Of a stretch of 64,000 nucleotides of DNA, positions 1-64,000 are shown in pieces. Numbering within the stretch: position 1 is the stretch's first letter; each line of letters starts with the position of its first letter. This DNA comes from Roseitalea porphyridii (lineage in GTDB: Bacteria > Pseudomonadota > Alphaproteobacteria > Rhizobiales > Rhizobiaceae). A model generated the notes under the pieces. The model saw nothing but the letters and a program-made list of their open reading frames with translations, had not been told where the DNA came from and searched no databases. The stretch covers positions 496,001 through 560,000 of the forward strand of contig NZ_CP036532.1 of the NCBI RefSeq assembly GCF_004331955.1, given 5' to 3'. A program made the translations under genes and the position numbers.

Positions 1-165
1 TTCCGGACGCGCCGCGCCACATCCGATGATGATGGCCGGGCATTGCCGCGCCGCCGTCGGCTGCGGCATTTTGTCATCCCGGCGTGATCACGCGTGCCTC
101 TTGCCGGTGGGAGAAGGTGGCACACTATTTGTTCGCGGGTGGATCGAAAAGGCACTGCGGTGGGC

Positions 166-1218
166 ATGAGCAACTTCGGCGATCTGGAAATCTTCGCCCG
201 CGTGGTGGCGGCAGGCAGCATGTCGGCCGCCGGCCGCGAACTTGGCCTGTCGCCGGCCGTGGTCTCCAAACGCCTGCGCCGGCTCGAAGACCGGCTCGGC
301 ACCCGCCTTCTTCAACGCACAACCCGGCAGATCGCGCTCACCGAAGCCGGACAGGGCTTCTACGAACGCGTGGTTGCGATCCTCGCCGGTGTCGAGGAGG
401 CGGAGGCCTTCGTCTCGCGCCGGTCCGCGATGGCGCGCGGCACGCTGAAGGTGAGCGCGCCGACCTCGTTCGGGCGGATGCACATCGCGCCGCATCTGAT
501 CCCGTTCATGAAGGCCAATCCCGACCTTTCGGTGAACATGCTGCTGTCGGACGATCTGGTCGACATCGTCGGCGATGGCTTCGACGTGGCGATCCGGATC
601 GCCGAACTGGCCGATTCGAGCCTTGTCGCCCGCAAGCTTGCGCCCGTGCGCCGGGTGCTGTGCGCAACGCCGGACTATCTGGAGGAGAACGGCACGCCCG
701 AGACGCTGGCCGAGCTCGCCGAGCACAATTGCCTGACGCACCAGACCTCCGACACCTGGCGCCTCGAGGGCCCCGACGGCCCGGTCACCGTGCGCCCGCA
801 CGGCAACCTGTCGACCAACTCTTCCGAAGTGATCCGCGAGGCGGTCCTCGCCGGGCTCGGCATCGCCCTTCGTTCGACCTGGGACATCGGCAAGGAACTG
901 TCGGCGGGCAAGCTCGTCCAGGTGCTGCCGGACCATCACGGCTCGACCAACACCGCGATCTACGCGATCTATCCGTCGCGCCAGTTCCTGCCGGTCAAGG
1001 TGCGCTTGTTCATCGACTATTTCGCCGAGCTGTTCGGCTCCGAACCCTATTGGGAGCGCGGCGTGCCGGCGACGGTGCCGGACATCAGGCCTCAGCCGGA
1101 CGGCGCGGACGGCACCGAAGCGGGCGGCTCGGGCGGTCGCACCGCGACCGGTCCCGTGCGCGGCGGCTACCGCGCCAACGGCCAAGGCCGCGACGAGACG
1201 GCCCCCGCCGGCGAATAG
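166..1218 (+). CDS. LysR-family transcriptional regulator
   Basis: A 350-residue DNA-binding regulator. Residues about 1-60 form the winged helix-turn-helix (start MSNFGDLEIFARV, with AAGRELGLSPAVVSKRL as recognition region), and about 85-300 form the periplasmic-binding-like effector domain typical of LysR proteins. The Gly/Arg/Thr-rich tail after residue 310 is longer than usual and probably disordered. The start is taken at the ATG just after a GTG; an ATG 72 bases further upstream would add a non-conserved extension. The gene converges on the oxidoreductase pair to its right, and nothing upstream in the window identifies its target. Family assignment is firm; the effector and regulon are unknown. 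Confidence 0.9.
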   Translation: MSNFGDLEIFARVVAAGSMSAAGRELGLSPAVVSKRLRRLEDRLGTRLLQRTTRQIALTEAGQGFYERVVAILAGVEEAEAFVSRRSAMARGTLKVSAPTSFGRMHIAPHLIPFMKANPDLSVNMLLSDDLVDIVGDGFDVAIRIAELADSSLVARKLAPVRRVLCATPDYLEENGTPETLAELAEHNCLTHQTSDTWRLEGPDGPVTVRPHGNLSTNSSEVIREAVLAGLGIALRSTWDIGKELSAGKLVQVLPDHHGSTNTAIYAIYPSRQFLPVKVRLFIDYFAELFGSEPYWERGVPATVPDIRPQPDGADGTEAGGSGGRTATGPVRGGYRANGQGRDETAPAGE

Positions 1219-1237
1219 CGGCGAGTGGAAAGCCCGT

Positions 1238-1627
1238 TCAGGCGAGCATGGCGCACAGCAAGGCTTCGGTGCGGCTGACGACGATGCCGTCGACGATCAT
1301 GTGATCGCCATCGGCGAAGTCGCGACTGCACTGTTCGGCGACCAGCCGCCTGCGCGTCGTCTCGCAATCCGTGCGGTGCGCCTGGGCCAACAGTGCCTTG
1401 CTGCCGAGCTCATCGGCAATGCGCCGCGCGCAGCGATATTCGGGGGCCTCGCGGACCACGGCGCGACCGAATATGCGAAGGGTCTGTTGGTCCGCGCCGG
1501 CGAAGAAGGCCGGTGTGTTGCGCGGCACCGCGCGGCACGCCAGAAGGCCGCCGCCATAGGCCGCGACCGGTACGGCCATCAGCGCGCCGGACAGGAGCAG
1601 AAGCGATCGTCGTGTCATCTTCGGCAT
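1238..1627 (-). CDS. Small Tat-signal protein, probable partner of the GMC oxidoreductase
   Basis: A 129-residue protein that opens with a twin-arginine export signal (MTRRSLLLLSGALMAV followed by an Ala/Gly-rich stretch), so it is probably exported folded, perhaps as a passenger or chaperone. The mature part ends with DGDHMIVDGIVVSRTEALL; I recall a similar ending (DGW..S.TEARL) in small proteins next to GMC oxidoreductases. It starts 6 bases after the stop of the GMC gene, so the two are almost certainly co-transcribed. A TTG overlapping the GMC stop would add three residues. Role inferred: small subunit or maturation factor of the neighbouring flavoenzyme. No catalytic motif is visible. 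Confidence 0.7.
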   Translation of the reverse strand: MPKMTRRSLLLLSGALMAVPVAAYGGGLLACRAVPRNTPAFFAGADQQTLRIFGRAVVREAPEYRCARRIADELGSKALLAQAHRTDCETTRRRLVAEQCSRDFADGDHMIVDGIVVSRTEALLCAMLA

Positions 1628-1632
1628 TGTCC

Positions 1633-3225
1633 TCAAAGGGCCAGCGTTTCGGCGAGATGGTCGGCCATGCGGATCGCCAGCGCCACGATGGTCAGTGTGG
1701 GGTTGGCTGCGCCGCCGGTAGGAAATACGGAACTGCCGGCGATGTACAGATTGGGTACGGTGTGCATCCGGCCGTCGCCGTCGACCACGCCGCGACGGGG
1801 ATCGGTGTGCATGCGCGTCGTCCCCATATGATGATAGGCCGTGTAAATGCCGCTCAGATCGCCGTCTTCAGGCAAGCCGATCCGCAACCGGCCGAGGCCG
1901 GCTTCGCCGAATGCGCGGCCGATGATCTCGTGGGTGCGTCGCAGGCTTTCCAGATCGGCGGGCAGAATGCGCCAGTCGAGCGTCGTGCGGCGCAGACCGA
2001 GCGCGTCGCGATCGGCGTTCAGGAGCACGCGGCTGTCCGGATTGGGCGCCTGCTCGGCATCTTGCCAAAGCAGGACATCATCGATCTCGCCCCCTTCGCT
2101 GATCCGGCGTCGAATATGCCGCGACAGGCCGGTGATGACCGAACCCGGTGACTCGGCGACATTGCAGACCCGCTCCGCAAACCGGTCGGGCACTTCCCCG
2201 CGCGCGAACGTCTTGGCGAGCGCGGAAAAGGACAACCAGGCATGATCGCGGAAATCGTCGTTCTGCGCCTGGTCCTTCCATACGATCGTGAAGAAGGCCG
2301 TGTTGTTGAGCAGGTTCTGCCGGCGCATGAGCGCAGCCTGGACCTTCAGTCCGATCAGAAGCGAACTCGTATCGGTGACCTGGCGGTAATAGCCTAGATC
2401 GCGCCGACTGTCCGACAGCGCGATCTGGCTCGCCTCGATGTGCAGATGGTCCATGAAATGGCGCCCGACCAGATCGTTCTCGTTGCCGAGTCCGGCCGGC
2501 CGCTGGCTGTCGGCGTTCAGCAGCAGGCGCGCATTCTCGATGCCGCCGCAGGCCAGAACGAACTTTTTCGCCTTCACTGTGGCGGTTGTGCCCGACAGCG
2601 CGCCGACGGTGACATGATCGACCATGTCGCCGCTCTCGCCCAGAACGATGTCGGTCACGTTGGCATTGATCAGGCAGCGTATGGTCCGCGCCTTCTCGAT
2701 GTCGCCCAAATAGGCGTCCGCAAAGCGTGTGGGCGGGCTCTGCTGATAGAAACCGTGATCGAGCAACGCGCCGGGCAGCGGCAACGGGTCTCCGGCAAGC
2801 AGGCCTTCCCACTGCTCGGTTGAATAGCGGTACTCGCCCAGTTCCAGATAGTCGTGGGCGCGGGCATAGAAGGCGTCGAGAGCCGAGCGCGCAAACGGCC
2901 ATTCGATGTTGCCGTTGCACGCGCGCGCTTCAAAGTCGATTTCGTCGAGTGGCGCGCACATACCGGTCCAGTGCTGCGTGGTGCCGCCGAACTGACGCAG
3001 GCGCGAATAGACAAGATCGGTGTTGTCATGGCCGGCCAGCGTGCCCTCATAGAGCGCCTGGGTCGCGTTGTCGTAGCCGACGGCGCCGCCTTCGAGCAGC
3101 ACGACCCCGACGCCCTTGGCGGCCAGTTCGAGCGCCAGCGGAATGCCGGCCGCTCCGGCGCCGACGATACAGACTTCAGCCTCGAACTTCTCTGCCGTTG
3201 CGATCGACTGGAGATCGACAATCAT
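1633..3225 (-). CDS. GMC-family FAD-dependent oxidoreductase
   Basis: A 530-residue flavoprotein of the glucose-methanol-choline group, oxidising an alcohol or sugar and passing electrons to an unknown acceptor. Residues about 14-45 carry the dinucleotide-binding fold (CIVGAGAAGIPLALELAAKG, then LLEGG). The C-terminal GMC domain contains YHHMGTTRMHTDPRRGVVD, with the active-site His region, and ends in the FAD-closing segment NLYIAGSSVFPTGGAANPT. It has no obvious signal peptide, so export would need the Tat-signal protein encoded just downstream. An upstream in-frame extension of the reading frame overlaps the next gene and is not used. Substrate unknown: the family covers choline, glucose, fructose and gluconate oxidation. 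Confidence 0.88.
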   Translation of the reverse strand: MIVDLQSIATAEKFEAEVCIVGAGAAGIPLALELAAKGVGVVLLEGGAVGYDNATQALYEGTLAGHDNTDLVYSRLRQFGGTTQHWTGMCAPLDEIDFEARACNGNIEWPFARSALDAFYARAHDYLELGEYRYSTEQWEGLLAGDPLPLPGALLDHGFYQQSPPTRFADAYLGDIEKARTIRCLINANVTDIVLGESGDMVDHVTVGALSGTTATVKAKKFVLACGGIENARLLLNADSQRPAGLGNENDLVGRHFMDHLHIEASQIALSDSRRDLGYYRQVTDTSSLLIGLKVQAALMRRQNLLNNTAFFTIVWKDQAQNDDFRDHAWLSFSALAKTFARGEVPDRFAERVCNVAESPGSVITGLSRHIRRRISEGGEIDDVLLWQDAEQAPNPDSRVLLNADRDALGLRRTTLDWRILPADLESLRRTHEIIGRAFGEAGLGRLRIGLPEDGDLSGIYTAYHHMGTTRMHTDPRRGVVDGDGRMHTVPNLYIAGSSVFPTGGAANPTLTIVALAIRMADHLAETLAL

Positions 3226-3359
3226 GGGGCGCCCCCGACGTTCAGGGGGCCGCATGGAGTGAACCGGCGCAGCGACGCCCCGCATGCATGATCGGACCCC
3301 CGAAGTCGGACCTCGACGGTCCGGTCGTGGTTCGGGCGGCGGCGAATAGCGGCCACCGG

Positions 3360-4736
3360 TCAGTTCTCGAGCCGGTCGCGCTCCGCATTGCGGTGCCGGA
3401 TGCGCCGCACGATCATCCAGATCGTGAAGATCGTCACCGGCACGAACAGCGCGATCATCACGTCCGTGCTCAGCCCCGGCAGCTGGCCGCCGACGCCCTT
3501 GATCGCATAGGCGAACAGCCCGACGATGTAATAGGAGACGGCGGCCACCGACAGGCCTTCGACCGTCTGCTGCAGGCGAAGCTGCAGCTTTGCGCGCCGG
3601 TCCATCGATTCCAGAAGATCGCGGTTCTGCTTTTCCACCTCGACGTCGATGCGCGTGCGCAACAAATTGGCCGCGCGCGCCAGCTTGCGCGACAGATTGG
3701 CCTGGCGTTCCTCGACCGCCCGGCACGTGCGCATCGCGGGCGCCAGCCGCCGTTCCAGAAACGAGCGCCACATGTCGAAGCCGGGCAGGGGCTCTTCCTC
3801 CAGCGCCTTGAGCCGGTCGCTGACGATCTCGTCATAGGCCCGGCTCGCACCGAACCGGTAAAGGCTCGAGGCGGCGTCCGCTTCCAGTTCGCCGGCCAGC
3901 ACCGTGATGTCGTCGAGCAGATGCTCGGCACCGCCCGGCTCGATCTTGCGCATCCGGTGCGTCAGTTCGGCCAGCCGGTCCTCCGCGCTGCGCATGCGCG
4001 GCGACAGGCTCTGAGCGAGCGGCAGGCCGAGCATCGCCATCGTCCGGTAGATCTCGATGTCGAAGAGGCGCTGGGCCAGCGCGCCGGTCCGCTGCGGGGT
4101 CAGGCCCTTGTCGAGCACGAGGATGCGGGTCAGCCCGTTCATGTCCTGCCGGAAATCGGTGGCGACCAGCGCGCGGCCGCCTTCGGTGGCCGACATGCAC
4201 AGCGTCTGCCGGTCGAACGGCTCCAGCCATTTCTCGTAATCGTCGTCGTAGGGCCGCACGTCGATGCGGACCGCCGAGATCAGCGAGCCGGGCGCGGGAA
4301 ACGCGTCGCCGAACGGGTGGCCGCTGAGCGGCTCGTCCGGCGAACCCGGCAGCGGGCCCTCCCACAGATAGGTCGAGGCCTCGGTATGCCGTTCCCACCA
4401 CAGGCTGCCCGGCCCGGTGCGGATGCGGTGGTGCCGCGCCGCTTCGGTGGGAGGCGCGACGCCGTGCTGGCGCGACAGTTCGGCGAGAACCGCCTGGTCG
4501 ACCGATGCCCCGCCATCGGTGATGAAGCACAGCTTCAGGAGGGCGCGCGGCGACTTGACCGATGGCGCCGGCCGCGCATGGACCTCGCCGGTCGCAGCGG
4601 CACGCTGCTCATGCACCGGAAAGCCGAACGGTCCCGACCGTGCCACGGTCTCGGGGCGATCGGACAGTTTCTCATTTCGGGTCCTCGGCCGGTCCTGTTC
4701 AGCGCCGCCGGCCCGTTCCTGATCGAGTGTGGTCAC
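3360..4736 (-). CDS. DUF3422 family membrane protein
   Basis: A 458-residue protein of unknown function. The long soluble part contains WERHTEASTYLWEG near residue 100, which I recognise from the DUF3422 family, then helical stretches (about 250-400) with coiled-coil character. Two membrane helices close the protein (AAVSYYIVGLFAYAIKG and MIALFVPVTIFTIWMIV), followed by a charged tail RRIRHRNAERDRLEN. This layout suggests an inner-membrane anchor at the C terminus. The GTG start is chosen because AGAGGAG lies a few bases before it. It is divergent from the FadR-type regulator. No biochemical role is known for the family, and context gives none. Confidence 0.82.
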   Translation of the reverse strand: MTTLDQERAGGAEQDRPRTRNEKLSDRPETVARSGPFGFPVHEQRAAATGEVHARPAPSVKSPRALLKLCFITDGGASVDQAVLAELSRQHGVAPPTEAARHHRIRTGPGSLWWERHTEASTYLWEGPLPGSPDEPLSGHPFGDAFPAPGSLISAVRIDVRPYDDDYEKWLEPFDRQTLCMSATEGGRALVATDFRQDMNGLTRILVLDKGLTPQRTGALAQRLFDIEIYRTMAMLGLPLAQSLSPRMRSAEDRLAELTHRMRKIEPGGAEHLLDDITVLAGELEADAASSLYRFGASRAYDEIVSDRLKALEEEPLPGFDMWRSFLERRLAPAMRTCRAVEERQANLSRKLARAANLLRTRIDVEVEKQNRDLLESMDRRAKLQLRLQQTVEGLSVAAVSYYIVGLFAYAIKGVGGQLPGLSTDVMIALFVPVTIFTIWMIVRRIRHRNAERDRLEN

Positions 4737-4894
4737 ATGGTTCTCCTCTTGAGCGCACCGTACCGTGTATCGCCAATCCGGCTTGCGTGCCCGGGTGGCG
4801 GGGCCGATGAAGGCACGGAGCGCGCGCCGCAATGAAACACATTGGACGGGCCGCGCCAAATTCAATGTGCCCGGCGCGCGGCCGGTCCGCATCA

Positions 4895-4917
4895 ACTGGA
4901 CAATCAAATTGACCAGT
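4895..4917. promoter_or_regulatory. Imperfect inverted repeat, candidate operator of the FadR-type regulator
   Basis: Arms ACTGG and CCAGT flank an A/T-rich centre (TCAAATTGA) about 45 bases before the regulator's start codon, in the divergent promoter with the DUF3422 gene. GntR/FadR proteins bind short palindromes with T..GGT/ACC..A character; the match here is loose. Autoregulation is inferred, not shown. Confidence 0.35.
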
Positions 4918-4962
4918 CAGCGCCGGGGCGGGTACACTCGCGTTGGAGGAGCATCGGCCATC

Positions 4963-5739
4963 ATGAGCGCAGACCTGTTTCACAGGGTCAATCATGCGCG
5001 CACCGCCGACGAGGTTTGCGCGCAGATCGAGGCACTCGTGCTCGAAGGCGTTCTGCGGGTCGGCGACAAGCTGCCCGGCGAACGCGATCTGGCGCATCAG
5101 TTCAACATCTCCCGTCCGATTGTCCGCGAGGCGCTGAAGAACCTGGAGGAGCGCGGCCTGCTCTGCACGCGTCACGGCGGCGGCACCTTCATCGCCGACG
5201 TGATCGGCGACGTGTTCTCCAAGACCATGCTCGAACTGATCGCCGACCACCCCAAGGCGACCGACGATTATCTGGAATATCGCCGCGAGGTCGAAGCGAT
5301 CGCCGCCGAAATGGCCGCGCGCCGGGCGACGGACGACGACAAGGCGCTCCTGACCTCGATCATGACCCGCATGGAGGCCGCGCACGGCAAGGAGGATATC
5401 GCCGACGAGGCGGCGCTCGATGTGGAGTTCCATCAGGCCGTCAGCGAAGCGGCCCACAACGTGATCCTCATGCACACGCTGCGATCGTGCTACCGGCTGC
5501 TGACCAACGGCTCGTTCTTCTCGCGCTCGCTGGTCTATGGCTATCCGGGTGCCCGCGACCAGTTGCTCGGCCAGCACCGCGCGGTCTTCGAGGCGATCAT
5601 GGCCGGCGACGGGCCCGCCGCGCGGCGCGCCGCGCAGGCGCACATCGAATTCGTCGAGCAGTGCAAGCGCGACGCCGAACGGGCCAAGGCCTGGCAGACC
5701 GTCTCGCGGCTGCGGCGCGCCCACAGGAGCGCCGTCTGA
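4963..5739 (+). CDS. GntR/FadR-type transcriptional regulator (FCD domain)
   Basis: A 258-residue regulator. Residues about 10-80 form the GntR winged helix (KLPGERDLAHQFNISRPIVREALKNL split across the recognition helix), and the rest is an all-helical FCD domain with the metal/effector-binding His and Asp pattern (EFHQAVSEAAHN, QHRAVFEAI, HIEFVEQC). The start is the ATG after GGAGGA; an in-frame upstream extension reads through the promoter. It is tail-to-tail with an FMN L-lactate dehydrogenase, and FCD regulators next to lldD (LldR type) commonly respond to lactate, so control of that gene is a reasonable inference. Effector not demonstrable from sequence. Confidence 0.9.
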   Translation: MSADLFHRVNHARTADEVCAQIEALVLEGVLRVGDKLPGERDLAHQFNISRPIVREALKNLEERGLLCTRHGGGTFIADVIGDVFSKTMLELIADHPKATDDYLEYRREVEAIAAEMAARRATDDDKALLTSIMTRMEAAHGKEDIADEAALDVEFHQAVSEAAHNVILMHTLRSCYRLLTNGSFFSRSLVYGYPGARDQLLGQHRAVFEAIMAGDGPAARRAAQAHIEFVEQCKRDAERAKAWQTVSRLRRAHRSAV

Positions 5740-5748
5740 CGGAAAGCC

Positions 5749-6915
5749 CTAGACGTTGTGCGGCCAGGGGCGCGGCGTTTCCAGCAGATTGTGCCGGCCG
5801 ACCTTCCTGATGTCGGTCTCGCCGGCCAGCCCCATCGTGATGTCGAGCTCCTTGTGGATGATCTCGAGCGCCTTGGCGACGCCTGCCTCGCCCATCGCGC
5901 CCAGACCGTAGATGTAGGCGCGCCCGACGAAGGTCGACTTGGCGCCGAGCGCGATCGCCTTGAACACGTCCTGGCCCGAGCGGATGCCGCTGTCGAAATG
6001 GATCTCGATCGCATCCCCCACCGCATCGACGATCGGCGCCAGCATGTCGATCGAGGCGGCCGCCCCGTCAAGCTGCCGCCCGCCATGGTTGGAGACCACC
6101 ATCGCGTCGGCGCCGATCTTCGCGGCGATCTCGGCGTCCTCGACATCGTTGATGCCCTTGAGGATCAGCTTGCCGTCCCACTTCGACTTGATCCATTCGA
6201 TCGAATCCCAGTCGAGCGTCGGGTCGAACTGGCTGTGCGTCCATTCCGAAAGGGAGGTCATGTTGGTCACGCCGGGCGCATGGCCGACGATGTTGCCGAA
6301 GGTGCGGTTCTTCGTGCCCAGCATGCCGAGGCACCATTGCGGCCTCAGCGCCAGATCGGCCATGGCTTTCAGGGTCGGCTTGGGCGGCGCCGAAAGGCCG
6401 TTCTTGATGTCCTTGTGGCGCTGGCCCAAAACCTGAAGATCGAGCGTCAGCACCAGCGCCTCGCAACCGGCGGCCTTGGCCCGGGCGATCAGATCCTCGA
6501 CAAAGCCGCGGTCGCGCATCACGTAGAGCTGGAACCAGAACGGCTTGGTGGTCGCCTCGGCCACCGCCTCGATCGAGCAGATGCTCATCGTCGACAGGGT
6601 GAACGGCACACCGAACTTCTCGGCGGCGCGGGCGGCGGCGATCTCGCCGTCCGGATGCTGCATGCCGGTCAGGCCGACCGGAGCGAGCGCCACGGGCATC
6701 GCCACGTCGCGGCCGATCATCTGCGTCTTTACCGAGCGTTCGTCGATGTTGCGCGCCACGCGCTGTCTGATCTTGATGCGGCCGAACGCGTCCGAATTGT
6801 CGAGATATGTGGACTGGGTCCAAGCCCCCGAATCCGCGTAGTCATAGAACATCTTCGGCACGCGGAACTTCGCGCGCCGCTGCAGGTCGCGTATTTCGGT
6901 CACCGGTCCGAACAT
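5749..6915 (-). CDS. lldD: FMN-dependent alpha-hydroxy-acid (L-lactate) dehydrogenase
   Basis: A 388-residue TIM-barrel flavoenzyme that oxidises L-lactate or a related 2-hydroxy acid to the keto acid, normally feeding the respiratory chain. The catalytic His is in SNHGGRQLDG (about residue 277), with the FMN/substrate Arg in the same motif. Other family marks are YDYADSGAWTQ near the N terminus, PFWFQLYV, and the C-terminal DSGIRSGQDVFKAIALGA plus GRAYIYGLGA. The ATG chosen follows GAGGAG; an ATG 15 bases upstream would place that Shine-Dalgarno inside the gene. It converges on the FadR-type regulator. Lactate is the likeliest substrate, but glycolate or mandelate cannot be excluded. Confidence 0.9.
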   Translation of the reverse strand: MFGPVTEIRDLQRRAKFRVPKMFYDYADSGAWTQSTYLDNSDAFGRIKIRQRVARNIDERSVKTQMIGRDVAMPVALAPVGLTGMQHPDGEIAAARAAEKFGVPFTLSTMSICSIEAVAEATTKPFWFQLYVMRDRGFVEDLIARAKAAGCEALVLTLDLQVLGQRHKDIKNGLSAPPKPTLKAMADLALRPQWCLGMLGTKNRTFGNIVGHAPGVTNMTSLSEWTHSQFDPTLDWDSIEWIKSKWDGKLILKGINDVEDAEIAAKIGADAMVVSNHGGRQLDGAAASIDMLAPIVDAVGDAIEIHFDSGIRSGQDVFKAIALGAKSTFVGRAYIYGLGAMGEAGVAKALEIIHKELDITMGLAGETDIRKVGRHNLLETPRPWPHNV

Positions 6916-7000
6916 GTCGCCACTCCTCATTCGATGCGGGCCTGTTAGCCCGTCCGGAGCGCGGTGAAAAGACGGTGGATGGTCGCCCGGGCTCGCGTGC

Positions 7001-7144
7001 TCAGCGGTCCTGGGCTGCCGCCGAAACGCCGTAGCCGTCGGTGGCGACGTTGCCGGCCAGCGACGTGCCCGAATAGATGCCGAGGCCCCAAAGGGTGATC
7101 CCCAGCAGCGTTGCAAGTGACAGAAGCGTGGCGCGCACGGTCAT
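7001..7144 (-). CDS. Small membrane peptide, 47 residues
   Basis: A short gene with GGGGAG six bases before its ATG. The product starts MTVRATLLSLATLLGITLWG, one hydrophobic helix that could be a membrane anchor or uncleaved signal, and ends with a polar tail (TDGYGVSAAAQDR). It lies 85 bases upstream of lldD on the same strand. No family recognised. Support comes from the ribosome site, the hydrophobic pattern and the codon use. Confidence 0.5.
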   Translation of the reverse strand: MTVRATLLSLATLLGITLWGLGIYSGTSLAGNVATDGYGVSAAAQDR

Positions 7145-7319
7145 GACGGCTCCCCATCGTTCGATTCTGGAACCGAAAGGCCGAAGCCGGCCCGGCGGTT
7201 CCCTCCCAATCGTCATGTGCACGGACAGGATGGACCAGAAACCTTTTCGGCAAAGTGACCAAATGCACACGATGCCCGCCGCGCGCGTCGGAGCTAGCCT
7301 GTCGCCGGCCCTTTTGCCA

Positions 7320-7334
7320 GCCCAAAATTTGGGC
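7320..7334. promoter_or_regulatory. Palindrome GCCCAAA-A-TTTGGGC upstream of rsmE
   Basis: A perfect 7-base inverted repeat about 80 bases before the rsmE start. A near copy, with a similar upstream context (CTAGC..GTCGCCGGC), precedes the ATP-grasp gene at 45464-45480. Two copies of one operator-like element suggest a common regulator, which is not identified. Confidence 0.4.
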
Positions 7335-7416
7335 GGTGCAGCATTTTTCGCGCCGCGCCGGACCCGCATCGAAGACCGCGCTTGACCGGCGCGCGGCGGC
7401 GGTCCATCGCGGGGCC

Positions 7417-8151
7417 ATGCGCGCCAATTACAAGCTGCAGCGTCTGTTCGTCGATGCGCCCCTTGACGGTGGCGCGCGCATCGATGCCGACGCCAAACAG
7501 GCCAACTATCTGCGCAACGTGCTGCGCATGAAGGACGGCGCGGAACTGCTCGTCTTCAACGGTCGTGACGGGGAATGGCGCGCACGCCTGAGCGTGTCCG
7601 GCAGGCGGGATGCCGCCCTCGTTCTCGAAACGCGCGAACGGCCGCAGCCTGCGGCGCCGGATCTCGTCTACGCCTTCGCACCGCTCAAGGCGGGCCGGCT
7701 CGATTACCTGGTGCAGAAGGCCGTCGAGATGGGCGCGGGCGTTCTGCAGCCGGTCTTCACCCGGCACACGCAGGTCGCGCGGATCAATTTGGACAAGGTG
7801 CGCGCCAACGCGCTCGAGGCGGCCGAACAGTGCGGCGTTCTTTCGATCCCGGACTGCAACGAGCCGGTCGCGCTCGATGCGCTGCTTGAGGCGTGGAAGC
7901 CGGATCGGGCGCTGGTCTTCTGCGACGAGGACCATCGCACCGACAATCCGCTCGACCGCCTTGCGCCGCTTGCGGGCAGGCCGCTCGGGCTGCTGGTCGG
8001 CCCGGAGGGCGGGTTCTCCGATGAGGAGCGAGCCACGCTGCGTGCGTTGCCGTTCGTGACCGCGATCCCGCTCGGACCGCGCATCCTGCGCGCCGATACG
8101 GCCGCCGTCGCCGCCCTCGCCGTGATCCAGGCCGTGGCGGGCGACTGGTGA
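7417..8151 (+). CDS. rsmE: 16S rRNA (uracil-1498-N3)-methyltransferase
   Basis: A 244-residue SPOUT-class enzyme that methylates U1498 of 16S rRNA in the 30S subunit using S-adenosylmethionine. The N-terminal PUA-like part includes HYLRNVLR-type sequence (here [20 protein letters not shown]), and the knotted cofactor site near the C terminus reads [13 protein letters not shown] and [16 protein letters not shown], both diagnostic. The start is the ATG giving [13 protein letters not shown]; upstream in-frame sequence is not conserved in style. In many Hyphomicrobiales rsmE lies directly before gshA; here a small gene on the other strand sits between them. Confidence 0.95.
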
Positions 8152-8154
8152 GGG

Positions 8155-8625
8155 CTACTGCTTGAGCACGTTGCGCTTGAAGTCGGCGAGCACGATCTGC
8201 CACCAGTCGATCGTGTCTTCCAGATTGCGCGTGGTCACGCTGTCGTAGAGATTGACGTCCATCTCCAGCACCGGGTCGTCGACATCGTCCAGATAGGCCT
8301 TGCCGAACCGCTTGTCGCGGTTCCAGGCGTTCAGGTCCGAAAGCGCATACTCTCCATCGGTCTCCCAGGCCGCACGGAACTGGATCGCACGGCACCCCGT
8401 GCCGCCATCGTCGCAGCCATAGAACAGCACCAGATACCGCGTCCCGTCGATCCGACCGACGATCATCGGGTCGCCGACGCTGTCGCTTTCGAGGATTGCG
8501 CTGCCGAACCCGCGCAGCAGGCCGATGATCCGCTCCGGATCGGTCGCGTCGACCAGCGTCTGCGCCAATGCCGGGGCAGGCAGGAGAAACAGGGCCACGC
8601 ACGCGGCTCGGATCGTCGGTCCCAT
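8155..8625 (-). CDS. Secreted YbjN-like domain protein
   Basis: A 156-residue protein with a cleavable signal peptide (CVALFLLPAPALAQ, cut after ALA). The mature part matches the YbjN type of small alpha/beta domain: LVDATDPERIIGLLRGFG at the start, then DPMIVGRIDGTRYLVLFYGCDD and the AWNRDKRFGKAYLDDVDDPVLEMDVNL segment typical of the family. Two Cys (GCDDGGTGC) could form a disulfide in the periplasm. YbjN proteins are linked to stress regulation in enterobacteria; for this exported version no function is known. It is wedged between rsmE and gshA on the opposite strand. Confidence 0.78.
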   Translation of the reverse strand: MGPTIRAACVALFLLPAPALAQTLVDATDPERIIGLLRGFGSAILESDSVGDPMIVGRIDGTRYLVLFYGCDDGGTGCRAIQFRAAWETDGEYALSDLNAWNRDKRFGKAYLDDVDDPVLEMDVNLYDSVTTRNLEDTIDWWQIVLADFKRNVLKQ

Positions 8626-8797
8626 GATATCCCCCGGCTCTTTTCGTACCGGCGCATATTACCGGGGCTGCATGATTGTTCAACTGCCGTGCGGCGCCTG
8701 GTTCAGTTCCGCTTGACGACCGGACAAGAAATTGCACTTGCCGCGCCCGGTCCGATCGGCCATGCACGCGACGAGACGATTGGCGATCACGGGACCC

Positions 8798-10174
8798 ATG
8801 GCGCGCGACACCACAGACGACAGGCCGGTCGAGGACATCGCCGAACTGGCGGCCTATCTCGAAGCCGGCTGCAAGCCCGTCGAGGACTGGCGGATCGGCA
8901 CCGAGCACGAGAAATTCCCCTTCTATGCCAGCAACAACGCGCCCGTCCCCTATGAGGGAGACCGGGGCATCGCGCGCCTGCTCGAAGGCATGCAGGACAA
9001 GCTCGGCTGGCAGCCGATCCTCGACGACGGGCGGATCATCGGTCTTTACGATCCGACCGGTCTGGGCGGCGCGATTTCCCTGGAGCCGGGCGGCCAGTTC
9101 GAACTGTCCGGCGCCCCGCTCGAGACGATCCACCAGACCTGTCGCGAATCGAACGCCCATCTGGCCCAACTCCGCCTGATCGCCGATCCGCTCGGCATCA
9201 AGTTTCTCGGCCTTGGCGCCAGTCCGAAATGGTCGCTCGCCGACACGCCGAAAATGCCCAAGTCGCGCTACGACATCATGCGCGCCTACATGCCCAAGAA
9301 GGGCACGCAGGGCCTCGACATGATGCACCGCACCTCGACCATCCAGGTCAATCTGGATTTTTCGAGCGAGGCGGACATGCGCAGAAAAATGCAGGTCGCC
9401 TATCGGCTGCAGCCGGTCGCGACGGCGCTGTTCGCCAATTCGCCCTTCACCGAGGGCCGGCCGAACGGGTTGCAGTCATGGCGCGCCGACATCTGGCGCG
9501 ACACCGACAATGACCGGTGCGGCGTGCTGCCCTTCGTCTTCGCAGACGATTTCGGCTTCATGGACTATGTCCAGTGGGTGCTCGACGTCCCGATGTATTT
9601 CGTCCTCCGCGAGGGCCGCTACATCGACTGCACCCGCGTCACCTTCCGCCAGTTCATGGACGGCGCGCTGGACGGGGAAATTCCCAACCCGCGACCGACA
9701 TGGGGCGACTGGACAAACCATCTGTCGACCGTCTTTCCCGAAGTGCGGCTGAAGCGTTTCATCGAGATGCGCGGCGCCGATGGCGGGCCGTGGCGACGCA
9801 TCTGCGCGCTGCCGGCGCTCTGGGTCGGCCTTCTCTACGACGAGACGGCGCTGGACGCCGCCGACGCGCTGACCCGGTCATGGAGCTACCAGGACGTGGT
9901 CGCCCTGCGCGATGCGGTGCCGGTCGAGGGCCTTGGCGCGTCCATCGGCAACCAGTCCGTGCGCGACATCGCCTATCAGGTGCTCGGCATCGCCCGCGAG
10001 GGGCTGAAGGCGCGCGCCCGCCTGAACGCCGAGGGGTTCGACGAGACCCATTTCCTTGCCCCGCTCGAGGAGATCGCCGCGCGCGGCACCACCGCCGCCG
10101 AGCAGATGGTGACGAAGTATCACAGCGTCTGGGGCGGCTCGGTCGAGCCGGCGTTCCTCGAGTACGCCTACTAA
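8798..10174 (+). CDS. gshA: Glutamate-cysteine ligase (plant/alphaproteobacterial type)
   Basis: A 458-residue cytoplasmic enzyme for the first step of glutathione synthesis: L-glutamate + L-cysteine + ATP to gamma-glutamylcysteine. It is of the GCS2 type found in alphaproteobacteria and plants rather than the E. coli type. Visible marks are WRIGTEHEKFPF near residue 30, SLEPGGQFELSGAP near 95, MMHRTSTIQVNLDF near 180 and the C-terminal KYHSVWGGSVEPAFLEYAY. Length matches the family. The start is the ATG giving MARDTTDDRP; a longer in-frame version adds a non-family N terminus. It shares orientation with rsmE, which often precedes it in related genomes. Confidence 0.95.
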   Translation: MARDTTDDRPVEDIAELAAYLEAGCKPVEDWRIGTEHEKFPFYASNNAPVPYEGDRGIARLLEGMQDKLGWQPILDDGRIIGLYDPTGLGGAISLEPGGQFELSGAPLETIHQTCRESNAHLAQLRLIADPLGIKFLGLGASPKWSLADTPKMPKSRYDIMRAYMPKKGTQGLDMMHRTSTIQVNLDFSSEADMRRKMQVAYRLQPVATALFANSPFTEGRPNGLQSWRADIWRDTDNDRCGVLPFVFADDFGFMDYVQWVLDVPMYFVLREGRYIDCTRVTFRQFMDGALDGEIPNPRPTWGDWTNHLSTVFPEVRLKRFIEMRGADGGPWRRICALPALWVGLLYDETALDAADALTRSWSYQDVVALRDAVPVEGLGASIGNQSVRDIAYQVLGIAREGLKARARLNAEGFDETHFLAPLEEIAARGTTAAEQMVTKYHSVWGGSVEPAFLEYAY

Positions 10175-10258
10175 ATTCGGCGGAACGCTGCCGCACCGCA
10201 TGCATTGAACCATCAAGATGAAGGGCCGGGCGACGGCCCGCAACGATGGAGGAATGTG

Positions 10259-11068
10259 ATGCCACGCAATCTGATTGCAATCGCCCTGATGGCGAGCACC
10301 GCGGCCGTGCCCGCCGCCGCGCAGACAACCGACGACAATGGCACCGGTGAAACGATGACGGAGGGGTCCACGATCAACCAGATCGATCCCGGCCGCGTCG
10401 TGCCGCTTGGCGCCTGGAGCCAGACCGTGCGCGACGAGTTGAGCGGCTGGAGCGTGCGGGCGCTGCGCGGCAGCGACGTTTACGGCCCGAGCGGCGAGGA
10501 AATCGGCGCGGTCGAGGACATCATCGTCGGCCCCGAGGGCAATCTGACCTCGCTGGTCGCCGAAGTTGGGGGCTTCTGGGACATCGGCGACACCCACGTA
10601 AACGTTCCGTGGGACCAGGTCGAGATCCGGATCGACGACGATGACGGCTTCTTCGACACCGATATCGAGGTGACGATCCCGGTCAGCGAGGACAATGTCG
10701 ACGATTTCGGTCTGTTCACGGATGGCGATCCGATCGCTCTCGGCTCCGGCGCGACCGGCGGGGTCGACGATGTCGACTTCGGCGACCGGGCCTGGCGCAC
10801 GAGCGAGCTGATCGGCGACTACGCCCGCCTCGTCGGCGCCGACGGTCCGGTGACCTATGGCTACGTGACCGATCTGATGATCGAGAACGATCAGGTCGCC
10901 GCCACCATCGTCAATGCCGGCTATCCGGGCATGGGCGGCTATTACGCCTATCCCAACTACGCCGCGCGCGGCTATGGCTGGCAGCCGGGCAGCCCCTATT
11001 ACGATCTGCCCTACGATCCCGAGCAGATCGAGGCGCTAGAACCGATGGAACGCCGCGTCTACAACTGA
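10259..11068 (+). CDS. Exported PRC-barrel domain protein
   Basis: A 269-residue protein with signal peptide (IAIALMASTAAVPAAAQ). Two PRC-barrel units are visible: about 60-150 (RGSDVYGPSGEEIGAVEDI) and about 180-230 (SELIGDYARLVGADGPVTYGYVTD). The C-terminal 40 residues are rich in Tyr, Gly and Pro. A strong ribosome site GGAGGAA precedes the ATG. PRC barrels serve as small beta domains in photosynthetic reaction centres and RNA-processing proteins; exported versions are common in alphaproteobacteria and have no defined role. It is a single gene downstream of gshA. Confidence 0.82.
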   Translation: MPRNLIAIALMASTAAVPAAAQTTDDNGTGETMTEGSTINQIDPGRVVPLGAWSQTVRDELSGWSVRALRGSDVYGPSGEEIGAVEDIIVGPEGNLTSLVAEVGGFWDIGDTHVNVPWDQVEIRIDDDDGFFDTDIEVTIPVSEDNVDDFGLFTDGDPIALGSGATGGVDDVDFGDRAWRTSELIGDYARLVGADGPVTYGYVTDLMIENDQVAATIVNAGYPGMGGYYAYPNYAARGYGWQPGSPYYDLPYDPEQIEALEPMERRVYN

Positions 11069-11103
11069 CGGCAGGCGCGTGATGGCCGGCCGGCCTGACG
11101 TCG

Positions 11104-12399
11104 TCAGAGCCGGTCGAGCATCGCATACCAGGACAGTGCTAAAGTAAGCAGAGGCTTACGGAAACGTCGGCCGCCTGGGAATGGCGGCACGACCAGTTCC
11201 TTGAACAGGCCGAGGCGGTCGCGATTGCCCGCGACCGCCTCGGCCCACATCTTGCCGGTGAAGTTCGACAGCATCACGCCATGGCCGGAATAGCCGCCCA
11301 TCGCGGTGACGCCGGGCATGACCTCGCGCACGAACGGCTCGCGCGGTACCGTTATGCCGACCGAACCGCCCCAGGCATGCGTGATCTCGATATCCCTCAG
11401 GGCCGGATAGATCTCGGTCATCTGCCGGCGGACACCGGCTTCGATGTCGGCCGGGGTTTCGCCGCCATAGGCCTCGCGGCCGCCGAACAGCAGGCGCCCG
11501 TCCTTCAGGCGCCGGAAATAGCGGACGACGAACCGGCTGTCGTCGACGCTTTGCCGGCCCGGCAGGACCGTCTTGTCGAACTCGCCTTCGAGCGGCACCG
11601 TCGCCCCGATGAACGACCGGATCGGCATGACATGGGATGCCATTGTCCGTTCGAGCTTTTCGTCGCCATGGGCGTTGACCGCCAGCAGCACCCGGTCGGC
11701 GGAGATCGTCCCCGACGCGGTTTCGACCGTGATTCTGCCGTTCGCACGGCCCAGACCTGTCACCTTCGTGTTTTCGTGCAGGCGCGCGCCGCGCGCTGCG
11801 GCCACCTTCGCTGTTCCGACCACCAGCTTGAGCGGATGGATATGCCCCGTGCCGCTGTCGTAGACGCCGCCGAAATAGCGCTCCGAACCGACGATGCGCG
11901 CGGTTTCGGCACGATCGACGAAGCGCAGATGCGGGTAGCCGAACCGCTCTGCCATCATGTCGGGGTAGGCGCGGAACTCGTCGACATAGCGCGCCTTGTG
12001 CGCGACCGAGATGTGCCCCTGCGTGTAGTCGATGTCGATGCCGTTCTGTTCGGTGAACGCCAGCATGTGCTGCTTGGCTTCCTCGGCCAGATCGAACAGC
12101 GCCTTTGCACGCTCATGGCCCAGCGCCGCCTCGTGCTCGTCGGCGGTCGAGCGCTGGCCGGTGTTCAACTGGCCGCCATTACGGCCCGAGGCGCCGTCGC
12201 CGAAGCGGGCGGCATCGACGAGCACGACCGACGCGCCGAGCTTGGCCGCCTCGGCGGCCGCAGAAAGCCCGGTGAAGCCGCCGCCGACGATGGCGAGATC
12301 GACGTTGGCATCCCCGTCGAGCGGCAGGTAGGCCGGCCGATCGCCGACCGAGGCCTCGTACCAGGACACGCCCGGCGAAATGGGGCTTTGGTAAGTCAT
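11104..12399 (-). CDS. puuB: FAD-dependent amine oxidase, gamma-glutamylputrescine oxidase type
   Basis: A 431-residue DAO-fold flavoprotein. The FAD-binding motif is LAIVGGGFTGLSAAAEAAKLG at about 35-55, followed by the family signature GDGASGRNGGQLNTGQR. Near the C terminus MGGYSGHGVMLSNFTGKMWAE closes the FAD site. PuuB/OrdL enzymes oxidise gamma-glutamylputrescine to the aldehyde with release of ammonia and peroxide. The stop of a glutamine-synthetase-like ligase is only a few bases upstream, so ligase and oxidase form one operon, the first two steps of the Puu pathway. Substrate could be another gamma-glutamylated amine. Confidence 0.85.
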   Translation of the reverse strand: MTYQSPISPGVSWYEASVGDRPAYLPLDGDANVDLAIVGGGFTGLSAAAEAAKLGASVVLVDAARFGDGASGRNGGQLNTGQRSTADEHEAALGHERAKALFDLAEEAKQHMLAFTEQNGIDIDYTQGHISVAHKARYVDEFRAYPDMMAERFGYPHLRFVDRAETARIVGSERYFGGVYDSGTGHIHPLKLVVGTAKVAAARGARLHENTKVTGLGRANGRITVETASGTISADRVLLAVNAHGDEKLERTMASHVMPIRSFIGATVPLEGEFDKTVLPGRQSVDDSRFVVRYFRRLKDGRLLFGGREAYGGETPADIEAGVRRQMTEIYPALRDIEITHAWGGSVGITVPREPFVREVMPGVTAMGGYSGHGVMLSNFTGKMWAEAVAGNRDRLGLFKELVVPPFPGGRRFRKPLLTLALSWYAMLDRL

Positions 12400-12402
12400 C
12401 GC

Positions 12403-13881
12403 CTACACATTGAGCAGCAGATATTCGCGCTCCCAGGGGCTGATCACCTGCATGAAGGTCTCGAACTCGCCGCGCTTGACGCCGGCATAGTTGGCCATGA
12501 ATTCTCGGCCCAGAATGCCGTCGAACGCGTGCTCCTCCTCGAAAAGCGAGACCGCTTCCAGAAGGCCGCGCGGCAGATCGATCTCGCCCTCGTTCGCCGT
12601 TTCGGCGGTCGGATCGGTCGGCACCAGACCGTAGACCATCCCCAGATAGCCGCAGGCAAGCGAGGCGGCGAGCGCCAGATAGGGGTTGGCGTCGGACGAT
12701 GGCAGCCGGTTCTCGACCCGGCGCGCCTGAGGGTCGGAGGCGGGCACCCGGAACGCGGTGGTGCGATTGTCATAGCCCCATGCCGTGTTGACGGGCGCGG
12801 CGATCGCCTGGGTCAACCGGCGATAGGAGTTCACGTAAGGGGCGATCATCACCAGCGCCTTGGGCATGTAGTGCTGCATGCCGCCGATGAAGGCGCGGAA
12901 CAGCGGGCTTTCCGAGCCGTCCTCTTCGGAGAAGATGTTGGCGCCCGTCTTCGCGTCGACGACCGACTGGTGGATGTGCATCGCGTTGCCCGGCGCGCCC
13001 TGGATCGGTTTGGCCATGAAGGTGGCATACATGTCCGCCTTCAGCGCGGCCTCCCGGATCGTGCGCTTGAACAGGAACACCTGGTCGGCGAGCGCCAGCG
13101 GGTCGCCATGGCGCAGATTGATCTCGAGCTGGCTGGGGCCTTCCTCGTGGATCAGCGTGTCGATCTCCAGACCCTGCGCCTCGCAGAAATGGTAGATGTC
13201 GTCGATCAGCTCGTCGAACTCGTTGATGCCGGCGATCGAATAGCTCTGTCCGCCCGAGATCGGCCGCCCCGAACGGCCGACGGGCGGCTGCAGCGGATAG
13301 TCCGGATCGGTGTTCTTGGCGACCAGGTAGAATTCGATCTCCGGCGCGACGACCGGGCGCCAGCCCTTATCGGCATAGGCGTCGATGACCCGCTTGAGCA
13401 CCTGGCGCGGCGTGATCCAGGACGGCTCGCCCGTGCGCTGGTCGACCAGGTCGCAGACCACCTGGGCGGTCGGATCGGTTTCCCAGGGCACCACCGACAG
13501 CGTCGCAAGGTCCGGCTCGAGCTTCAGGTCGCCGTCGCGCGGATCGTAGCGGAACTCGCCGGTCTCGTCGGGATATTCGCCCGAGATCGTCTGCCGGAAC
13601 AGCGCCGAGGGGAGCGCCAGCGCGGTGTTGGATGTGAACTTGTTGGACGGCATCATCTTGCCGCGTGGCACCCCGGCCAGATCGGGCGTGATGCACTCGA
13701 TATCCTCGATCGAGCGCGCCGCCAGCCACGGGCCGGCCTCCGACCAGTTGCCGACGCCGCGAAGATTGTGGACGAAATCGGGTACGGCGCGCTTGGCCGG
13801 TTTCGTCTTGCGCCTGGTTCCAACCGGCGCACCGCCGGTCCGGTCCTGTTGGCCCGAGCGGGCCTTCATGTCTTCCGACAT
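12403..13881 (-). CDS. puuA: Glutamine-synthetase-like gamma-glutamylpolyamine ligase
   Basis: A 492-residue member of the GS superfamily, of the GlnT/PuuA branch rather than housekeeping GlnA. Family segments are IDTLIHEEGPSQLEINLRHGD, the ATP/metal region FMAKPIQGAPGNAMHIHQS, RRLTQAIAAPVNTAWGYDN and ENRLPSSDANPYLALAASLACG. Reaction inferred: glutamate + amine + ATP to gamma-glutamyl-amine. Four bases separate its stop from the amine oxidase start, so the pair should act in sequence. The N terminus carries about 40 Arg/Lys/Gly-rich residues not typical of the family. The ATG follows AGGTGA; a TTG directly before it is an alternative. A second paralogue lies at about 31-32 kb. Confidence 0.85.
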   Translation of the reverse strand: MSEDMKARSGQQDRTGGAPVGTRRKTKPAKRAVPDFVHNLRGVGNWSEAGPWLAARSIEDIECITPDLAGVPRGKMMPSNKFTSNTALALPSALFRQTISGEYPDETGEFRYDPRDGDLKLEPDLATLSVVPWETDPTAQVVCDLVDQRTGEPSWITPRQVLKRVIDAYADKGWRPVVAPEIEFYLVAKNTDPDYPLQPPVGRSGRPISGGQSYSIAGINEFDELIDDIYHFCEAQGLEIDTLIHEEGPSQLEINLRHGDPLALADQVFLFKRTIREAALKADMYATFMAKPIQGAPGNAMHIHQSVVDAKTGANIFSEEDGSESPLFRAFIGGMQHYMPKALVMIAPYVNSYRRLTQAIAAPVNTAWGYDNRTTAFRVPASDPQARRVENRLPSSDANPYLALAASLACGYLGMVYGLVPTDPTAETANEGEIDLPRGLLEAVSLFEEEHAFDGILGREFMANYAGVKRGEFETFMQVISPWEREYLLLNV

Positions 13882-14031
13882 CAATCACCTTGTGCCTGTT
13901 TGATCTCCTATAAACCCGCCGCGCGGCCCGTGAAAGCCCGCACGACAATCATGGTGAAGCTGCGGCGAAAGCCCGATTGCGGGCCCGGCCACCCATGCTA
14001 CTGTCCGCCCGCCAGTGCGAGGGAGGCGGCC

Positions 14032-14823
14032 ATGATGACCCTTTTCGAAACCCTGACCAGGGCCCAGGACGGCGAGGCGATCAAGGCGATGGCCCGGCAG
14101 TTCGGCCTGTCTGAACAGCAGACCGAACAGGCGATCGAAGCGCTGATGCCGGCCTTTTCGGCGGGCCTCAAGCGCAACGCGTCCGATCCGATGGGCGTCG
14201 CCGGCTTCATGCAGGCCCTGTCGACCGGCCAGCACGCCAAATATTTCGAGGACGTGCACAACGCCTTCGCGCCGCAGGGCGTTAAGGAAGGCAACGGCAT
14301 TCTGGGCCATCTGTTCGGCTCCAAGGAGGTCAGCCGGGCCGTCGCGGCGCAGGCCGAACAGGCGACCGGCGTCGGCCAGGAAATCCTCAAGCAGATGCTG
14401 CCGGTGGTCGCGGCGACGCTGATGGGCGGCCTTTTCAAGCAGTCGACCGGTCAGGTCGCGCCGAGCCGGCAGGCGGCCAGTCCGATGGCCCGGATGATGG
14501 AGCAGTTCATGGCCGCGCAAGGACAGCCGTCGCAGGGCGCCAGCGGCAATCCGTTCGCCGAAATGGTCGCGCAGATGTTCGGCGGCGACGCCGCGGCGGC
14601 AAGGCCCGCGCCCGAGGCGATGGCCGACAACCCCTGGGGCAGGCTCTTCACCGAGATGATGGGCGGTGGGCCGTCGGTGACCGCGCCGGAAAAGAACGGC
14701 AATGCCTACGAGGAACTGTTCGGCCAGATGTTCGAGACGGGCCGGCAGACGCAGGACAGCTACCAGCGCGGGATCGAGGACATTTTCGACAGCTATCTGC
14801 GCGGCATGATCAAGAGCCGGTAG
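14032..14823 (+). CDS. DUF937 domain protein
   Basis: A 263-residue soluble protein. Residues about 1-150 form the helical DUF937 domain (QFGLSEQQTEQAIEALMPAF, GNGILGHLFGSKEVSRAVA, QMLPVVAATLMGGL), related to the E. coli YidB family of unknown role. The remainder is low-complexity, Met/Gln/Ala-rich, and ends with a short amphipathic helix (YQRGIEDIFDSYLRGM). GGGAGG sits five bases before the ATG. It is divergent from the glutamine-synthetase-like gene, and about 150 bases of promoter region lie between. Function unknown; it is usually found as a single gene. Confidence 0.8.
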   Translation: MMTLFETLTRAQDGEAIKAMARQFGLSEQQTEQAIEALMPAFSAGLKRNASDPMGVAGFMQALSTGQHAKYFEDVHNAFAPQGVKEGNGILGHLFGSKEVSRAVAAQAEQATGVGQEILKQMLPVVAATLMGGLFKQSTGQVAPSRQAASPMARMMEQFMAAQGQPSQGASGNPFAEMVAQMFGGDAAAARPAPEAMADNPWGRLFTEMMGGGPSVTAPEKNGNAYEELFGQMFETGRQTQDSYQRGIEDIFDSYLRGMIKSR

Positions 14824-14829
14824 CGTCCC

Positions 14830-15762
14830 TTACCGGCCGCGCATCACCAGCACGTTGCCGGCGATCACCAGCGCCAGGCCGGCGAACGCCGTCAGCGTCC
14901 ACTGGTAGCCCTCGAGCGCGGTCGACACGAGCAGCGCGAAGATCGGAAACACGACCGTCGCGTAACCGGCGCGGCCTGAACCGATCCGGCCGACCAGAGT
15001 CAGGTAGGCGGCAAAGGCGATCACGGTCGAGACCACCGCCAGAAACAGCAGCGACCAAAGATAGTCGGGCCGCGGGTCCCATCCGAACGGCTTGCCCATC
15101 ACCAGCGCCAGGATCGCGCACCAGCTCGCACCGTAGACCATGCCCCACGCGTTGGCCGAGACCAGCGGGATCTCGGCGCGCCTTTTCGACAGCTGCGCCG
15201 AGATCAGCGAACCGGCCGAAAAGCACAGCGTGCCGGCGATGCAAAGGCCAAGCCCGGTGGCGACCTCGGCGTCGAAGCCGCCCTCGGTGATCTTCGGCCA
15301 GAACATCAGCCCGATCCCGGCAAAACCGATCGCCCCGGCCAGCACGGTGCGCCGCGAGGGCAGGTCGCGCCAGACGAGAGCGGCGAGGAACACGTTGGTC
15401 AGCGAGGCCAGCGAGAAGACCACCGACAGCAGCCCGCTGACAAGATAGGCCGAGCCGTAATAGAACAGCAGGAAGTTGGTCGAGAAGATGCACACGCCCA
15501 TCGCCGCAAAACGCGCATGTTCGGCGAGCGGGAAGGCCATGCGGCGGCCGGAGACGGTCGCCCATGCGACCATAATCGCACCGGCGATCACGAACCGGTA
15601 GACCAGCGAGACCTCGTTGGCGACCACACCCGGCTGCAGCGACAGCGCGTACCAGGAAAACGACCACGCCATCACGGTCAGCGCGTAGAGCCCGTAATCG
15701 AGCGGGGCGAACGCGTCCTGTCCGGACGAAGCGGCTGGCCGTGGCGAAGAGGGGGCGGACAT
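14830..15762 (-). CDS. EamA/DMT-family metabolite exporter
   Basis: A 310-residue inner-membrane protein with about ten hydrophobic helices arranged as two EamA repeats (helix pattern from YGLYALTVMAWSFSWYAL through LALVIAGNVLVM). Proteins of this class exchange or export amino acids, nucleobases or other small metabolites; the substrate cannot be read from sequence. The start is the ATG giving MSAPSSPRP. It converges on the DUF937 gene, with six bases between the two stops, and is divergent from xseA, leaving 90 bases for both promoters. Confidence 0.88.
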   Translation of the reverse strand: MSAPSSPRPAASSGQDAFAPLDYGLYALTVMAWSFSWYALSLQPGVVANEVSLVYRFVIAGAIMVAWATVSGRRMAFPLAEHARFAAMGVCIFSTNFLLFYYGSAYLVSGLLSVVFSLASLTNVFLAALVWRDLPSRRTVLAGAIGFAGIGLMFWPKITEGGFDAEVATGLGLCIAGTLCFSAGSLISAQLSKRRAEIPLVSANAWGMVYGASWCAILALVMGKPFGWDPRPDYLWSLLFLAVVSTVIAFAAYLTLVGRIGSGRAGYATVVFPIFALLVSTALEGYQWTLTAFAGLALVIAGNVLVMRGR

Positions 15763-15852
15763 GGGGTTTCCTCGTGCCGGACCGGTACGCCGGGCGATCG
15801 GCTTTGACAAGGCGCGACTTGACCGCCTCCCCGCCCGCTGAAACAAACGGGC

Positions 15853-17448
15853 ATGGCTTCGCAATTGCCCCTTGCCGATTCCGCCACCACCAACGTGGCC
15901 GAGTTTTCGGTCTCCGAGATCAGCCAGGCGGTCAAGCGCACCGTCGAGGACGCGTTCGGTCGCGTGCGCGTGCGCGGCGAGGTCTCCGGCTACCGGGGGC
16001 CGCATGCCTCCGGTCACGCCTATTTCCGCCTCAAGGACGACCGCGCGACGCTCGAGGCGGTGATCTGGCGCGGCACGTTCTCCAAGCTCGCCTTCAAGCC
16101 CGAAGAGGGCCTGGAGATCATCGCGACGGGGCGGCTGACCACCTATCCTGGCTCGTCGAAATATCAGATCGTCATCGACCATATCGAGCCGGCCGGCGCC
16201 GGCGCGCTGATGGCCCTGCTCGAGGAGCGGCGCAGGAAGCTTGCTGCCGAGGGGCTGTTCGACGCGGATCGCAAGCGACCATTGCCCTTCATGCCGCGCG
16301 TCATTGGCGTCGTCACCTCGCCGACCGGCGCGGTGATCCGCGACATCGTCCACCGCATCGCCGACCGTTTTCCGGCCCACGTGCTCGTCTGGCCGGTGCG
16401 GGTGCAGGGTGAGACCTCGGCCGCCGAGGTGGCGGCGGCGATCGACGGGTTCAATGCGCTCGACGGGACCGGTCCGGTGCCGCGCCCGGACGTGCTGATC
16501 GTGGCGCGCGGCGGCGGCAGTCTCGAGGACCTCTGGGGCTTCAACGAGGAGGCCGTGGTGCGCGCGGCGGCCCGCTCGCAGATCCCGCTGATCTCGGCGG
16601 TCGGCCACGAGACCGACACCACGCTGATCGACCACGCCGCCGACCGGCGCGCGCCGACGCCGACCGCCGCGGCCGAGCTCGCCGTGCCGGTGCGGGCGGA
16701 GCTTCAGGCGCATGTCGCCCAGCTTGGCGCCCGGCTGTCGGGCTCGATCAGCCGCTATGCGGAAGACCGGCGCACCCGGCTGCGCGCGCTGGCGCGCGGC
16801 CTGCCGCAGCCCGACCAGATCCTGGCCCTGCCGCGCCAGCGGCTCGATGCGCTCGACGGACGGCTGCGCGCCTGTGTCGAGGCGGTCATGGTCGACCGGC
16901 GCAACCGCCTTGCGCGTCTTTCGGCAATGCTTGCCCCCTCAAGGCTCGCCGACATGGCCGCGCGCGACAGGCTGCGTCTCGACCGGCTCGCCCGCGACCT
17001 GCCGCTTGGCCTGTCGCGCGGCCTCGCATTGCACCGGCGCGATCTGACCTACCATGCCGGCCGCCTGACCCCGCGCGCCAGCGAACGGCTGCACGCCGAT
17101 GGCGCGCGCCGGCTGGCGCAGGCGACCGCGCGCCTCGATCGCGCCGCGCTTCAGACGGTTGCGGAAGCCCGTGGCCGAGCGGCCGAGAAGACGCGGCTGC
17201 TGAAGACGTTGTCCTACGAGAGCGTGCTCGAGCGCGGCTATGCGCTGGTGCGCGATGAGACCGGTGCGCCTGTACGGTCGTCATCCGGCGTCGCCACCGG
17301 CGACCGGCTGACAGTCCAGTTCGCCGGCGACGACCGGCTCGACGTGATCGCGGACGGCGCGGGGATGCCGGGCCGGTCGCCCGCCGGCAAGTCGAGGCCG
17401 AAGCCGAAGACCGATCCGCCCAGGGGCGGGCAGGGCTCGCTGTTCTGA
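15853..17448 (+). CDS. xseA: Exodeoxyribonuclease VII large subunit
   Basis: A 531-residue nuclease subunit that degrades single-stranded DNA bidirectionally with XseB. An OB-fold occupies about residues 15-110 ([17 protein letters not shown], then [19 protein letters not shown]). The catalytic domain follows with [34 protein letters not shown] and [18 protein letters not shown] long Arg-rich coiled-coil stretch runs from about 280 to 450, and RGYALVRD near the end is standard. The partner xseB is not in the window, which is common in this order. The last residues GGQGSLF resemble the usual GLF-type ending. Confidence 0.95.
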
Positions 17449-17453
17449 GCCGT

Positions 17454-17717
17454 TCAGCCGCGCGGCGGCCTGAGCAGAAGGCTCACGCACCAAAGCGGCA
17501 CGATGATGATCGAACCGAGCACCATGTTCGGCAGCGCCCATGCGAAGGCGTCGCGAACCATCTGGGAGATGCGTTCGGGCGTCAGACCGGCCTGGGCAAG
17601 CAGATCGGCCGCCGTGATGTCGAACGCCGAAAGCGCCGCCCCGAGAAGCACCGAGGCGAGCGAGATCTTCACGATGATGGCGAGGAACTGAAACACGCTG
17701 CACCCGCACAAGCCCAA
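17454..17717 (-). CDS. Small inner-membrane protein (DUF6460-like)
   Basis: An 87-residue protein with two hydrophobic helices (FLAIIVKISLASVLLGAAL and PNMVLGSIIIVPLWCVSLL) around an amphipathic region ITAADLLAQAGLTPERI, ending in the short basic tail RPPRG. The shape and the PERI..M....AWALPNM segment resemble the DUF6460 family of Hyphomicrobiales; I am moderately sure. The start is uncertain: TTG is the longest option and a GTG at VFQFL is equally possible. A perfect CtrA box lies 57 bases upstream of the TTG, suggesting cell-cycle-timed expression. It converges on xseA with five bases between stops. Confidence 0.6.
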   Translation of the reverse strand: MGLCGCSVFQFLAIIVKISLASVLLGAALSAFDITAADLLAQAGLTPERISQMVRDAFAWALPNMVLGSIIIVPLWCVSLLLRPPRG

Positions 17718-17773
17718 CTGGCGGCAAGTGTGCCCGATGAAGGTAAAGATCGACTAAAAGGCGGGCTTTCGCC

Positions 17774-17789
17774 TTAACGAGGCGTTAAC
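17774..17789 (-). promoter_or_regulatory. CtrA box (TTAA-N7-TTAAC)
   Basis: A perfect match to the CtrA recognition sequence TTAA-N7-TTAAC, read on the plus strand as TTAACGAGGCGTTAAC. It lies between the stop of the AsmA gene and the start of the small membrane protein at 17717, so that small gene is the only promoter it can plausibly serve. CtrA is the response regulator that times cell-cycle transcription in alphaproteobacteria. Confidence 0.65.
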
Positions 17790-17803
17790 CACGGGCGGTC
17801 GGA

Positions 17804-19651
17804 TCATGGCGCGAAGACGGGGGTCGCGAACGGCCGGTCCCAGGACCCGCCGACGAAGAACTGCGCCGTCTCCTCGGGCTCGCCCGGCCGTTCGCCGGTC
17901 TGCCCGGCCTGCGTTTCGGCCGGCGTGTAGCCGCGCGCGGCCGTCGCGGTGAGCGCCAGGCTGCCCGAGCCCAGCGACACGATGCCGGTCAGCACGACGT
18001 CGCCATTGGGGTAGACGATGCGCGTGTCCTTGAGCGTCAGCAGCCCTTCGGAAATGTCGCCGTAGATGCGCGCCGTCGCGAACGGCTGCACCTGCGCTTC
18101 CACATCGAGCGAGAAATAGCGCGAGGCATCGGTGCGGTCCAACAGCGCATCGACGCCGAAGCCCGGCATGACGCCGGCGGCCATCTCGATGGCGACCATG
18201 CCGCGCAGGTCGCGGCTGGACCGCAACGAACCGGCGGCCGGACCGTGCATGGTCACCGAGAAACTGCCCCTGCCGCGCGGCAGCGCGCGCGGCAGGGCGA
18301 ACGTCTCGCCGATCTCGGCGGTGTCGACATCCTGGCCCGACAGGATGATTTCGGCCTGTTCGCCCCGGGCGCCCGGCGAGAGGCTCAGCCGCGCCTGCAC
18401 ATGCCCGCCATAGGCCTGCGCGTCGCCGATGTCGAAGATGGCGACATCGTCGGAGACCTGGGCGGTCGCCGCCAGCATGCCCAGCGACAGATCGCCGAAG
18501 GTGGCCGTGGCCGCCGAGATGCGGAAGTCGGCGGTCATCTGTTCGGTCGCGCTGCTCGTCTCCACCTGCCCGTTGCCGATCAGCTGCGGCACATCGACGA
18601 AGGCCGACAGGAAGGCGCGGATGTCGAGCGACTGGAAGTCGAGCGTGCCGGTCAGCGACGGCCCGGTCTCCGGTTCGCCATAGCCGATCTCCAGCACGCC
18701 GTTGCCGCTGTTCCCGTCTACGGTGATGGTCAGCCCCTCGAACCGCATCCGCCGCTGCGCCAGGCGGACCTGGCCGGACATCTCCACGGTGCCGAGCGCG
18801 CGCCCCGGCGTGACGTCCGTCTCGAGCACCGTCAGCAGGTTCTGGACCGAGGGGGTCGAAAAGGTCAGGGCGCCGTCGGCGAACGGCGGTCCGCCCACAT
18901 TGGCGCGCCCGGAAAAGTCGAGCCTCATCGTCTCGGACTGGACCGCCAGGCTGGTCGCTGCCGGCTCGTTGAGGAAGAAGACGGTCGGCGCCTGCGTCGA
19001 AAAGCGCACGGTACCGGCGGTGCCGCGCCAGATCGCCTCGGCGGTCACCGAGAGCGGCGCGTTCAGACGCGGCCAGTCGACGGTCGCATCGATCGCGGTA
19101 ATGTCTTCGGCGACCGTGCCGTCGGGCCCAAGGATCGTCACGCGGCCGTTCTCGGCGACCATCGTGCCCAGCCGGTCGGCCGGTCTATCGCGGTCGCCGG
19201 CGGCACCGTTGCGCGCTGCGGCCAGCAGGCGTCCGGCGCGCCCCGATTGGGAAGCCCAGTCGATCCGTCCGTCGGTCTGCCGCACGATGCGCAGATGCGG
19301 CCGGACCAGCCGGAAGTTGGAGAATTCGGGCCGGCCTGTGATCAGCCCCGCAAGCCCGATATCGGCCTCGAGGCTCTCGGTCGTCATGATCGGCGTCCCG
19401 GTGCCGCCCGGACCGTCGATGGTGACGTCGCGCAGCACCACGCGCGGCCGCGGCAGCACGGTCACCTCGGTGCGCCCGCCGAGCCGCGCCTTGGTGCCGA
19501 AGAAGTTGCCCAGTTCGGTTTCGACCGCTTCCTGGACGACGTCGGTCGAAACCAGCCAGGGCAGGGTGAGGGCGAAGGCGGCGCCGGCGGCCACCACGAC
19601 GGCCGCAACGATGATCGCGATACGCAATACCGACTTGCCCATGCGCTGCAT
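17804..19651 (-). CDS. AsmA-family protein
   Basis: A 615-residue protein anchored by an N-terminal helix (IAIIVAAVVVAAGAAFALTLPWLV) with the bulk in the periplasm. The opening ETELGNFFGTKARLGGRTEVTVLPRPRVVLRDVTI and the C-terminal FSVTMHGPAAGSLRSSRDLRG...GVMPGFGVDALL region are typical of AsmA proteins. The family is thought to form long beta-grooves that carry phospholipids between membranes. The end carries TLKDTRIVYPNGDVVLTGIVSLGSGSLAL, again typical. Start ATG at 19651, or the ATG nine bases later. It is divergent from the acetoacetyl-CoA synthetase gene. A role in outer-membrane lipid homeostasis is inferred from the family. Confidence 0.88.
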   Translation of the reverse strand: MQRMGKSVLRIAIIVAAVVVAAGAAFALTLPWLVSTDVVQEAVETELGNFFGTKARLGGRTEVTVLPRPRVVLRDVTIDGPGGTGTPIMTTESLEADIGLAGLITGRPEFSNFRLVRPHLRIVRQTDGRIDWASQSGRAGRLLAAARNGAAGDRDRPADRLGTMVAENGRVTILGPDGTVAEDITAIDATVDWPRLNAPLSVTAEAIWRGTAGTVRFSTQAPTVFFLNEPAATSLAVQSETMRLDFSGRANVGGPPFADGALTFSTPSVQNLLTVLETDVTPGRALGTVEMSGQVRLAQRRMRFEGLTITVDGNSGNGVLEIGYGEPETGPSLTGTLDFQSLDIRAFLSAFVDVPQLIGNGQVETSSATEQMTADFRISAATATFGDLSLGMLAATAQVSDDVAIFDIGDAQAYGGHVQARLSLSPGARGEQAEIILSGQDVDTAEIGETFALPRALPRGRGSFSVTMHGPAAGSLRSSRDLRGMVAIEMAAGVMPGFGVDALLDRTDASRYFSLDVEAQVQPFATARIYGDISEGLLTLKDTRIVYPNGDVVLTGIVSLGSGSLALTATAARGYTPAETQAGQTGERPGEPEETAQFFVGGSWDRPFATPVFAP

Positions 19652-19786
19652 CTAGCAAAAAAGCCATGCACCGGACAGCCGGTTCCGGTGATATGCCCCG
19701 CAATTCGCACACCCTCCGGCCGGCCGTCTTGCGGGTCCGACCGCCACAGCGTACCAGACATCCGGACATGAGATCGAGGAGGGTTC

Positions 19787-21745
<1,959 letters not shown>

Positions 21746-21833
21746 GCCCTGTCGCGTTAACCAAGCTGTCCTGGCGCGAAACAGGTTTCGTTCCGTTAAC
21801 CCCGTTCGGCAAGGAACGCTTAACGGACGCGGT

Positions 21834-21849
21834 TTAATCTGCCGTTAAC
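21834..21849. promoter_or_regulatory. CtrA box in the aacS/kinase intergenic region
   Basis: TTAA-TCTGCCG-TTAAC is a perfect CtrA box. Three further TTAA half-sites stand within 80 bases upstream of it (near 21757, 21795 and 21820). Both flanking protein genes end here (aacS from the left, the kinase from the right), so no annotated start lies downstream. A terminator follows at 21927-21957. Confidence 0.6.
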
Positions 21850-21926
21850 GGTTCGACCGGCGACGCGATTGACGCGCAAGCAGATCCCGGGCCAACGCCA
21901 CTTCGACATCAAGCTGCATCCGTCTC

Positions 21927-21957
21927 AGGCCGATCCCGCGGGGTCGGCCTTTTCTTT
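21927..21957 (+). terminator. Rho-independent terminator
   Basis: The stem AGGCCGA(T)CCC / GGGTCGGCCT, with one bulged T and a GCG loop, is followed by TTTCTTT. It lies 180 bases after aacS, far for a simple aacS terminator. It may instead end a short transcript that starts near the CtrA box at 21834. Confidence 0.75.
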
Positions 21958-21976
21958 GCGTGCGGAGCGCGTCCGG

Positions 21977-24900
21977 TCAGCTCGCAAGAACGCGCGCCGG
22001 CGGGAAGACGATGTCGATGCGGGTGCCCTGGCCGGGCTCGGAACTAATCGCGAATTCGGCCCGGTTCGCCTCCACCAGCGCCTTGGTCAGCGGCAGCCCC
22101 AGGCCGGTTCCGTCGCCGCGCTGGCGGCCGACGGCCGTGACCTGCTGGAACGGCTTGAGCGCGCTCTCGAGCTCCTTTTCGCTCATGCCGATGCCGGTGT
22201 CGCGGATCCGCAGCAGCACCGCGCCGTCGCCCGTGTAGCTCGTCGACACGATCACCTGGCCGCCCGCATGGGTGAAGCGGATCGCGTTCGATAGAAGGTT
22301 CAGCACGATCTGCTTGATCGACCGCAGATCGGCGACGACCGGCGGCACCGTGCTCTCGAGGCTCGAGCGCACGATGATCTGGTTGCGGTTGGCCTGCGGC
22401 TGGACCATCGCGATGGCCTCGCCGATGGCATCGTTCAGCGCCACGCTCTCGAATTCGAGCTCCTGCTTGCCCGCCTCGATCTTGGAGATGTCCAGAAGGT
22501 CGTTGACCAGATCGAGCACGTGCCGGCCCGACTTGTTGATGTCGGCCAGATAGTCCTTGTAGCGCTCGTTGCCGATCGGCCCGAACCGTTCCTCGGCCAT
22601 CAGTTCGGAAAAGCCGATGATGGCGTTCAGCGGCGTGCGGATCTCGTGGCTGATCTTGGCCAGGAACTCCGACTTGGTGTTCGACGCCTGCTCGGCCTGC
22701 CGCTTGGCGTCCTGCAGTGCCTGTTCGGTCTGCTTCCACGGCGTGATGTCGCGGATGACGGCGCAATAGCCGTTGGTCGCCGGCATCCGCCCGATCGTCA
22801 TGAACAGCGGCAGGAACCCGCCATTGCGCTCGCGGCCGAGCACCTCGCGCCCCTCGTTGAGCACGCTGGCGACGCCATTGTTGGAAAGCCCGTGCAGATA
22901 GTCGAGCGCGGCACGCTGGCTCTCATGGGCGAACAGGTAGGAGAAGCTCTTGCCCTCGACTTCCTCGTTCGCATAGCCGAACAGCGCCGACGCCGACGCG
23001 CTCAGCGAACGGATCGTGCTGTCGGCATCGATCAGGATGACGCCGTCGGTCGCCGTGTCGAGGATCGCCCTGAGTTCGGCGATCTCGGCCGAAGAGACCG
23101 CGTGCGCCTCGGCCAGCGACGTGCCCGGGGTGTCGGAAAGTTCGCCGCTGCCAGCCGTTTCGGCCGGCGGGGCGTCATGGCGCGGCTCGAAGGCGAACAT
23201 CAGCGCCCTCGTGCCCATCCAGGGCACGATCTGCAGATGCGCGCGCGCGGCCAGCGGCTCGCCGTCCGAACCGACGAGCGTGACGAGGCGGTCGGCCTCG
23301 TCGGCGTCCGGCGCCGGGGCGGTGCCGCCGAAAAGCGAATCGAGACCGCGTTCGTTCAGTTCGGCCGTGCCCGCGTCCCCGGTCATCTCGGTGAACGCGT
23401 CGTTGGCATAAAGCGCTTCCTCGTTGCGTACGATCAGCAGCGGCAGCGGCAGCGCGTCGAGCGAGTCCGGGCCGAGACCGGGCGTTGCGACCCCGTCGAC
23501 GCCGGCCGCTGCGGCGATGGCCATGCGTTCGTCATCTTGCGGTGCTTCGGGGAGCAAGGCCTCGGCGTCCTCGGCAAGCGCCGGCGGCTCATCTGCTTCC
23601 TCGTCCGCATCGAAGGTGTTCTCGGTGCCGGACAGCGGATGAGCGTCCTCGTCCGTCGCATTGCCGTCGTCTTCACCGGCGTCCAGCGGCTCGTCCCGCA
23701 GATCGGCCTCGTCGCCGCTCTCGGTCTCCATGAACGGGGCGAAGGTGTCGTCCGTTTCCTCGCCGGCCAAGACGTCGCTTCCGGCGGCAAAGGCATCACT
23801 GTCCGCGTCAGCCGCTTCGTGCTCGTCGTCGCCGGTCTCTCGGTTCCGCACTTCCGCCGGAACACCTTCTGGCGGGAAAAGCGTCGACGCACCTGCGTCC
23901 GTGGTCGTCATGCCGTCCTCGGCGGGCGTCAGCCCCGCCGCGTCGTCGCCCGGCGCGGAGAACGGTTCGCTCTGCTGGCGGCCGAGCGCCTGTCCGATCT
24001 TCCGGAATGCCTCGGCTTCCTGCGCGCTCAGATGGCGCGGCGCGCCGGTCTCGTCCTCGTCGCCGCCGGGCGGCGGAACGAGCGCGTCGCTCGCCCGTCG
24101 CAGCGGATGGGCCGGCGCGACGGCGAGCACCGGCGGCTCCTGCGCATGGTCGGCGGGTTCGCCCGTTTCGGCCTCGGCCGCTGCGATTCCGGCGGCGGGC
24201 TCGACGGGCGCCGGCTGGAACGCGATCGCCTTGCCGCGCGCATCCGGATCGGTGGTGGCGTCGGCGATGCGGACCACGCCGAAGCCGCGATAGCCACCGA
24301 ACTTTCGGTCGCGGTCATGGTAGGGCAGGGCGGCCAGATCGACCGGAACCTGCAGGTCGGTATCCTCGATCGGCCAGTAGACGGTCTTGCCGGACCAGGT
24401 GTCGCGCCGCGCGAAGGCGGCCGCCAGGTCTCCGCGCGGGTCGAGCGCCAGCGCCTCGACCATATCGGCGAAGGTGCGTCCCCCGAGATCGGCGGCGCGC
24501 GGACCGACCGCCCTTGCGAATTCGGGCGAGACATCCAGGAACACGCCCTCCGCATCGGTCTTCCAGACAAAGCGGATCGGTCCCGACGAAAGGTCGGGTC
24601 CCGCGAACGGTTCGTAGGCCGGGCGTTCGACGGTCCGGTCGGGTCTGTCCGCGTCCGCGTCCGTGCGGGGCGCTTCCGGTGCGGACGGTGCCTCGGCGTC
24701 ATCCTCGCCGGTCGCCTCGCCGGAACCGCCGGCGCTTTCCTCGTCGGCCCGTGGCGCCGGCTGATCGAAGTGCTGCGGATCGGCGTCCTCGGCGATCGTC
24801 ACGGCATCGAGCGTCTCATCGATTGATGCGGTTTGGTCCGGGGGCGTCGCCGCGATCACGGTGCCGGTCGTCGCGTCGGGCTCATCGGGTGCCGGCCGGT

Positions 24901-25585
24901 GGGCGAGCGGCACGGCAACGACGAGATAGCGTTCGGGCAGGTCCCCGAGCCGCCCGACGCCGGCGGCAAACGCGGTCGCCGCTCCGGGTTCGTCGATGAT
25001 TTGCTTGACCAGACGGTCCGCTTCGGACCGTGTCTGTCCGGTCAGCGACCGCAGGCTCTGCTCGGAAAGGCCGAGCGTTCCGAACCGAGGGCCGGCGCCG
25101 AGCACGCGGCCCGCTCCGTCGACGATCGCCGCGCCGGCTTCCTCGTCCTCGAGGCCGGTCAGCGCCATCGCCATGCAGTCGGCCTCGCTCATCTCGGTGT
25201 CGCGCGTCGGCGCCGTCACCAGCGCGTGCTTGCCGCTGACGCCCGGCAGATCGATGCGCCGCACATGACAGCGCACGAGCCGGCTCGTCATGCCCCCCGG
25301 AAGCCGAACGAGCGCGGTGCGCGGCGCATCCTTCAGCGATGCGAGCACGGCGCGGATCTGCCGGAAGCCGATCTCGACGCGGGTCGGCAGGCCGTCGGCG
25401 CCGGCCCGGCTGCCGATCGCGGCAAGGCCGAACAGGGACGCCGCCGCGCCGTTCGCCCAGCGCAGCGCCCCGCACTTGCGGTCGAAGACCAGCGCGGCAC
25501 GGCCCGACAGCATCGCCTCGCGCACACCGTCCTGCACGGCGATGTCGATGAAGGATGTCTCGTCCCAATTGCGTGGCTTGGTCAT
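21977..25585 (-). CDS. PdhS/DivJ-type PAS sensor histidine kinase
   Basis: A 1202-residue soluble kinase. PAS-like domains lie near residues 15-130, 340-440 and 850-960 (the last is AILDTATDGVILIDADSTIRSLSASASALFG split over its core). A long Glu/Asp-rich stretch (about 560-720) separates them. The phosphoacceptor is His about 980 in KISHEIRTPLNAIIGFSE, and the ATPase has QIVLNLLSNAIRFT, DTGIGMS and GTGLGLPLTKALVEANRA. The segment EERFGPIGNERYKDYL after the H box is characteristic of PdhS/DivJ/PleC kinases that control DivK phosphorylation and polarity. No membrane helices are seen, as in Brucella PdhS. A perfect CtrA box lies 71-85 bases upstream. Confidence 0.85.
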   Translation of the reverse strand: MTKPRNWDETSFIDIAVQDGVREAMLSGRAALVFDRKCGALRWANGAAASLFGLAAIGSRAGADGLPTRVEIGFRQIRAVLASLKDAPRTALVRLPGGMTSRLVRCHVRRIDLPGVSGKHALVTAPTRDTEMSEADCMAMALTGLEDEEAGAAIVDGAGRVLGAGPRFGTLGLSEQSLRSLTGQTRSEADRLVKQIIDEPGAATAFAAGVGRLGDLPERYLVVAVPLAHRPAPDEPDATTGTVIAATPPDQTASIDETLDAVTIAEDADPQHFDQPAPRADEESAGGSGEATGEDDAEAPSAPEAPRTDADADRPDRTVERPAYEPFAGPDLSSGPIRFVWKTDAEGVFLDVSPEFARAVGPRAADLGGRTFADMVEALALDPRGDLAAAFARRDTWSGKTVYWPIEDTDLQVPVDLAALPYHDRDRKFGGYRGFGVVRIADATTDPDARGKAIAFQPAPVEPAAGIAAAEAETGEPADHAQEPPVLAVAPAHPLRRASDALVPPPGGDEDETGAPRHLSAQEAEAFRKIGQALGRQQSEPFSAPGDDAAGLTPAEDGMTTTDAGASTLFPPEGVPAEVRNRETGDDEHEAADADSDAFAAGSDVLAGEETDDTFAPFMETESGDEADLRDEPLDAGEDDGNATDEDAHPLSGTENTFDADEEADEPPALAEDAEALLPEAPQDDERMAIAAAAGVDGVATPGLGPDSLDALPLPLLIVRNEEALYANDAFTEMTGDAGTAELNERGLDSLFGGTAPAPDADEADRLVTLVGSDGEPLAARAHLQIVPWMGTRALMFAFEPRHDAPPAETAGSGELSDTPGTSLAEAHAVSSAEIAELRAILDTATDGVILIDADSTIRSLSASASALFGYANEEVEGKSFSYLFAHESQRAALDYLHGLSNNGVASVLNEGREVLGRERNGGFLPLFMTIGRMPATNGYCAVIRDITPWKQTEQALQDAKRQAEQASNTKSEFLAKISHEIRTPLNAIIGFSELMAEERFGPIGNERYKDYLADINKSGRHVLDLVNDLLDISKIEAGKQELEFESVALNDAIGEAIAMVQPQANRNQIIVRSSLESTVPPVVADLRSIKQIVLNLLSNAIRFTHAGGQVIVSTSYTGDGAVLLRIRDTGIGMSEKELESALKPFQQVTAVGRQRGDGTGLGLPLTKALVEANRAEFAISSEPGQGTRIDIVFPPARVLAS

Positions 25586-25655
25586 CTGGTCCGCCTTGTC
25601 CGTTCAGCCGCGCCCCCGGCGCGCCCCGGCCCTTTGGCCGTCGGCGTCGCGCCTG

Positions 25656-25670
25656 TTAACAAAGCCTTAA
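25656..25670 (-). promoter_or_regulatory. CtrA box upstream of the PdhS-like kinase
   Basis: TTAA-CAAAGCC-TTAA, exact seven-base spacing, 71 bases upstream of the kinase start. It could also be reached from the phasin side about 180 bases away, but the kinase is the nearer gene. This suggests that CtrA controls a kinase that feeds back on the DivK-CtrA pathway. Confidence 0.65.
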
Positions 25671-25761
25671 TTGGCCCATCGGGCGCGGGCCGTAAAGTTC
25701 CCATGCCCGCTCGCGGTTCACGGAGTGATTCTCTGGTTAATCGCGTCGATCACGATTGATT

Positions 25762-25792
25762 TGTGCAACGCACACAAATGTTGCAACGCACA
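25762..25792. promoter_or_regulatory. Tandem TGC-N3-GCA sites, candidate PhaR operator
   Basis: The 11-base word TGCAACGCACA occurs twice, 18 bases apart, and the first copy is the centre of the perfect inverted repeat TGTGC-AAC-GCACA. PhaR repressors of PHB granule genes bind TGC-N3/4-GCA type sites. The position, about 60-90 bases before the phasin start, fits repression of that gene. Confidence 0.55.
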
Positions 25793-25850
25793 AAACGATA
25801 TGGTACGGGAAGCCATCTTCGAACAGCAGATGCCCATGGAGGACATGAAC

Positions 25851-26339
25851 ATGGCCAAAGCCGCAACCCCCAAGACCGAAACCACCGCCGAAACCGCGAT
25901 CCCCGGCGCCGAATCATTCGCCGGCCAGATGCCGAACCCGACCGAGATGATCGAGCAGTTCCGGTCGCTTGCCGAGGAGAACCTCGCCAAGTCCAAGACC
26001 GCCTTCGAAACGGCGAAGTCCGCCTTCGACGACGTCCAGAAGGAAGCCGAGGCCGGCCTGCACAGCGCGCAGGAGCATTCCTCGAAGATCTCGCTCGCCG
26101 CGATCGACACGATGCGCGCCAACACCGAGAGCACCTTCAGCCATCTCGAGAAGATGGTCGGCGTCAAGTCGGTCGCCGAACTGATCGAACTGCAGACCGC
26201 CTTCGTTCGCGAACAGGCCGAACGGGCCGTCGACAACGCCAAGACGATGCAGGCGCTCTACCAGAAGGCCGGCGAGGACATGACCGCTCCGGCCAAGGCC
26301 GCCGCCGAAAAGGCGATGAGCGCGATCAAGACGCGCTGA
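25851..26339 (+). CDS. Phasin-family protein
   Basis: A 162-residue helical protein of the alphaproteobacterial phasin group, which coats polyhydroxybutyrate granules. Marks are the amphipathic region PNPTEMIEQFRSLAEENLAKSKTAF, the central KISLAAIDTMRANTESTF, and SVAELIELQTAFVREQAER, the most conserved segment. The start is the ATG giving MAKAATPK because GGAGGA stands seven bases before it; an ATG two codons earlier is too close to that site. The gene ends with a strong terminator. Candidate PhaR sites in its promoter and an acetoacetyl-CoA synthetase nearby support a PHB role. Some phasin-like proteins in non-PHB species have other roles. Confidence 0.88.
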   Translation: MAKAATPKTETTAETAIPGAESFAGQMPNPTEMIEQFRSLAEENLAKSKTAFETAKSAFDDVQKEAEAGLHSAQEHSSKISLAAIDTMRANTESTFSHLEKMVGVKSVAELIELQTAFVREQAERAVDNAKTMQALYQKAGEDMTAPAKAAAEKAMSAIKTR

Positions 26340-26401
26340 CCGCCTCGTGCATTGCCGGGCGGCCCCTTTGAGAGGGGCGGCTTCGCGCAGGATGTGTTCG
26401 G

Positions 26402-26425
26402 AAGGCCGGGTTCGCCCGGCCTTTT
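26402..26425 (+). terminator. Rho-independent terminator of the phasin gene
   Basis: A nine-base-pair stem AAGGCCGGG / CCCGGCCTT with a TTCG tetraloop is followed by TT and A/T-rich DNA, about 60 bases after the phasin stop. It separates the phasin from the tRNA-His gene. Confidence 0.85.
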
Positions 26426-26504
26426 GATTTGCGGAACGACGGGGCCGCTTCTATATTCCGGCCTTGCAAAAAGGGCCGCGTGCCACTATTCGGACGGCCC
26501 GTGT

Positions 26505-26581
26505 GCGAACGTAGCTCAGTTGGTTAGAGCGCTGGATTGTGGCTCCAGAGGTCGGTGGTTCAAATCCACCCGTTCGTACCA
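26505..26581 (+). tRNA. tRNA-His (GTG anticodon)
   Basis: A 77-base cloverleaf: acceptor GCGAACG / CGTTCGT, D stem GCTC/GAGC, anticodon stem CTGGA/TCCAG around loop TTGTGGC, T stem GGTGG/CCACC with loop TTCAAAT, and encoded CCA. The discriminator is A73 and the base before the acceptor stem is T, so no G-1:C73 pair is encoded. That unusual state is the known alphaproteobacterial form of tRNA-His. The first acceptor pair is G-U. Confidence 0.96.
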
Positions 26582-26608
26582 TCGCTCTCCTCGATCTTCG
26601 ACAGCCGC

Positions 26609-27418
26609 TCAGTCCGCCTCGCGCATGCGGGCGTCCATCACCATGCGCCGCTTGTTGACCAGCGTCGCCGTGATCACGCCGATGGCGACCAGCCCGATCA
26701 GGATCGTGCAAACCGCGTTGATCTCCGGCGTCACGCCGAGGCGCACCTGCGAATAGATCTTCATCGGCAGTGTCGTCGCGCCGGGCCCGGAGGTGAACGA
26801 GGCGATCACCAGATCGTCGAGCGACAGGGTGAAGGCGAGCATCCAGCCCGAAATGACGGCCGGAAAGATCACCGGCAGCGTCACCTTCCAGAACGCCTCG
26901 AACGGCGTGCAGCCCAGATCCTGGGCGGCCTCTTCGAGCGACATGTCGAAGCTGACCAGCCGCGACTGGACGACGACGGCCACGAAGCACAGCGAGAAGG
27001 TGATGTGCGCGAGCGTCACCGTCCAGAAACCGCGATCCATGTTGATCGACACGAACAGCAGCAGCAGCGACAGGCCGGTGATCACTTCGGGCATGACGAG
27101 CGGCGCATAGACCATGCCGGTGAACAGCGTCCGCCCTGTGAAGCGCGTATGCCGGACCAGCGAGAGCGCGGCGAGCGTGCCGAGCACGGTGGCGACGGTG
27201 GCGGCGACGAGCGCGACGCGGATCGTCACCCAGGCCGCGTCCATCAGCCCCTCATTGTTGAACATCTCGACATACCATCGGGTCGAAAAGCCCGCCCAGA
27301 CGGTCACGAGACGCGACTCGTTGAACGAATAGATGACCAGCAGCAGGATCGGGATGTAGAGGAACGCGAACCCCAGCACGACCGAACTGACGTTGAACCA
27401 TGTCCAGCGGCCGCTCAT
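26609..27418 (-). CDS. potI: Putrescine ABC transporter permease PotI
   Basis: A 269-residue inner-membrane protein with six helices. The EAA loop that contacts the ATPase is SLEEAAQDLGCTPFEAFWKVTLP (about residues 165-190). It pairs with PotH to form the channel for polyamine import. The C-terminal FTSGPGATTLPMKIYSQVRLGVTPEINA segment is standard for PotC/PotI. It is the last gene of potFGHI, five bases after potH. The tRNA-His gene lies beyond its stop, and no terminator is visible between. Confidence 0.92.
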   Translation of the reverse strand: MSGRWTWFNVSSVVLGFAFLYIPILLLVIYSFNESRLVTVWAGFSTRWYVEMFNNEGLMDAAWVTIRVALVAATVATVLGTLAALSLVRHTRFTGRTLFTGMVYAPLVMPEVITGLSLLLLFVSINMDRGFWTVTLAHITFSLCFVAVVVQSRLVSFDMSLEEAAQDLGCTPFEAFWKVTLPVIFPAVISGWMLAFTLSLDDLVIASFTSGPGATTLPMKIYSQVRLGVTPEINAVCTILIGLVAIGVITATLVNKRRMVMDARMREAD

Positions 27419-27422
27419 CGGG

Positions 27423-28319
27423 TCATCTCCCCGTTTCCTGGGCGCGCGCCTGCGCGTTCTGGAACAGCACGATCGGCACGACCAGCAGGATCAAAAGGAT
27501 GATCGCCACCGCCGAGGCGACCGGCCAGTCGCGATTGTTGAAGAACTCGACCCACAGCGTACGGCCGATCATCAACGTGTCCGAGCCGCCGAGCAGATCG
27601 GGGATGACGAACTCGCCCACCGCCGGGATGAAGACGAGCAGACACCCCGCCGCGATGCCGGGCACCGCGAGCCGGGCGGTCACCTTCCAGAACGCGCTCA
27701 GCGCCGTGCAGCCCAGATCCTGCGCCGCCTCGACCAGCGAATAGTCCATCTTCTCGAGCGTGGCGTAGATCGGCAGCACCATGAACGGCAGGTAGGAATA
27801 GACGATGCCGATATAGACCGCCGTGTTGGTGTTCAGGATCGTCAGCGGGTCGTCGATCAGCCCCAGCCACATCAGGAACTGGTTGAGCAGGCCCTCGGGC
27901 TTGAGGATGCCGATCCACGCATAAACACGGATCAGGAACGAGGTCCAGAACGGCAGGATCACCAGCATCAGAAGGATCGGCCGCAGATTCTCGGGCGCCC
28001 GCGCCATGCCGTAGGCGAGCGGAAAGCCGATCGCCAGCGTCAGCAGCGTCGAGATGAAGGCGATCCGCAGGCTCGAGAAATAGGCGTTGCGATAGAGCGC
28101 GTCTTCGGTCAGCCACACATAGTTGGCGAAAGAAAGCTGCGACAGGTTCTCGCGGAAGGCGGCCCAGCCTTCCGAAAGGTCGAACTGCGGCATGTAGGGC
28201 GGCATCGCCAGCACCGGCTCGGACAGCGATATCCGGAAGACGATCAGGAACGGCAGCAGGAACAGGGCCAGCAGCCACAGATAGGGGATCAGGATCGTCA
28301 GGCGGCGGAAAAGGTTCAT
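27423..28319 (-). CDS. potH: Putrescine ABC transporter permease PotH
   Basis: A 298-residue inner-membrane permease with six helices, opening PYLWLLALFLLPFLIVFRISL. The EAA loop reads SLVEAAQDLGCTALSAFWKVT. It has the extended first periplasmic loop of PotB/PotH (LSFANYVWLTEDALYRNAYF). Partner of PotI in the importer. It starts 25 bases after the potG stop, so the genes are on one transcript. Confidence 0.92.
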   Translation of the reverse strand: MNLFRRLTILIPYLWLLALFLLPFLIVFRISLSEPVLAMPPYMPQFDLSEGWAAFRENLSQLSFANYVWLTEDALYRNAYFSSLRIAFISTLLTLAIGFPLAYGMARAPENLRPILLMLVILPFWTSFLIRVYAWIGILKPEGLLNQFLMWLGLIDDPLTILNTNTAVYIGIVYSYLPFMVLPIYATLEKMDYSLVEAAQDLGCTALSAFWKVTARLAVPGIAAGCLLVFIPAVGEFVIPDLLGGSDTLMIGRTLWVEFFNNRDWPVASAVAIILLILLVVPIVLFQNAQARAQETGR

Positions 28320-28343
28320 GGAATGGGCGGCCGCTCCCTCATC

Positions 28344-29483
28344 TCACCGCGCCAGCAAGAGGCCGCAATCGGGCTCGAACGACAGCCAGACCCGTTCCTC
28401 GTAGCCGATCGGATCCTCGACCGTGCGCTCGGAATTGAGCACGGTCGCCTTGACGACCTTGCCCGAATCCAGCCGGACGTTGAACACGGTGATGCCGCCC
28501 AGATAGGCGATGTCCCACACTTCGCCCTCGACGGCGTTGTGCTCGTGTTCGGGCCGGCCGCGGGTGACGTCGACCTTTTCGGGTCGGATCGCGAACCAGC
28601 CATGATCGCCCGCCCTGAAGCCGTCGGCCGCGTTGGTGCGGATGGTGAAACCGTCCTCGGCATCCAGATCGGCAAGGCTGCCCTGACGGGCCGTCACGCG
28701 GCCCTCGAACATGTTCACATTGCCGATGAAGTCGGCCACATAGCGGGTCGCCGGCGCCTCGTAGATCTCCGCCGGCGTTCCGACCTGCACGATGATGCCC
28801 GCATCCATCACCGCGATCCGGTCGGACATGGTCATCGCCTCTTCCTGGTCGTGCGTGACGATCATGAAGGTCAGGCCCAGTTCCACCTGCAGGTCCATCA
28901 GCTCGAACTGGGTTTCCTCGCGCAGCTTCTTGTCGAGCGCGCCGAGCGGCTCGTCGAGCAGCAGCAGCTTCGGCCGTTTTGCGACCGAGCGGGCGAGCGC
29001 GACGCGCTGGCGCTGGCCGCCGGAGAGCTGGTGCGGCTTGCGCTTTGCGAACTGTTCGAGCTTGACCAGCTTGAGCATCTGGTTGACGCGCTCGGCGATC
29101 GCGCCCTTTTCCATGCCCTCCTGCTTCAGCCCGAAGGCGACGTTGTCGGCCACCGACAGGTGCGGAAACAGCGCATAGGACTGGAACATCATGTTGACCG
29201 GGCGCTTGTGCGGCGGCACGCCCTTGAGCGGCTGGCCGTCCAGATGGATGTCGCCCGAGGTCGGCTCCTCGAAGCCGGCCAGCATCCGCAGAAGCGTGGT
29301 CTTGCCGCAGCCCGAAGGGCCCAGAAGCGAGAAGAATTCGCGCTCGTAGACGTGCAGCGTCAGATCGTCGACGGCGGTGAAATCGCCGAAGCGCTTGGTG
29401 ACGTTGTCGAAGGCGATGTAGGGCTTTGCGTTGCCGTCGGCCCAGGGCGCAAACGAGCGCCGCACATTGCCCAGCGACTTCAT
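28344..29483 (-). CDS. potG: Polyamine ABC transporter ATPase PotG
   Basis: A 379-residue ATPase that powers PotHI. Walker A is GPSGCGKTTLLRML (about residue 60), the signature is LSGGQRQRVALARS, Walker B is LLLLDEPLGALD and the switch His is in VTHDQEEA. The C-terminal TOBE regulatory domain starts near residue 290 (NMFEGRVTARQGSLADLD). The ATG giving MKSLGNVRRSF is preferred, since upstream in-frame sequence overlaps potF. A 12-base-pair hairpin lies in the 140-base gap after potF and may set the binding-protein to ATPase ratio. Confidence 0.93.
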   Translation of the reverse strand: MKSLGNVRRSFAPWADGNAKPYIAFDNVTKRFGDFTAVDDLTLHVYEREFFSLLGPSGCGKTTLLRMLAGFEEPTSGDIHLDGQPLKGVPPHKRPVNMMFQSYALFPHLSVADNVAFGLKQEGMEKGAIAERVNQMLKLVKLEQFAKRKPHQLSGGQRQRVALARSVAKRPKLLLLDEPLGALDKKLREETQFELMDLQVELGLTFMIVTHDQEEAMTMSDRIAVMDAGIIVQVGTPAEIYEAPATRYVADFIGNVNMFEGRVTARQGSLADLDAEDGFTIRTNAADGFRAGDHGWFAIRPEKVDVTRGRPEHEHNAVEGEVWDIAYLGGITVFNVRLDSGKVVKATVLNSERTVEDPIGYEERVWLSFEPDCGLLLAR

Positions 29484-29518
29484 GAATGCCCCCGGCGTCC
29501 GGAAGGCCGTCGCGGCGT

Positions 29519-29547
29519 TTCGTTCCGGGGTTTTTCCCCGGAACGAA
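29519..29547 (-). other. mRNA hairpin between potF and potG
   Basis: Perfect 12-base-pair stem TTCGTTCCGGGG / CCCCGGAACGAA with a five-base loop. On the transcribed strand it is not followed by a T-run, so it is more likely a 3'-end stabiliser for the potF message than a terminator. Confidence 0.6.
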
Positions 29548-29623
29548 GGATGTCGCAATGGACGGTGGAGCCCGGGATCGCGTCCCGGGACGGCGGCAAG
29601 GCGCCCGACAAGGCCGCTTCTCC

Positions 29624-30721
29624 CTACTGGCCCGTGGTGATCCGTGTCCAGGTTCGCGTCACGTTGCGCTGCTCGCGCTGGCTGTAGGGCGTGACCGTGT
29701 AAAGGCGCGACAGCGTTTCCTCGTCCGGATAGATCGCCGGATCGTTGATCACGTCGTCGATCAGGAATTCCTTCGCGGCCTCGTTGCCGTTGGCGTAGTA
29801 GACATAGTTCGACGCCTTGGCCATCACCTCGGGCCGCATCAGATAGTTGAGGAATTCGTGCGCCTCGGCGACGTTCTCGGCGTCGGCCGGGATCGCCATG
29901 TTGTCGAACCACATCAGCGCGCCTTCCTTGGGGATGATGTAGTCGACGGTGACGCCGGAATCGGCCTCGGCGGCACGGTCTCGGGCCTGCAGCACGTCGC
30001 CCGACCAGCCGACGGCCAGGCAGATGTCACCGTTGGCGAGCGCGTTGATGTATTCGGACGAGTGGAACTTGCGCACGAACGGGCGGATCGGCTCGTACAC
30101 CTCGGCGGCCTTGGCGAGGCTGTCGGCGTCGCGCGCGTCCGGATCCATGCCGGCATGGTTGAGCGCGGCGGGGATCATCTCGGCCGGTGCGTTCAGATGG
30201 AAGATGCCGCAATCCTCGAGCTTGCCGGCCGTCTCCGGATCGAACACCAGGTCCCAGGAATTGAGGTCGGCATCCTCGCCCAGGCGCTCGCGCACCATGT
30301 CGACATTGATGCCGATGCCGGTCGTGCCCCACATGTAGTTGATCGCGTAGTCGTTGCCCGGATCGTAGAGTTCGAGCCGTTCCATGATCGCCGGGTCCAT
30401 GTTTTCCAGGTTCGGCAGCGCCTCCTTGTCGAGCGGCTGGAACACGCCGGCCTTGATCTGGTTGGCCATGAAGGTGCCGGTCGGCACGACGATGTCGTAG
30501 CCGGTCGAACCGGCCAGCAGCCGGGTCTCCAGGATCTCGTTGGAATCGAACACGTCGTAGACCACCTCGATGCCGGTCTCGGCGGTGAACTCCTCGAGGA
30601 TGGATTCGTCGATATAGTCGGACCAGTTGAAAATCTTGACGACGCGGTCCTGCGCGCTGGCGGTGCCGGCGGCGGCAAGGGCCAGAACGGCCGTCGAGAC
30701 GAGAAGGGTCGAAATGCGCAT
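29624..30721 (-). CDS. potF: Periplasmic putrescine-binding protein PotF
   Basis: A 365-residue secreted binding protein. The signal peptide is TLLVSTAVLALAAAGTASAQ, then the mature start KIFNWSDYIDESILEEFTAET, highly typical of PotF/PotD. Ligand-site segments are VVPTGTFMANQIKAGVFQPLD, NYMWGTTGIGINVDMV and AVGWSGDVLQARDRA. It delivers polyamine to PotGHI. The start is the ATG giving MRISTLL; an upstream in-frame stretch is not signal-like. A gamma-glutamylpolyamine synthetase gene lies 128 bases upstream on the same strand. A half-site TGCACAAG of the divergent-operator motif at 32504 stands before it. Confidence 0.93.
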   Translation of the reverse strand: MRISTLLVSTAVLALAAAGTASAQDRVVKIFNWSDYIDESILEEFTAETGIEVVYDVFDSNEILETRLLAGSTGYDIVVPTGTFMANQIKAGVFQPLDKEALPNLENMDPAIMERLELYDPGNDYAINYMWGTTGIGINVDMVRERLGEDADLNSWDLVFDPETAGKLEDCGIFHLNAPAEMIPAALNHAGMDPDARDADSLAKAAEVYEPIRPFVRKFHSSEYINALANGDICLAVGWSGDVLQARDRAAEADSGVTVDYIIPKEGALMWFDNMAIPADAENVAEAHEFLNYLMRPEVMAKASNYVYYANGNEAAKEFLIDDVINDPAIYPDEETLSRLYTVTPYSQREQRNVTRTWTRITTGQ

Positions 30722-30848
30722 GTTGGAATGACTCCCGGTTTTCCTGTTGGCGCACGCGGTTCCGGCCATGGGCCGGCCGCGTTTGAACGAAAACCTATTG
30801 GTGTTTCTGGCAGTGCACAAGCGGTTTTGCGCGCCGCGTCCGACACGC

Positions 30849-32252
30849 TCAGAGATAGGTCGACCGTTCGAGCGGGGTGATCTCGTGCCAGAACGCCAGG
30901 ATCTCCGCCCGTTTCAGATCGCGGTAGATCTTGGCAAGTTCCGGCCCCAGCGCCCGCTCGCAGAACTGGCCCGCCGACGTCAGTTGCAGCGCCTCGTCCA
31001 TGTCGTCGGGAAGCTGCTCGCCAATCGTCGCGTCATAGGCGTTGCCGGTGACGGGCGGCGGCGGCGCCTCGCATTTGTCGAGCCCGTCCATCATCGCCTG
31101 CAGGATCGCGCAGAGCAGGATGTACGGGTTGGCGTCGGCGCCGGCGATGCGGTGCTCGATGCGCCGGTTCTCGTCGGTCGAGGCGGGAATGCGCAGCGCC
31201 ACCGAGCGGTTGTTGCGCGCCCAGACGGCGCGCGTGGGCGCGTACGAGCCCGGCTGGATCCGCCGGAACCCGTTCCAGGTGTTGATGAACAGGAGCAGGC
31301 CCTGCGGCATGGTCCGGATCAGTTCGGCGATCGCGCCGCCGAGCCGCCTTTCGCCCTCCTCGCCGGCGAAGACGTTCCGTCCCGCCTCGTCGGTCATCGA
31401 GGCGTGCACATGCATGCCGTTGCCGGCATATTCGATGAAGGGCTTGGCCATGAACGTCGCCTGCAGCCCGTGATTGCGGGCGCAGCCGGTGATGATCCGC
31501 CGCAGCATGATCACGTCGTCGGCGGCGCGCAGCGGGTCGCGCCGGTGCTGGAGATTGACCTCGAACTGGCCCGGAGCCGCCTCCTTGACGATCGTGTCGA
31601 TCGGCACGTTCTGGATCTGCGCGGCGGCCCTTATGTCCTCGAACAGCGGGCCGAACTCGGCCAGATCGTCGAGACCGTACATGCGCTGCCGGTCAGGACC
31701 GAGCGCCGTGCCGACCGGCTCGGGCATCGTGTCGCTGCCGGCCGGCTGCGGCGCCAGAAGATAGAATTCGACCTCGAAGGCGACGACGGGGTGAAGCCCG
31801 CGTTTGCCCAGCGCCTTGGTGATCCGCCCCAGCGCGTTGCGGCAGTCATAGCGCAGCGGTTCGCCGTCGGGGGTAAAGCCGCGCAGCAGCACCTGGGCCG
31901 TCTTGCGCTTGGCCCACGGCACGATCGTCAGGGAATCCGCGACGGCCCGGAAATAGCCGTCCAGATCGCCGCTTTCGATGTGCAGGCCCGTCTCGGCGAC
32001 CTCGCGGCCCCACACGTCGAGCCCGTGGATCGACATGGGAAAGTTGACGCCTTCCTTGAACGCCCTTTTCAGCGAGTCCGCCGGCGCCCACTTGCCGCGC
32101 AGGACACCGTTCGGATCGACGATCAGGAACTCGACCGCCTCGACGTCGGCATGCGCCGCGATGAAGGCGTCATATTCGGCCCGGTCGGCCGTGCGTGCCC
32201 CGGCATCCGGTACATCGGTCTCAGCAGCGGCAACGGGGGTCAGCGCGGTCAT
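30849..32252 (-). CDS. puuA: Glutamine-synthetase-like gamma-glutamylputrescine synthetase (second copy)
   Basis: A 467-residue GS-superfamily ligase expected to join glutamate to imported putrescine. Visible are VEAVEFLIVDPNGVLRGKW, the Glu-rich catalytic regions VAFEVEFYLLAPQ and EAAPGQFEVNLQHRRDPL, GNGMHVHASMTDEAG and the nucleotide loop RRIEHRIAGADANPYILL. Placement directly upstream of potFGHI mirrors the spu/puu arrangement in which uptake and glutamylation are encoded together. It is clearly diverged from the paralogue at 12.4-13.9 kb, so the two may prefer different polyamines. The 3' part of a small gene overlaps its start. Confidence 0.88.
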   Translation of the reverse strand: MTALTPVAAAETDVPDAGARTADRAEYDAFIAAHADVEAVEFLIVDPNGVLRGKWAPADSLKRAFKEGVNFPMSIHGLDVWGREVAETGLHIESGDLDGYFRAVADSLTIVPWAKRKTAQVLLRGFTPDGEPLRYDCRNALGRITKALGKRGLHPVVAFEVEFYLLAPQPAGSDTMPEPVGTALGPDRQRMYGLDDLAEFGPLFEDIRAAAQIQNVPIDTIVKEAAPGQFEVNLQHRRDPLRAADDVIMLRRIITGCARNHGLQATFMAKPFIEYAGNGMHVHASMTDEAGRNVFAGEEGERRLGGAIAELIRTMPQGLLLFINTWNGFRRIQPGSYAPTRAVWARNNRSVALRIPASTDENRRIEHRIAGADANPYILLCAILQAMMDGLDKCEAPPPPVTGNAYDATIGEQLPDDMDEALQLTSAGQFCERALGPELAKIYRDLKRAEILAFWHEITPLERSTYL

Positions 32253-32487
32253 GCGGTGCAGGCTCCGTGGATCGAAGTGCGATCTTGAAAGCCGCGGTTC
32301 GCGCTTTGTCAATCGCCGCCGGGCCGCGTCGCCGGCGCGCCAGCACCATGGCGATGTCCGCGAGGGCTCCTTCCAGGCCGATCGCGAAGCCATGGTCGCA
32401 GCTCTCGTAGAAGCGCTGCTCGGCCTGCGGCGAATTGCCGGGTTTGCGGGGTTTGATGAAGATGGGCGGCGGCGTGATGCCGGACAT
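32221..32487 (-). CDS. Small hypothetical protein overlapping the puuA start
   Basis: An 88-residue frame starting MSGITPPPIFIKPRKPG, with a central helix-like stretch (QAEQRFYESCDHGFAIGLEGALADIAMVLARRRRG split by Cys) and a basic end. Codon third positions are strongly G/C in the first 60 codons, as in real genes here. Its last 31 bases overlap the ligase start in another frame, which would give translational coupling. The ribosome site is weak (AAGTGA). No family recognised. It could be a genuine regulator or adaptor, or a leader. Confidence 0.5.
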   Translation of the reverse strand: MSGITPPPIFIKPRKPGNSPQAEQRFYESCDHGFAIGLEGALADIAMVLARRRRGPAAIDKARTAAFKIALRSTEPAPHDRADPRCRC

Positions 32488-32503
32488 GAGATCACTTCTT
32501 GTT

Positions 32504-32517
32504 TTGCACAAGTGCAA
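32504..32517. promoter_or_regulatory. Inverted repeat TTGCAC-AA-GTGCAA in the divergent promoter
   Basis: A perfect six-base palindrome 57 bases before the LysR gene and 17 bases before the small gene on the other strand. The half TGCACAAG recurs at 30814-30821 ahead of potF. Likely an operator for control of polyamine genes; the binding protein could be the divergent LysR regulator (inference). Confidence 0.45.
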
Positions 32518-32573
32518 TCTATTAGCCTCACGAAGCGCTCGATACGGCCGCTTGCGGAAGGTGCTTTTCATCA

Positions 32574-33449
32574 ATGAATGAACCGAACTGGGATGATCTG
32601 CGCATCTTCCTGCGCGTGTGCGAAGGCGGCGGGCTGACCGGGGCGGCCGCGTCCACCGGGCTGAGCCCCGCCACGATCGGCCGGCGCGTCACCGCGCTCG
32701 AACAGTGCATCGGCCGCACCCTGTTCGAGCGTTCGCAGGCCGGCTATCGGCTGACCGCCGACGGGCGCACGCTGCGCGACAAGGCGCGGGCGGTGGAAGC
32801 GGGCATGCGGCCGATCGCCGACTGGTCGCGCACCAGCGGTGAAAAGCCCGGCGTGCGCGTTTCCGCCGGCACATGGACGGCCAACTTTCTGGCCGACCAC
32901 TTCACCGCGCTGTGGTCGCCGGCCGATGCGTTCCACATCTGCTTCAAGACCACCGAGGCGCGGCTCGACCTGGCCCATCGCGAGGCCGAGATCGGCCTGC
33001 GCAACGCGCCGCCCGAGACCGGCAATCTGGCCGTGCGCAAGCTGGCCGATGTCGCCTTTGCGCCCTACCGGGCCGCGCATCTGCCCGGCGACGCGGCGCT
33101 CGACTGGGTGGCGATCGGCCGCGACGAGGCGCTGACGGCTTCCGCGCGCTGGGTGCTCGACCAGGCCGATGCGCCCGTCGCGGCCTGGGCGAACACGCCG
33201 CGCACGCTGGCCGATCTGGTCGCCGCCGGCGCGGGCCGGGGCGTGTTGCCCTGTTTCGCCGGCGACCGCGACCGCCGCCTTGTCCGTGCCGGTCCGGTGA
33301 TCGCCGGGATGGCCCATGCGCAATACATGATCACCCATGGCGACGACCGGCATCGCCCGGAGGTGCGCACGCTGATCGGCCGGATCGCCGCGCTGATCGA
33401 ACGAAACGCCGATCTCTATCGCGGCGAACGCTTTGTCGAAGCCGCCTGA
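32574..33449 (+). CDS. LysR-family transcriptional regulator, divergent from the polyamine operon
   Basis: A 291-residue regulator. The winged HTH is at about 1-65 (NWDDLRIFLRVCEGGGLTGAA, then TGLSPATIGRRVTALEQ), and the effector domain follows from about 90. It begins ATGAATGAACCG at the end of an A/T-richer promoter. Its position, divergent from the puuA-potFGHI transcription unit and sharing a palindromic operator, suggests that it regulates polyamine use; that is inference. It converges on the ScfR-type gene, with three bases between the stops. Confidence 0.88.
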   Translation: MNEPNWDDLRIFLRVCEGGGLTGAAASTGLSPATIGRRVTALEQCIGRTLFERSQAGYRLTADGRTLRDKARAVEAGMRPIADWSRTSGEKPGVRVSAGTWTANFLADHFTALWSPADAFHICFKTTEARLDLAHREAEIGLRNAPPETGNLAVRKLADVAFAPYRAAHLPGDAALDWVAIGRDEALTASARWVLDQADAPVAAWANTPRTLADLVAAGAGRGVLPCFAGDRDRRLVRAGPVIAGMAHAQYMITHGDDRHRPEVRTLIGRIAALIERNADLYRGERFVEAA

Positions 33450-33452
33450 CGG

Positions 33453-34889
33453 TCAGACGAAGTCGAATGCGCTCAGGCCCGTCGTCATGTCGTCGAGCCC
33501 GAGCGGCCGGGTGATCGGCGGCTCGGCGCGGGCCAGGCACCCGGCGCGCTCGCACACCCGGCAGGCCGGTCCGACCGGGATCGCCTGCACGCGCCCGTCC
33601 TCGTCCGCGCCCACCCGCAGCGCGGCGCCATAGACCACATCGTTGCGGTGGGCGATCTCGCAGCCCAGCAGGATCGCGGTGCGCCGCGGCCGCTCGTGGA
33701 ACGCGCCCTGCGGGCCTTCCAGCGTGCGCGCGATGACCAGGAACTCGACATCGTCGGGCATGCGCACCGCTTCCACCAGGATGTGGCCGGGCGTGTTGAA
33801 CGCCTCGTGCACCGGCAGTTTCGGGCACGAGCCGCCAAACCGCGCCTGCGGGTAGCCGCGCGCGCCGGCCCGGCGGAAGCGGTTTCCGGCCTGGTCGATC
33901 TCGGCCATGAAGAAGGGAATGCCCGCCGCGCCGCGCCGCTGCAGCATGGTCAGCCGGTTGGCCGCCTGCTCGAACGACACGCCGAAGCGCGATTTCAGCA
34001 CGTCGATGTCGTAGCGCGCGCGCGTCGCCACCTGCAAAAAGCGCTCATAGGGCATCATCAGCGCGTGCGCCGCATAGCGCGCCATCTCGAACCGGGCGAT
34101 GCGCTGCGCCTCGGCCGACGAAAGCTTGAGATCCTCGATCTCGGCGGTGATCGCCACCTGCATGCGGATCAGCGCCGCCTCCATGGCGATCTCGCGCTTT
34201 TGGTCGGACGGCGACAGCCGCTCGGAGACGAACAGCCGGTTCGAATGCCGGTCGTAGCGCCGCTTCCAGTTCGGCATCGCGTCGACCGGCAACACCTTGA
34301 CCGCGATGCCGTGATCGGCGCGCAGCCAGTCCTTCAGCGCGCCGGCCAGATCGTCCCCCGGCGACAACAGCTTGATGAAGCTCTCGGCCTCCTCCTCCAG
34401 CCGGGCGAAATGGTTGGGCCGCTTTTCCAGCGTGTCGCGCACCTCGTCCGCCGGCAGGCGCGTCGAGGCGATGCGCGTCTCGTGGCCCTCGCGGGCGAGC
34501 ATGTCCGACAGATCGCTCAGCCGCTCCTGGCTCTCGCGGAACGCCCGGTACAGCTTGACCAGCGCGCTGGCGACGTTCGGCGCGCCCTCTGAAATCTCGA
34601 TCAGCTCCTGGTCGCCGGGCAGTTCGCCGGCCAGCAGCGGGTCCGAGAACATCTCCTTGAGCTGCGGCAGCAACTGTTCGCCGCCGCCCTGCAACTCGTT
34701 GACGTCGACCTTGTAGACCGAGGCCAGCTTGAGCAGCAGCTGCACGGTCAGCGGGCGCTGGTTGCGCTCGATCAGGTTCAGATAGCTCGGCGAGATGCCC
34801 AGATCGGCGGCCATCGCCGTCTGGGTGAGTTCGCGCTGGGTGCGGATGCGCCGGATCCGGGCGCCGGCGAAGATCTTCTGTTCGGCCAC
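33453..34889 (-). CDS. XRE-HTH/ImmA-type regulator of the ScfR (short-chain acyl-CoA) family
   Basis: A 478-residue regulator. The N-terminal XRE helix-turn-helix is RIRRIRTQRELTQTAMAADLGISPSYLNLIERNQRPL (about 12-50). The middle is an ImmA/IrrE-like region (about 180-320) without a clear HExxH, and the C-terminal ScfR domain has conserved Cys: SCPKLPVHEAF and CRVCERAGCLARAEPP. Family members (PccR, MccR, RamB) sense acyl-CoA or related intermediates and control propionate, acetate or glyoxylate genes. The GTG start follows AAAGGAA. Divergent DNA upstream (364 bases) holds no gene. Target not identifiable here; no pcc or mcc genes are adjacent. Confidence 0.85.
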   Translation of the reverse strand: MAEQKIFAGARIRRIRTQRELTQTAMAADLGISPSYLNLIERNQRPLTVQLLLKLASVYKVDVNELQGGGEQLLPQLKEMFSDPLLAGELPGDQELIEISEGAPNVASALVKLYRAFRESQERLSDLSDMLAREGHETRIASTRLPADEVRDTLEKRPNHFARLEEEAESFIKLLSPGDDLAGALKDWLRADHGIAVKVLPVDAMPNWKRRYDRHSNRLFVSERLSPSDQKREIAMEAALIRMQVAITAEIEDLKLSSAEAQRIARFEMARYAAHALMMPYERFLQVATRARYDIDVLKSRFGVSFEQAANRLTMLQRRGAAGIPFFMAEIDQAGNRFRRAGARGYPQARFGGSCPKLPVHEAFNTPGHILVEAVRMPDDVEFLVIARTLEGPQGAFHERPRRTAILLGCEIAHRNDVVYGAALRVGADEDGRVQAIPVGPACRVCERAGCLARAEPPITRPLGLDDMTTGLSAFDFV

Positions 34890-35252
34890 GGCCTCGTTCC
34901 TTTCGGGCGTCGACCATGCGCATGCTTTGACTCTTTTGACAAGTTGACTTCGGCCTTGGGTCACAGCGGCGACCAAAGCACCCCTCGAACGGGTGCGATG
35001 CGGCAAAACACTGTTGTCTTTCGCCTTTTCTGCATCATGATCGGCGGCGGGCGGTTCGGTGGCGCCTTGTCAATGCCGATCGAAAGCCGATGGGGCGGCG
35101 GCATTGACAGGTTTTTGCCGGCGTGGCCGGCGGAACGTGGCCGGACCGCCCGCGCGACCGGCCGAAGCGCCGGCGCAACCAAAGGGGCGGTGGACTTTTC
35201 GGCCCGCCGCCGCCAATAAGGACCAACGGCCAAACCCGCCACGGAGCAGCAC
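34890..35252. other. Gene-free promoter region with an 11-base inverted repeat
   Basis: 363 bases without a supported gene. The left part should hold the ScfR-type promoter. An 11-base perfect inverted repeat, TGTCAATGCCG / CGGCATTGACA, occupies 35068-35078 and 35099-35109 and is followed by GGTTTTTG. The rest is G/C-rich and featureless. Confidence 0.6.
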
Positions 35253-35501
35253 ATGTCCAGCCACGAACGTCCCAAGACCCATGTCAAGGAGCGCGCCGAA
35301 GAGCAGTCCTCGACCATGGGCGCCGACCAGCAGGCCGCCATCCGCATGCTGGCCAACGACCTGCACCGGCTCAACCAGTCGGTGATGAAGGCGGTCGAGG
35401 CGGGCGTGTCGGTGGAACTGGTGCGCTCGGCCCGCCACCATGGCGGCGACGGCAACTGGGGCGACCTTTTGATCCCGGTGATCGTCACCCAGGGCAAGTA
35501 G
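35253..35501 (+). CDS. Small hypothetical protein, 82 residues
   Basis: Starts MSSHERPKTHVKERAEEQSS and is hydrophilic, with a predicted helix (GADQQAAIRMLANDLHRLNQ and following), a Gly/His turn (HHGGDGNWGD) and a short hydrophobic end LLIPVIVTQGK. Codon use fits the host. A purine-rich GGAGC lies before the ATG. No domain recognised. It stands alone between a regulatory region and a repeat-rich stretch. Confidence 0.6.
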   Translation: MSSHERPKTHVKERAEEQSSTMGADQQAAIRMLANDLHRLNQSVMKAVEAGVSVELVRSARHHGGDGNWGDLLIPVIVTQGK

Positions 35502-35596
35502 CCGACGCATCGCACCCCTCATCCCACCCCGCACGCGTGGGAGGGAGGCCGTCGAGCATCGCGCCCCGTCCCTCGTGACGGCGTGTCCGGCGCCCC

Positions 35597-35617
35597 ACCT
35601 CCCCCTTGAGGGGAGGT
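35597..35617. repeat. Intergenic palindrome ACCTCCCC / GGGGAGGT
   Basis: Eight-base perfect arms around a five-base loop, followed by the ATCCGGGTGGGGGT type sequence often seen in Hyphomicrobiales intergenic elements. Likely a dispersed, non-coding repeat. Confidence 0.6.
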
Positions 35618-35739
35618 CGGAGAAGCGCGCGCAGCGACGCTGATCCGGGTGGGGGTATCGGTTCGCCAATCACGCCTGCTTATTACCCCCGCCGCATCGC
35701 CTGCGATTCGCTGGACTCTGCCGTCCTGCCTCCTTCGGC

Positions 35740-35831
35740 GTCATTCCGGAACTTGATTCCGGAATCCAGTTGCGTGATGGCCGACGCCTCGGCTCTGGAT
35801 TCCGGGTTCGGCTGCGCCGCCCCGGAATGAC
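35740..35831. repeat. Nested inverted repeat with GTCATTCCGG ends
   Basis: Outer arms GTCATTCCGG (35740-35749) and CCGGAATGAC (35822-35831) enclose inner arms GGAATCCAG (35761-35769) and CTGGATTCC (35795-35803), and a palindrome GATTCCGGAATC at 35755-35766. This is the architecture of a common alphaproteobacterial intergenic element, possibly a palindromic MITE-like or REP-like sequence. Confidence 0.7.
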
Positions 35832-35961
35832 GGTGTGGAAATTTGCCACCCCGCTCCCCCGGGCGCAGCCCGCAAGGCCGACCGGCCGTCCGAGCCTTTG
35901 CGAGGCCCATGCGGAGGCGTTCTCCGACAGGAGAACTGCCGTGAGCGCAGGAGAACGGAAC

Positions 35962-36022
35962 GACGGGCGGTCCGGAAGCCGCGATCCGAAGTCATGTATG
36001 TGCGGTCTCCAGACCGCCCGTC
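35962..36022. repeat. Inverted repeat GACGGGCGGTC / GACCGCCCGTC
   Basis: Eleven-base perfect arms at 35962-35972 and 36012-36022 with a 39-base spacer. Non-coding; likely another dispersed element or a cruciform-forming remnant. Confidence 0.6.
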
Positions 36023-36489
36023 CGGCGGGCTTGCGGTGATCGTCGCCCGGCGCGGGCCCTTTTCCGGGCCGGTCCGGCATGTTGTGGCACCTGTTTCTGC
36101 CGCCGCGCGTGTTCGCGCCGCCGATCCTCGGCCATGCCGGTTCCCGCTCCTGCCTTCGCGCTGAACGGAACACCGGACAGCGGCAAGGCGGATGCGCCAG
36201 ACCTTCGTTCCGCCCTGGCTTGGGGGTTCATCACCCGGCCGGACACCTCTGCCCGACCAGCCAGGCCGCCGTCCCTTTCCCCGCATCGTCGGTTCTAGAC
36301 CCGAGGTTCCGCGAAAGGGATGGCCGGGAGTGTAGGGGAGGTGGGCAGAAGGGGGATAAGTGTTTTTGAGGTTTCGTCGACCCTTGGCGGACGTCCACTC
36401 GTCTCTTGGGATTTTAGGACACAACTCGTGAAAGCCGCCGTTCGCAACGAGCGTTCAAATCGCCAGAATGCCATTGTGTCCAACTTATT

Positions 36490-36511
36490 TGTTGTGTACT
36501 TGATCACAACA
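36490..36511. promoter_or_regulatory. Inverted repeat TGTTGTG-N8-CACAACA, candidate operator
   Basis: Perfect seven-base arms in an A/T-rich promoter, ending 22 bases before the XRE-ImmA start codon. Position and shape fit autoregulation by the encoded HTH protein. Confidence 0.55.
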
Positions 36512-36533
36512 GAAAAGTTGGGTAACATCAGGC

Positions 36534-37862
36534 ATGGTTTTCAACGGAATCACACTCAACGAGAAGGAGGTGCGAGATGCGCGCGCCCGCATTTCTCGTC
36601 TCTCCGAGGCACTTAGCTCGGAGCACGCGCTGGAGCCGATTGTGGCAGGCCTACCGCCCGAGGTGGTTTCTCAAGTCTCGCGCATGATGAAGGCCGAGCG
36701 CAACCGCCTGACCCAAGCGGTCGAGGCCTACGAACAGGCCAAGGATACCAAACGGCCGACCGCGCTTAAAGCACTGGTTAACCACGACCTTGGCCTAATG
36801 CTTATTGTGGCTCGGATCGCCAATGGCTTCTCTCAAAAGGACCTGGCGTGGCGCCTTGGGGTGAAGGAGCAGCAGGTTCAGCGTTGGGAGGCCGAGCGCT
36901 ATGCGCAAATCAGCCTCAAGAACTACCATCGGGTGGCGGCTCTGCTCGGAGTCCGGCCTTGGGCTGACATTTCCGACCAACCGGAGTTCCGCGGTCTGGA
37001 CAAGGTCATTGACGGCGTGTCGAAGGCCGAGATCAAGAAGATCCTGAGGCACGGGCGCGATAATGGGTGGTTTGCCGAGGACTTCAATGAGGGAGAGCTT
37101 CGCCGCTATATCGCCGAGAACAGAATCGACTTCGGCAGCCCCGGCCTTCTCCGCACCGGCCTGAATGTTGTGGACCATTCCGAAGATGTCATGCTCCACG
37201 CTTGGCGCGCTAGGGTGACTGCCAGGGCGCGGGAAGCTTTTTCGGGCGTCGAAGAAGACTATGAACCGCTCGAACTCAACTGGATGCCAGAACTGGTTCG
37301 TCTGAGCCGCGAAGCCGACGGGCCGCTGAGGGCGATGACAATGCTCGCCAATCACGGCATCGTCCTTATCGTGGAGCCGCAGGTTCCAGGCCTCAAGATC
37401 GACGGCGCGGCGTTCGTCGTGGACGGAAGGCCGGTCATCGGAATGACCTTGCGGACGGACACTGTGGACAACTTCTGGTTCACGTTGATGCACGAACTCG
37501 CCCACGTCACACTTCACTATTCCACCGGTCTGGCCGTGGGCTTCTATGATCAGACGGACCAAGGGACATCGGTTGATGAGCAGGAAGAGGAAGCAAACCG
37601 CTTCGCCTCCAACTTGCTCATACCGGAAGAGCGCTGGCGGCGTTCGATGGCCCGTATCGCGAAGTCGGCTACGGTGATCGAGCGCTTCGCCAACGAGCTA
37701 AGTATCCATCCGGCGATCGTGTTTGGGCGGGTACGCAAGGAACGGGACGATTGGTCTTTGTTCGCAGACAAGATTGGGAGGAACGCCGTGAGAAAGCTCT
37801 TTGTAGGCGATGCCCAGAAAGGAAAGAGTGATGTTCCTGTACTACCCAGCCGTCAGGGCTAA
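36534..37862 (+). CDS. XRE-HTH fused to an ImmA/IrrE zinc metallopeptidase
   Basis: A 442-residue protein. Residues about 88-140 form an XRE-type HTH (ANGFSQKDLAWRLGVKEQ, then QVQRWEAERYAQISLKNY). The C-terminal ImmA/IrrE peptidase has HELAH at 320-324 and the third-ligand segment EEEANRFASNLLIP near 355, so the active site looks intact. Codon third positions contain many more A/T than in flanking genes, indicating foreign origin. It overlaps the Beta-family gene by 32 bases, so the two are translationally coupled. ImmA proteases cleave repressors in mobile elements and some antiphage or toxin-antitoxin systems. A sensor/regulator role for the pair is inferred. Confidence 0.85.
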   Translation: MVFNGITLNEKEVRDARARISRLSEALSSEHALEPIVAGLPPEVVSQVSRMMKAERNRLTQAVEAYEQAKDTKRPTALKALVNHDLGLMLIVARIANGFSQKDLAWRLGVKEQQVQRWEAERYAQISLKNYHRVAALLGVRPWADISDQPEFRGLDKVIDGVSKAEIKKILRHGRDNGWFAEDFNEGELRRYIAENRIDFGSPGLLRTGLNVVDHSEDVMLHAWRARVTARAREAFSGVEEDYEPLELNWMPELVRLSREADGPLRAMTMLANHGIVLIVEPQVPGLKIDGAAFVVDGRPVIGMTLRTDTVDNFWFTLMHELAHVTLHYSTGLAVGFYDQTDQGTSVDEQEEEANRFASNLLIPEERWRRSMARIAKSATVIERFANELSIHPAIVFGRVRKERDDWSLFADKIGRNAVRKLFVGDAQKGKSDVPVLPSRQG

Positions 37863-38922
37863 GCCGGGCGAATTTGCGGCCTGCGGCAGGCTGCCACCTC
37901 GCTATCAGCGGTACGTCTGCCCTCGCTTCGTGGTGCCACCTCCCACCGAGGCTGACCCCGAAAAAGGGCGCGTGCCCACACTGGACGAGATCGCCTACAT
38001 GATGGGGGATCGCCTCGGTAAGAGCTGGCCCCACCGGCGCGCGTTCCTTGATCCGCAGTTTGCGGCGGAGGCCTTGGGTGACGAGGGGGTGACGACGCTC
38101 TTCCGGATTGCTACTCGGGCCAACTCCCGCCTGCTTCCCGTCCTAACCATTTCCGATTTGTCCAATCCGGCACGACGGGCACTCATTCGGGATGGCGATG
38201 TAAGGGCGGGTATCTACATGGACTTCGAACAAGTCGATCCCGCCGCACTGGTTGAGACAGTGGGAGAGGCGGGTCTCCGACCCGCGCAGTGTATTCTCTT
38301 CGTAGACTTCACTGGCGCGCCCCTTGGCGTAGACTTCGCGACAAACATCGGTGGGATCTTTGATCAACTGGGCGGCGTGGCGCAGTGGAACAAGATCGTC
38401 TACCAGGCCTCGGCGTACCCGGAAAAGCTACCGGTCGGCGCCAACGAGCGGACGTTGATCGCCAGGGCGGAGTGGACCACTTTCCAAGCCGCACTAGAGG
38501 AGACTGGCGTGCAGCCGGATCGACTGGCCTACGGAGATTTCGGTGCGGATTGCGGGCGAATGGTGTTCCCAAACGGCAAGGGCGGCGGACGGCCGAGGCC
38601 TCACCTGCGCTACACCGGAAAGACGCACACACTGGTAGTGAGGGGCAGCGACTCCGGGGCATTCACGCCAACCATGCGTGAGGTCTGCAAGCAGATCATA
38701 GAGAGCGAGCACTACTGCGGCCGCCGCTTCTCCTATGCGGACGATCGCATCTGGCGCAATGCGAAGGGTATGACCGACACTTGCGGAGACGCCACAGGCT
38801 GGCGGGAGCTAAATACTGCGCACCACCTCGTAAGGGTCGTGCGGGACCTTGGCGCAATGTCGGGAATTGAGTTTGAGGACGACGCCCTTGCGGAGTACTC
38901 GGAGCAGGACAGCTTGTTCTAG
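37831..38922 (+). CDS. Beta-family protein
   Basis: A 363-residue protein of the Beta_protein family found in phages and bacterial defence-like islands. Family marks are the N terminus FLYYPAVRAKPGEFAAC, the central AYGDFGADCGRMVF, HLRYTGKTHTLVVRG, then CKQIIESEHYCGRRFSYADDRIW and HHLVRVVRDL. The ATG is chosen because AGGAAAGAG lies just before it and MFLYYP matches the family's usual beginning; the start is inside the upstream gene. No function is established for the family, and no nuclease or membrane motif is evident. Codon use is low-G/C like its partner. Together they look like a compact imported two-gene system. Confidence 0.82.
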   Translation: MFLYYPAVRAKPGEFAACGRLPPRYQRYVCPRFVVPPPTEADPEKGRVPTLDEIAYMMGDRLGKSWPHRRAFLDPQFAAEALGDEGVTTLFRIATRANSRLLPVLTISDLSNPARRALIRDGDVRAGIYMDFEQVDPAALVETVGEAGLRPAQCILFVDFTGAPLGVDFATNIGGIFDQLGGVAQWNKIVYQASAYPEKLPVGANERTLIARAEWTTFQAALEETGVQPDRLAYGDFGADCGRMVFPNGKGGGRPRPHLRYTGKTHTLVVRGSDSGAFTPTMREVCKQIIESEHYCGRRFSYADDRIWRNAKGMTDTCGDATGWRELNTAHHLVRVVRDLGAMSGIEFEDDALAEYSEQDSLF

Positions 38923-39077
38923 GGATCAGCCCCGCACAACCACGGCAAACGTCCACATTCGGCGTGAGTGCCTGACCCGCTTGTTCCCGCAGCCGATGTC
39001 CGCTTGCCGCCCACCGCCACCCATGACGCCCTATCCCACCCCTTCCCTTCCCCCATGCCCTGTGCCACCACCGGCGC

Positions 39078-40853
39078 ATGATCATGACCGGTGACCAGAT
39101 CTTACTGTTCGCGCTGTTCGGCGTTCTGTTCGCCTTCCTGGTCTGGGGGCGGGTGCGCTACGATCTGGTCGCCTTCACCGCGCTGCTGATCGCCGTCTTT
39201 GCCGGCCATGTCGAACCGGACGCCGCGTTCGCCGGCTTCGGCCATCCCGCCGTCGTCATCATCGCGCTGGTGCTGATCGTCTCGCGGGGGCTGGTCAATT
39301 CCGGCGCGGTCGAACTGATCGCCCGGTTCGTCGTCGCGCCCGACCGGCCGGTGCCGGTGCACATCTCGGTGATGGCCGTGGTCGGCGCGGCGTTGTCGGC
39401 GGTGATCAACAATGTCGCCGCGCTCGCGCTTTTGATGACGCTCGACATGGACGTCGCCAGGAAGGCCAAGCGCGCCGTCTCGATGACGCTGATGCCGCTG
39501 TCGTTCGCCACGATCCTCGGCGGCATGATCACGCTGATCGGCACGCCGCCCAACATCGTCATCGCCCAGTACCGGCAGGACGCGCTCGGCGCGCCCTTTT
39601 CCATGTTCGATTTCGCGCCCGTGGGCCTGGTCGTCGCCAGCGTCGGCATCGTCTTCGTGGCGCTGATCGGCTGGCGGCTGATCCCCGGGCGCGAGGGCGG
39701 TCCGTCGCTGGAAGACGATGCCGGGCTCTATCTGGCCGAGGCGCGGGTCCGCGACGGCTCCAGGGCGATCGGTCAGATGGTCCGCGATCTCTACCCCGAG
39801 GCGGCCGACAAGGACGTGCAGATCATCGGGCTGGTGCGCAACCACAAGCGCCTGCCGGGCTTTTCGCGCACCGAGGAGATCCGCAAGGGCGACTTTCTGG
39901 TGCTGGAGGGCGATCCGAAATCGATCGAGGCCTTCATGGGCGCCGCCGAACTCGATTTCTCCGGCTCCGAAAAGCACCAGGGCGGCCTGCGCGGCGCCAA
40001 CCTGACGCTGATCGAGGCGATCGTGCCCGACACGGCGCGCATCGTGAACCGCTCGGCGATGGATGTGCGCCTGCTCTACCGGCACGGGGTGACGCTGCTG
40101 GGCGTTTCGCGCGGCGGCAGGCGGTTCAGGGACCGGGTGCGCAAGCTGGCGATCAGGCCCGGCGACGTGCTGCTGCTGCTCGGCCCCGACGACCGGATGG
40201 AGCAGGTGGCGCAATGGCTCGGCGTCTATCCGCTGGCCGACCGCAAGACCGCCGTGATCCAGCGCCGCAAGGCGGCCGCGGCCATCGCCGCGTTCGGCAT
40301 CGCCATCGCGCTGGCGGTGCTCGGCGTCACCTCGCTCGCGGTCGCGCTGGGGGCGTGCGTCGTCGCCTATGTGGCGCTGGGGCTTCTGGGCGGCGAGGAG
40401 TTCTACGCCACCATCGAATGGAAGGTGATCGTGCTGCTGGCCTCGCTGATCCCGCTGTCGGCGACGCTCGAGGCCTCTGGCGGTACCGAACTGATCGCGA
40501 ACGCCATCGTCGACGGCACCGATGGCTGGCCGGCCTGGGCGATCCTGCTGGTGCTGATGGTCGTCACCATGACGATGAGCGACTTCCTCAACAACGTCGC
40601 CACCGCGCTGATCGCCGCGCCGATCGGCGTGTCGGTGGCGCAGTCGCTGGGCGCCAGCCCCGACCCGTTCCTGATGGGCGTCGCCGTGGCCGCCTCCTGC
40701 GCGTTCCTGACGCCGATCGGCCACAAGAACAACACTATCATCATGGGGCCGGGCGGCTACCAGTTCGGCGACTATTGGCGCATGGGCCTGGCGCTCGAGG
40801 TCATCGTCATCGCCGTGTCCGTGCCGATGATCCTGTGGGTGTGGCCCCTGTGA
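39078..40853 (+). CDS. SLC13-family permease with two RCK_C domains
   Basis: A 591-residue inner-membrane transporter of the DASS/SLC13 group. About 12 helices are split in two halves, each with the substrate-site motif: VINNVAALALLM and GTPPNIVIAQ in the first, SDFLNNVATALIAAPIG and THK-like LTPIGHKNN in the second. Two cytosolic TrkA_C domains (about 210-290 and 310-385: VRNHKRLPGFSRTEEIRKGD, LGVSRGGRRFRDRVRKLAI) lie between, as in sulfate/anion permeases of this type. Substrate is a divalent anion by family, with sulfate or a dicarboxylate likeliest. The gene begins right after the foreign two-gene insert. Confidence 0.88.
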   Translation: MIMTGDQILLFALFGVLFAFLVWGRVRYDLVAFTALLIAVFAGHVEPDAAFAGFGHPAVVIIALVLIVSRGLVNSGAVELIARFVVAPDRPVPVHISVMAVVGAALSAVINNVAALALLMTLDMDVARKAKRAVSMTLMPLSFATILGGMITLIGTPPNIVIAQYRQDALGAPFSMFDFAPVGLVVASVGIVFVALIGWRLIPGREGGPSLEDDAGLYLAEARVRDGSRAIGQMVRDLYPEAADKDVQIIGLVRNHKRLPGFSRTEEIRKGDFLVLEGDPKSIEAFMGAAELDFSGSEKHQGGLRGANLTLIEAIVPDTARIVNRSAMDVRLLYRHGVTLLGVSRGGRRFRDRVRKLAIRPGDVLLLLGPDDRMEQVAQWLGVYPLADRKTAVIQRRKAAAAIAAFGIAIALAVLGVTSLAVALGACVVAYVALGLLGGEEFYATIEWKVIVLLASLIPLSATLEASGGTELIANAIVDGTDGWPAWAILLVLMVVTMTMSDFLNNVATALIAAPIGVSVAQSLGASPDPFLMGVAVAASCAFLTPIGHKNNTIIMGPGGYQFGDYWRMGLALEVIVIAVSVPMILWVWPL

Positions 40854-40896
40854 TGCGTGCGCCCACGCCTCGTCATCGGCCATTCGTGCGCCATGG

Positions 40897-40919
40897 ATAC
40901 CGGGGCCAAGTCCCGGTAT
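40897..40919. repeat. Intergenic palindrome ATACCGGG / CCCGGTAT
   Basis: Eight-base perfect arms with a seven-base spacer, followed by ATGACGGG. It resembles a widespread alphaproteobacterial intergenic element and may also stabilise the 3' end of the permease message. Confidence 0.55.
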
Positions 40920-40975
40920 GACGGGCCGGACGGGGCGGCGCGCCGGCCCGAAACCAGGACAGTGAAGGATCGGCC

Positions 40976-42103
<1,128 letters not shown>

Positions 42104-42820
42104 TCAGGCGCCGGGCGGATCGGGCCATTCGTCCTTGTCTCCGGGCCGGGTGGGAATGGGCCGTTCGTTCGGATTACCGTGGATGTCGACCGCGTCCCGT
42201 CGCCGCCAGCGGAGGTAGAGCCAGCACAGATTGTCGTAGGCAAGCGGTGAGCGGACGCGGATACCGCCGATCAAATGGCGGCAATCGTCGACCAGATTGC
42301 ACATGATACCGCGAACGCTCCGTTGCAGCATCTGTTCATCGAGGTCGCCTTTGCGGACGCCCAGCGCGATGAACTCGTAGAAGTTCAGCAGCTCGATCAG
42401 CGACCGCGCCGATTCGTGCGGCCGAACAGAATTCGCACCGTTGCGCGTCTGTGAAGCGCCGTACCTTCGGGCGATCCAGTCCTTGTAGAAGACGTCCTGG
42501 TACTCGGGAAAGAAGGCCTCGCGGCGCTCCTTGTGCAAACGGAATTCGGCGGAAAGGCGTGACTGCAGCAGCGTGTTGATTGTGTGCTGGCGGCGCTGCT
42601 GGTCTTCGGCGGCGTTGGCATTGTAGATCAGGGTACAGACGGCAACGATGACGCCGAACGATGCCGCAACGGCCGGCAGGATGCCCGGCGCTATGGTGCC
42701 GAAGAAGGTGGCCCAGTCATCGACCTCCCGCCAAAGCGTCGAGACGACCATGGTGATGATCGCAAGCCCGACCAGAAAAACGGAGGTTATCGTCGAGAGT
42801 AGGCCGGGATGGTTCGGCAT
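42104..42820 (-). CDS. Membrane protein, DUF4760-like
   Basis: A 238-residue protein with two N-terminal membrane helices (ITSVFLVGLAIITMVVSTLW and PGILPAVAASFGVIVAVCTLI), a charged coiled region (AEDQQRRQHTINTLLQSRL) and a cytosolic helical domain with NFYEFIALGVRKGDLDEQML, which resembles DUF4760. Function unknown. No Shine-Dalgarno is seen; the ATG follows directly after a T-run that forms the tail of an intrinsic terminator, and a 27-codon peptide gene ends 12 bases upstream. Expression therefore depends on read-through of that terminator or coupling to the peptide. It converges on the KAS-III gene. Confidence 0.75.
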   Translation of the reverse strand: MPNHPGLLSTITSVFLVGLAIITMVVSTLWREVDDWATFFGTIAPGILPAVAASFGVIVAVCTLIYNANAAEDQQRRQHTINTLLQSRLSAEFRLHKERREAFFPEYQDVFYKDWIARRYGASQTRNGANSVRPHESARSLIELLNFYEFIALGVRKGDLDEQMLQRSVRGIMCNLVDDCRHLIGGIRVRSPLAYDNLCWLYLRWRRRDAVDIHGNPNERPIPTRPGDKDEWPDPPGA

Positions 42821-42821
42821 G

Positions 42822-42852
42822 AAAAAAGGGCCTCAGCCGTTGCCGAAGCCCT
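42822..42852 (-). terminator. Intrinsic terminator overlapping the peptide gene (possible attenuator)
   Basis: On the minus strand AGGGCTTC and GAGGCCCT form an eight-base-pair stem (one G-U pair) with a ten-base loop, followed at once by T6. The 5' arm lies in codons of the last EGFGNG repeat, the stop codon is in the 3' arm, and the T-run ends one base before the next gene's ATG. A second copy of the 5' arm sits in the middle repeat and could pair instead. Confidence 0.7.
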
Positions 42853-42916
42853 CTTTGGCTACACCGTTGCCGAAGCCCTCGCGGAGGACCCCGTTGCCGA
42901 AACCTTCAGCATGCAT
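42833..42916 (-). CDS. 27-residue peptide with three EGFGNG repeats
   Basis: A tiny gene: after MHA come three EGFGNG units separated by VLR and VAK, then TGA. AAAGGAG lies seven bases before the ATG, and a promoter with TAAAAT and TTGATC, 17 bases apart, stands upstream. The three repeat units differ only in synonymous third bases (GAA/GAG, GGT/GGC, GGG/GGT/GGC), which argues for selection on the peptide. One third of the residues are Gly. It ends 12 bases before the membrane-protein gene, with a terminator hairpin overlapping its 3' end. Possible roles: leader peptide of an attenuator, a bioactive peptide, or a small partner of the membrane protein. No family recognised. Confidence 0.72.
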   Translation of the reverse strand: MHAEGFGNGVLREGFGNGVAKEGFGNG

Positions 42917-42945
42917 GGGACAACTCCTTTGCTCTTGACGCTGGC

Positions 42946-42974
42946 ATTTTACCATTTGGCGGCCCGGCGATCAA
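42946..42974 (-). promoter_or_regulatory. Sigma-70-like promoter of the EGFGNG peptide gene
   Basis: On the minus strand TTGATC (-35) and TAAAAT (-10) are separated by 17 bases, with the ribosome site AAAGGAG about 15 bases after the -10 box. This is one of few near-consensus promoters in the window. Confidence 0.6.
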
Positions 42975-43038
42975 CGACGGGCTCATCCGTCAAGACATAA
43001 CCACCCTATACGTGCTCACCCTACGTGACGATTTCAAG

Positions 43039-43068
43039 GTGACGTGGCCCTTCGCGGGGCCACGTCAC
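43039..43068. terminator. Strong 12-base-pair hairpin after the BCCT gene
   Basis: GTGACGTGGCCC / GGGCCACGTCAC with a six-base loop, about 25 bases after the BCCT stop on its transcribed strand. There is no T-run, so it may stop transcription with Rho or protect the 3' end. Confidence 0.5.
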
Positions 43069-43092
43069 TGGTCCGGAAGGCTCCGGGCGGCC

Positions 43093-44730
43093 TCAGTCCC
43101 TGGGCTCGTCCATCAGCCCCTTGACGATGGCAAAGCACGCAAGGAGCAGCACGATGGTGAACGGAAAGCCCGTCGAGACCGCCATCGCCTGAAGCGCGCC
43201 AAGGCCCCCGCCGAGCAGCAGCGCGATCGCCACCAGCCCCTCGAACGTGCACCAGAACACCCGCTGGGGCAGGGGCGCGTCGACCTTGCCGCCGGCGGTG
43301 ATCGTGTCGATCACCAAGGAACCCGAGTCCGACGAGGTCACGAAGAAGACGATCACCAGCACGATCGCCACGAACGAGGTGATCGAGGCCAGCGGGAACT
43401 GCGAGAGCATGACGAACAGCTTGAAGTCCTGCCCGGCCTCGGCGACGCCCTGGAAACCGTCATTGACGATCTGGTGGATGGCGGTGCCGCCGAAGGCCGT
43501 CATCCACAGCACGCAGACCGCCGACGGGATCAAGAGCACGCAGACGATGAACTCGCGCACCGACCGGCCGCGCGAGACGCGGGCGATGAACATGCCCACG
43601 AACGGCGACCAGGAGATCCACCAGGCCCAGTAGAAGGCCGTCCAGCCCTGCCGGAAATTGTCGTCCTCGCGGCCGATCGGGTTCGACAGCGCCGGCAGAT
43701 CGGTGATGTAGGCGCCCAGATTGGCGAAGAAGCCGGTCAGGATGGCGACCGTCGGCCCCACCGCCAGCACGAACAGCAGCAAGAGCAGCGCCAGCATCAT
43801 GTTGATCTCGGACAGCCGCTTGACGCCGGCATCGAGGCCCGCGACGACCGAGACCAGCGCCACCGCCGTGATGCCCAGGATCAGGAACACCTGGAAGCCG
43901 TCGGTGTTGGGCACGCCATAGAGGAACTCGAGGCCCGCGCTCGCCTGCGAGGCGCCGAAGCCGAGCGATGTCGCCAGCCCGAACAGCGTGGCGAACACGG
44001 CGAGCGTGTCGATGATGTGGCCGGTCCAGCCCCAGACCCGGTCGCCGAAGATCGGGTAGAACACCGAGCGGATCGTCAGCGGCAGGCCCTTGTTGTAGGA
44101 AAACAGCGCCAGCGCCAGCGCGACGATCGCGTAGATCGCCCAGGGGTGCAGGCCCCAGTGGAAGATCGTCGCGGCCATGCCGAGCCGCGCCGCCTCGGTC
44201 TCGTCGCCCGCCGCCGCGCCGAGCGGCGCCCAGTCGGTGCGGACCCCTTCCTCGACGGCGGTGCCGCCCAGCGAGGAGGTGAAGTGCGAGATCGGCTCGG
44301 AGACGCCGAAATACATCAGGCCGATGCCCATGCCGGCTGCGAACAGCATCGCGAACCAGCCCATGTAGGAATAGTCCGGCGTCGCGTCGCGGCCGCCAAG
44401 GCGCACCCTGCCCAGCGGCGTGACGATCAGCACCAGGCACAGGATGACGAACACGTTGGCCGCCGACAGGAAGAACCAGTCGAGCTTGGCCGTCAGCCAG
44501 TTGCGCAGCCCGTTGAACAGCGGATCGACCTGGTCCTGGAACGCCAGCGTCAGGATGACGAAGGCGACGACCGTCAGTCCGGAGATCACGAAGACCGGGT
44601 TGTGGATGTCGAGCCCGAACGGGCCGATCTTCGTCTCGATATTGTCCTGGCCGACCTCGTAGTCGGTGTCGATGATGTTCGCCGGCCCCTCGGGCTGCGG
44701 CAAACCGGTAGAGAGTGTCTCGTCGCTCAT
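43093..44730 (-). CDS. BCCT-family betaine/choline/carnitine transporter
   Basis: A 545-residue inner-membrane symporter with 12 helices. The Gly-rich unwound helix is FAAGMGIGLMYFGVSEP, and the aromatic substrate box is in WGLHPWAIYAIVALALALFSY and FYWAWWISWSPFVGMFIARVSRGRSVRE, the most diagnostic BCCT segment. It imports a quaternary-ammonium osmolyte with Na+ or H+. The N terminus (about 35 residues before the first helix) is short, so strong osmosensing as in BetP is not expected. The ATG giving MSDETLSTG is used. The universal stress protein gene lies 49 bases upstream on the same strand and may share its transcript. Confidence 0.93.
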   Translation of the reverse strand: MSDETLSTGLPQPEGPANIIDTDYEVGQDNIETKIGPFGLDIHNPVFVISGLTVVAFVILTLAFQDQVDPLFNGLRNWLTAKLDWFFLSAANVFVILCLVLIVTPLGRVRLGGRDATPDYSYMGWFAMLFAAGMGIGLMYFGVSEPISHFTSSLGGTAVEEGVRTDWAPLGAAAGDETEAARLGMAATIFHWGLHPWAIYAIVALALALFSYNKGLPLTIRSVFYPIFGDRVWGWTGHIIDTLAVFATLFGLATSLGFGASQASAGLEFLYGVPNTDGFQVFLILGITAVALVSVVAGLDAGVKRLSEINMMLALLLLLFVLAVGPTVAILTGFFANLGAYITDLPALSNPIGREDDNFRQGWTAFYWAWWISWSPFVGMFIARVSRGRSVREFIVCVLLIPSAVCVLWMTAFGGTAIHQIVNDGFQGVAEAGQDFKLFVMLSQFPLASITSFVAIVLVIVFFVTSSDSGSLVIDTITAGGKVDAPLPQRVFWCTFEGLVAIALLLGGGLGALQAMAVSTGFPFTIVLLLACFAIVKGLMDEPRD

Positions 44731-44779
44731 GGCACGTTTCTCCCAGATGTCTGTCTTGATGTCGCTTCGGGCGGGCGCG

Positions 44780-45202
44780 TCAGCGCACCACGAACACCGA
44801 AGCCTTTGCCTGCTTGGCCATGGCGCCGCCATGCGACGGCCAGATGTGCCAGAATTGGTCGACGAAGCCCGGCTCGTGCGAGGCCATGACGACCAGATCG
44901 GCATTGGTCTCCTCGACCGCCTCGAGCAGGCTCTTGTCCAGGTCGGTCGCCGGATCGTGGCTGACGACGACATGCGCGGTCACCTGCTGGCCATGCGACT
45001 TGCCCTGCTCGTCGGCGAACTGCTGCAGCTTCTGCTCGTATTCCTGCGGATTGTGTCCGCCCGGACCCGGTGTGGCGGCAGTCACGCTGATGTATGTCAC
45101 ATCGGCGCCATAAAGCTTGGCCATGTCGGCGGCGACATTGATGGCTTTGTCAAGCTTGTCGGTATGTGCCAGATCCACCGGCACGGCGATTTTCTTGTAC
45201 AA
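44780..45202 (-). CDS. Universal stress protein (UspA family)
   Basis: A 140-residue cytoplasmic protein with one Usp domain: KKIAVPVDLAHTDKLDKAINVA at the start, DLVVMASHEPGFVDQFW in the middle, and the C-terminal KQAKASVFVVR strand. The usual ATP-loop G-2x-G-9x-G is not clear (HEPGFVDQFWHIWPSHGGAMA is found instead), so it may belong to the non-ATP-binding class. Start is TTG, chosen because GGGAGG lies five bases before it and no ATG is available. It precedes the BCCT transporter, a pairing seen for osmolyte carriers. Confidence 0.85.
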   Translation of the reverse strand: MYKKIAVPVDLAHTDKLDKAINVAADMAKLYGADVTYISVTAATPGPGGHNPQEYEQKLQQFADEQGKSHGQQVTAHVVVSHDPATDLDKSLLEAVEETNADLVVMASHEPGFVDQFWHIWPSHGGAMAKQAKASVFVVR

Positions 45203-45263
45203 CTTGCCCTCCCGTCTTGTTTTGTGCTGCGCGCCGCCGCTCCGGCGGACACACGTTGCCGAT

Positions 45264-45280
45264 TGTGACCGTCGGTCACA
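45264..45280. promoter_or_regulatory. Inverted repeat TGTGACC-GTC-GGTCACA
   Basis: Perfect seven-base arms 62 bases upstream of the usp start. It is CRP/FNR-like in its TGTGA and TCACA ends but has a spacer of seven rather than six bases between them. Candidate operator for the stress gene. Confidence 0.45.
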
Positions 45281-45463
45281 GGCAAAATCATCCCCGGTGC
45301 GCAATGATGAGGCGCAATTGGGACAAACCGGCTCGCTTTTCGGGGCGTCCCGTTCCGGATGCGCACAGCGCGGGGACGCACGTAACCGCCCCGATGCGAC
45401 AGGACGCCCCGGGCGGATGCTCAAAGGGCTAGCGCGTCGCCGGCACCGGCGCAACCGCGCGCC

Positions 45464-45480
45464 TGCCCAAAAATTGGGCA
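45464..45480. promoter_or_regulatory. Inverted repeat TGCCCAA-AAA-TTGGGCA
   Basis: Perfect seven-base arms 44 bases before the ATP-grasp gene. Near-identical in arms and upstream context to the element at 7320-7334 before rsmE. Confidence 0.45.
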
Positions 45481-45524
45481 ATGCTTCGACTTGCATAGAA
45501 ATTCCAAGGCCCTAAGCTGACCGG

Positions 45525-46961
45525 ATGGCAGCGAACGGTTTCCAGCCATTCGACGAGATGACCGGCCGGGGCGACGGGGTCCGCTCGCCCTATTTCGCCT
45601 ACGACAGCTGGTTCGAGGCCGAGGATCCGGCCCGTCTCAAGCGCAAGGCGGCCGAGGCGGAGACCTTCTTCCGCCGCATGGGCATCACCTTCAACGTCTA
45701 TGGCGACGAGGAGGCGACCGAGCGGCTGATCCCGTTCGATGTGGTGCCGCGCATCCTCTCGGGGCGCGAATGGGCGCGCCTGTCGCGCGGCATCGAACAG
45801 CGCGTCAAGGCGATCAACGCGTTCCTGCACGACATCTATCACCGCCAGGAAATCCTGCGCGCCGGTCGCGTTCCGGTCGATCTGATCGCCAGCAACGACG
45901 CGTTCCTGCCGCAGATGATCGGCGTCGCCCCGCCCGGCAACGTCTACACCCACATCGTCGGCACGGATCTGGTGCGCACCGGAGAGGACGAATTCTACGT
46001 CCTCGAGGACAATGCGCGCACGCCCTCGGGCGTCAGCTACATGCTGGAGAACCGCGAGACCATGCTGAACATGTTCCCCGAACTGTTCTCCATGTTCGCG
46101 GTGCAGCCCGTGAGCACCTATCCGCGCGATCTGCGCCGTTCGCTGTCGGCCTGCGCGCCGCCCGGCCACGACGCCGGCAGTTCCCCGGTGATCGCCGTGC
46201 TGACGCCGGGCATCCACAACTCGGCCTATTACGAGCATGCCTTTCTGGCCGACCAGATGGGCGCCGAACTGGTCGAGGGGCACGATCTGCGCGTCGTCGA
46301 CGGCCGCGTGGCGATGCGCACCACGCGCGGCTATCAGCCGATCGACGTCATCTACCGGCGCGTCGACGACGATTTCCTCGATCCGCTCAACTTCAATCCC
46401 GAATCGATGCTGGGCGTGCCGGGCATCCTCGACGTCTATCGCGCCGGCAACATCACGATTGCCAACGCGCCCGGCACCGGCATCGCCGACGACAAGGCGA
46501 TCTATTCCTACATGCCCGAGATCGTCGAGTTCTACACCGGCGAGAAGGCGATCCTGAAGAACGTGCCCACCTGGCGCTGCTCGGAGAAGGACGCGCTCGC
46601 CTACGTGCTCGACCATCTCGACGAACTCGTCGTCAAGGAGGTGCACGGTTCGGGCGGCTACGGCATGCTGGTCGGGCCGGCCGCCTCGAAGAAGGAGATC
46701 GCCGCCTTCCGCAAGAAGCTCGAGGCGCGGCCCGGCAACTATATCGCCCAGCCGACATTGTCCCTTTCGACGGTGCCGATCCTGACCAAGGCGGGACTGG
46801 CGCCGCGTCATGTCGATCTGCGACCGTTCGTTCTGGTCTCGCCCGATGCGATCAAGATCACGCCGGGCGGGCTCACGCGGGTCGCGCTGAAGAAGGGATC
46901 GCTCGTTGTCAATTCGAGCCAGGGCGGCGGCACCAAGGACACGTGGGTGCTCGATGAGTAG
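45525..46961 (+). CDS. Circularly permuted ATP-grasp protein
   Basis: A 478-residue protein of the CP_ATPgrasp group, predicted to ligate a carboxylate to an amine, possibly forming peptide-like bonds. Segments seen are RKAAEAETFFRRMGITFNVYG near the N terminus, EFYVLEDNARTPSGVSYMLENR, VDVIYRRVDD-like IDVIYRRVDDDFLDPL, GTGIADDKAIYSYMPEIVEFY and the Lys-bearing VVKEVHGSGGYGMLVGP. It leads a four-gene unit with alpha-E, transglutaminase and Anbu genes, an arrangement known across proteobacteria. The biochemical product is unknown. Confidence 0.9.
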   Translation: MAANGFQPFDEMTGRGDGVRSPYFAYDSWFEAEDPARLKRKAAEAETFFRRMGITFNVYGDEEATERLIPFDVVPRILSGREWARLSRGIEQRVKAINAFLHDIYHRQEILRAGRVPVDLIASNDAFLPQMIGVAPPGNVYTHIVGTDLVRTGEDEFYVLEDNARTPSGVSYMLENRETMLNMFPELFSMFAVQPVSTYPRDLRRSLSACAPPGHDAGSSPVIAVLTPGIHNSAYYEHAFLADQMGAELVEGHDLRVVDGRVAMRTTRGYQPIDVIYRRVDDDFLDPLNFNPESMLGVPGILDVYRAGNITIANAPGTGIADDKAIYSYMPEIVEFYTGEKAILKNVPTWRCSEKDALAYVLDHLDELVVKEVHGSGGYGMLVGPAASKKEIAAFRKKLEARPGNYIAQPTLSLSTVPILTKAGLAPRHVDLRPFVLVSPDAIKITPGGLTRVALKKGSLVVNSSQGGGTKDTWVLDE

Positions 46962-46994
46962 GCGCCCCGGTGCCGACTGCGGGAGCGCGCGCTG

Positions 46995-47936
46995 ATGCTG
47001 GGCAAGACCGCCGGCGGCATATTCTGGATGTTCCGGTATCTGGAGCGGTCCGAGAACACGGCCCGTCTCGTCGATGCCGGGTTCCGGCTGGCGCTGACGC
47101 GCTCGACCGCCGCCGAAAAGGAGTGGGAATCGGTGGTCGTCACCGCCGGCGTCCGCGACGGCTATCTGGCCCGCCACGAGACCTTCGAGGCGAGCACGGT
47201 GATCGATTATCTGCTGCGCGACCGGACCAACCCGTCGAGCGTGCTGTCGGTGATCAGCGGTGCGCGCGACAATGGCCGGCTTGTGCGCACCGCGCTGACG
47301 CGCGAGGTCTGGGAAGCGGTGAACGAGTGCTGGCTGACCCTTTCGGACGCGCTGTCCCGGCCCGTCCGCGACCGCGACCTGCCGGCCGTGCTCGCCGCGA
47401 TCCGCCAGCAGAGCGCGCTGGTGCGCGGCGCGCTGCACGGCACCATGCTGCGCAACGAGATCTTCAACTTCGCCCGGCTCGGCACCTTTCTCGAACGCGC
47501 CGACAACACCGCGCGCATTCTCGACGTCAAATACTACGTGCTGCTGCCGTCCCTGTCGCTCGTCGGCTCCTCGCTCGACAACGTCCAGTGGGAGACGATC
47601 CTGCGCTCGGTCTCGGCGCACCAGGCCTTTCGCTGGGTCACCAAGGGCGAGCCGACGCCGCGCGCCATCGCCCACTTCCTGATCCTCGACCAGCGGGTGC
47701 CGCGCAGCCTGGCCTTCTGCTGCGCCAAGGTCAGCGGCAATCTGGGCTATCTGGAAGCCGATTACGGCCACCGGCCGCAATCGCATACCATGGCCGATGC
47801 CTGCTACCACCGGTTCGACAACCGGGCGATCGACGAGATCTTCGACGACGGGCTGCACGAATTCCTTGCCGGCTTCATCGCCGACAACCAGGCGCTCGGC
47901 GCGCAGATCGAAAGGGACTACCGCTTCCATGAGTGA
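46995..47936 (+). CDS. Alpha-E domain protein
   Basis: A 313-residue, almost all-helical protein. The opening GGIFWMFRYLERSENTARLVD and the central FNFARLGTFLERADNTARILDVKYYV are two copies of the ..R..ER..N.AR.. motif that defines alpha-E. The function is unknown, but the domain nearly always occurs beside or fused to the ATP-grasp protein upstream, so a complex is likely. Only 33 bases lie between the genes, and three bases separate it from the transglutaminase gene. Confidence 0.9.
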   Translation: MLGKTAGGIFWMFRYLERSENTARLVDAGFRLALTRSTAAEKEWESVVVTAGVRDGYLARHETFEASTVIDYLLRDRTNPSSVLSVISGARDNGRLVRTALTREVWEAVNECWLTLSDALSRPVRDRDLPAVLAAIRQQSALVRGALHGTMLRNEIFNFARLGTFLERADNTARILDVKYYVLLPSLSLVGSSLDNVQWETILRSVSAHQAFRWVTKGEPTPRAIAHFLILDQRVPRSLAFCCAKVSGNLGYLEADYGHRPQSHTMADACYHRFDNRAIDEIFDDGLHEFLAGFIADNQALGAQIERDYRFHE

Positions 47937-47939
47937 ACC

Positions 47940-48743
47940 ATGCGCCTGACGATCTCGCACACCACCCGCTACCGCTACGACCGGCCGGCCAGCCATGCCC
48001 TTCAGCAGGTGCGGCTGACGCCCAAGTCGCGCGCCGGCCAGAGCGTGCTTGAATGGGAGACCGAGGTCACCGGCGGCCAGAAGCAGCTCGCCTATGACGA
48101 CCAGCACAACAACCATGTCGAACTGGTCACCTTCGATCCGGGCGCCACCGAGATCGTCATCGCTTCGCACGGCGTGGTGGAATCGACCAACGGCACAGGC
48201 ATCGTCGGCCCGCATGGCGGCTTCGCGCCGCTGTGGTATTTCCGGCGCGCGACGCCGCTGACCCGGCCCGGACCGGCCCTGCGCCGGCTGGCGCGGGAGC
48301 TGGCGCGGGCCGGCGAGAGCGACGATGTGCAGAACCTGCACGCGCTGATGAGCACGATCGAGCAGGCCGTGCGTTACGATCCCGGCAACACCGATTCGGG
48401 CACCACCGCCGAGGAGGCGGTCGAGGCCGGCCACGGCGTCTGCCAGGACCATGCGCACATCTTCATCACCATGGCCCGCGTGCTTGGCTATCCGGCGCGC
48501 TACGTGTCGGGCTATCTGATGATGAACGACCGGGTCGAGCAGGACGCCACCCACGCCTGGGCCGAGGCCCATATCGAAGGCCTTGGCTGGGTCGGTTTCG
48601 ACGTCTCCAACTCCATTTCGCCGGATGAACGCTATGTGCGCGTCGCCACGGGCCTCGACTATCGCGAGGCCGCGCCCATTTCCGGTCTTCTGGTCGGCGC
48701 CGGAACCGAGGATATGGCGGTCACGTTGCAAGTGCAGCAATAA
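47940..48743 (+). CDS. Transglutaminase-like cysteine peptidase
   Basis: A 267-residue protein. Residues about 1-80 form the bacterial transglutaminase-like N-terminal beta domain (HTTRYRYDRPASHALQQVRLTP). The catalytic triad is visible: Cys168 in GHGVCQDHAHIF, His205 in ATHAWAEAHIEG and Asp221 in GFDVSNS. It may cleave or transfer peptide or isopeptide bonds. Third gene of the ATP-grasp/alpha-E/transglutaminase/Anbu unit. No signal peptide, so it acts in the cytoplasm with its neighbours. Confidence 0.92.
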   Translation: MRLTISHTTRYRYDRPASHALQQVRLTPKSRAGQSVLEWETEVTGGQKQLAYDDQHNNHVELVTFDPGATEIVIASHGVVESTNGTGIVGPHGGFAPLWYFRRATPLTRPGPALRRLARELARAGESDDVQNLHALMSTIEQAVRYDPGNTDSGTTAEEAVEAGHGVCQDHAHIFITMARVLGYPARYVSGYLMMNDRVEQDATHAWAEAHIEGLGWVGFDVSNSISPDERYVRVATGLDYREAAPISGLLVGAGTEDMAVTLQVQQ

Positions 48744-48774
48744 TCACAACACAAAGCGATTCGGGGACCCGTCC

Positions 48775-49515
48775 ATGACCTATTGCGTCGGCTTGAGCCT
48801 CAACAGGGGGCTGGTCTTCATGTCCGACACGCGCACCAATGCCGGCGTCGACAACATATCCGTGTTCAAGAAGATGTTCACCTGGCAGCAGCGCGGCGAA
48901 CGGGCGATCGTCCTGATGACCGCCGGCAATCTGGCGACCACGCAGGCCGTCGTCAGCCTGCTCGACGAGCGCTCCAAGGCGCCCGGCGAACGCCATCCGA
49001 CGATCCTCGAGGCGCCATCCATGTTCCAGGTCGCGCGCATGGTCGGCGAGACGCTGCGCGAGGTGGTGCAGGGTTCCTCGCCGAGCGGGCAGGCGGCCGA
49101 TGCCGCCTTCAGCGCCAACATCATCGTCGGCGGCCAGATCAAGGGGTCCGAGCCGCGCCTGTTCCTGGTCTACCCGGAAGGCAATTTCGTCGAGGCGAGC
49201 GCCGACACGCCGTTCTTCCAGGTCGGCGAGACCAAGTATGGCCGGCCGATCCTGGTGCGCGCCTACAATCCCGACATGGGCTTTGAGGACGCCATCAAGC
49301 TGCTGCTGGTGTCGTTCGATTCGACCATCAAGGCCAACCTGTCGGTCGGCCTGCCGCTCGACTACCAGATCTACGAGCGCGACACGTTCGAGCTGGGCCC
49401 CTGGGGCCGGATCGAGAACAACGACCGCTACTTCGCCGAGATCTCCGAAGGCTGGAGCGAGGCGCTGCGCAACGCCTTCCATTCGCTGCCGAACTTCACC
49501 TTGGACGGCCGCTAG
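48775..49515 (+). CDS. Anbu, proteasome-type Ntn hydrolase
   Basis: A 246-residue homologue of proteasome beta subunits and HslV (ancestral beta subunit, Anbu). After removal of Met the N terminus is Thr (MTYCVGLSL), the expected nucleophile. The SDTRTNAGVDN segment and Lys in FKKMFTW complete the catalytic set. The long C-terminal part (ERDTFELGPWGRIENNDRYFAEISEGWSEALR split) distinguishes Anbu from HslV. Last gene of the cluster, 31 bases after the transglutaminase. Known Anbu proteins assemble into open helical rings; substrate and cellular role remain unclear. Confidence 0.92.
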   Translation: MTYCVGLSLNRGLVFMSDTRTNAGVDNISVFKKMFTWQQRGERAIVLMTAGNLATTQAVVSLLDERSKAPGERHPTILEAPSMFQVARMVGETLREVVQGSSPSGQAADAAFSANIIVGGQIKGSEPRLFLVYPEGNFVEASADTPFFQVGETKYGRPILVRAYNPDMGFEDAIKLLLVSFDSTIKANLSVGLPLDYQIYERDTFELGPWGRIENNDRYFAEISEGWSEALRNAFHSLPNFTLDGR

Positions 49516-49662
49516 AGTAGTCAGCCTCGCCGTTCACCATTTGGCAACGCTTTTCCTTGTCTTGCGCGCATCGTTGCGATTAACTCCGGCCACGGACGCC
49601 CGGGGCGGCCGCGTCGATGTGCGGCGCCGGGCCGACGCGTTCAAAAAGGGAGTTAGTTCAAT

Positions 49663-50847
49663 ATGAAAAAGACGCTTCTCGCCGCAGCCAGCTTTCTGGC
49701 CCTGACGGCAGCCGCGCAGGCCGAAGACGTGAAGATGGGCATCATTCTGGGCTTCACCGGCCCGATCGAATCGCTGACGCCCGACATGGCGGCCGGCGCC
49801 GAGATGGCCATCGCCGAAGTCAACGAATCCGGCAACTTCCTCGACGGCATGACCATCGAGCCGGTGCGTGCCGACTCCACCTGTGTGGACGCCGCCGCCG
49901 CCTCGGCCGCCGCCGAGCGCCTGATCACCTCCGACAATGTCGTCTCGATCATGGGCGCCGACTGTTCGGGCGTGACCACCGCGGTCGCCAACAACGTCGC
50001 CATCCCCAACGGTGTCGTGATGATCTCGCCGTCGGCAACCTCGCCGGCGCTCACCGACATCGAGGACAACGGCCTGTTCTTCCGCACCGCACCGTCCGAC
50101 GCCCGCCAGGGCGAGGTGCTCGCCGAAGTCGTGATGGATGCCGGTGTCAACTCGATCGCCATCACCTACACCAACAACGACTACGGCAAGGGTCTGGCAG
50201 ACTCCTTCCAGTCCGCCTTCGAAGGCATGGGTGGCGAAGTGACGATCAGCGCCGCGCATGAAGACGGCCGTGGCGACTATTCGGCCGAAGTGGGCGCGCT
50301 GGCCTCGGCCGGCGGCGATGCGCTCGCCGTGCTGGGCTATGTCGACCAGGGCGGTCGCGGCATCATGGAAGGCGCCATCGACACCGGCGCATTCGACACT
50401 TTCTATCTCGGTGACGGCATGATCGGCGACTCGCTGCTCGATCTGCCCGGTCTGGGCGACGTGAACGTGGTCGGCACCGCACCGGGCGCCGAGGGCGACT
50501 TCGTCGACACGTTCAACCAGATGTTCTCCGAACAGGTCGGCGACGGTTCCGGTCCCTATCGCGGCGAAAGCTACGATGCGGCGGCGCTGATGATCATGGC
50601 CATGCAGAAGGCCGGCGCGGCCGACCGCGGCGCCATCGCGGGCAACATCATGGATCTCGCCAACGCGCCCGGCGAGGAAATCGGCCCGGGCGAACTCGGC
50701 AAGGCGCTCGAGATGATCGCCAACGGCGAAGACATCGACTATGTCGGCGCGACCAATGTCGAGTTCACCGAGGTCGGCGAAGCGGCCGGTACCTACCGCG
50801 TGCTCGAGATCGCCGACGGCGAATGGAACACGATGGAAGTCAAGTAA
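49663..50847 (+). CDS. Branched-chain amino-acid ABC transporter, periplasmic binding protein
   Basis: A 394-residue type-I periplasmic binding protein with signal peptide TLLAAASFLALTAAAQA. The mature start KMGIILGFTGPIESLTPDMA, GADCSGVTTAVANNVAIPNGV and the hinge segments YTNNDYGKGLADSFQSAF match LivJ-type receptors. GGGAG lies 11 bases before the ATG. A strong terminator follows. The permease and ATPase genes livGFHM lie 3-8 kb downstream on the other strand and are the likely partners. Ligand may be leucine-type amino acids or another amide. Confidence 0.9.
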   Translation: MKKTLLAAASFLALTAAAQAEDVKMGIILGFTGPIESLTPDMAAGAEMAIAEVNESGNFLDGMTIEPVRADSTCVDAAAASAAAERLITSDNVVSIMGADCSGVTTAVANNVAIPNGVVMISPSATSPALTDIEDNGLFFRTAPSDARQGEVLAEVVMDAGVNSIAITYTNNDYGKGLADSFQSAFEGMGGEVTISAAHEDGRGDYSAEVGALASAGGDALAVLGYVDQGGRGIMEGAIDTGAFDTFYLGDGMIGDSLLDLPGLGDVNVVGTAPGAEGDFVDTFNQMFSEQVGDGSGPYRGESYDAAALMIMAMQKAGAADRGAIAGNIMDLANAPGEEIGPGELGKALEMIANGEDIDYVGATNVEFTEVGEAAGTYRVLEIADGEWNTMEVK

Positions 50848-50880
50848 GCGCACGCTTGCCTGACTTCGCTTCGATCCGGA

Positions 50881-50912
50881 CCCCGGCGCGGCCACCGCGC
50901 CGGGGTTCTATT
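50881..50912 (+). terminator. Rho-independent terminator after the binding-protein gene
   Basis: Eleven-base-pair stem CCCCGGCGCGG / CCGCGCCGGGG with a three-base loop, then TTCTATTTG. It lies 33 bases after the stop. Confidence 0.85.
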
Positions 50913-50923
50913 TGTCGAGCATC

Positions 50924-51664
50924 ATGAAACCCTTCCTGATCCTGCAGCTTCGGCCCGAGACCGATGCCTCGGACGGCGAATATGAGGCGTTCCTGCAAAA
51001 GGGCGGGCTCGAGGCCGGCCACACGCACCGCATCCGGCTCGACAGCGAACCGGTGCCGGCCGACCTCGATCTGGACAGCTATTCGGGCGTGATCGTCGGC
51101 GGCGGGCCCGGCTGCGTCTCCGATCCGCCCGAAAAGAAGTCGCCGACTGACCGCCGCATCGAGGAGGCGATCTTCGCCCTGATGCCGCAGATCACCGGCC
51201 GCGACATCCCGTTCATGGGCTGCTGCTACGGCATCGGCATTCTGGCGAGGCACCTGGGTGCCGAGGTCGGCAAGCAGCGCTATGGCGAACCGATCGGCGC
51301 GGTCGCTTGCGAGCGCACCACCGAGGGCCGCCACGATCCGTTGCTCGCCGCATTGCCCGACCGGTTCGACGCCTTCGTCGGCCACAAGGAGGCGGTGCAG
51401 GAACTGCCGGAAGGATGCGTGCATCTTCTCGCCTCGGACCCGTGCCCGTTCCAGATGATCCGCTACGGCCGCAACGTCTACGCCACCCAGTTCCATCCCG
51501 AGGCCGACGCGGCGGTGTTCGAGCAGCGCATCCGCATCTACCGCGATCACGGCTATTTCAACCCCGCCGACGCGGACCGGCTGATCGCCGATTGTCACGC
51601 GCAGTCGGTCGACATGCCCGAGCGCATCCTGCGCGGCTTCGTTCAGGCCTATCGCGGCCGGTGA
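50924..51664 (+). CDS. Class I glutamine amidotransferase-like protein
   Basis: A 246-residue GATase1 domain on its own. The nucleophile is in MGCCYGIGILARHLG and the His-Glu pair in YATQFHPEAD; GVIVGGGPG supplies the oxyanion region. Such GuaA-like proteins hydrolyse glutamine or gamma-glutamyl compounds. It lacks the marks of PuuD, so it does not fill the missing hydrolase step of the polyamine pathway with any confidence. ATG giving MKPFLIL is preferred over a TTG 12 bases earlier. It converges on an EamA exporter. Confidence 0.85.
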   Translation: MKPFLILQLRPETDASDGEYEAFLQKGGLEAGHTHRIRLDSEPVPADLDLDSYSGVIVGGGPGCVSDPPEKKSPTDRRIEEAIFALMPQITGRDIPFMGCCYGIGILARHLGAEVGKQRYGEPIGAVACERTTEGRHDPLLAALPDRFDAFVGHKEAVQELPEGCVHLLASDPCPFQMIRYGRNVYATQFHPEADAAVFEQRIRIYRDHGYFNPADADRLIADCHAQSVDMPERILRGFVQAYRGR

Positions 51665-51668
51665 GGGG

Positions 51669-52613
51669 TCATGCCGCCGCCCGCCGGCGCTTGGCCGCAT
51701 CGGCGTAGATCAGCCCGTAGATGCTGGCGGCGACGAGCGAGAAGGTCGCGATCTGGTAGCCGGCGACGGGCTCGCCCAGCAACGTGACGGCAAGCACCAT
51801 CGTCAGCGCCGGCCAAGGCACCGTGATCGAACTTGCGAGCGACACGTCGATCGATCTGACCGCGTAGAACCACAGAACCAGTTCGAGATAGTAGGCGAGC
51901 CCCATCGCCAGCGCGTGCGCCTGGAAGCGGAGATCGCCGAAGCCGGCGGCCACCGACCCCGCGCCTTCTGCGAAAACGAGCACGAGGCCGAGCGCCAGGG
52001 CCGAGATCGCCACGCGGAAGAAGGTCACCTGCGCGGGGGTGATCGGCGTGGCGCCGAGTTCCTCCTTGATGATCACGTGCGCGACGCTCCACAGGAGCGG
52101 CACGCTCAGCGCGAACAGGAACCACAGTGAAAGGCCCTCGATCCGCCACGTGCCGCCGGTGCCGAGATAGACGAGCGCGCCGAGCAGCACGGCGGTGAAG
52201 GCCAGTTCGACCGCGTTCTTGCGCCGGCCCAGGAACAGCGTCTCCCAGGCGATGGCGAACAGCGGGTAGGAGACGATGGCGATCGCCGCGCTCACCGCGC
52301 CGGCCTTTTCGACGGCGAGCACGTAGCAATAGGTGGAAAGGCCGAACATCAGGCTGGTCGTGATGACCGTCGCCGCCATGCGCCGCCTCAGGCGGGGCGA
52401 CAGGTTCGCCCCGAAGATGCCGCGGTTGGCCGAACCGAGTTCGTACAGCAGCAGCGGCAGCGAGAAGACCAGTTGCCACACCGACAGGAAGAACGCGAAG
52501 CCGAGCGCGCTTGTGCCCGCCGGTCGGCTGTCGGCGATGACGGGCATCACGCCCAAGATGACGAGGCAGGCGAGGGCGAGCCCCACACCCGTTCGCGGAT
52601 CGGCGGCGGCCAT
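51669..52613 (-). CDS. EamA/DMT-family transporter
   Basis: A 314-residue inner-membrane protein with ten predicted helices in two EamA repeats (LALACLVILGVMPVIADS, FGLSTYCYVLAVEKAGAVSAA, and in the second repeat SLASSITVPWPALTMVLAVTL). It is distinct from the EamA protein at 14.8 kb. Probable exporter of a small metabolite. The start is taken at the ATG preceded by GGAGCG. It converges on the GATase gene with four bases between stops. Confidence 0.88.
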   Translation of the reverse strand: MAAADPRTGVGLALACLVILGVMPVIADSRPAGTSALGFAFFLSVWQLVFSLPLLLYELGSANRGIFGANLSPRLRRRMAATVITTSLMFGLSTYCYVLAVEKAGAVSAAIAIVSYPLFAIAWETLFLGRRKNAVELAFTAVLLGALVYLGTGGTWRIEGLSLWFLFALSVPLLWSVAHVIIKEELGATPITPAQVTFFRVAISALALGLVLVFAEGAGSVAAGFGDLRFQAHALAMGLAYYLELVLWFYAVRSIDVSLASSITVPWPALTMVLAVTLLGEPVAGYQIATFSLVAASIYGLIYADAAKRRRAAA

Positions 52614-52742
52614 CGGACGCTCCGGTTCTTTCGAGGCGTCATGATCGGCCGCGCGGACGGGCCGGAGCAACGACGAACTTGTCCCGGTGACAGGACTTTC
52701 TTGTCACCGGGACAATCGGAAACGCGCCGTCGTCACGCCGCT

Positions 52743-53588
52743 CTAGCGGCGGATGAAGCTCTGGTAGATGTAGCCGCGCTGGCCCTCGTAGACGACAGCG
52801 CACCAGCCCTCGCAGTCGGCCTCGGCACCGATTTCGGCGCCGCCGGGAACGACGGTCAGGATCTCGGCGTCGTTGTCCGGGCCGGCCCGCATGTTCACCC
52901 ATGCGTTGGCAAAGGCCCGCGGCAGCGGCACATCGTCGGAAATCGCCGCCTCGAACGGATCATCCGCCTGCGGCGGCAGTTCGAAATAGGCCGCGCCGGC
53001 CGCCGACAGCCGTTCCTCGATCGCCAGCGCCTCGGCCTCGGTCTCGGCGACCTCGATCTCGCCGCCGGGCTCCGTGCCGGCGGGTTCGGCGGGCTGGTCC
53101 GCCGCCGCGCGGGCGAGGGCTTCGTCCGGCTGCGCGGGCGCATCGGCCTGTGGGGCCGGTTCGCCGAACCGCGCGGCGAGCGACTGCGTGTCCGTCAGGG
53201 TGCGGGTCGCCGGCGCCGTGTCGGTCGCGGCATCCGTCGTCGCGGCGGTCTCGGTCGCCGCAGACGGCTCGGTCGGAGACGAAGCCGGCTCTTCGGGCGT
53301 CGGGTCGGCGGCCGCCGTCCGCGCCGGTTCGGCCGCCTGTGTTTCGACGGTGTCGGGTTCGGTCGCCGCAACCGACGTCGCCGGTGCGGCCTGCTCGGTC
53401 TGTTCGGCCGGAGCCGTCGCCAGTTTCGGCTCTCCGTCGCCGGCGGTCAGCATGGCGGCTGCGCCGATCAGCGAGCCGGCGGCGAGTGCCACCGCCGTGA
53501 ACGTGGCGAGACGCGCCGTGCCCCGGCCGACCGGTCGGTCGCGCGGCTCCGTCATCATGATGCCCCGAGAAGCGTGGTCTTGACGCAT
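52743..53588 (-). CDS. Membrane-anchored SH3-domain protein with Ala/Pro/Thr linker
   Basis: A 281-residue protein: a short cytosolic N terminus, one membrane helix (LATFTAVALAAGSLIGAAAMLTA), a long low-complexity linker rich in Ala, Thr, Glu and Pro (about 50-190), and a C-terminal bacterial SH3 domain (about 215-281: NAWVNMRAGPDNDAEILTVVP, WCAVVYEGQRGYIYQSFIRR). SH3_3 domains often bind cell-wall glycans. GGGAG lies nine bases before the ATG. A periplasmic envelope role is inferred. Single gene between an exporter and livM. Confidence 0.8.
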   Translation of the reverse strand: MRQDHASRGIMMTEPRDRPVGRGTARLATFTAVALAAGSLIGAAAMLTAGDGEPKLATAPAEQTEQAAPATSVAATEPDTVETQAAEPARTAAADPTPEEPASSPTEPSAATETAATTDAATDTAPATRTLTDTQSLAARFGEPAPQADAPAQPDEALARAAADQPAEPAGTEPGGEIEVAETEAEALAIEERLSAAGAAYFELPPQADDPFEAAISDDVPLPRAFANAWVNMRAGPDNDAEILTVVPGGAEIGAEADCEGWCAVVYEGQRGYIYQSFIRR

Positions 53589-53723
53589 GTGTTCAAACTC
53601 CCTGCATCAGCGTTCGCCCCTCTCCTGGCCGGGGCTTGTGCAGGGCAAATTTGTCAAAGCGCGGGCAGCGCCATCACTTTGCTGCAGTGAGGACGCGAGG
53701 TCGGTGAGGCGGGCTCGCGCCGG

Positions 53724-55172
53724 TCAGCTGTGGCGGACCTTTTCGGGCAGGATGCCCTTGGGCGAAAAGCGCAGGAAGACCAGCAGCACGAAGCCCATCA
53801 CGAACAGCCGGAACGGGGCGGCGATGTCCTGAAGATGCTGGTAGAGATCGGTGGTCGGATCCATGTTCGCGGTGATCTGCGCGACGATGAAGCTTCCCGC
53901 CGGCTCGGCCTGCACCCAGGTGAACCAGATCAGGAACCCGCCGAGCACGGCGCCCAGATTGTTGCCCGAGCCGCCGACGATCACCATCACCCAGATCAGG
54001 AAGGTGAAGCGCAGCGGATTGTAGGTGCCGGGGGTGAACTGGCCGTCGAGCGTGGTCATCATCGCGCCGGCGATGCCGATGATCGCCGAGCCCAGGATGA
54101 ACGTCTGAAGATGCCGGCGCGTGACGTCCTTGCCCATCGCGGCCGCCGCTTCCTCATTGTCGCGGATGGCGCGCATCATCCGGCCCCAGGGCGAATTGAG
54201 CGCCCGCACGCACAGCGCAAGGATGATCAGAAGCACGATCGTGAACAGGCCGGCATAGGCGATGTCGACGAAATAGCCGGAGAACTCGGTGATGAACTGG
54301 CTCTTGGCGCTCTCGCGCGCGGCGGGATCGGAGATCGCCGCGAGCGGGCCGGCATAGACGCGCTCGACCAGATCGGCGAACCAGGCCTCCTGCTGCAGCT
54401 CGATCTCGTAGGGGACCGGACGCGGCAGGCCGGTGACGTTCTTGACCCCGCGCGCCAGCCAGTCCTCGTTCTTCAGCACGAACACGACGATCTCGGAGAT
54501 GCCGAGCGTGGCGATGGCGAGGTAGTCGGTGCGCAGGCCGAGCGCGACCTTGCCGATGATCCAGGCGACGGCGGCGGCGACGACGCCGCCGGCCAGCCAC
54601 GAGAAGACCACCGGCAGGCCCAGCCCGCCGATGAAGCCCGTGCGCGCCGGATCGACCGACTCGATCGCGCCGACCGCGCCGCCGAAGACGGGCCGCAGCG
54701 CGAAATAGCCGGCGACCACGGTCGCAAAGATCAGGAACGAGCGCAGGCGTCCGCGCGTCGCCGAACGCAGGAAGACGATCGTCGCCACGATCGCCAGCAC
54801 GATCAGCAGCGAAAGACCGAGCCCGCGCCCGCCGACCGACCACGCCTCCATCACCGGCGGGTGCGAAACGATGACGACGGAGACCCCGCCGAGCGCGGCA
54901 AACCCCATCACGCCGGCGTTGAACAGGCCCGCATAACCCCATTGCAGGTTCAGCCCCATCGCCATCAGCGCCGAGACCAGGCTCATGTTCAGGATCGTCA
55001 GCGCCACGGCCGGCGACTGGAACATGCCCGTCGCGATCAGCGCCGCGCCCATGAAGGCGAACGCGATCGGCGCCCGCCATGGCGAGGTGCGCCGTTCGAC
55101 GATGGCGTGGACCGGTGTCTCGGTCTCTTCGGCCTGGGTCGGCGGTGCGCGGTCGATGGTCGCGTCGGTCAT
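53724..55172 (-). CDS. livM: Branched-chain amino-acid ABC permease LivM
   Basis: A 482-residue inner-membrane permease with the family core NLQWGYAGLFNAGVMGFAALGG (about residue 75) and the EAA-like loop SPWGRMMRAIRDNEEAAAAMGKD near 340. It is longer than typical LivM because of an extra loop in the middle (about 235-300: KNVTGLPRPVPYEIELQQEAW and following). It pairs with LivH. The ATG overlaps the livH stop (ATGA), so translation is coupled. Last gene of livGFHM. Confidence 0.92.
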   Translation of the reverse strand: MTDATIDRAPPTQAEETETPVHAIVERRTSPWRAPIAFAFMGAALIATGMFQSPAVALTILNMSLVSALMAMGLNLQWGYAGLFNAGVMGFAALGGVSVVIVSHPPVMEAWSVGGRGLGLSLLIVLAIVATIVFLRSATRGRLRSFLIFATVVAGYFALRPVFGGAVGAIESVDPARTGFIGGLGLPVVFSWLAGGVVAAAVAWIIGKVALGLRTDYLAIATLGISEIVVFVLKNEDWLARGVKNVTGLPRPVPYEIELQQEAWFADLVERVYAGPLAAISDPAARESAKSQFITEFSGYFVDIAYAGLFTIVLLIILALCVRALNSPWGRMMRAIRDNEEAAAAMGKDVTRRHLQTFILGSAIIGIAGAMMTTLDGQFTPGTYNPLRFTFLIWVMVIVGGSGNNLGAVLGGFLIWFTWVQAEPAGSFIVAQITANMDPTTDLYQHLQDIAAPFRLFVMGFVLLVFLRFSPKGILPEKVRHS

Positions 55173-56197
55173 TTGATCACGGCTCCCCGGAAGATGCCGG
55201 TCGGCCGGATCAGCAGCACGACCACCAGGATGATGAAGGAGACGGCGAACTTGTAGTCGGTGCCCAGAAGCTGGACGAGCCCGTCCGGCGCCAGGTTCTC
55301 GGGCAGGAGATGGCCCAGGAACCGCTTGTAGGCATAGGTCAGCATGACCTCGGAGAAGGCGACGATGTAGCCGCCCACCACCGCGCCGATCGGCTGGCCG
55401 ATGCCGCCGACGATCGCCGCCGCAAAGATCGGCAGCAGCAGCTGCAGATAGGTGAACGGCCTGAACCCCTTGTCGAGCCCGTAGAGCGCCCCGGCGATCG
55501 TCGCCAGCGTGGCGGCGATGATCCAGGTGATCAGCACGACGCGGTCCGGGTTGATGCCCGACAGGAGCGCCAGATCCTCATTGTCCGAATAGGCGCGCAT
55601 CGCCTTGCCGGTGCGCGACCGACGCAGGAAGATGAACAGGATCGTCACCGTGACGATCGCGACGACGACGGTCAGCGCCTGCGTGGTCTGGATCGCCAGC
55701 CCCTCGTCGAGGCCTGTCATCTCGCGGAAGTCGCGCGCGCTGATCAGGAAGCGCTCGCCGTCGGTAAAGCGCCGGTCGTCGGTGCCCATGATGAAGCGCA
55801 CGATCGCCGACAGCATGAACATCACGCCGACCGAGGCGATCACGAGCACGACCGGCGCCGAGCGCCGCTTGCGGTAGAAGGTGAACACCGTGCGGTCGAT
55901 GACGATGGCGGCGATCGCGGTCACGATGATCGCCGGCACGAAGGCGATCAGCGCGGTCGGCAGCGGGCCGGCGTTGATTCCATTGGCCTGCAGCGCCCAG
56001 GTGCCAAGGATCACCATGGTCGTGCCGAACGCCATCAGGTCGCCATGGGAGAAGTTGGCGAACCGCAAGATGCCGAAGACGAGAGTGACGCCGAGCGCGC
56101 CGAGCGCGAGCTGGCTGCCATAGGCGAGCGCCGGCACGAACACGAAGTTCGTCATCAGCACCAGCGCGTTGAGGATGTCGACCGTTTCCGGAAACAT
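55169..56197 (-). CDS. livH: Branched-chain amino-acid ABC permease LivH
   Basis: A 342-residue inner-membrane permease. The N-terminal core is ALGALGVTLVFGILRFANFSHGDLMAFG, highly typical of LivH, and the EAA loop is SRTGKAMRAYSDNEDLALLSGINPDR. GGIGQPIGAVVGGYIVAFSEV near the end is also standard. GGGAGG precedes the ATG. It lies five bases after livF and overlaps livM. Confidence 0.92.
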   Translation of the reverse strand: MFPETVDILNALVLMTNFVFVPALAYGSQLALGALGVTLVFGILRFANFSHGDLMAFGTTMVILGTWALQANGINAGPLPTALIAFVPAIIVTAIAAIVIDRTVFTFYRKRRSAPVVLVIASVGVMFMLSAIVRFIMGTDDRRFTDGERFLISARDFREMTGLDEGLAIQTTQALTVVVAIVTVTILFIFLRRSRTGKAMRAYSDNEDLALLSGINPDRVVLITWIIAATLATIAGALYGLDKGFRPFTYLQLLLPIFAAAIVGGIGQPIGAVVGGYIVAFSEVMLTYAYKRFLGHLLPENLAPDGLVQLLGTDYKFAVSFIILVVVLLIRPTGIFRGAVIK

Positions 56198-56202
56198 CGT
56201 GG

Positions 56203-56904
56203 TCAGCCTCCCAGAAACGATTTGCGCACTTCGGCATTGGCGAGCAGTTCCTCGCCCGTGCCCTCGCGCCAGTTGACCCCGCCGACCAGCACGTAGCCCC
56301 GGTCGGCGATCTCCAGCGCCTGGCGCGCGTTCTGCTCGACCATCAGCACCGCAAGGCCGGTGTCGCGCACCTCGATGATCCGGTCGAACAGTTCGCCCAT
56401 GACGATCGGCGAGACGCCGGCGGTGGGCTCGTCGAGCATCAGCACGGACGGTCGCGTCATCAGCGCCCGGCCGACGGCGACCTGCTGGCGCTGGCCGCCC
56501 GACAACTCGCCCGCGTTCTGGCGGCGCTTTTCCTTCAGGATCGGGAACAGTTCGAACACCTGCTCCATGGTGGGGCGGATGTCGTCGCGGCGCAGATAGG
56601 CGCCCATTTCGAGGTTTTCCTGCACGCTCATGCCGGTGAAGACATTGCTGGTCTGCGGCACGAAGGCGATGCCCTCGCCGACGCGCGCCTGCGGCGTCAG
56701 CGCCGTGATGTCCTTGCCGTCGAGCTTCACCGCGCCCTTGCGGATGGCGAGCATGCCCAGCATCGCCTTCATGGCGGTCGACTTGCCGGCGCCGTTCGGG
56801 CCGACGATCACCGCGATCTCGCCCTTGTCGACGCCGATCGTACAGTCCTTGATGATGTCGGCGCCGCCATAGCCGCCGGTCATGTTCTCGCCGACCAGGA
56901 ACAT
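56203..56904 (-). CDS. livF: Branched-chain amino-acid ABC ATPase LivF
   Basis: A 233-residue ATPase. Walker A is GPNGAGKSTAMKAMLG, the signature is LSGGQRQQVAVGRALMT, Walker B is VLMLDEPTAG and the switch region is VLMVEQNARQAL. VPQTSNVFTGMSVQENLEMG is typical of LivF. Its ATG overlaps the livG stop, so the two ATPases are translated together as a heterodimer. Confidence 0.93.
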   Translation of the reverse strand: MFLVGENMTGGYGGADIIKDCTIGVDKGEIAVIVGPNGAGKSTAMKAMLGMLAIRKGAVKLDGKDITALTPQARVGEGIAFVPQTSNVFTGMSVQENLEMGAYLRRDDIRPTMEQVFELFPILKEKRRQNAGELSGGQRQQVAVGRALMTRPSVLMLDEPTAGVSPIVMGELFDRIIEVRDTGLAVLMVEQNARQALEIADRGYVLVGGVNWREGTGEELLANAEVRKSFLGG

Positions 56905-57716
56905 CAGGCCTCGTCTCCGGCTTCGGCGGCGACAAGGCGCGGCTTGCGCGGCGCGTTCTTGAGCCCGCGTCCAAGATAGGCCTCGATGACCTGCTCGTTG
57001 TTGCGCACCTCGTCGGCCGAGCCCTCGGCCAGCACGGTGCCCTCGGCCATCACGATCACCGGATCGCAGAGCCGGCCGATGAAGTCCATGTCATGCTCGA
57101 TCATGCAGAACGTGTAGCCGCGCTCGCGGTTGAGGCGGATGATCGCGTCGCCGATCTCGTTGAGCAGCGTCCGGTTGACGCCGGCGCCGACCTCGTCGAG
57201 CAGCACGACCTTGGCGTCGACCATCATGGTGCGGCCCAGTTCGACCAGCTTCTTCTGCCCGCCCGACAGGTTGCCGGCCAGTTCCTGGGTCAGATGGGTC
57301 AGGTTGAGGAACTCGATCACCTCCATCGCCCGGTCGCGGATCGCCTTTTCCTGCTGGCGCACCTCGCCCCAGGAGAACCATGCGTTCATCAGGTTCTCGC
57401 CGGCCTGCTCGCCCGGCACCATCATCAGGTTCTCCAGAACCGTCAGCGTCGAGAATTCGTGCGCGATCTGGAAGGTGCGCAGAAGGCCCTTTTCGAACAG
57501 CTCGTGCGGGGCAAGGCCGGTCACGTCGTCGCCGTCGAGCAGGATGCGGCCGCTGGTCGGCTTGAGGTTGCCGGCGATGATGTTGAACAGGGTCGTCTTG
57601 CCGGCGCCGTTCGGTCCGATCAGGCCGGTGATCGAACCCTTGGCGATCCGCAGCGACGCGTTCTCGACGGCGTGCACGCCGCCGAACTGCTTGTAGACGG
57701 ATTCAACTGTGATCAT
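56904..57716 (-). CDS. livG: Branched-chain amino-acid ABC ATPase LivG
   Basis: A 270-residue ATPase. Walker A is GPNGAGKTTLFNIIAG, signature NLSGGQKKLVELGRTMM, Walker B VVLLDEVGAG, and EHDMDFIGRLCDPVIVMAEG follows as in LivG. In Walker B the usual Pro after Glu is replaced (DEVG), which is tolerated in some family members. The ATG giving MITVESVYKQFGG is used. First gene of livGFHM. Confidence 0.92.
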   Translation of the reverse strand: MITVESVYKQFGGVHAVENASLRIAKGSITGLIGPNGAGKTTLFNIIAGNLKPTSGRILLDGDDVTGLAPHELFEKGLLRTFQIAHEFSTLTVLENLMMVPGEQAGENLMNAWFSWGEVRQQEKAIRDRAMEVIEFLNLTHLTQELAGNLSGGQKKLVELGRTMMVDAKVVLLDEVGAGVNRTLLNEIGDAIIRLNRERGYTFCMIEHDMDFIGRLCDPVIVMAEGTVLAEGSADEVRNNEQVIEAYLGRGLKNAPRKPRLVAAEAGDEA

Positions 57717-57799
57717 GCCGTGATACGCCCGGCCCCTGAGATACAATTGCTACAATGTGCCGACAATTGGCGCGCTTGTGCAATGGCTGTTCTGGTGCG

Positions 57800-58450
57800 T
57801 CAAGCGGGTTCGGCCGGCGGTGCGGTGCGATCGGCGCCGCCGCGCGCGGCCAGCGCTTCCTCGGCGGCGACCGCCCGGCCATAGGCGGGGCGGGCCAGGA
57901 CGCGCTCGAAATAGGCGGCGACGCGTTCGCTGTCGATCGGGAACCGGGCATACATCGCCCAGCGTCCGCAATGGCCAAGAACCACGTCGACGCAGGTGAA
58001 CCGGTCGCCCATCGCGTATTCGTTGTCGCCCAGGCGCCGGTGCAAGGTCTTGAGTTCGCGTTCGAATTCCCGCGAAAGCCAGGGTCCGACATCGAGCCGC
58101 ATCTCTTCGGGCAGCAGAATGCGGTGCTTGATCTTGGTCCACATCACCGCCTCGAACTCGGACAGCGCGAACAGCATCCAGCTTTCCATCAGCGCCCGTT
58201 CGCGCGCATCGCGCGGACCGAAACCGGCCTCGGCATGCTTGTCGGCGAGATAAAGGCAGATCGCCGCGCTGTCGGTCAGAACGAAACCGTCGTCCACAAG
58301 CACCGGGCCCTTGTTGGACGGCGAAAGGCCGACAAGGTCGCGGCTGCCCAGGCGGGCATGGACGAGCTCATAGGGCGCGCCGATCTCCTCGAGCATCCAG
58401 GTGACCCGCGTCATCCGCGAGATCGGCGAACCGTGAACGAGGTAGCTCAT
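57800..58450 (-). CDS. Glutathione S-transferase family protein
   Basis: A 216-residue two-domain protein. The thioredoxin-like half (about 1-75) has GSPISRMTRVTWMLEEIGAPYEL and the glutathione gamma-glutamyl contact LVDDGFVLTDSAAICLYLADK. The helical half contains GDRFTCVDVVLGHCGRWA, the N-capping box of GSTs. It likely conjugates or reduces small electrophiles with glutathione supplied through GshA. Its ATG overlaps the proC stop, so the genes are coupled. Confidence 0.9.
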   Translation of the reverse strand: MSYLVHGSPISRMTRVTWMLEEIGAPYELVHARLGSRDLVGLSPSNKGPVLVDDGFVLTDSAAICLYLADKHAEAGFGPRDARERALMESWMLFALSEFEAVMWTKIKHRILLPEEMRLDVGPWLSREFERELKTLHRRLGDNEYAMGDRFTCVDVVLGHCGRWAMYARFPIDSERVAAYFERVLARPAYGRAVAAEEALAARGGADRTAPPAEPA

Positions 58451-59295
58451 CGGCCAAGCTCGATGGCGCGGTCGCGCGCCGCCCGGACCGCCTCTTCGAG
58501 AAGGGCTGCAAGCCCGTCCGGCCGCATCAGCACGCCGAGCGCCGCCGCGGTCGTGCCGTTCGGGCTCGTCACCTGCTCGCGCAGCGTGCCCGGGTCCTCG
58601 CCGCTCTGGTGGGCATAGCGCGCCGCGCCGTGCACGGTCTGCAGCGCCAGCCGGCCGGCGATGTCGTCGGGCAGGCCGACCGCCTTGCCCGCCTCGGTCA
58701 GCGCCTCGATCAGGTGGAACACGTAGGCCGGCCCCGAGCCGGACACGGCGGTGACCGCGTCCATCAGCGCCTCGTCCCCGATTTCGGTGACCTCGCCGCT
58801 CGCCGCCATCAGCCGCTCGACCGTCTTGCGCTGGCGGTCGGTGACATGGGCGTTGGCGCACATCACCATGGCGCCTTCGCCGACCGCCGCGGGCGTGTTC
58901 GGCATGACCCGGATCACCGGCGCGCCCGGCGCCAGTTCCCGCTCGAAACGGGCGATCGGAACGCCGGCGGCGACCGAGACGAAGGTCGTCCCGCGGCCGG
59001 GCTGCGAAAAGCGCAGATAGTCGCCGATCACGTCGCCGATCACCTGCGGCTTGACCGCGAAGATGACGATGTCGGGCATCAGATCGCCGGGCAGGGCGGC
59101 GGCCGTCGAATAGGTGTTCACGCCCTGGCCGTCGGCCCGCAGCAGCAGCGCGTCGAGCGGCTCGACGACATGGACGTCCTGCGGCTTGAGCGTGCCGGTC
59201 GCCAGCCATCCGCGCAGCATGGCGAACCCCATATTGCCGCATCCGGCCAGCACAACGCTTGTCGGCTGAGAAATCAAACCTGTCCCCGTGATCAT
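58447..59295 (-). CDS. proC: Pyrroline-5-carboxylate reductase
   Basis: A 282-residue enzyme for the last step of proline synthesis: pyrroline-5-carboxylate + NAD(P)H to proline. The dinucleotide fold is VVLAGCGNMGFAMLRGWLA, and the catalytic C-terminal segment is TAVSGSGPAYVFHLIEALTEAGKAVGL with SPNGTTAAALGVL. FAVKPQVI and RVMPNTPAAVGEGAMV are family marks. ATG giving MITGTGLIS is preferred because GGAGCG stands before it. Confidence 0.95.
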   Translation of the reverse strand: MITGTGLISQPTSVVLAGCGNMGFAMLRGWLATGTLKPQDVHVVEPLDALLLRADGQGVNTYSTAAALPGDLMPDIVIFAVKPQVIGDVIGDYLRFSQPGRGTTFVSVAAGVPIARFERELAPGAPVIRVMPNTPAAVGEGAMVMCANAHVTDRQRKTVERLMAASGEVTEIGDEALMDAVTAVSGSGPAYVFHLIEALTEAGKAVGLPDDIAGRLALQTVHGAARYAHQSGEDPGTLREQVTSPNGTTAAALGVLMRPDGLAALLEEAVRAARDRAIELGR

Positions 59296-59353
59296 CGCTC
59301 CGGCGGGAAACTGCACCGGGCGCGGGGCGAACGCAAGGCTGCCGGCCCGCCGG

Positions 59354-60670
59354 TCAGGACCGCAGCGGCATCCGCGCGCACAGCCTCAGGCCGGCCAGTG
59401 CCATGATCATCGTCAGCCAGATCGGATCGGCGCGGCGGAAGAAGAAGCTTTCGAGCGCCGCCGTCAGCACGGCGAAGACGATCACCATGAAGAAGAAGTC
59501 GGCGAGCGGCCCGTTGCCGGTCTGCCGGCCGGCCCGGACATAGTCGATCGCCGGGGCGAACACGGTCAGCCAGATCAGCATGAACAGGCCCGGCAGGCCG
59601 AAGAACAGCACGATGTCGAAGAAGCCGTTGTGCCCGTGCACGATGCCGCGCGGGTCCCAGGCGCGGTCGAAGGGCTGCTCGGTGGCGAGCAGCAGCGGCG
59701 TGCCCCAGAAACCGTCGAAACCGAACCCGGTCCACGGCCGGGCGAGCACATAGTCGCCGGCGAAGTCCCAGATCGCGGTGCGGCCGGTGAAGGTCGTCGT
59801 CTCCGAGAAGGTGCGCAAGACCGCGTCGAAGGCCGGCACGAACACCGTGCCGACGGTCAGCGCGTGGGCGCCGGCGATCGCGACGACCGCGCCGATCGCG
59901 GCCACAAGGCGCAGGCCGAAGAGCGCCGGCACGAGAACGATCGCGACGACGAGCGGGGCCAGCGCCAGCGCGGTCTTCGAGCCGGCGTTGAAGGCGAACA
60001 GGAAGGCCAGCGCGGCGATCAGCGTGCCCGCCGCGAAATGGCGCCGCCGCATCAGGAAGATGCCGCCGAAGCCGATCATGATCATCACCGGCCCGGCGAT
60101 GTTCTTGTGAAAGAAGACGCCGCGCCAGAGCCCGGCATGCTGCGCCTCGAGGTCGAAGGCCTGGTGGATGGACGAGACCGGATCGACGACCAGCCCGCCA
60201 TAGCAGAGCGCCAGCAGCACGAGCGAAACGGTCTTCAGCGCCGTCTCGAAATCGCGCGCGGTCGCCGGAAGCAGCGTCACGGCGCCCGCCAGCGCGGTGA
60301 CGATCAGCGAGAAGGCGACCGACCGCCAGACCCCGTCGGCCTCTCCGGTGAAGGCGGACAGACCGACAATCGCGAACATGGCGAGCCAGCCGACCGACAC
60401 GAACCGTGCGATCAGCCGGCGGTCGACCAGCGTCATCACGGTCGCAAGCACGACCGCCGCCATCGCCGAATAGCCGATCTGGCTGATCAGCATCCCCTCG
60501 CGGGCGAAATCGGTCTCGCCGCCCTCCGACACGCCGCCCGCGCCGAACGGGCGCAGCGAAATCCACATCAGGGCGAGAACGGCCATCGCCACCAGGAGCC
60601 GCAGCGCCTCCGGCGTGATCGCGAAGCCGGCCGCGCGCCGCTCAGTCGGCAGGGTTGCGGTATTGCTCAT
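59354..60670 (-). CDS. O-antigen ligase/polymerase-like membrane protein
   Basis: A 438-residue inner-membrane protein with about 11 helices of the Wzy/WaaL class. The diagnostic periplasmic loop is FTGRTAIWDFAGDYVLARPWTGFGFDGFW (about residues 285-315), followed by GIVHGHNGFFDIVLFFGLPG with the conserved His. Such proteins polymerise exopolysaccharide repeats or attach glycans to lipid carriers. Its start lies within the end of the glycosyltransferase gene before it, so they are co-translated. Polymerase or ligase cannot be decided from sequence. Confidence 0.85.
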   Translation of the reverse strand: MSNTATLPTERRAAGFAITPEALRLLVAMAVLALMWISLRPFGAGGVSEGGETDFAREGMLISQIGYSAMAAVVLATVMTLVDRRLIARFVSVGWLAMFAIVGLSAFTGEADGVWRSVAFSLIVTALAGAVTLLPATARDFETALKTVSLVLLALCYGGLVVDPVSSIHQAFDLEAQHAGLWRGVFFHKNIAGPVMIMIGFGGIFLMRRRHFAAGTLIAALAFLFAFNAGSKTALALAPLVVAIVLVPALFGLRLVAAIGAVVAIAGAHALTVGTVFVPAFDAVLRTFSETTTFTGRTAIWDFAGDYVLARPWTGFGFDGFWGTPLLLATEQPFDRAWDPRGIVHGHNGFFDIVLFFGLPGLFMLIWLTVFAPAIDYVRAGRQTGNGPLADFFFMVIVFAVLTAALESFFFRRADPIWLTMIMALAGLRLCARMPLRS

Positions 60671-61634
60671 TGGCATAGCCGAATTCGGAAAGAAGGCGCC
60701 CGGCCGCCACATGGACCGGGTAGAGCGCGTTGAGGACCACCCCGCCACGCGCCAGACCGGCGGCCGCACGCAGCGGCGAAGCCGCCAGCAGCGCCAGCGT
60801 GCGCGCGATGGTCACGAGGCGCCCGAAACGCTGGCCGGCCCGGCGGCGGTGCTCGATCAGCGCCGAGAGCTGGCCGTTGCGCAGCGACCGCTTCCGGATC
60901 CAGTCGCGACTGACGCGGTTTTCCGGAACCGTCTCGTGCACGCCCGCCTCGGCGCACCAGGCCTGCGCGAAGCCTTTGCTGCGCGCGCGCGACAAAAAGT
61001 CCGCGTCGCCACCGCCGGTGAAGTTGAAGACCGGGTCCAGAAAGGGCTGGTCCATCGTCTCCAGCACGTCGCGCCGGATCAGGAGGTTTCCCGATGAAAA
61101 GAGCGCCGGCACCGGCCCGGTCGCCCGGTAGTGCGGCACGAACACCGGATGCCGGGTCCAGCCGGGGCGGGGGCGACCCTCGAAGACCGGCCATTGCGGC
61201 CCGCCGACCAGCGCGCACTCATGGGCCTGCGACGTCGCCACCATCGTCTCGATCCAGTCGGCCGGGGCGATCTCGTCATCGTCGATCACGGCCAGATAGC
61301 GCAGATTGGCGAACCGCGTAAGCGCCGTGAACCAGCCGGCATTGTAGGCATGACAGTTGCCGCGCCGGTGGGCGACGATCACCAGTCCCGAATAGCGACC
61401 CTCGGCGAATTTCGGCCCGCAGGCGGCCGCGCCCGCGCGCTCGTCGGCCTCGTTCTCGATGACGATGACGGCGATGCGGCGCGCGGTTTGCTGCGCGGCC
61501 AGGCTGTCGAGCGTGCGCAGCAGGTGCTCGGGCCGGCGGAAGGTCGGAACGGTGACGACGATTTCGACCGCATCGGGATCGAGACCGGGCGTCTGCGCGA
61601 CGAGCGAGATCTGATCGGCCAGTCCATGTTTCAT
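60642..61634 (-). CDS. Family 2 glycosyltransferase
   Basis: A 330-residue GT-A fold enzyme. IVVTVPTFRRPEHLLRTLDSL opens the nucleotide-sugar site, the metal-binding motif is VIDDDEIAPADWIE (about residue 125), and TGGGDADFLSRARSKGF supplies the acceptor/base region. It should add one sugar to a lipid-linked glycan at the cytosolic face of the membrane. It is divergent from the next glycosyltransferase, with a CtrA box between, and overlaps the O-antigen-ligase-like gene by 29 bases. Confidence 0.88.
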   Translation of the reverse strand: MKHGLADQISLVAQTPGLDPDAVEIVVTVPTFRRPEHLLRTLDSLAAQQTARRIAVIVIENEADERAGAAACGPKFAEGRYSGLVIVAHRRGNCHAYNAGWFTALTRFANLRYLAVIDDDEIAPADWIETMVATSQAHECALVGGPQWPVFEGRPRPGWTRHPVFVPHYRATGPVPALFSSGNLLIRRDVLETMDQPFLDPVFNFTGGGDADFLSRARSKGFAQAWCAEAGVHETVPENRVSRDWIRKRSLRNGQLSALIEHRRRAGQRFGRLVTIARTLALLAASPLRAAAGLARGGVVLNALYPVHVAAGRLLSEFGYANEQYRNPAD

Positions 61635-61724
61635 ATGAGGGGGCCCGGTGGGGTGTCCTCGGCAGCCGACCACAAAGCCGTTAAGGAACGGTTCACCATC
61701 TCCATCTCAATCCGGCACAAAAGG

Positions 61725-61740
61725 TTAAACGGACCTTAAC
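61725..61740. promoter_or_regulatory. CtrA box in the divergent polysaccharide promoter
   Basis: TTAA-ACGGACC-TTAAC, a perfect match, 46 bases before the right-hand glycosyltransferase and 91 bases before the left-hand one. It could time expression of both arms of the polysaccharide cluster to the cell cycle. Confidence 0.65.
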
Positions 61741-61785
61741 CGGTCTGCCGCTATCGATCCGGCGGTCCGTGAACGGTTTTCATTC

Positions 61786-62994
61786 ATGCATCTTGTCTTC
61801 GCGTCCTCCCTGGTCCCGTCCGGGCCGCCCGCCAGCGGCTTCGAGATCGCCAACGCGGCGATCGTGGACGGACTGCGCAGGGCGGGCGCGCGGGTGAGCC
61901 ATCTGGGCTTTCAATGGCCCGGTTCGACGCTGACCGAACCGGACGAAACGATCAGCCTTGGCGCCATCGACCCGCGCACCGACACCGCGTCGACCGGCCG
62001 CAAGCTCGCATGGCTCTTTGCGGCGGTGCGCGCCGGCCTGCCGTTCGCGGCCGCCAAGCTGCGCATCGTCGACGACCGGCGCGTCGAACGCGCGCTCGAC
62101 GAGGCCGGGCCGGTCGACGCCGTCATTATCAACGGCACCGGCATGGGCGGCGCGTTCGAGCGGGTGCTCACCGGCCGGCCCTACCTCTATGTCGCGCACA
62201 ATGTCGAGCACGCCACCGCCGCCGAGGCGGCCAGGCACGCGACGGGGCCGTTCGGGCGCGCCATGTATGCGCGCGAGGCAAGGCTTCTGCGGTCTCTGGA
62301 GACGCGTCTGGTGCGCGGCGCCGCGCAGACCTTCACGCTGACCGAGGAGGATCGCGCCGAACTCGGCCTTGCGGGCGGCGACCGCGCGCGCGTGCTGCCG
62401 CTGGTGATGCCGCGATCCGCCGGGACGCCCGGACCCAGGGTGCCGGCCTTCGATATCGGCATGATCGGCACGTGGACGTGGGCGCCCAACCGGATCGGGC
62501 TGGAATGGTTCCTGCAGTCGGTCCTGCCGCAGCTGCCCGAAACCGTCACGGTCGCGATCGCGGGCCAGCTTCCGGCCGGCTTTCCGCGGCGCGACAAGCG
62601 CGTGCGGTTCCTGGGGCGGGTGATCGACGCCGCCCAGTTCCTGCGCCAGTGCCGCGTGGTCGCGCTGACCGCGCGCGCCGGCACCGGCGTCCAGCTCAAG
62701 ACGATCGAGACCTTCGAGGCGGGCCTTCCCGCCGTCGCCACGCCTTCCTCGGTGCGCGGGATCGCCGACATTCCGGCCAACGCGCGCGTCGTCGACGAGC
62801 CCGCCGCGTTCGCGAGAGCACTTGCCGACCATGTCGTGGCGCATCGGACGGGAGCGCTCGCCGATGCCGATGGCGACGCGTTCCGTGCCGGCCAGATGGC
62901 GCGGATGGATGCCGCGATCGCCGACGCGCTCGCCGGCATCGGTGCAGCGGTTAACCGCGATGACAATCGTGAGTTTTCCGAGCGGCCCGATTAG
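61786..62994 (+). CDS. GT4-like glycosyltransferase
   Basis: A 402-residue GT-B fold protein. The N-terminal acceptor half starts HLVFASSLVPSGPPASGFE, and VAHNVEHATAAEAARHATGP marks the family's hinge. The C-terminal donor half has DIGMIGTWTWAPNRIGLEWFL and the nucleotide-sugar Glu motif GTGVQLKTIETFEAGLPAVATP. It transfers a sugar during polymer assembly. A CtrA box lies 46 bases upstream of its start. Confidence 0.88.
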   Translation: MHLVFASSLVPSGPPASGFEIANAAIVDGLRRAGARVSHLGFQWPGSTLTEPDETISLGAIDPRTDTASTGRKLAWLFAAVRAGLPFAAAKLRIVDDRRVERALDEAGPVDAVIINGTGMGGAFERVLTGRPYLYVAHNVEHATAAEAARHATGPFGRAMYAREARLLRSLETRLVRGAAQTFTLTEEDRAELGLAGGDRARVLPLVMPRSAGTPGPRVPAFDIGMIGTWTWAPNRIGLEWFLQSVLPQLPETVTVAIAGQLPAGFPRRDKRVRFLGRVIDAAQFLRQCRVVALTARAGTGVQLKTIETFEAGLPAVATPSSVRGIADIPANARVVDEPAAFARALADHVVAHRTGALADADGDAFRAGQMARMDAAIADALAGIGAAVNRDDNREFSERPD

Positions 62995-63021
62995 GGCAAA
63001 ACGAAGCAGCGTCAGGACCAT

Positions 63022-63822
63022 ATGACAATGACAGACATCGCTGCTACCGATACGGGCTGCGCCGGCGCCGACAAGCGCGACATTCTCGGTGTCGACGTCT
63101 GCGACATCACGCGCGGCGAGGCGATCGAGCGGCTGCACGGCGAGATCGCCCGGGGCGTGCACCGGCGCGTCGCCTTTCTCAACGCCCACAGTGCCAACAT
63201 CGCCGCCACCGACGCCGAGTTCCGGCGGACGCTGTCGCGTTTCGTCGTCCTGTCGGACGGCATCGGCGTCGATCTGGCGGCCCTGATGCTCTACGGGCGG
63301 CATTTCCGCGCCAATCTGAACGGCACCGATTTTGTGCCGGCGCTGCTGGCCGGCGCATCCGGTCCGCTTCGCGTCGCGCTCTTCGGGGCGACACCGGGCA
63401 CCGCCGAACGGGCGGCCGCCGCCTTCGCCGCGATCGACGACCGGCACGAATACCGCGCGCTGGCGCACGGCTACATCGACGCCCAAGAGCAGGGCCGCAT
63501 GCTCGATGCGCTCGCCGAATGGCGGCCCGACATCCTGCTGGTCGCGCTCGGCGTGCCGGCGCAGGAGAAGTGGATCGTCCGGAACATCGCGCCGAACCAT
63601 TGCACGCTGGCGCTTGGCGTCGGCGCCCTGTTCGACTTCGTTGCGGGCTCGGTGCCGCGCGCGCCCGACTGGGTCCGCCGCGTCCGCATGGAATGGGTCT
63701 ACCGGCTGCTGCTCGAGCCACGCCGGCTGTGGCGACGCTACCTGCTCGGCAACCCGCTCTTCCTGGCCCGGATCGTCCGCCAGAAGGCCGGACACCGGCC
63801 GTGGGACGAGGACCGCGCATGA
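63022..63822 (+). CDS. WecG/TagA/CpsF-family glycosyltransferase
   Basis: A 266-residue enzyme of the GT26 family, which adds a ManNAc-type sugar to a lipid-linked primer. Marks are VAFLNAHSANIAATD, the catalytic Asp region VVLSDGIGVDLAALM, and LNGTDFVPALLAGA. The C-terminal LVALGVPAQEKWIVRN, LGVGALFDFVAGSVPRAPDWVRR and RLLLEPRRLWRRYLLGN are diagnostic. AGGA precedes the ATG. Its stop overlaps the next gene's start. Confidence 0.93.
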   Translation: MTMTDIAATDTGCAGADKRDILGVDVCDITRGEAIERLHGEIARGVHRRVAFLNAHSANIAATDAEFRRTLSRFVVLSDGIGVDLAALMLYGRHFRANLNGTDFVPALLAGASGPLRVALFGATPGTAERAAAAFAAIDDRHEYRALAHGYIDAQEQGRMLDALAEWRPDILLVALGVPAQEKWIVRNIAPNHCTLALGVGALFDFVAGSVPRAPDWVRRVRMEWVYRLLLEPRRLWRRYLLGNPLFLARIVRQKAGHRPWDEDRA

Positions 63823-64000
63823 CGCCGAAGAACGCGATCGTCACCGCCTCCTACGCGCCCGACTTCGAGCGCTGCGCGATCCTGTGCGAGACGATCGACC
63901 GGCACGTGACCGGCCATTCGTGCCACTATCTGCTCGTCGACACGGTCGACGCGCCCCTGTTCCGCCGGCTGGAGGGGCCCGGTCGACGGGTCATCACCGA
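63819..64000 (+). CDS. Start of a glycosyltransferase-like protein, cut by the window edge
   Basis: The first 60 residues of a gene that overlaps the WecG-type stop by ATGA. It begins MTPKNAIVTASYAPDFERCA and continues CETIDRHVTGHSCHYLLVDT, resembling the GT-A-like DUF6492 family as I recall it. The rest lies outside the window. Context puts it in the polysaccharide cluster. Confidence 0.7.
   Translation, partial: MTPKNAIVTASYAPDFERCAILCETIDRHVTGHSCHYLLVDTVDAPLFRRLEGPGRRVIT

Follow-up and report, generated by a model that had tools for sequence, protein, structure and literature searches.

Leader peptide-terminator attenuators are known in several forms (trp type, pyrBI, ampC), and type III toxin-antitoxin loci are built as promoter, repeats, terminator and protein gene, with the terminator setting the ratio. 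Leader peptides that act in trans have been reported from the order studied here, as with peTrpL of Sinorhizobium meliloti. We analysed a 64,000-nt stretch of Roseitalea porphyridii (contig NZ_CP036532.1, positions 496,001 to 560,000; the window), which contains a locus that resembles both arrangements. Its repeat peptide is a member of a widespread and often phage-borne two-gene cassette, in which a tiny gene for a peptide with an [E/D]-G motif is followed, mostly, by a terminator and then by a DUF4760 gene. This cassette is apparently undescribed so far: in the open-access literature, we found no paper on such a motif-peptide system, and the one paper retrieved for DUF4760 (PF15956) looks unrelated.

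The preliminary description of the locus, made from the letters alone, had named a promoter, a Shine-Dalgarno (SD) sequence, a 27-codon frame of three EGFGNG units and a terminator made of the third unit and the stop codon, followed by the ATG of a membrane protein, and all of these are present (Table 1). Its hairpin and T6 stand as well, whereas the length of eight base pairs does not, since folding gives 15 pairs and -22.4 kcal/mol for the hairpin stretch. This hairpin was missed by a simple terminator scan and found by folding and by the script used for the whole family. A single C separates the T6 from the ATG of the DUF4760 gene, and the promoter was the sole sigma-70-like site found in 42000-43200 (shuffles, mean 0.2). 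The 128-nt leader folds more stably than expected from dinucleotide shuffling (z -2.6), with 3 of 200 shuffled versions equalling it. Rfam returned nothing above its gathering score; BjrC68 and others fell far below, the BjrC68 alignment lying mostly over the terminator.

Table 1. Features of the micropeptide-DUF4760 locus, in window positions
Feature	Position	Strand	Remarks
Sigma-70-like promoter TTGATC-17-TAAAAT	42946..42974	-	-35 at 42974-42969, 17-nt spacer, -10 at 42951-42946
Shine-Dalgarno AAAGGAG of the micropeptide	42924..42930	-	
Micropeptide gene	42833..42916	-	ATG at 42916, 27 codons and TGA at 42835-42833; product MHAEGFGNGVLREGFGNGVAKEGFGNG
EGFGNG unit 1	42890..42907	-	
EGFGNG unit 2	42863..42880	-	Second copy of the hairpin 5' arm
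EGFGNG unit 3	42836..42853	-	Part of the terminator hairpin
Intrinsic-terminator-like hairpin and T6	42822..42856	-	Hairpin 42856-42823, T6 42827-42822; overlaps unit 3 and the stop codon
DUF4760 membrane protein gene, 238 aa	42104..42820	-	PF15956, phrog_2284; codon-like changes start at the first ATG (sister comparison)

The EGFGNG units start at 42907, 42880 and 42853, with a period of 27 nt. They differ in three columns, every one a third codon position, as had been noticed before, and units 2 and 3 are identical over the 17 matched letters. We rejected the idea of a dispersed DNA repeat, given that a degenerate EGFGNG pattern matched only these three units in the 3.54-Mb genome. Also discarded was a 40-codon version of the frame, whose ATG overlaps the -10 box and whose first 13 codons diverge from the sister species introduced below. 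A fusion of the peptide to DUF4760 by stop read-through is excluded, because stop and ATG lie 12 nt apart in the window and 11 nt apart in the sister species, so that the frame is not kept.

Searching 61 relatives with the EGFGNG peptide gave one convincing other genome (G004, E 4.4e-16; the rest at E of at least 0.04), and a scan of the contigs of 84,980 species returned the same one, a Phyllobacteriaceae MAG (JANSXT010000014.1), here called the sister species. There was no further convincing case in 397 genomes of the order, and the peptide was not found in viral contigs. In the sister species, the -35 box TTGATC, the SD core, the ATG and frame of the peptide, the hairpin with its T-run and the start of DUF4760 are all kept, although the sequence in between has changed; the -10 box there reads TAAAAG and the SD GAAGGAG, with diverged flanks. 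This conservation of parts amid diverged spacers places the window feature beyond chance. The two micropeptides share 24 of 27 residues, and their DNA differs at 4 of 81 positions, three of the differences changing amino acids. Of 23 synonymous sites in the peptide gene one had changed, compared with 278 of 1023 for three neighbouring genes (p 0.015), yet 61 of 1161 flanking 27-codon windows showed equally few differences. Because peptide and coding DNA are conserved to the same degree, the window and its sister cannot by themselves separate constraint on the peptide from constraint on the RNA. The earlier argument that synonymous differences between the units prove selection on the peptide is thus weak when taken alone, with one synonymous against three amino-acid changes between the species.

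The cassette lies between chromosomal genes, with no visible prophage around it, in a slot bounded by a BCCT transporter gene and a KAS-III-like gene. The content of this slot varies within the genus (window 42104-43092; L047, L049, L050). Among five species, two carry the window-type cassette, a third (G001) has a DUF4760 gene whose product is 35% identical and no EG-motif peptide, a fourth is empty and a fifth carries other genes. A further strong hairpin, without a T-run, lies past the BCCT stop (window ~43042-43072), with a pair change that is kept in the sister species.

Outside the genus, many DUF4760 genes of Alphaproteobacteria, of Acinetobacter phages and of P2-like phages of E. coli and Citrobacter are preceded by an SD-led frame of 8-29 codons, whose product carries [E/D]-G-x near the C-terminus, as it does in the window. 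The types comprise EGWGG, EGxRD, EGWDF, DEFDGF and EGMGNG, besides EGFGNG in the window, and only the acidic residue and the glycine are common to all peptides. Profile searches of three overlapping genome samples found DUF4760 in 27 of the 397 drawn from the order, in 13 of the 385 from the class and in 16 of the 398 from the phylum. In most cases, the 420 nt upstream of 14 DUF4760 genes held tiny SD-led motif frames, and the peptides read there include MSIREGWGGLG, MALKEGWGGLG, MIKREGWGGLGDRPSA, MIMKIEGWGGLT, MMFREGTRD, MNLGEGARD and MLKEGLRD, among others. The nearest relative of the window DUF4760 outside the genus (L022) has the peptide MRLLVLIEGMGNG, without a recognisable SD, and L084 has a second repeat-bearing peptide, MLKLTEGTGRKGRTGRKEGTGRIHEGTGR, with EGTGR units; repeat expansion thus arose twice with different units, (EGFGNG)x3 in the window and EGTGR in L084. 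The proposed search for EGFGNG repeats ahead of DUF4760-like genes was therefore rewarded with related motif peptides, the EGFGNG repeat itself being found in only one other species. The suggestion of a small peptide with a membrane-protein partner fits the outcome of this motif search, from which the micropeptide gene appears to belong with DUF4760. In the E. coli, Citrobacter and plasmid regions that we opened the micropeptide frames are unannotated, and gene callers appear to miss frames so short. The pattern EGWGGLG matched once in IMG/VR, as MIEGWGGLG on a phage contig (L110 2123-2152), where its stop overlaps the ATG of a portal-like gene; this may be chance.

We evaluated the link between motif and DUF4760 with counts against shuffled or opposite-strand sequence. 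EG followed by up to six residues, in SD-led frames, occurred in 15 of 31 strong DUF4760 loci, against 0.30 expected and 0 of 31 on the reverse strand, and in none of 25 weak DUF4760 loci. Two EG motifs fixed beforehand, themselves read from discovery-set loci, were then looked for in 12 IMG/VR loci that had been retrieved afterwards, and 10 of these carry one or the other in an SD-led ATG frame (reverse strand, 0 of 12), the misses being L114, which has MHLKLDGWGGTS, and L116; at L121 the first of these motifs matches a different frame and the second finds the true one. A wider motif ([DE]G, more residues), set after the viral and P2 peptides had been seen, matched 16 of 31 discovery loci, where shuffling gave 0.34, and 14 of a further 18, three of the 18 being close relatives, where it gave 0.15; the reverse strands of both sets gave no match, and neither did any of the 122 long open frames that these loci contain besides. 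The script left 15 of the 31 discovery loci without the wider motif, L062, L066 and L022 among them, which have motif peptides by eye. Near-copies (L120, L125-L130) and a locus with only 22 nt upstream (L123) were left out of the motif counts.

The type of peptide tracks the DUF4760 tree. On a tree of 42 DUF4760 proteins, from which L100 was left out, peptide types (assigned by hand from hand-picked peptides) need 9 changes, compared with 24.4 when shuffled; none of 200 shuffles went as low. One clade (99/95), of the EGxGNG type, unites the window, its sister and L022; the EGWGG and EGxRD clades (forks 91/82 and 80/72) have a motif peptide in 22 of 22 rows, and the 12 peptide-less rows all fall outside these two. 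Such tracking would also be expected from joint inheritance alone.

A terminator is a frequent, though not universal, part of the cassette. When 33 loci with hand-picked peptides were scored by one script, 21 proved to have a terminator-like hairpin behind the peptide, compared with 2.70 in shuffles, and 12 had none. The search of this script extends into the first codons of the gene, and the hairpins of L082, L095, L111 and L114 may lie inside it; the script also misses the L055 hairpin that was seen when reading the upstream DNA, and at L062, L064 and L066 a strong hairpin is present that no T-run follows. In E. coli and Citrobacter the hairpins vary with pairing kept (AGGCGGAGA...TCTCCGCC and AGGCGGGGA...TCCCCGCC). 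The distance from stop codon to stem ranges from 13 to 54 nt, and only in the window pair do the two overlap, with a value of -24.

Many of these cassettes are borne by phages. The EGWDF type comes from five Acinetobacter phage records; in the one examined, PhabP_R1, the DUF4760 gene adjoins the integrase, and a contig of this type shows peptide, terminator and DUF4760 in that order. The peptides of Citrobacter phage Shae_phiSM and of E. coli read MKKVFDEFDGF, MNKAFDEFDGF or MKKMYDEFDGF. All six of the E. coli and Citrobacter P2-like loci that we opened have DUF4760 between the portal and the replication endonuclease genes, an interval described as the P2 hotspot of anti-phage genes (PMC9122126, PMC9519451); the main text of these papers, as distinct from their supplements, does not name DUF4760. 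Of 5,426 E. coli genomes, 334 have a DNA match to the cassette region, although some of these matches cover no more than the flank (H65-H68), and DUF4760 was present in 34 of 40 matches spread over the ranking.

In some loci the two halves of the cassette are separated or DUF4760 is missing. In one E. coli locus (L135 2600-4530), an IS421 element stands between an intact micropeptide and DUF4760, and in another (L136) DUF4760 is absent and the peptide has lost its ATG. The E. coli plasmid pGPT24-02-C, with phage genes aboard, carries an intact MKKRYDEFDGF frame with SD and terminator in the absence of DUF4760: none is annotated among its 64 features, and tblastn gave only a 47-residue match at E 0.014. 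Six of eight matching plasmid records are at least 99% identical, and a further one of 3.1 kb (L139) was also opened. The phage-plasmid copies are near-identical and thus represent one lineage.

The window protein matches DUF4760 at 99.8 bits (Pfam cut-off 25), and all six DUF4760 proteins scanned match phrog_2284, a family of unknown function. The structure model of the L111 protein is confident and all-helical (pLDDT 88), and that of the window protein less confident (pLDDT 69). Searches of the PDB gave no match under E 1.7 by sequence or E 2.9 by fold, and one unnamed viral model was retrieved by fold at E 8.5e-4. PADLOC offered no convincing anti-phage model for six DUF4760 proteins, four of which had no match and the others E 0.00065 (a weak transmembrane match) and 0.67.

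To account for these observations, we propose, with a probability of roughly one half, that the cassette is a mobile accessory module, often prophage-borne, in which the micropeptide acts on or with DUF4760 and the terminator keeps DUF4760 scarce. The main transcript would be short and would encode a micropeptide with [E/D]-G-x as its working part, present in three copies in the window, and DUF4760 would be made from read-through only, leaving the peptide in excess. The peptide would most likely act in trans, as an antitoxin-like or ligand-like partner of DUF4760, and the module would most likely function in the exclusion of phages or in competition among mobile elements. Because the third repeat and the stop codon form part of the hairpin in the window lineage, a ribosome that completes the peptide is expected to unfold this hairpin and so admit RNA polymerase to DUF4760, which would couple DUF4760 output to peptide translation.

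The chief rival, possible though less likely, is a leader acting in cis, in which the nascent peptide or the progress of the ribosome decides between termination and read-through, and which serves as a sensor of translation or of an inhibitor, the peptide having no role of its own. The leader position of the frame, together with the terminator ahead of the gene in most scored loci, keeps such a reading alive, and folding with a masked ribosome gives it substance in the window. There, the hairpin stays intact with the ribosome at codons 8-16 and is abolished from codon 19 to the stop, in line with the earlier suggestion of an attenuator-like terminator before the membrane gene: in these models, translation of the peptide should disturb a terminator between the promoter and DUF4760. 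The terminator dominates the leader fold: for upstream pairing of unit 3, the highest value is 0.37 in the window, compared with 0.06 in the sister species. That the middle repeat copies the 5' arm of the hairpin proved true, and the alternative pairing claimed for it takes a narrower form. The predicted fold pairs the copy with the linker before it; pairing with the terminator 3' arm appears above all for a modelled ribosome on codons 20-22, and with one on codons 3-7 the copy partly competes for that arm in the window and not in the sister species. Termination in E. coli is reported to fall from ~90% to <10% when a stop codon lies 5 bp ahead of the terminator, an effect abolished without translation (PMC4824070), and the P2 peptides of the present family end 13-15 nt ahead of the stem. 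From this published effect and the modelled folds, DUF4760 output in the window lineage would be expected to rise with peptide translation, while in most relatives the terminator is expected to lie far enough from the peptide to work regardless of translation. It is this variation in the stop-stem distance, from -24 to +54, with 12 of the 33 loci lacking a scored terminator, that speaks against control in cis as the common function. In addition, a repeated motif makes little sense as an arrest site, and intact peptide and terminator persist where DUF4760 is missing. The same three observations, on repeats, distance and solitary peptide genes, favour an action of the peptide in trans.

We consider it improbable that the cassette works through its RNA, as a small RNA or as an RNA antitoxin of tandem repeats like those of type III systems, the frame being secondary. 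Promoter, ~120-nt transcript and terminator do resemble a small RNA gene, 27-nt tandem repeats before a terminator and a protein gene do resemble type III toxin-antitoxin loci, and the scarcity of synonymous change between the window and its sister agrees with an RNA under constraint, subject to the flanking windows that change as little. What recurs across the family, however, is an amino-acid motif in different codons amid unrelated RNA. Glutamate is written GAA or GAG, glycine with all four codons and leucine as CTG, CTT, CTC or TTA, so that no shared DNA element lies behind the motif; a third-position test, partly circular because its rows were chosen for equal amino acids, serves for codon variety only. 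Tandem repeats, moreover, occur in two lineages only, and the Rfam search gave no family above its gathering score.

It is very unlikely that the peptide is a RiPP precursor with FGN units cross-linked as in cyclophane peptides of the GrrA/OscA type, a notion raised by a weak match to NCBIfam TIGR04260, at E 0.003-0.012 and with 16-18 bits where the cut-off requires 31. No gene of the genome scores as a GrrM maturase above the cut-off and none for a maturase was found beside the peptide, whose 27-aa frame lacks a leader region and whose partner is DUF4760. The peptide-maturase-like radical SAM genes lie ~2.7 Mb away next to a small protein of their own, and a second weak peptide match falls opposite a long frame, whose product we take to be DhaL-like. 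That distant locus (L052 11711-15268; C1 ~3,249,700-3,253,270) holds a gene for a small protein rich in Cys and Gly ahead of two radical SAM genes, of which the first has a product matching peptide-maturase models; the cluster is RiPP-like and unrelated to the EGFGNG peptide. Least credible of all, in spite of 9 Gly, 3 Phe and 3 Asn in 27 codons, is an attenuator sensing the supply of glycine, phenylalanine or asparagine, as once suggested: the family shares no residue beyond E/D and G, the frame carries no control codons for a downstream product, which here is DUF4760 and not metabolic, and the terminator is kept for most ribosome positions before unit 3, the partial competition seen for codons 3-7 being limited to the window sequence. 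Moreover, all four residues of the repeat already occur in its first unit, so that, judging from the folds, a ribosome short of one of them would halt before reaching the hairpin, which could then form.

The mobile module acting through its peptide can be drawn more boldly, as a new two-part system of phage competition in which a peptide of 8-29 residues, sometimes with tandem motifs, is the diffusible antitoxin or ligand of a membrane effector, DUF4760. The terminator would then keep the peptide in excess, the orphan peptides of phage-plasmids would be counter-defence, and effector output in the window would report peptide translation. This complete version is speculative, and we regard it as doubtful. 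If the proposal is right, the DUF4760/phrog_2284 family of 'unknown function' gains an unannotated partner gene and the anti-phage site of P2-like prophages in E. coli a new candidate; the window would add a compact overlap of peptide-coding repeat and terminator.

In comparison with known systems, the cassette shares with attenuators (trp type, pyrBI, ampC, and peTrpL of S. meliloti) a short SD-led frame before a terminator and a structural gene. Unlike them, it has no matching biosynthetic gene, its motif is conserved over unrelated leaders and can be repeated, and its terminator is not universal. With type III toxin-antitoxin loci it has the order of parts in common, and in the window a terminator does stand between the repeat RNA and the protein gene. 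The conserved item is, however, a peptide motif, repeats are exceptional, and DUF4760 is a membrane protein predicted to be all-helical, which in the Pfam and PDB searches matched neither a ToxN/AbiQ-like toxin nor any solved fold under E 2.9. The GrrA/OscA cyclophane RiPPs likewise have Gly-rich repeats with aromatic-x-Asn, and differ from the window peptide in their TIGR04260 score, their GrrM maturase and their leader region. Finally, the E. coli members of the cassette occupy the same site as P2 hotspot anti-phage genes such as old and tin (PMC9122126, PMC9519451).
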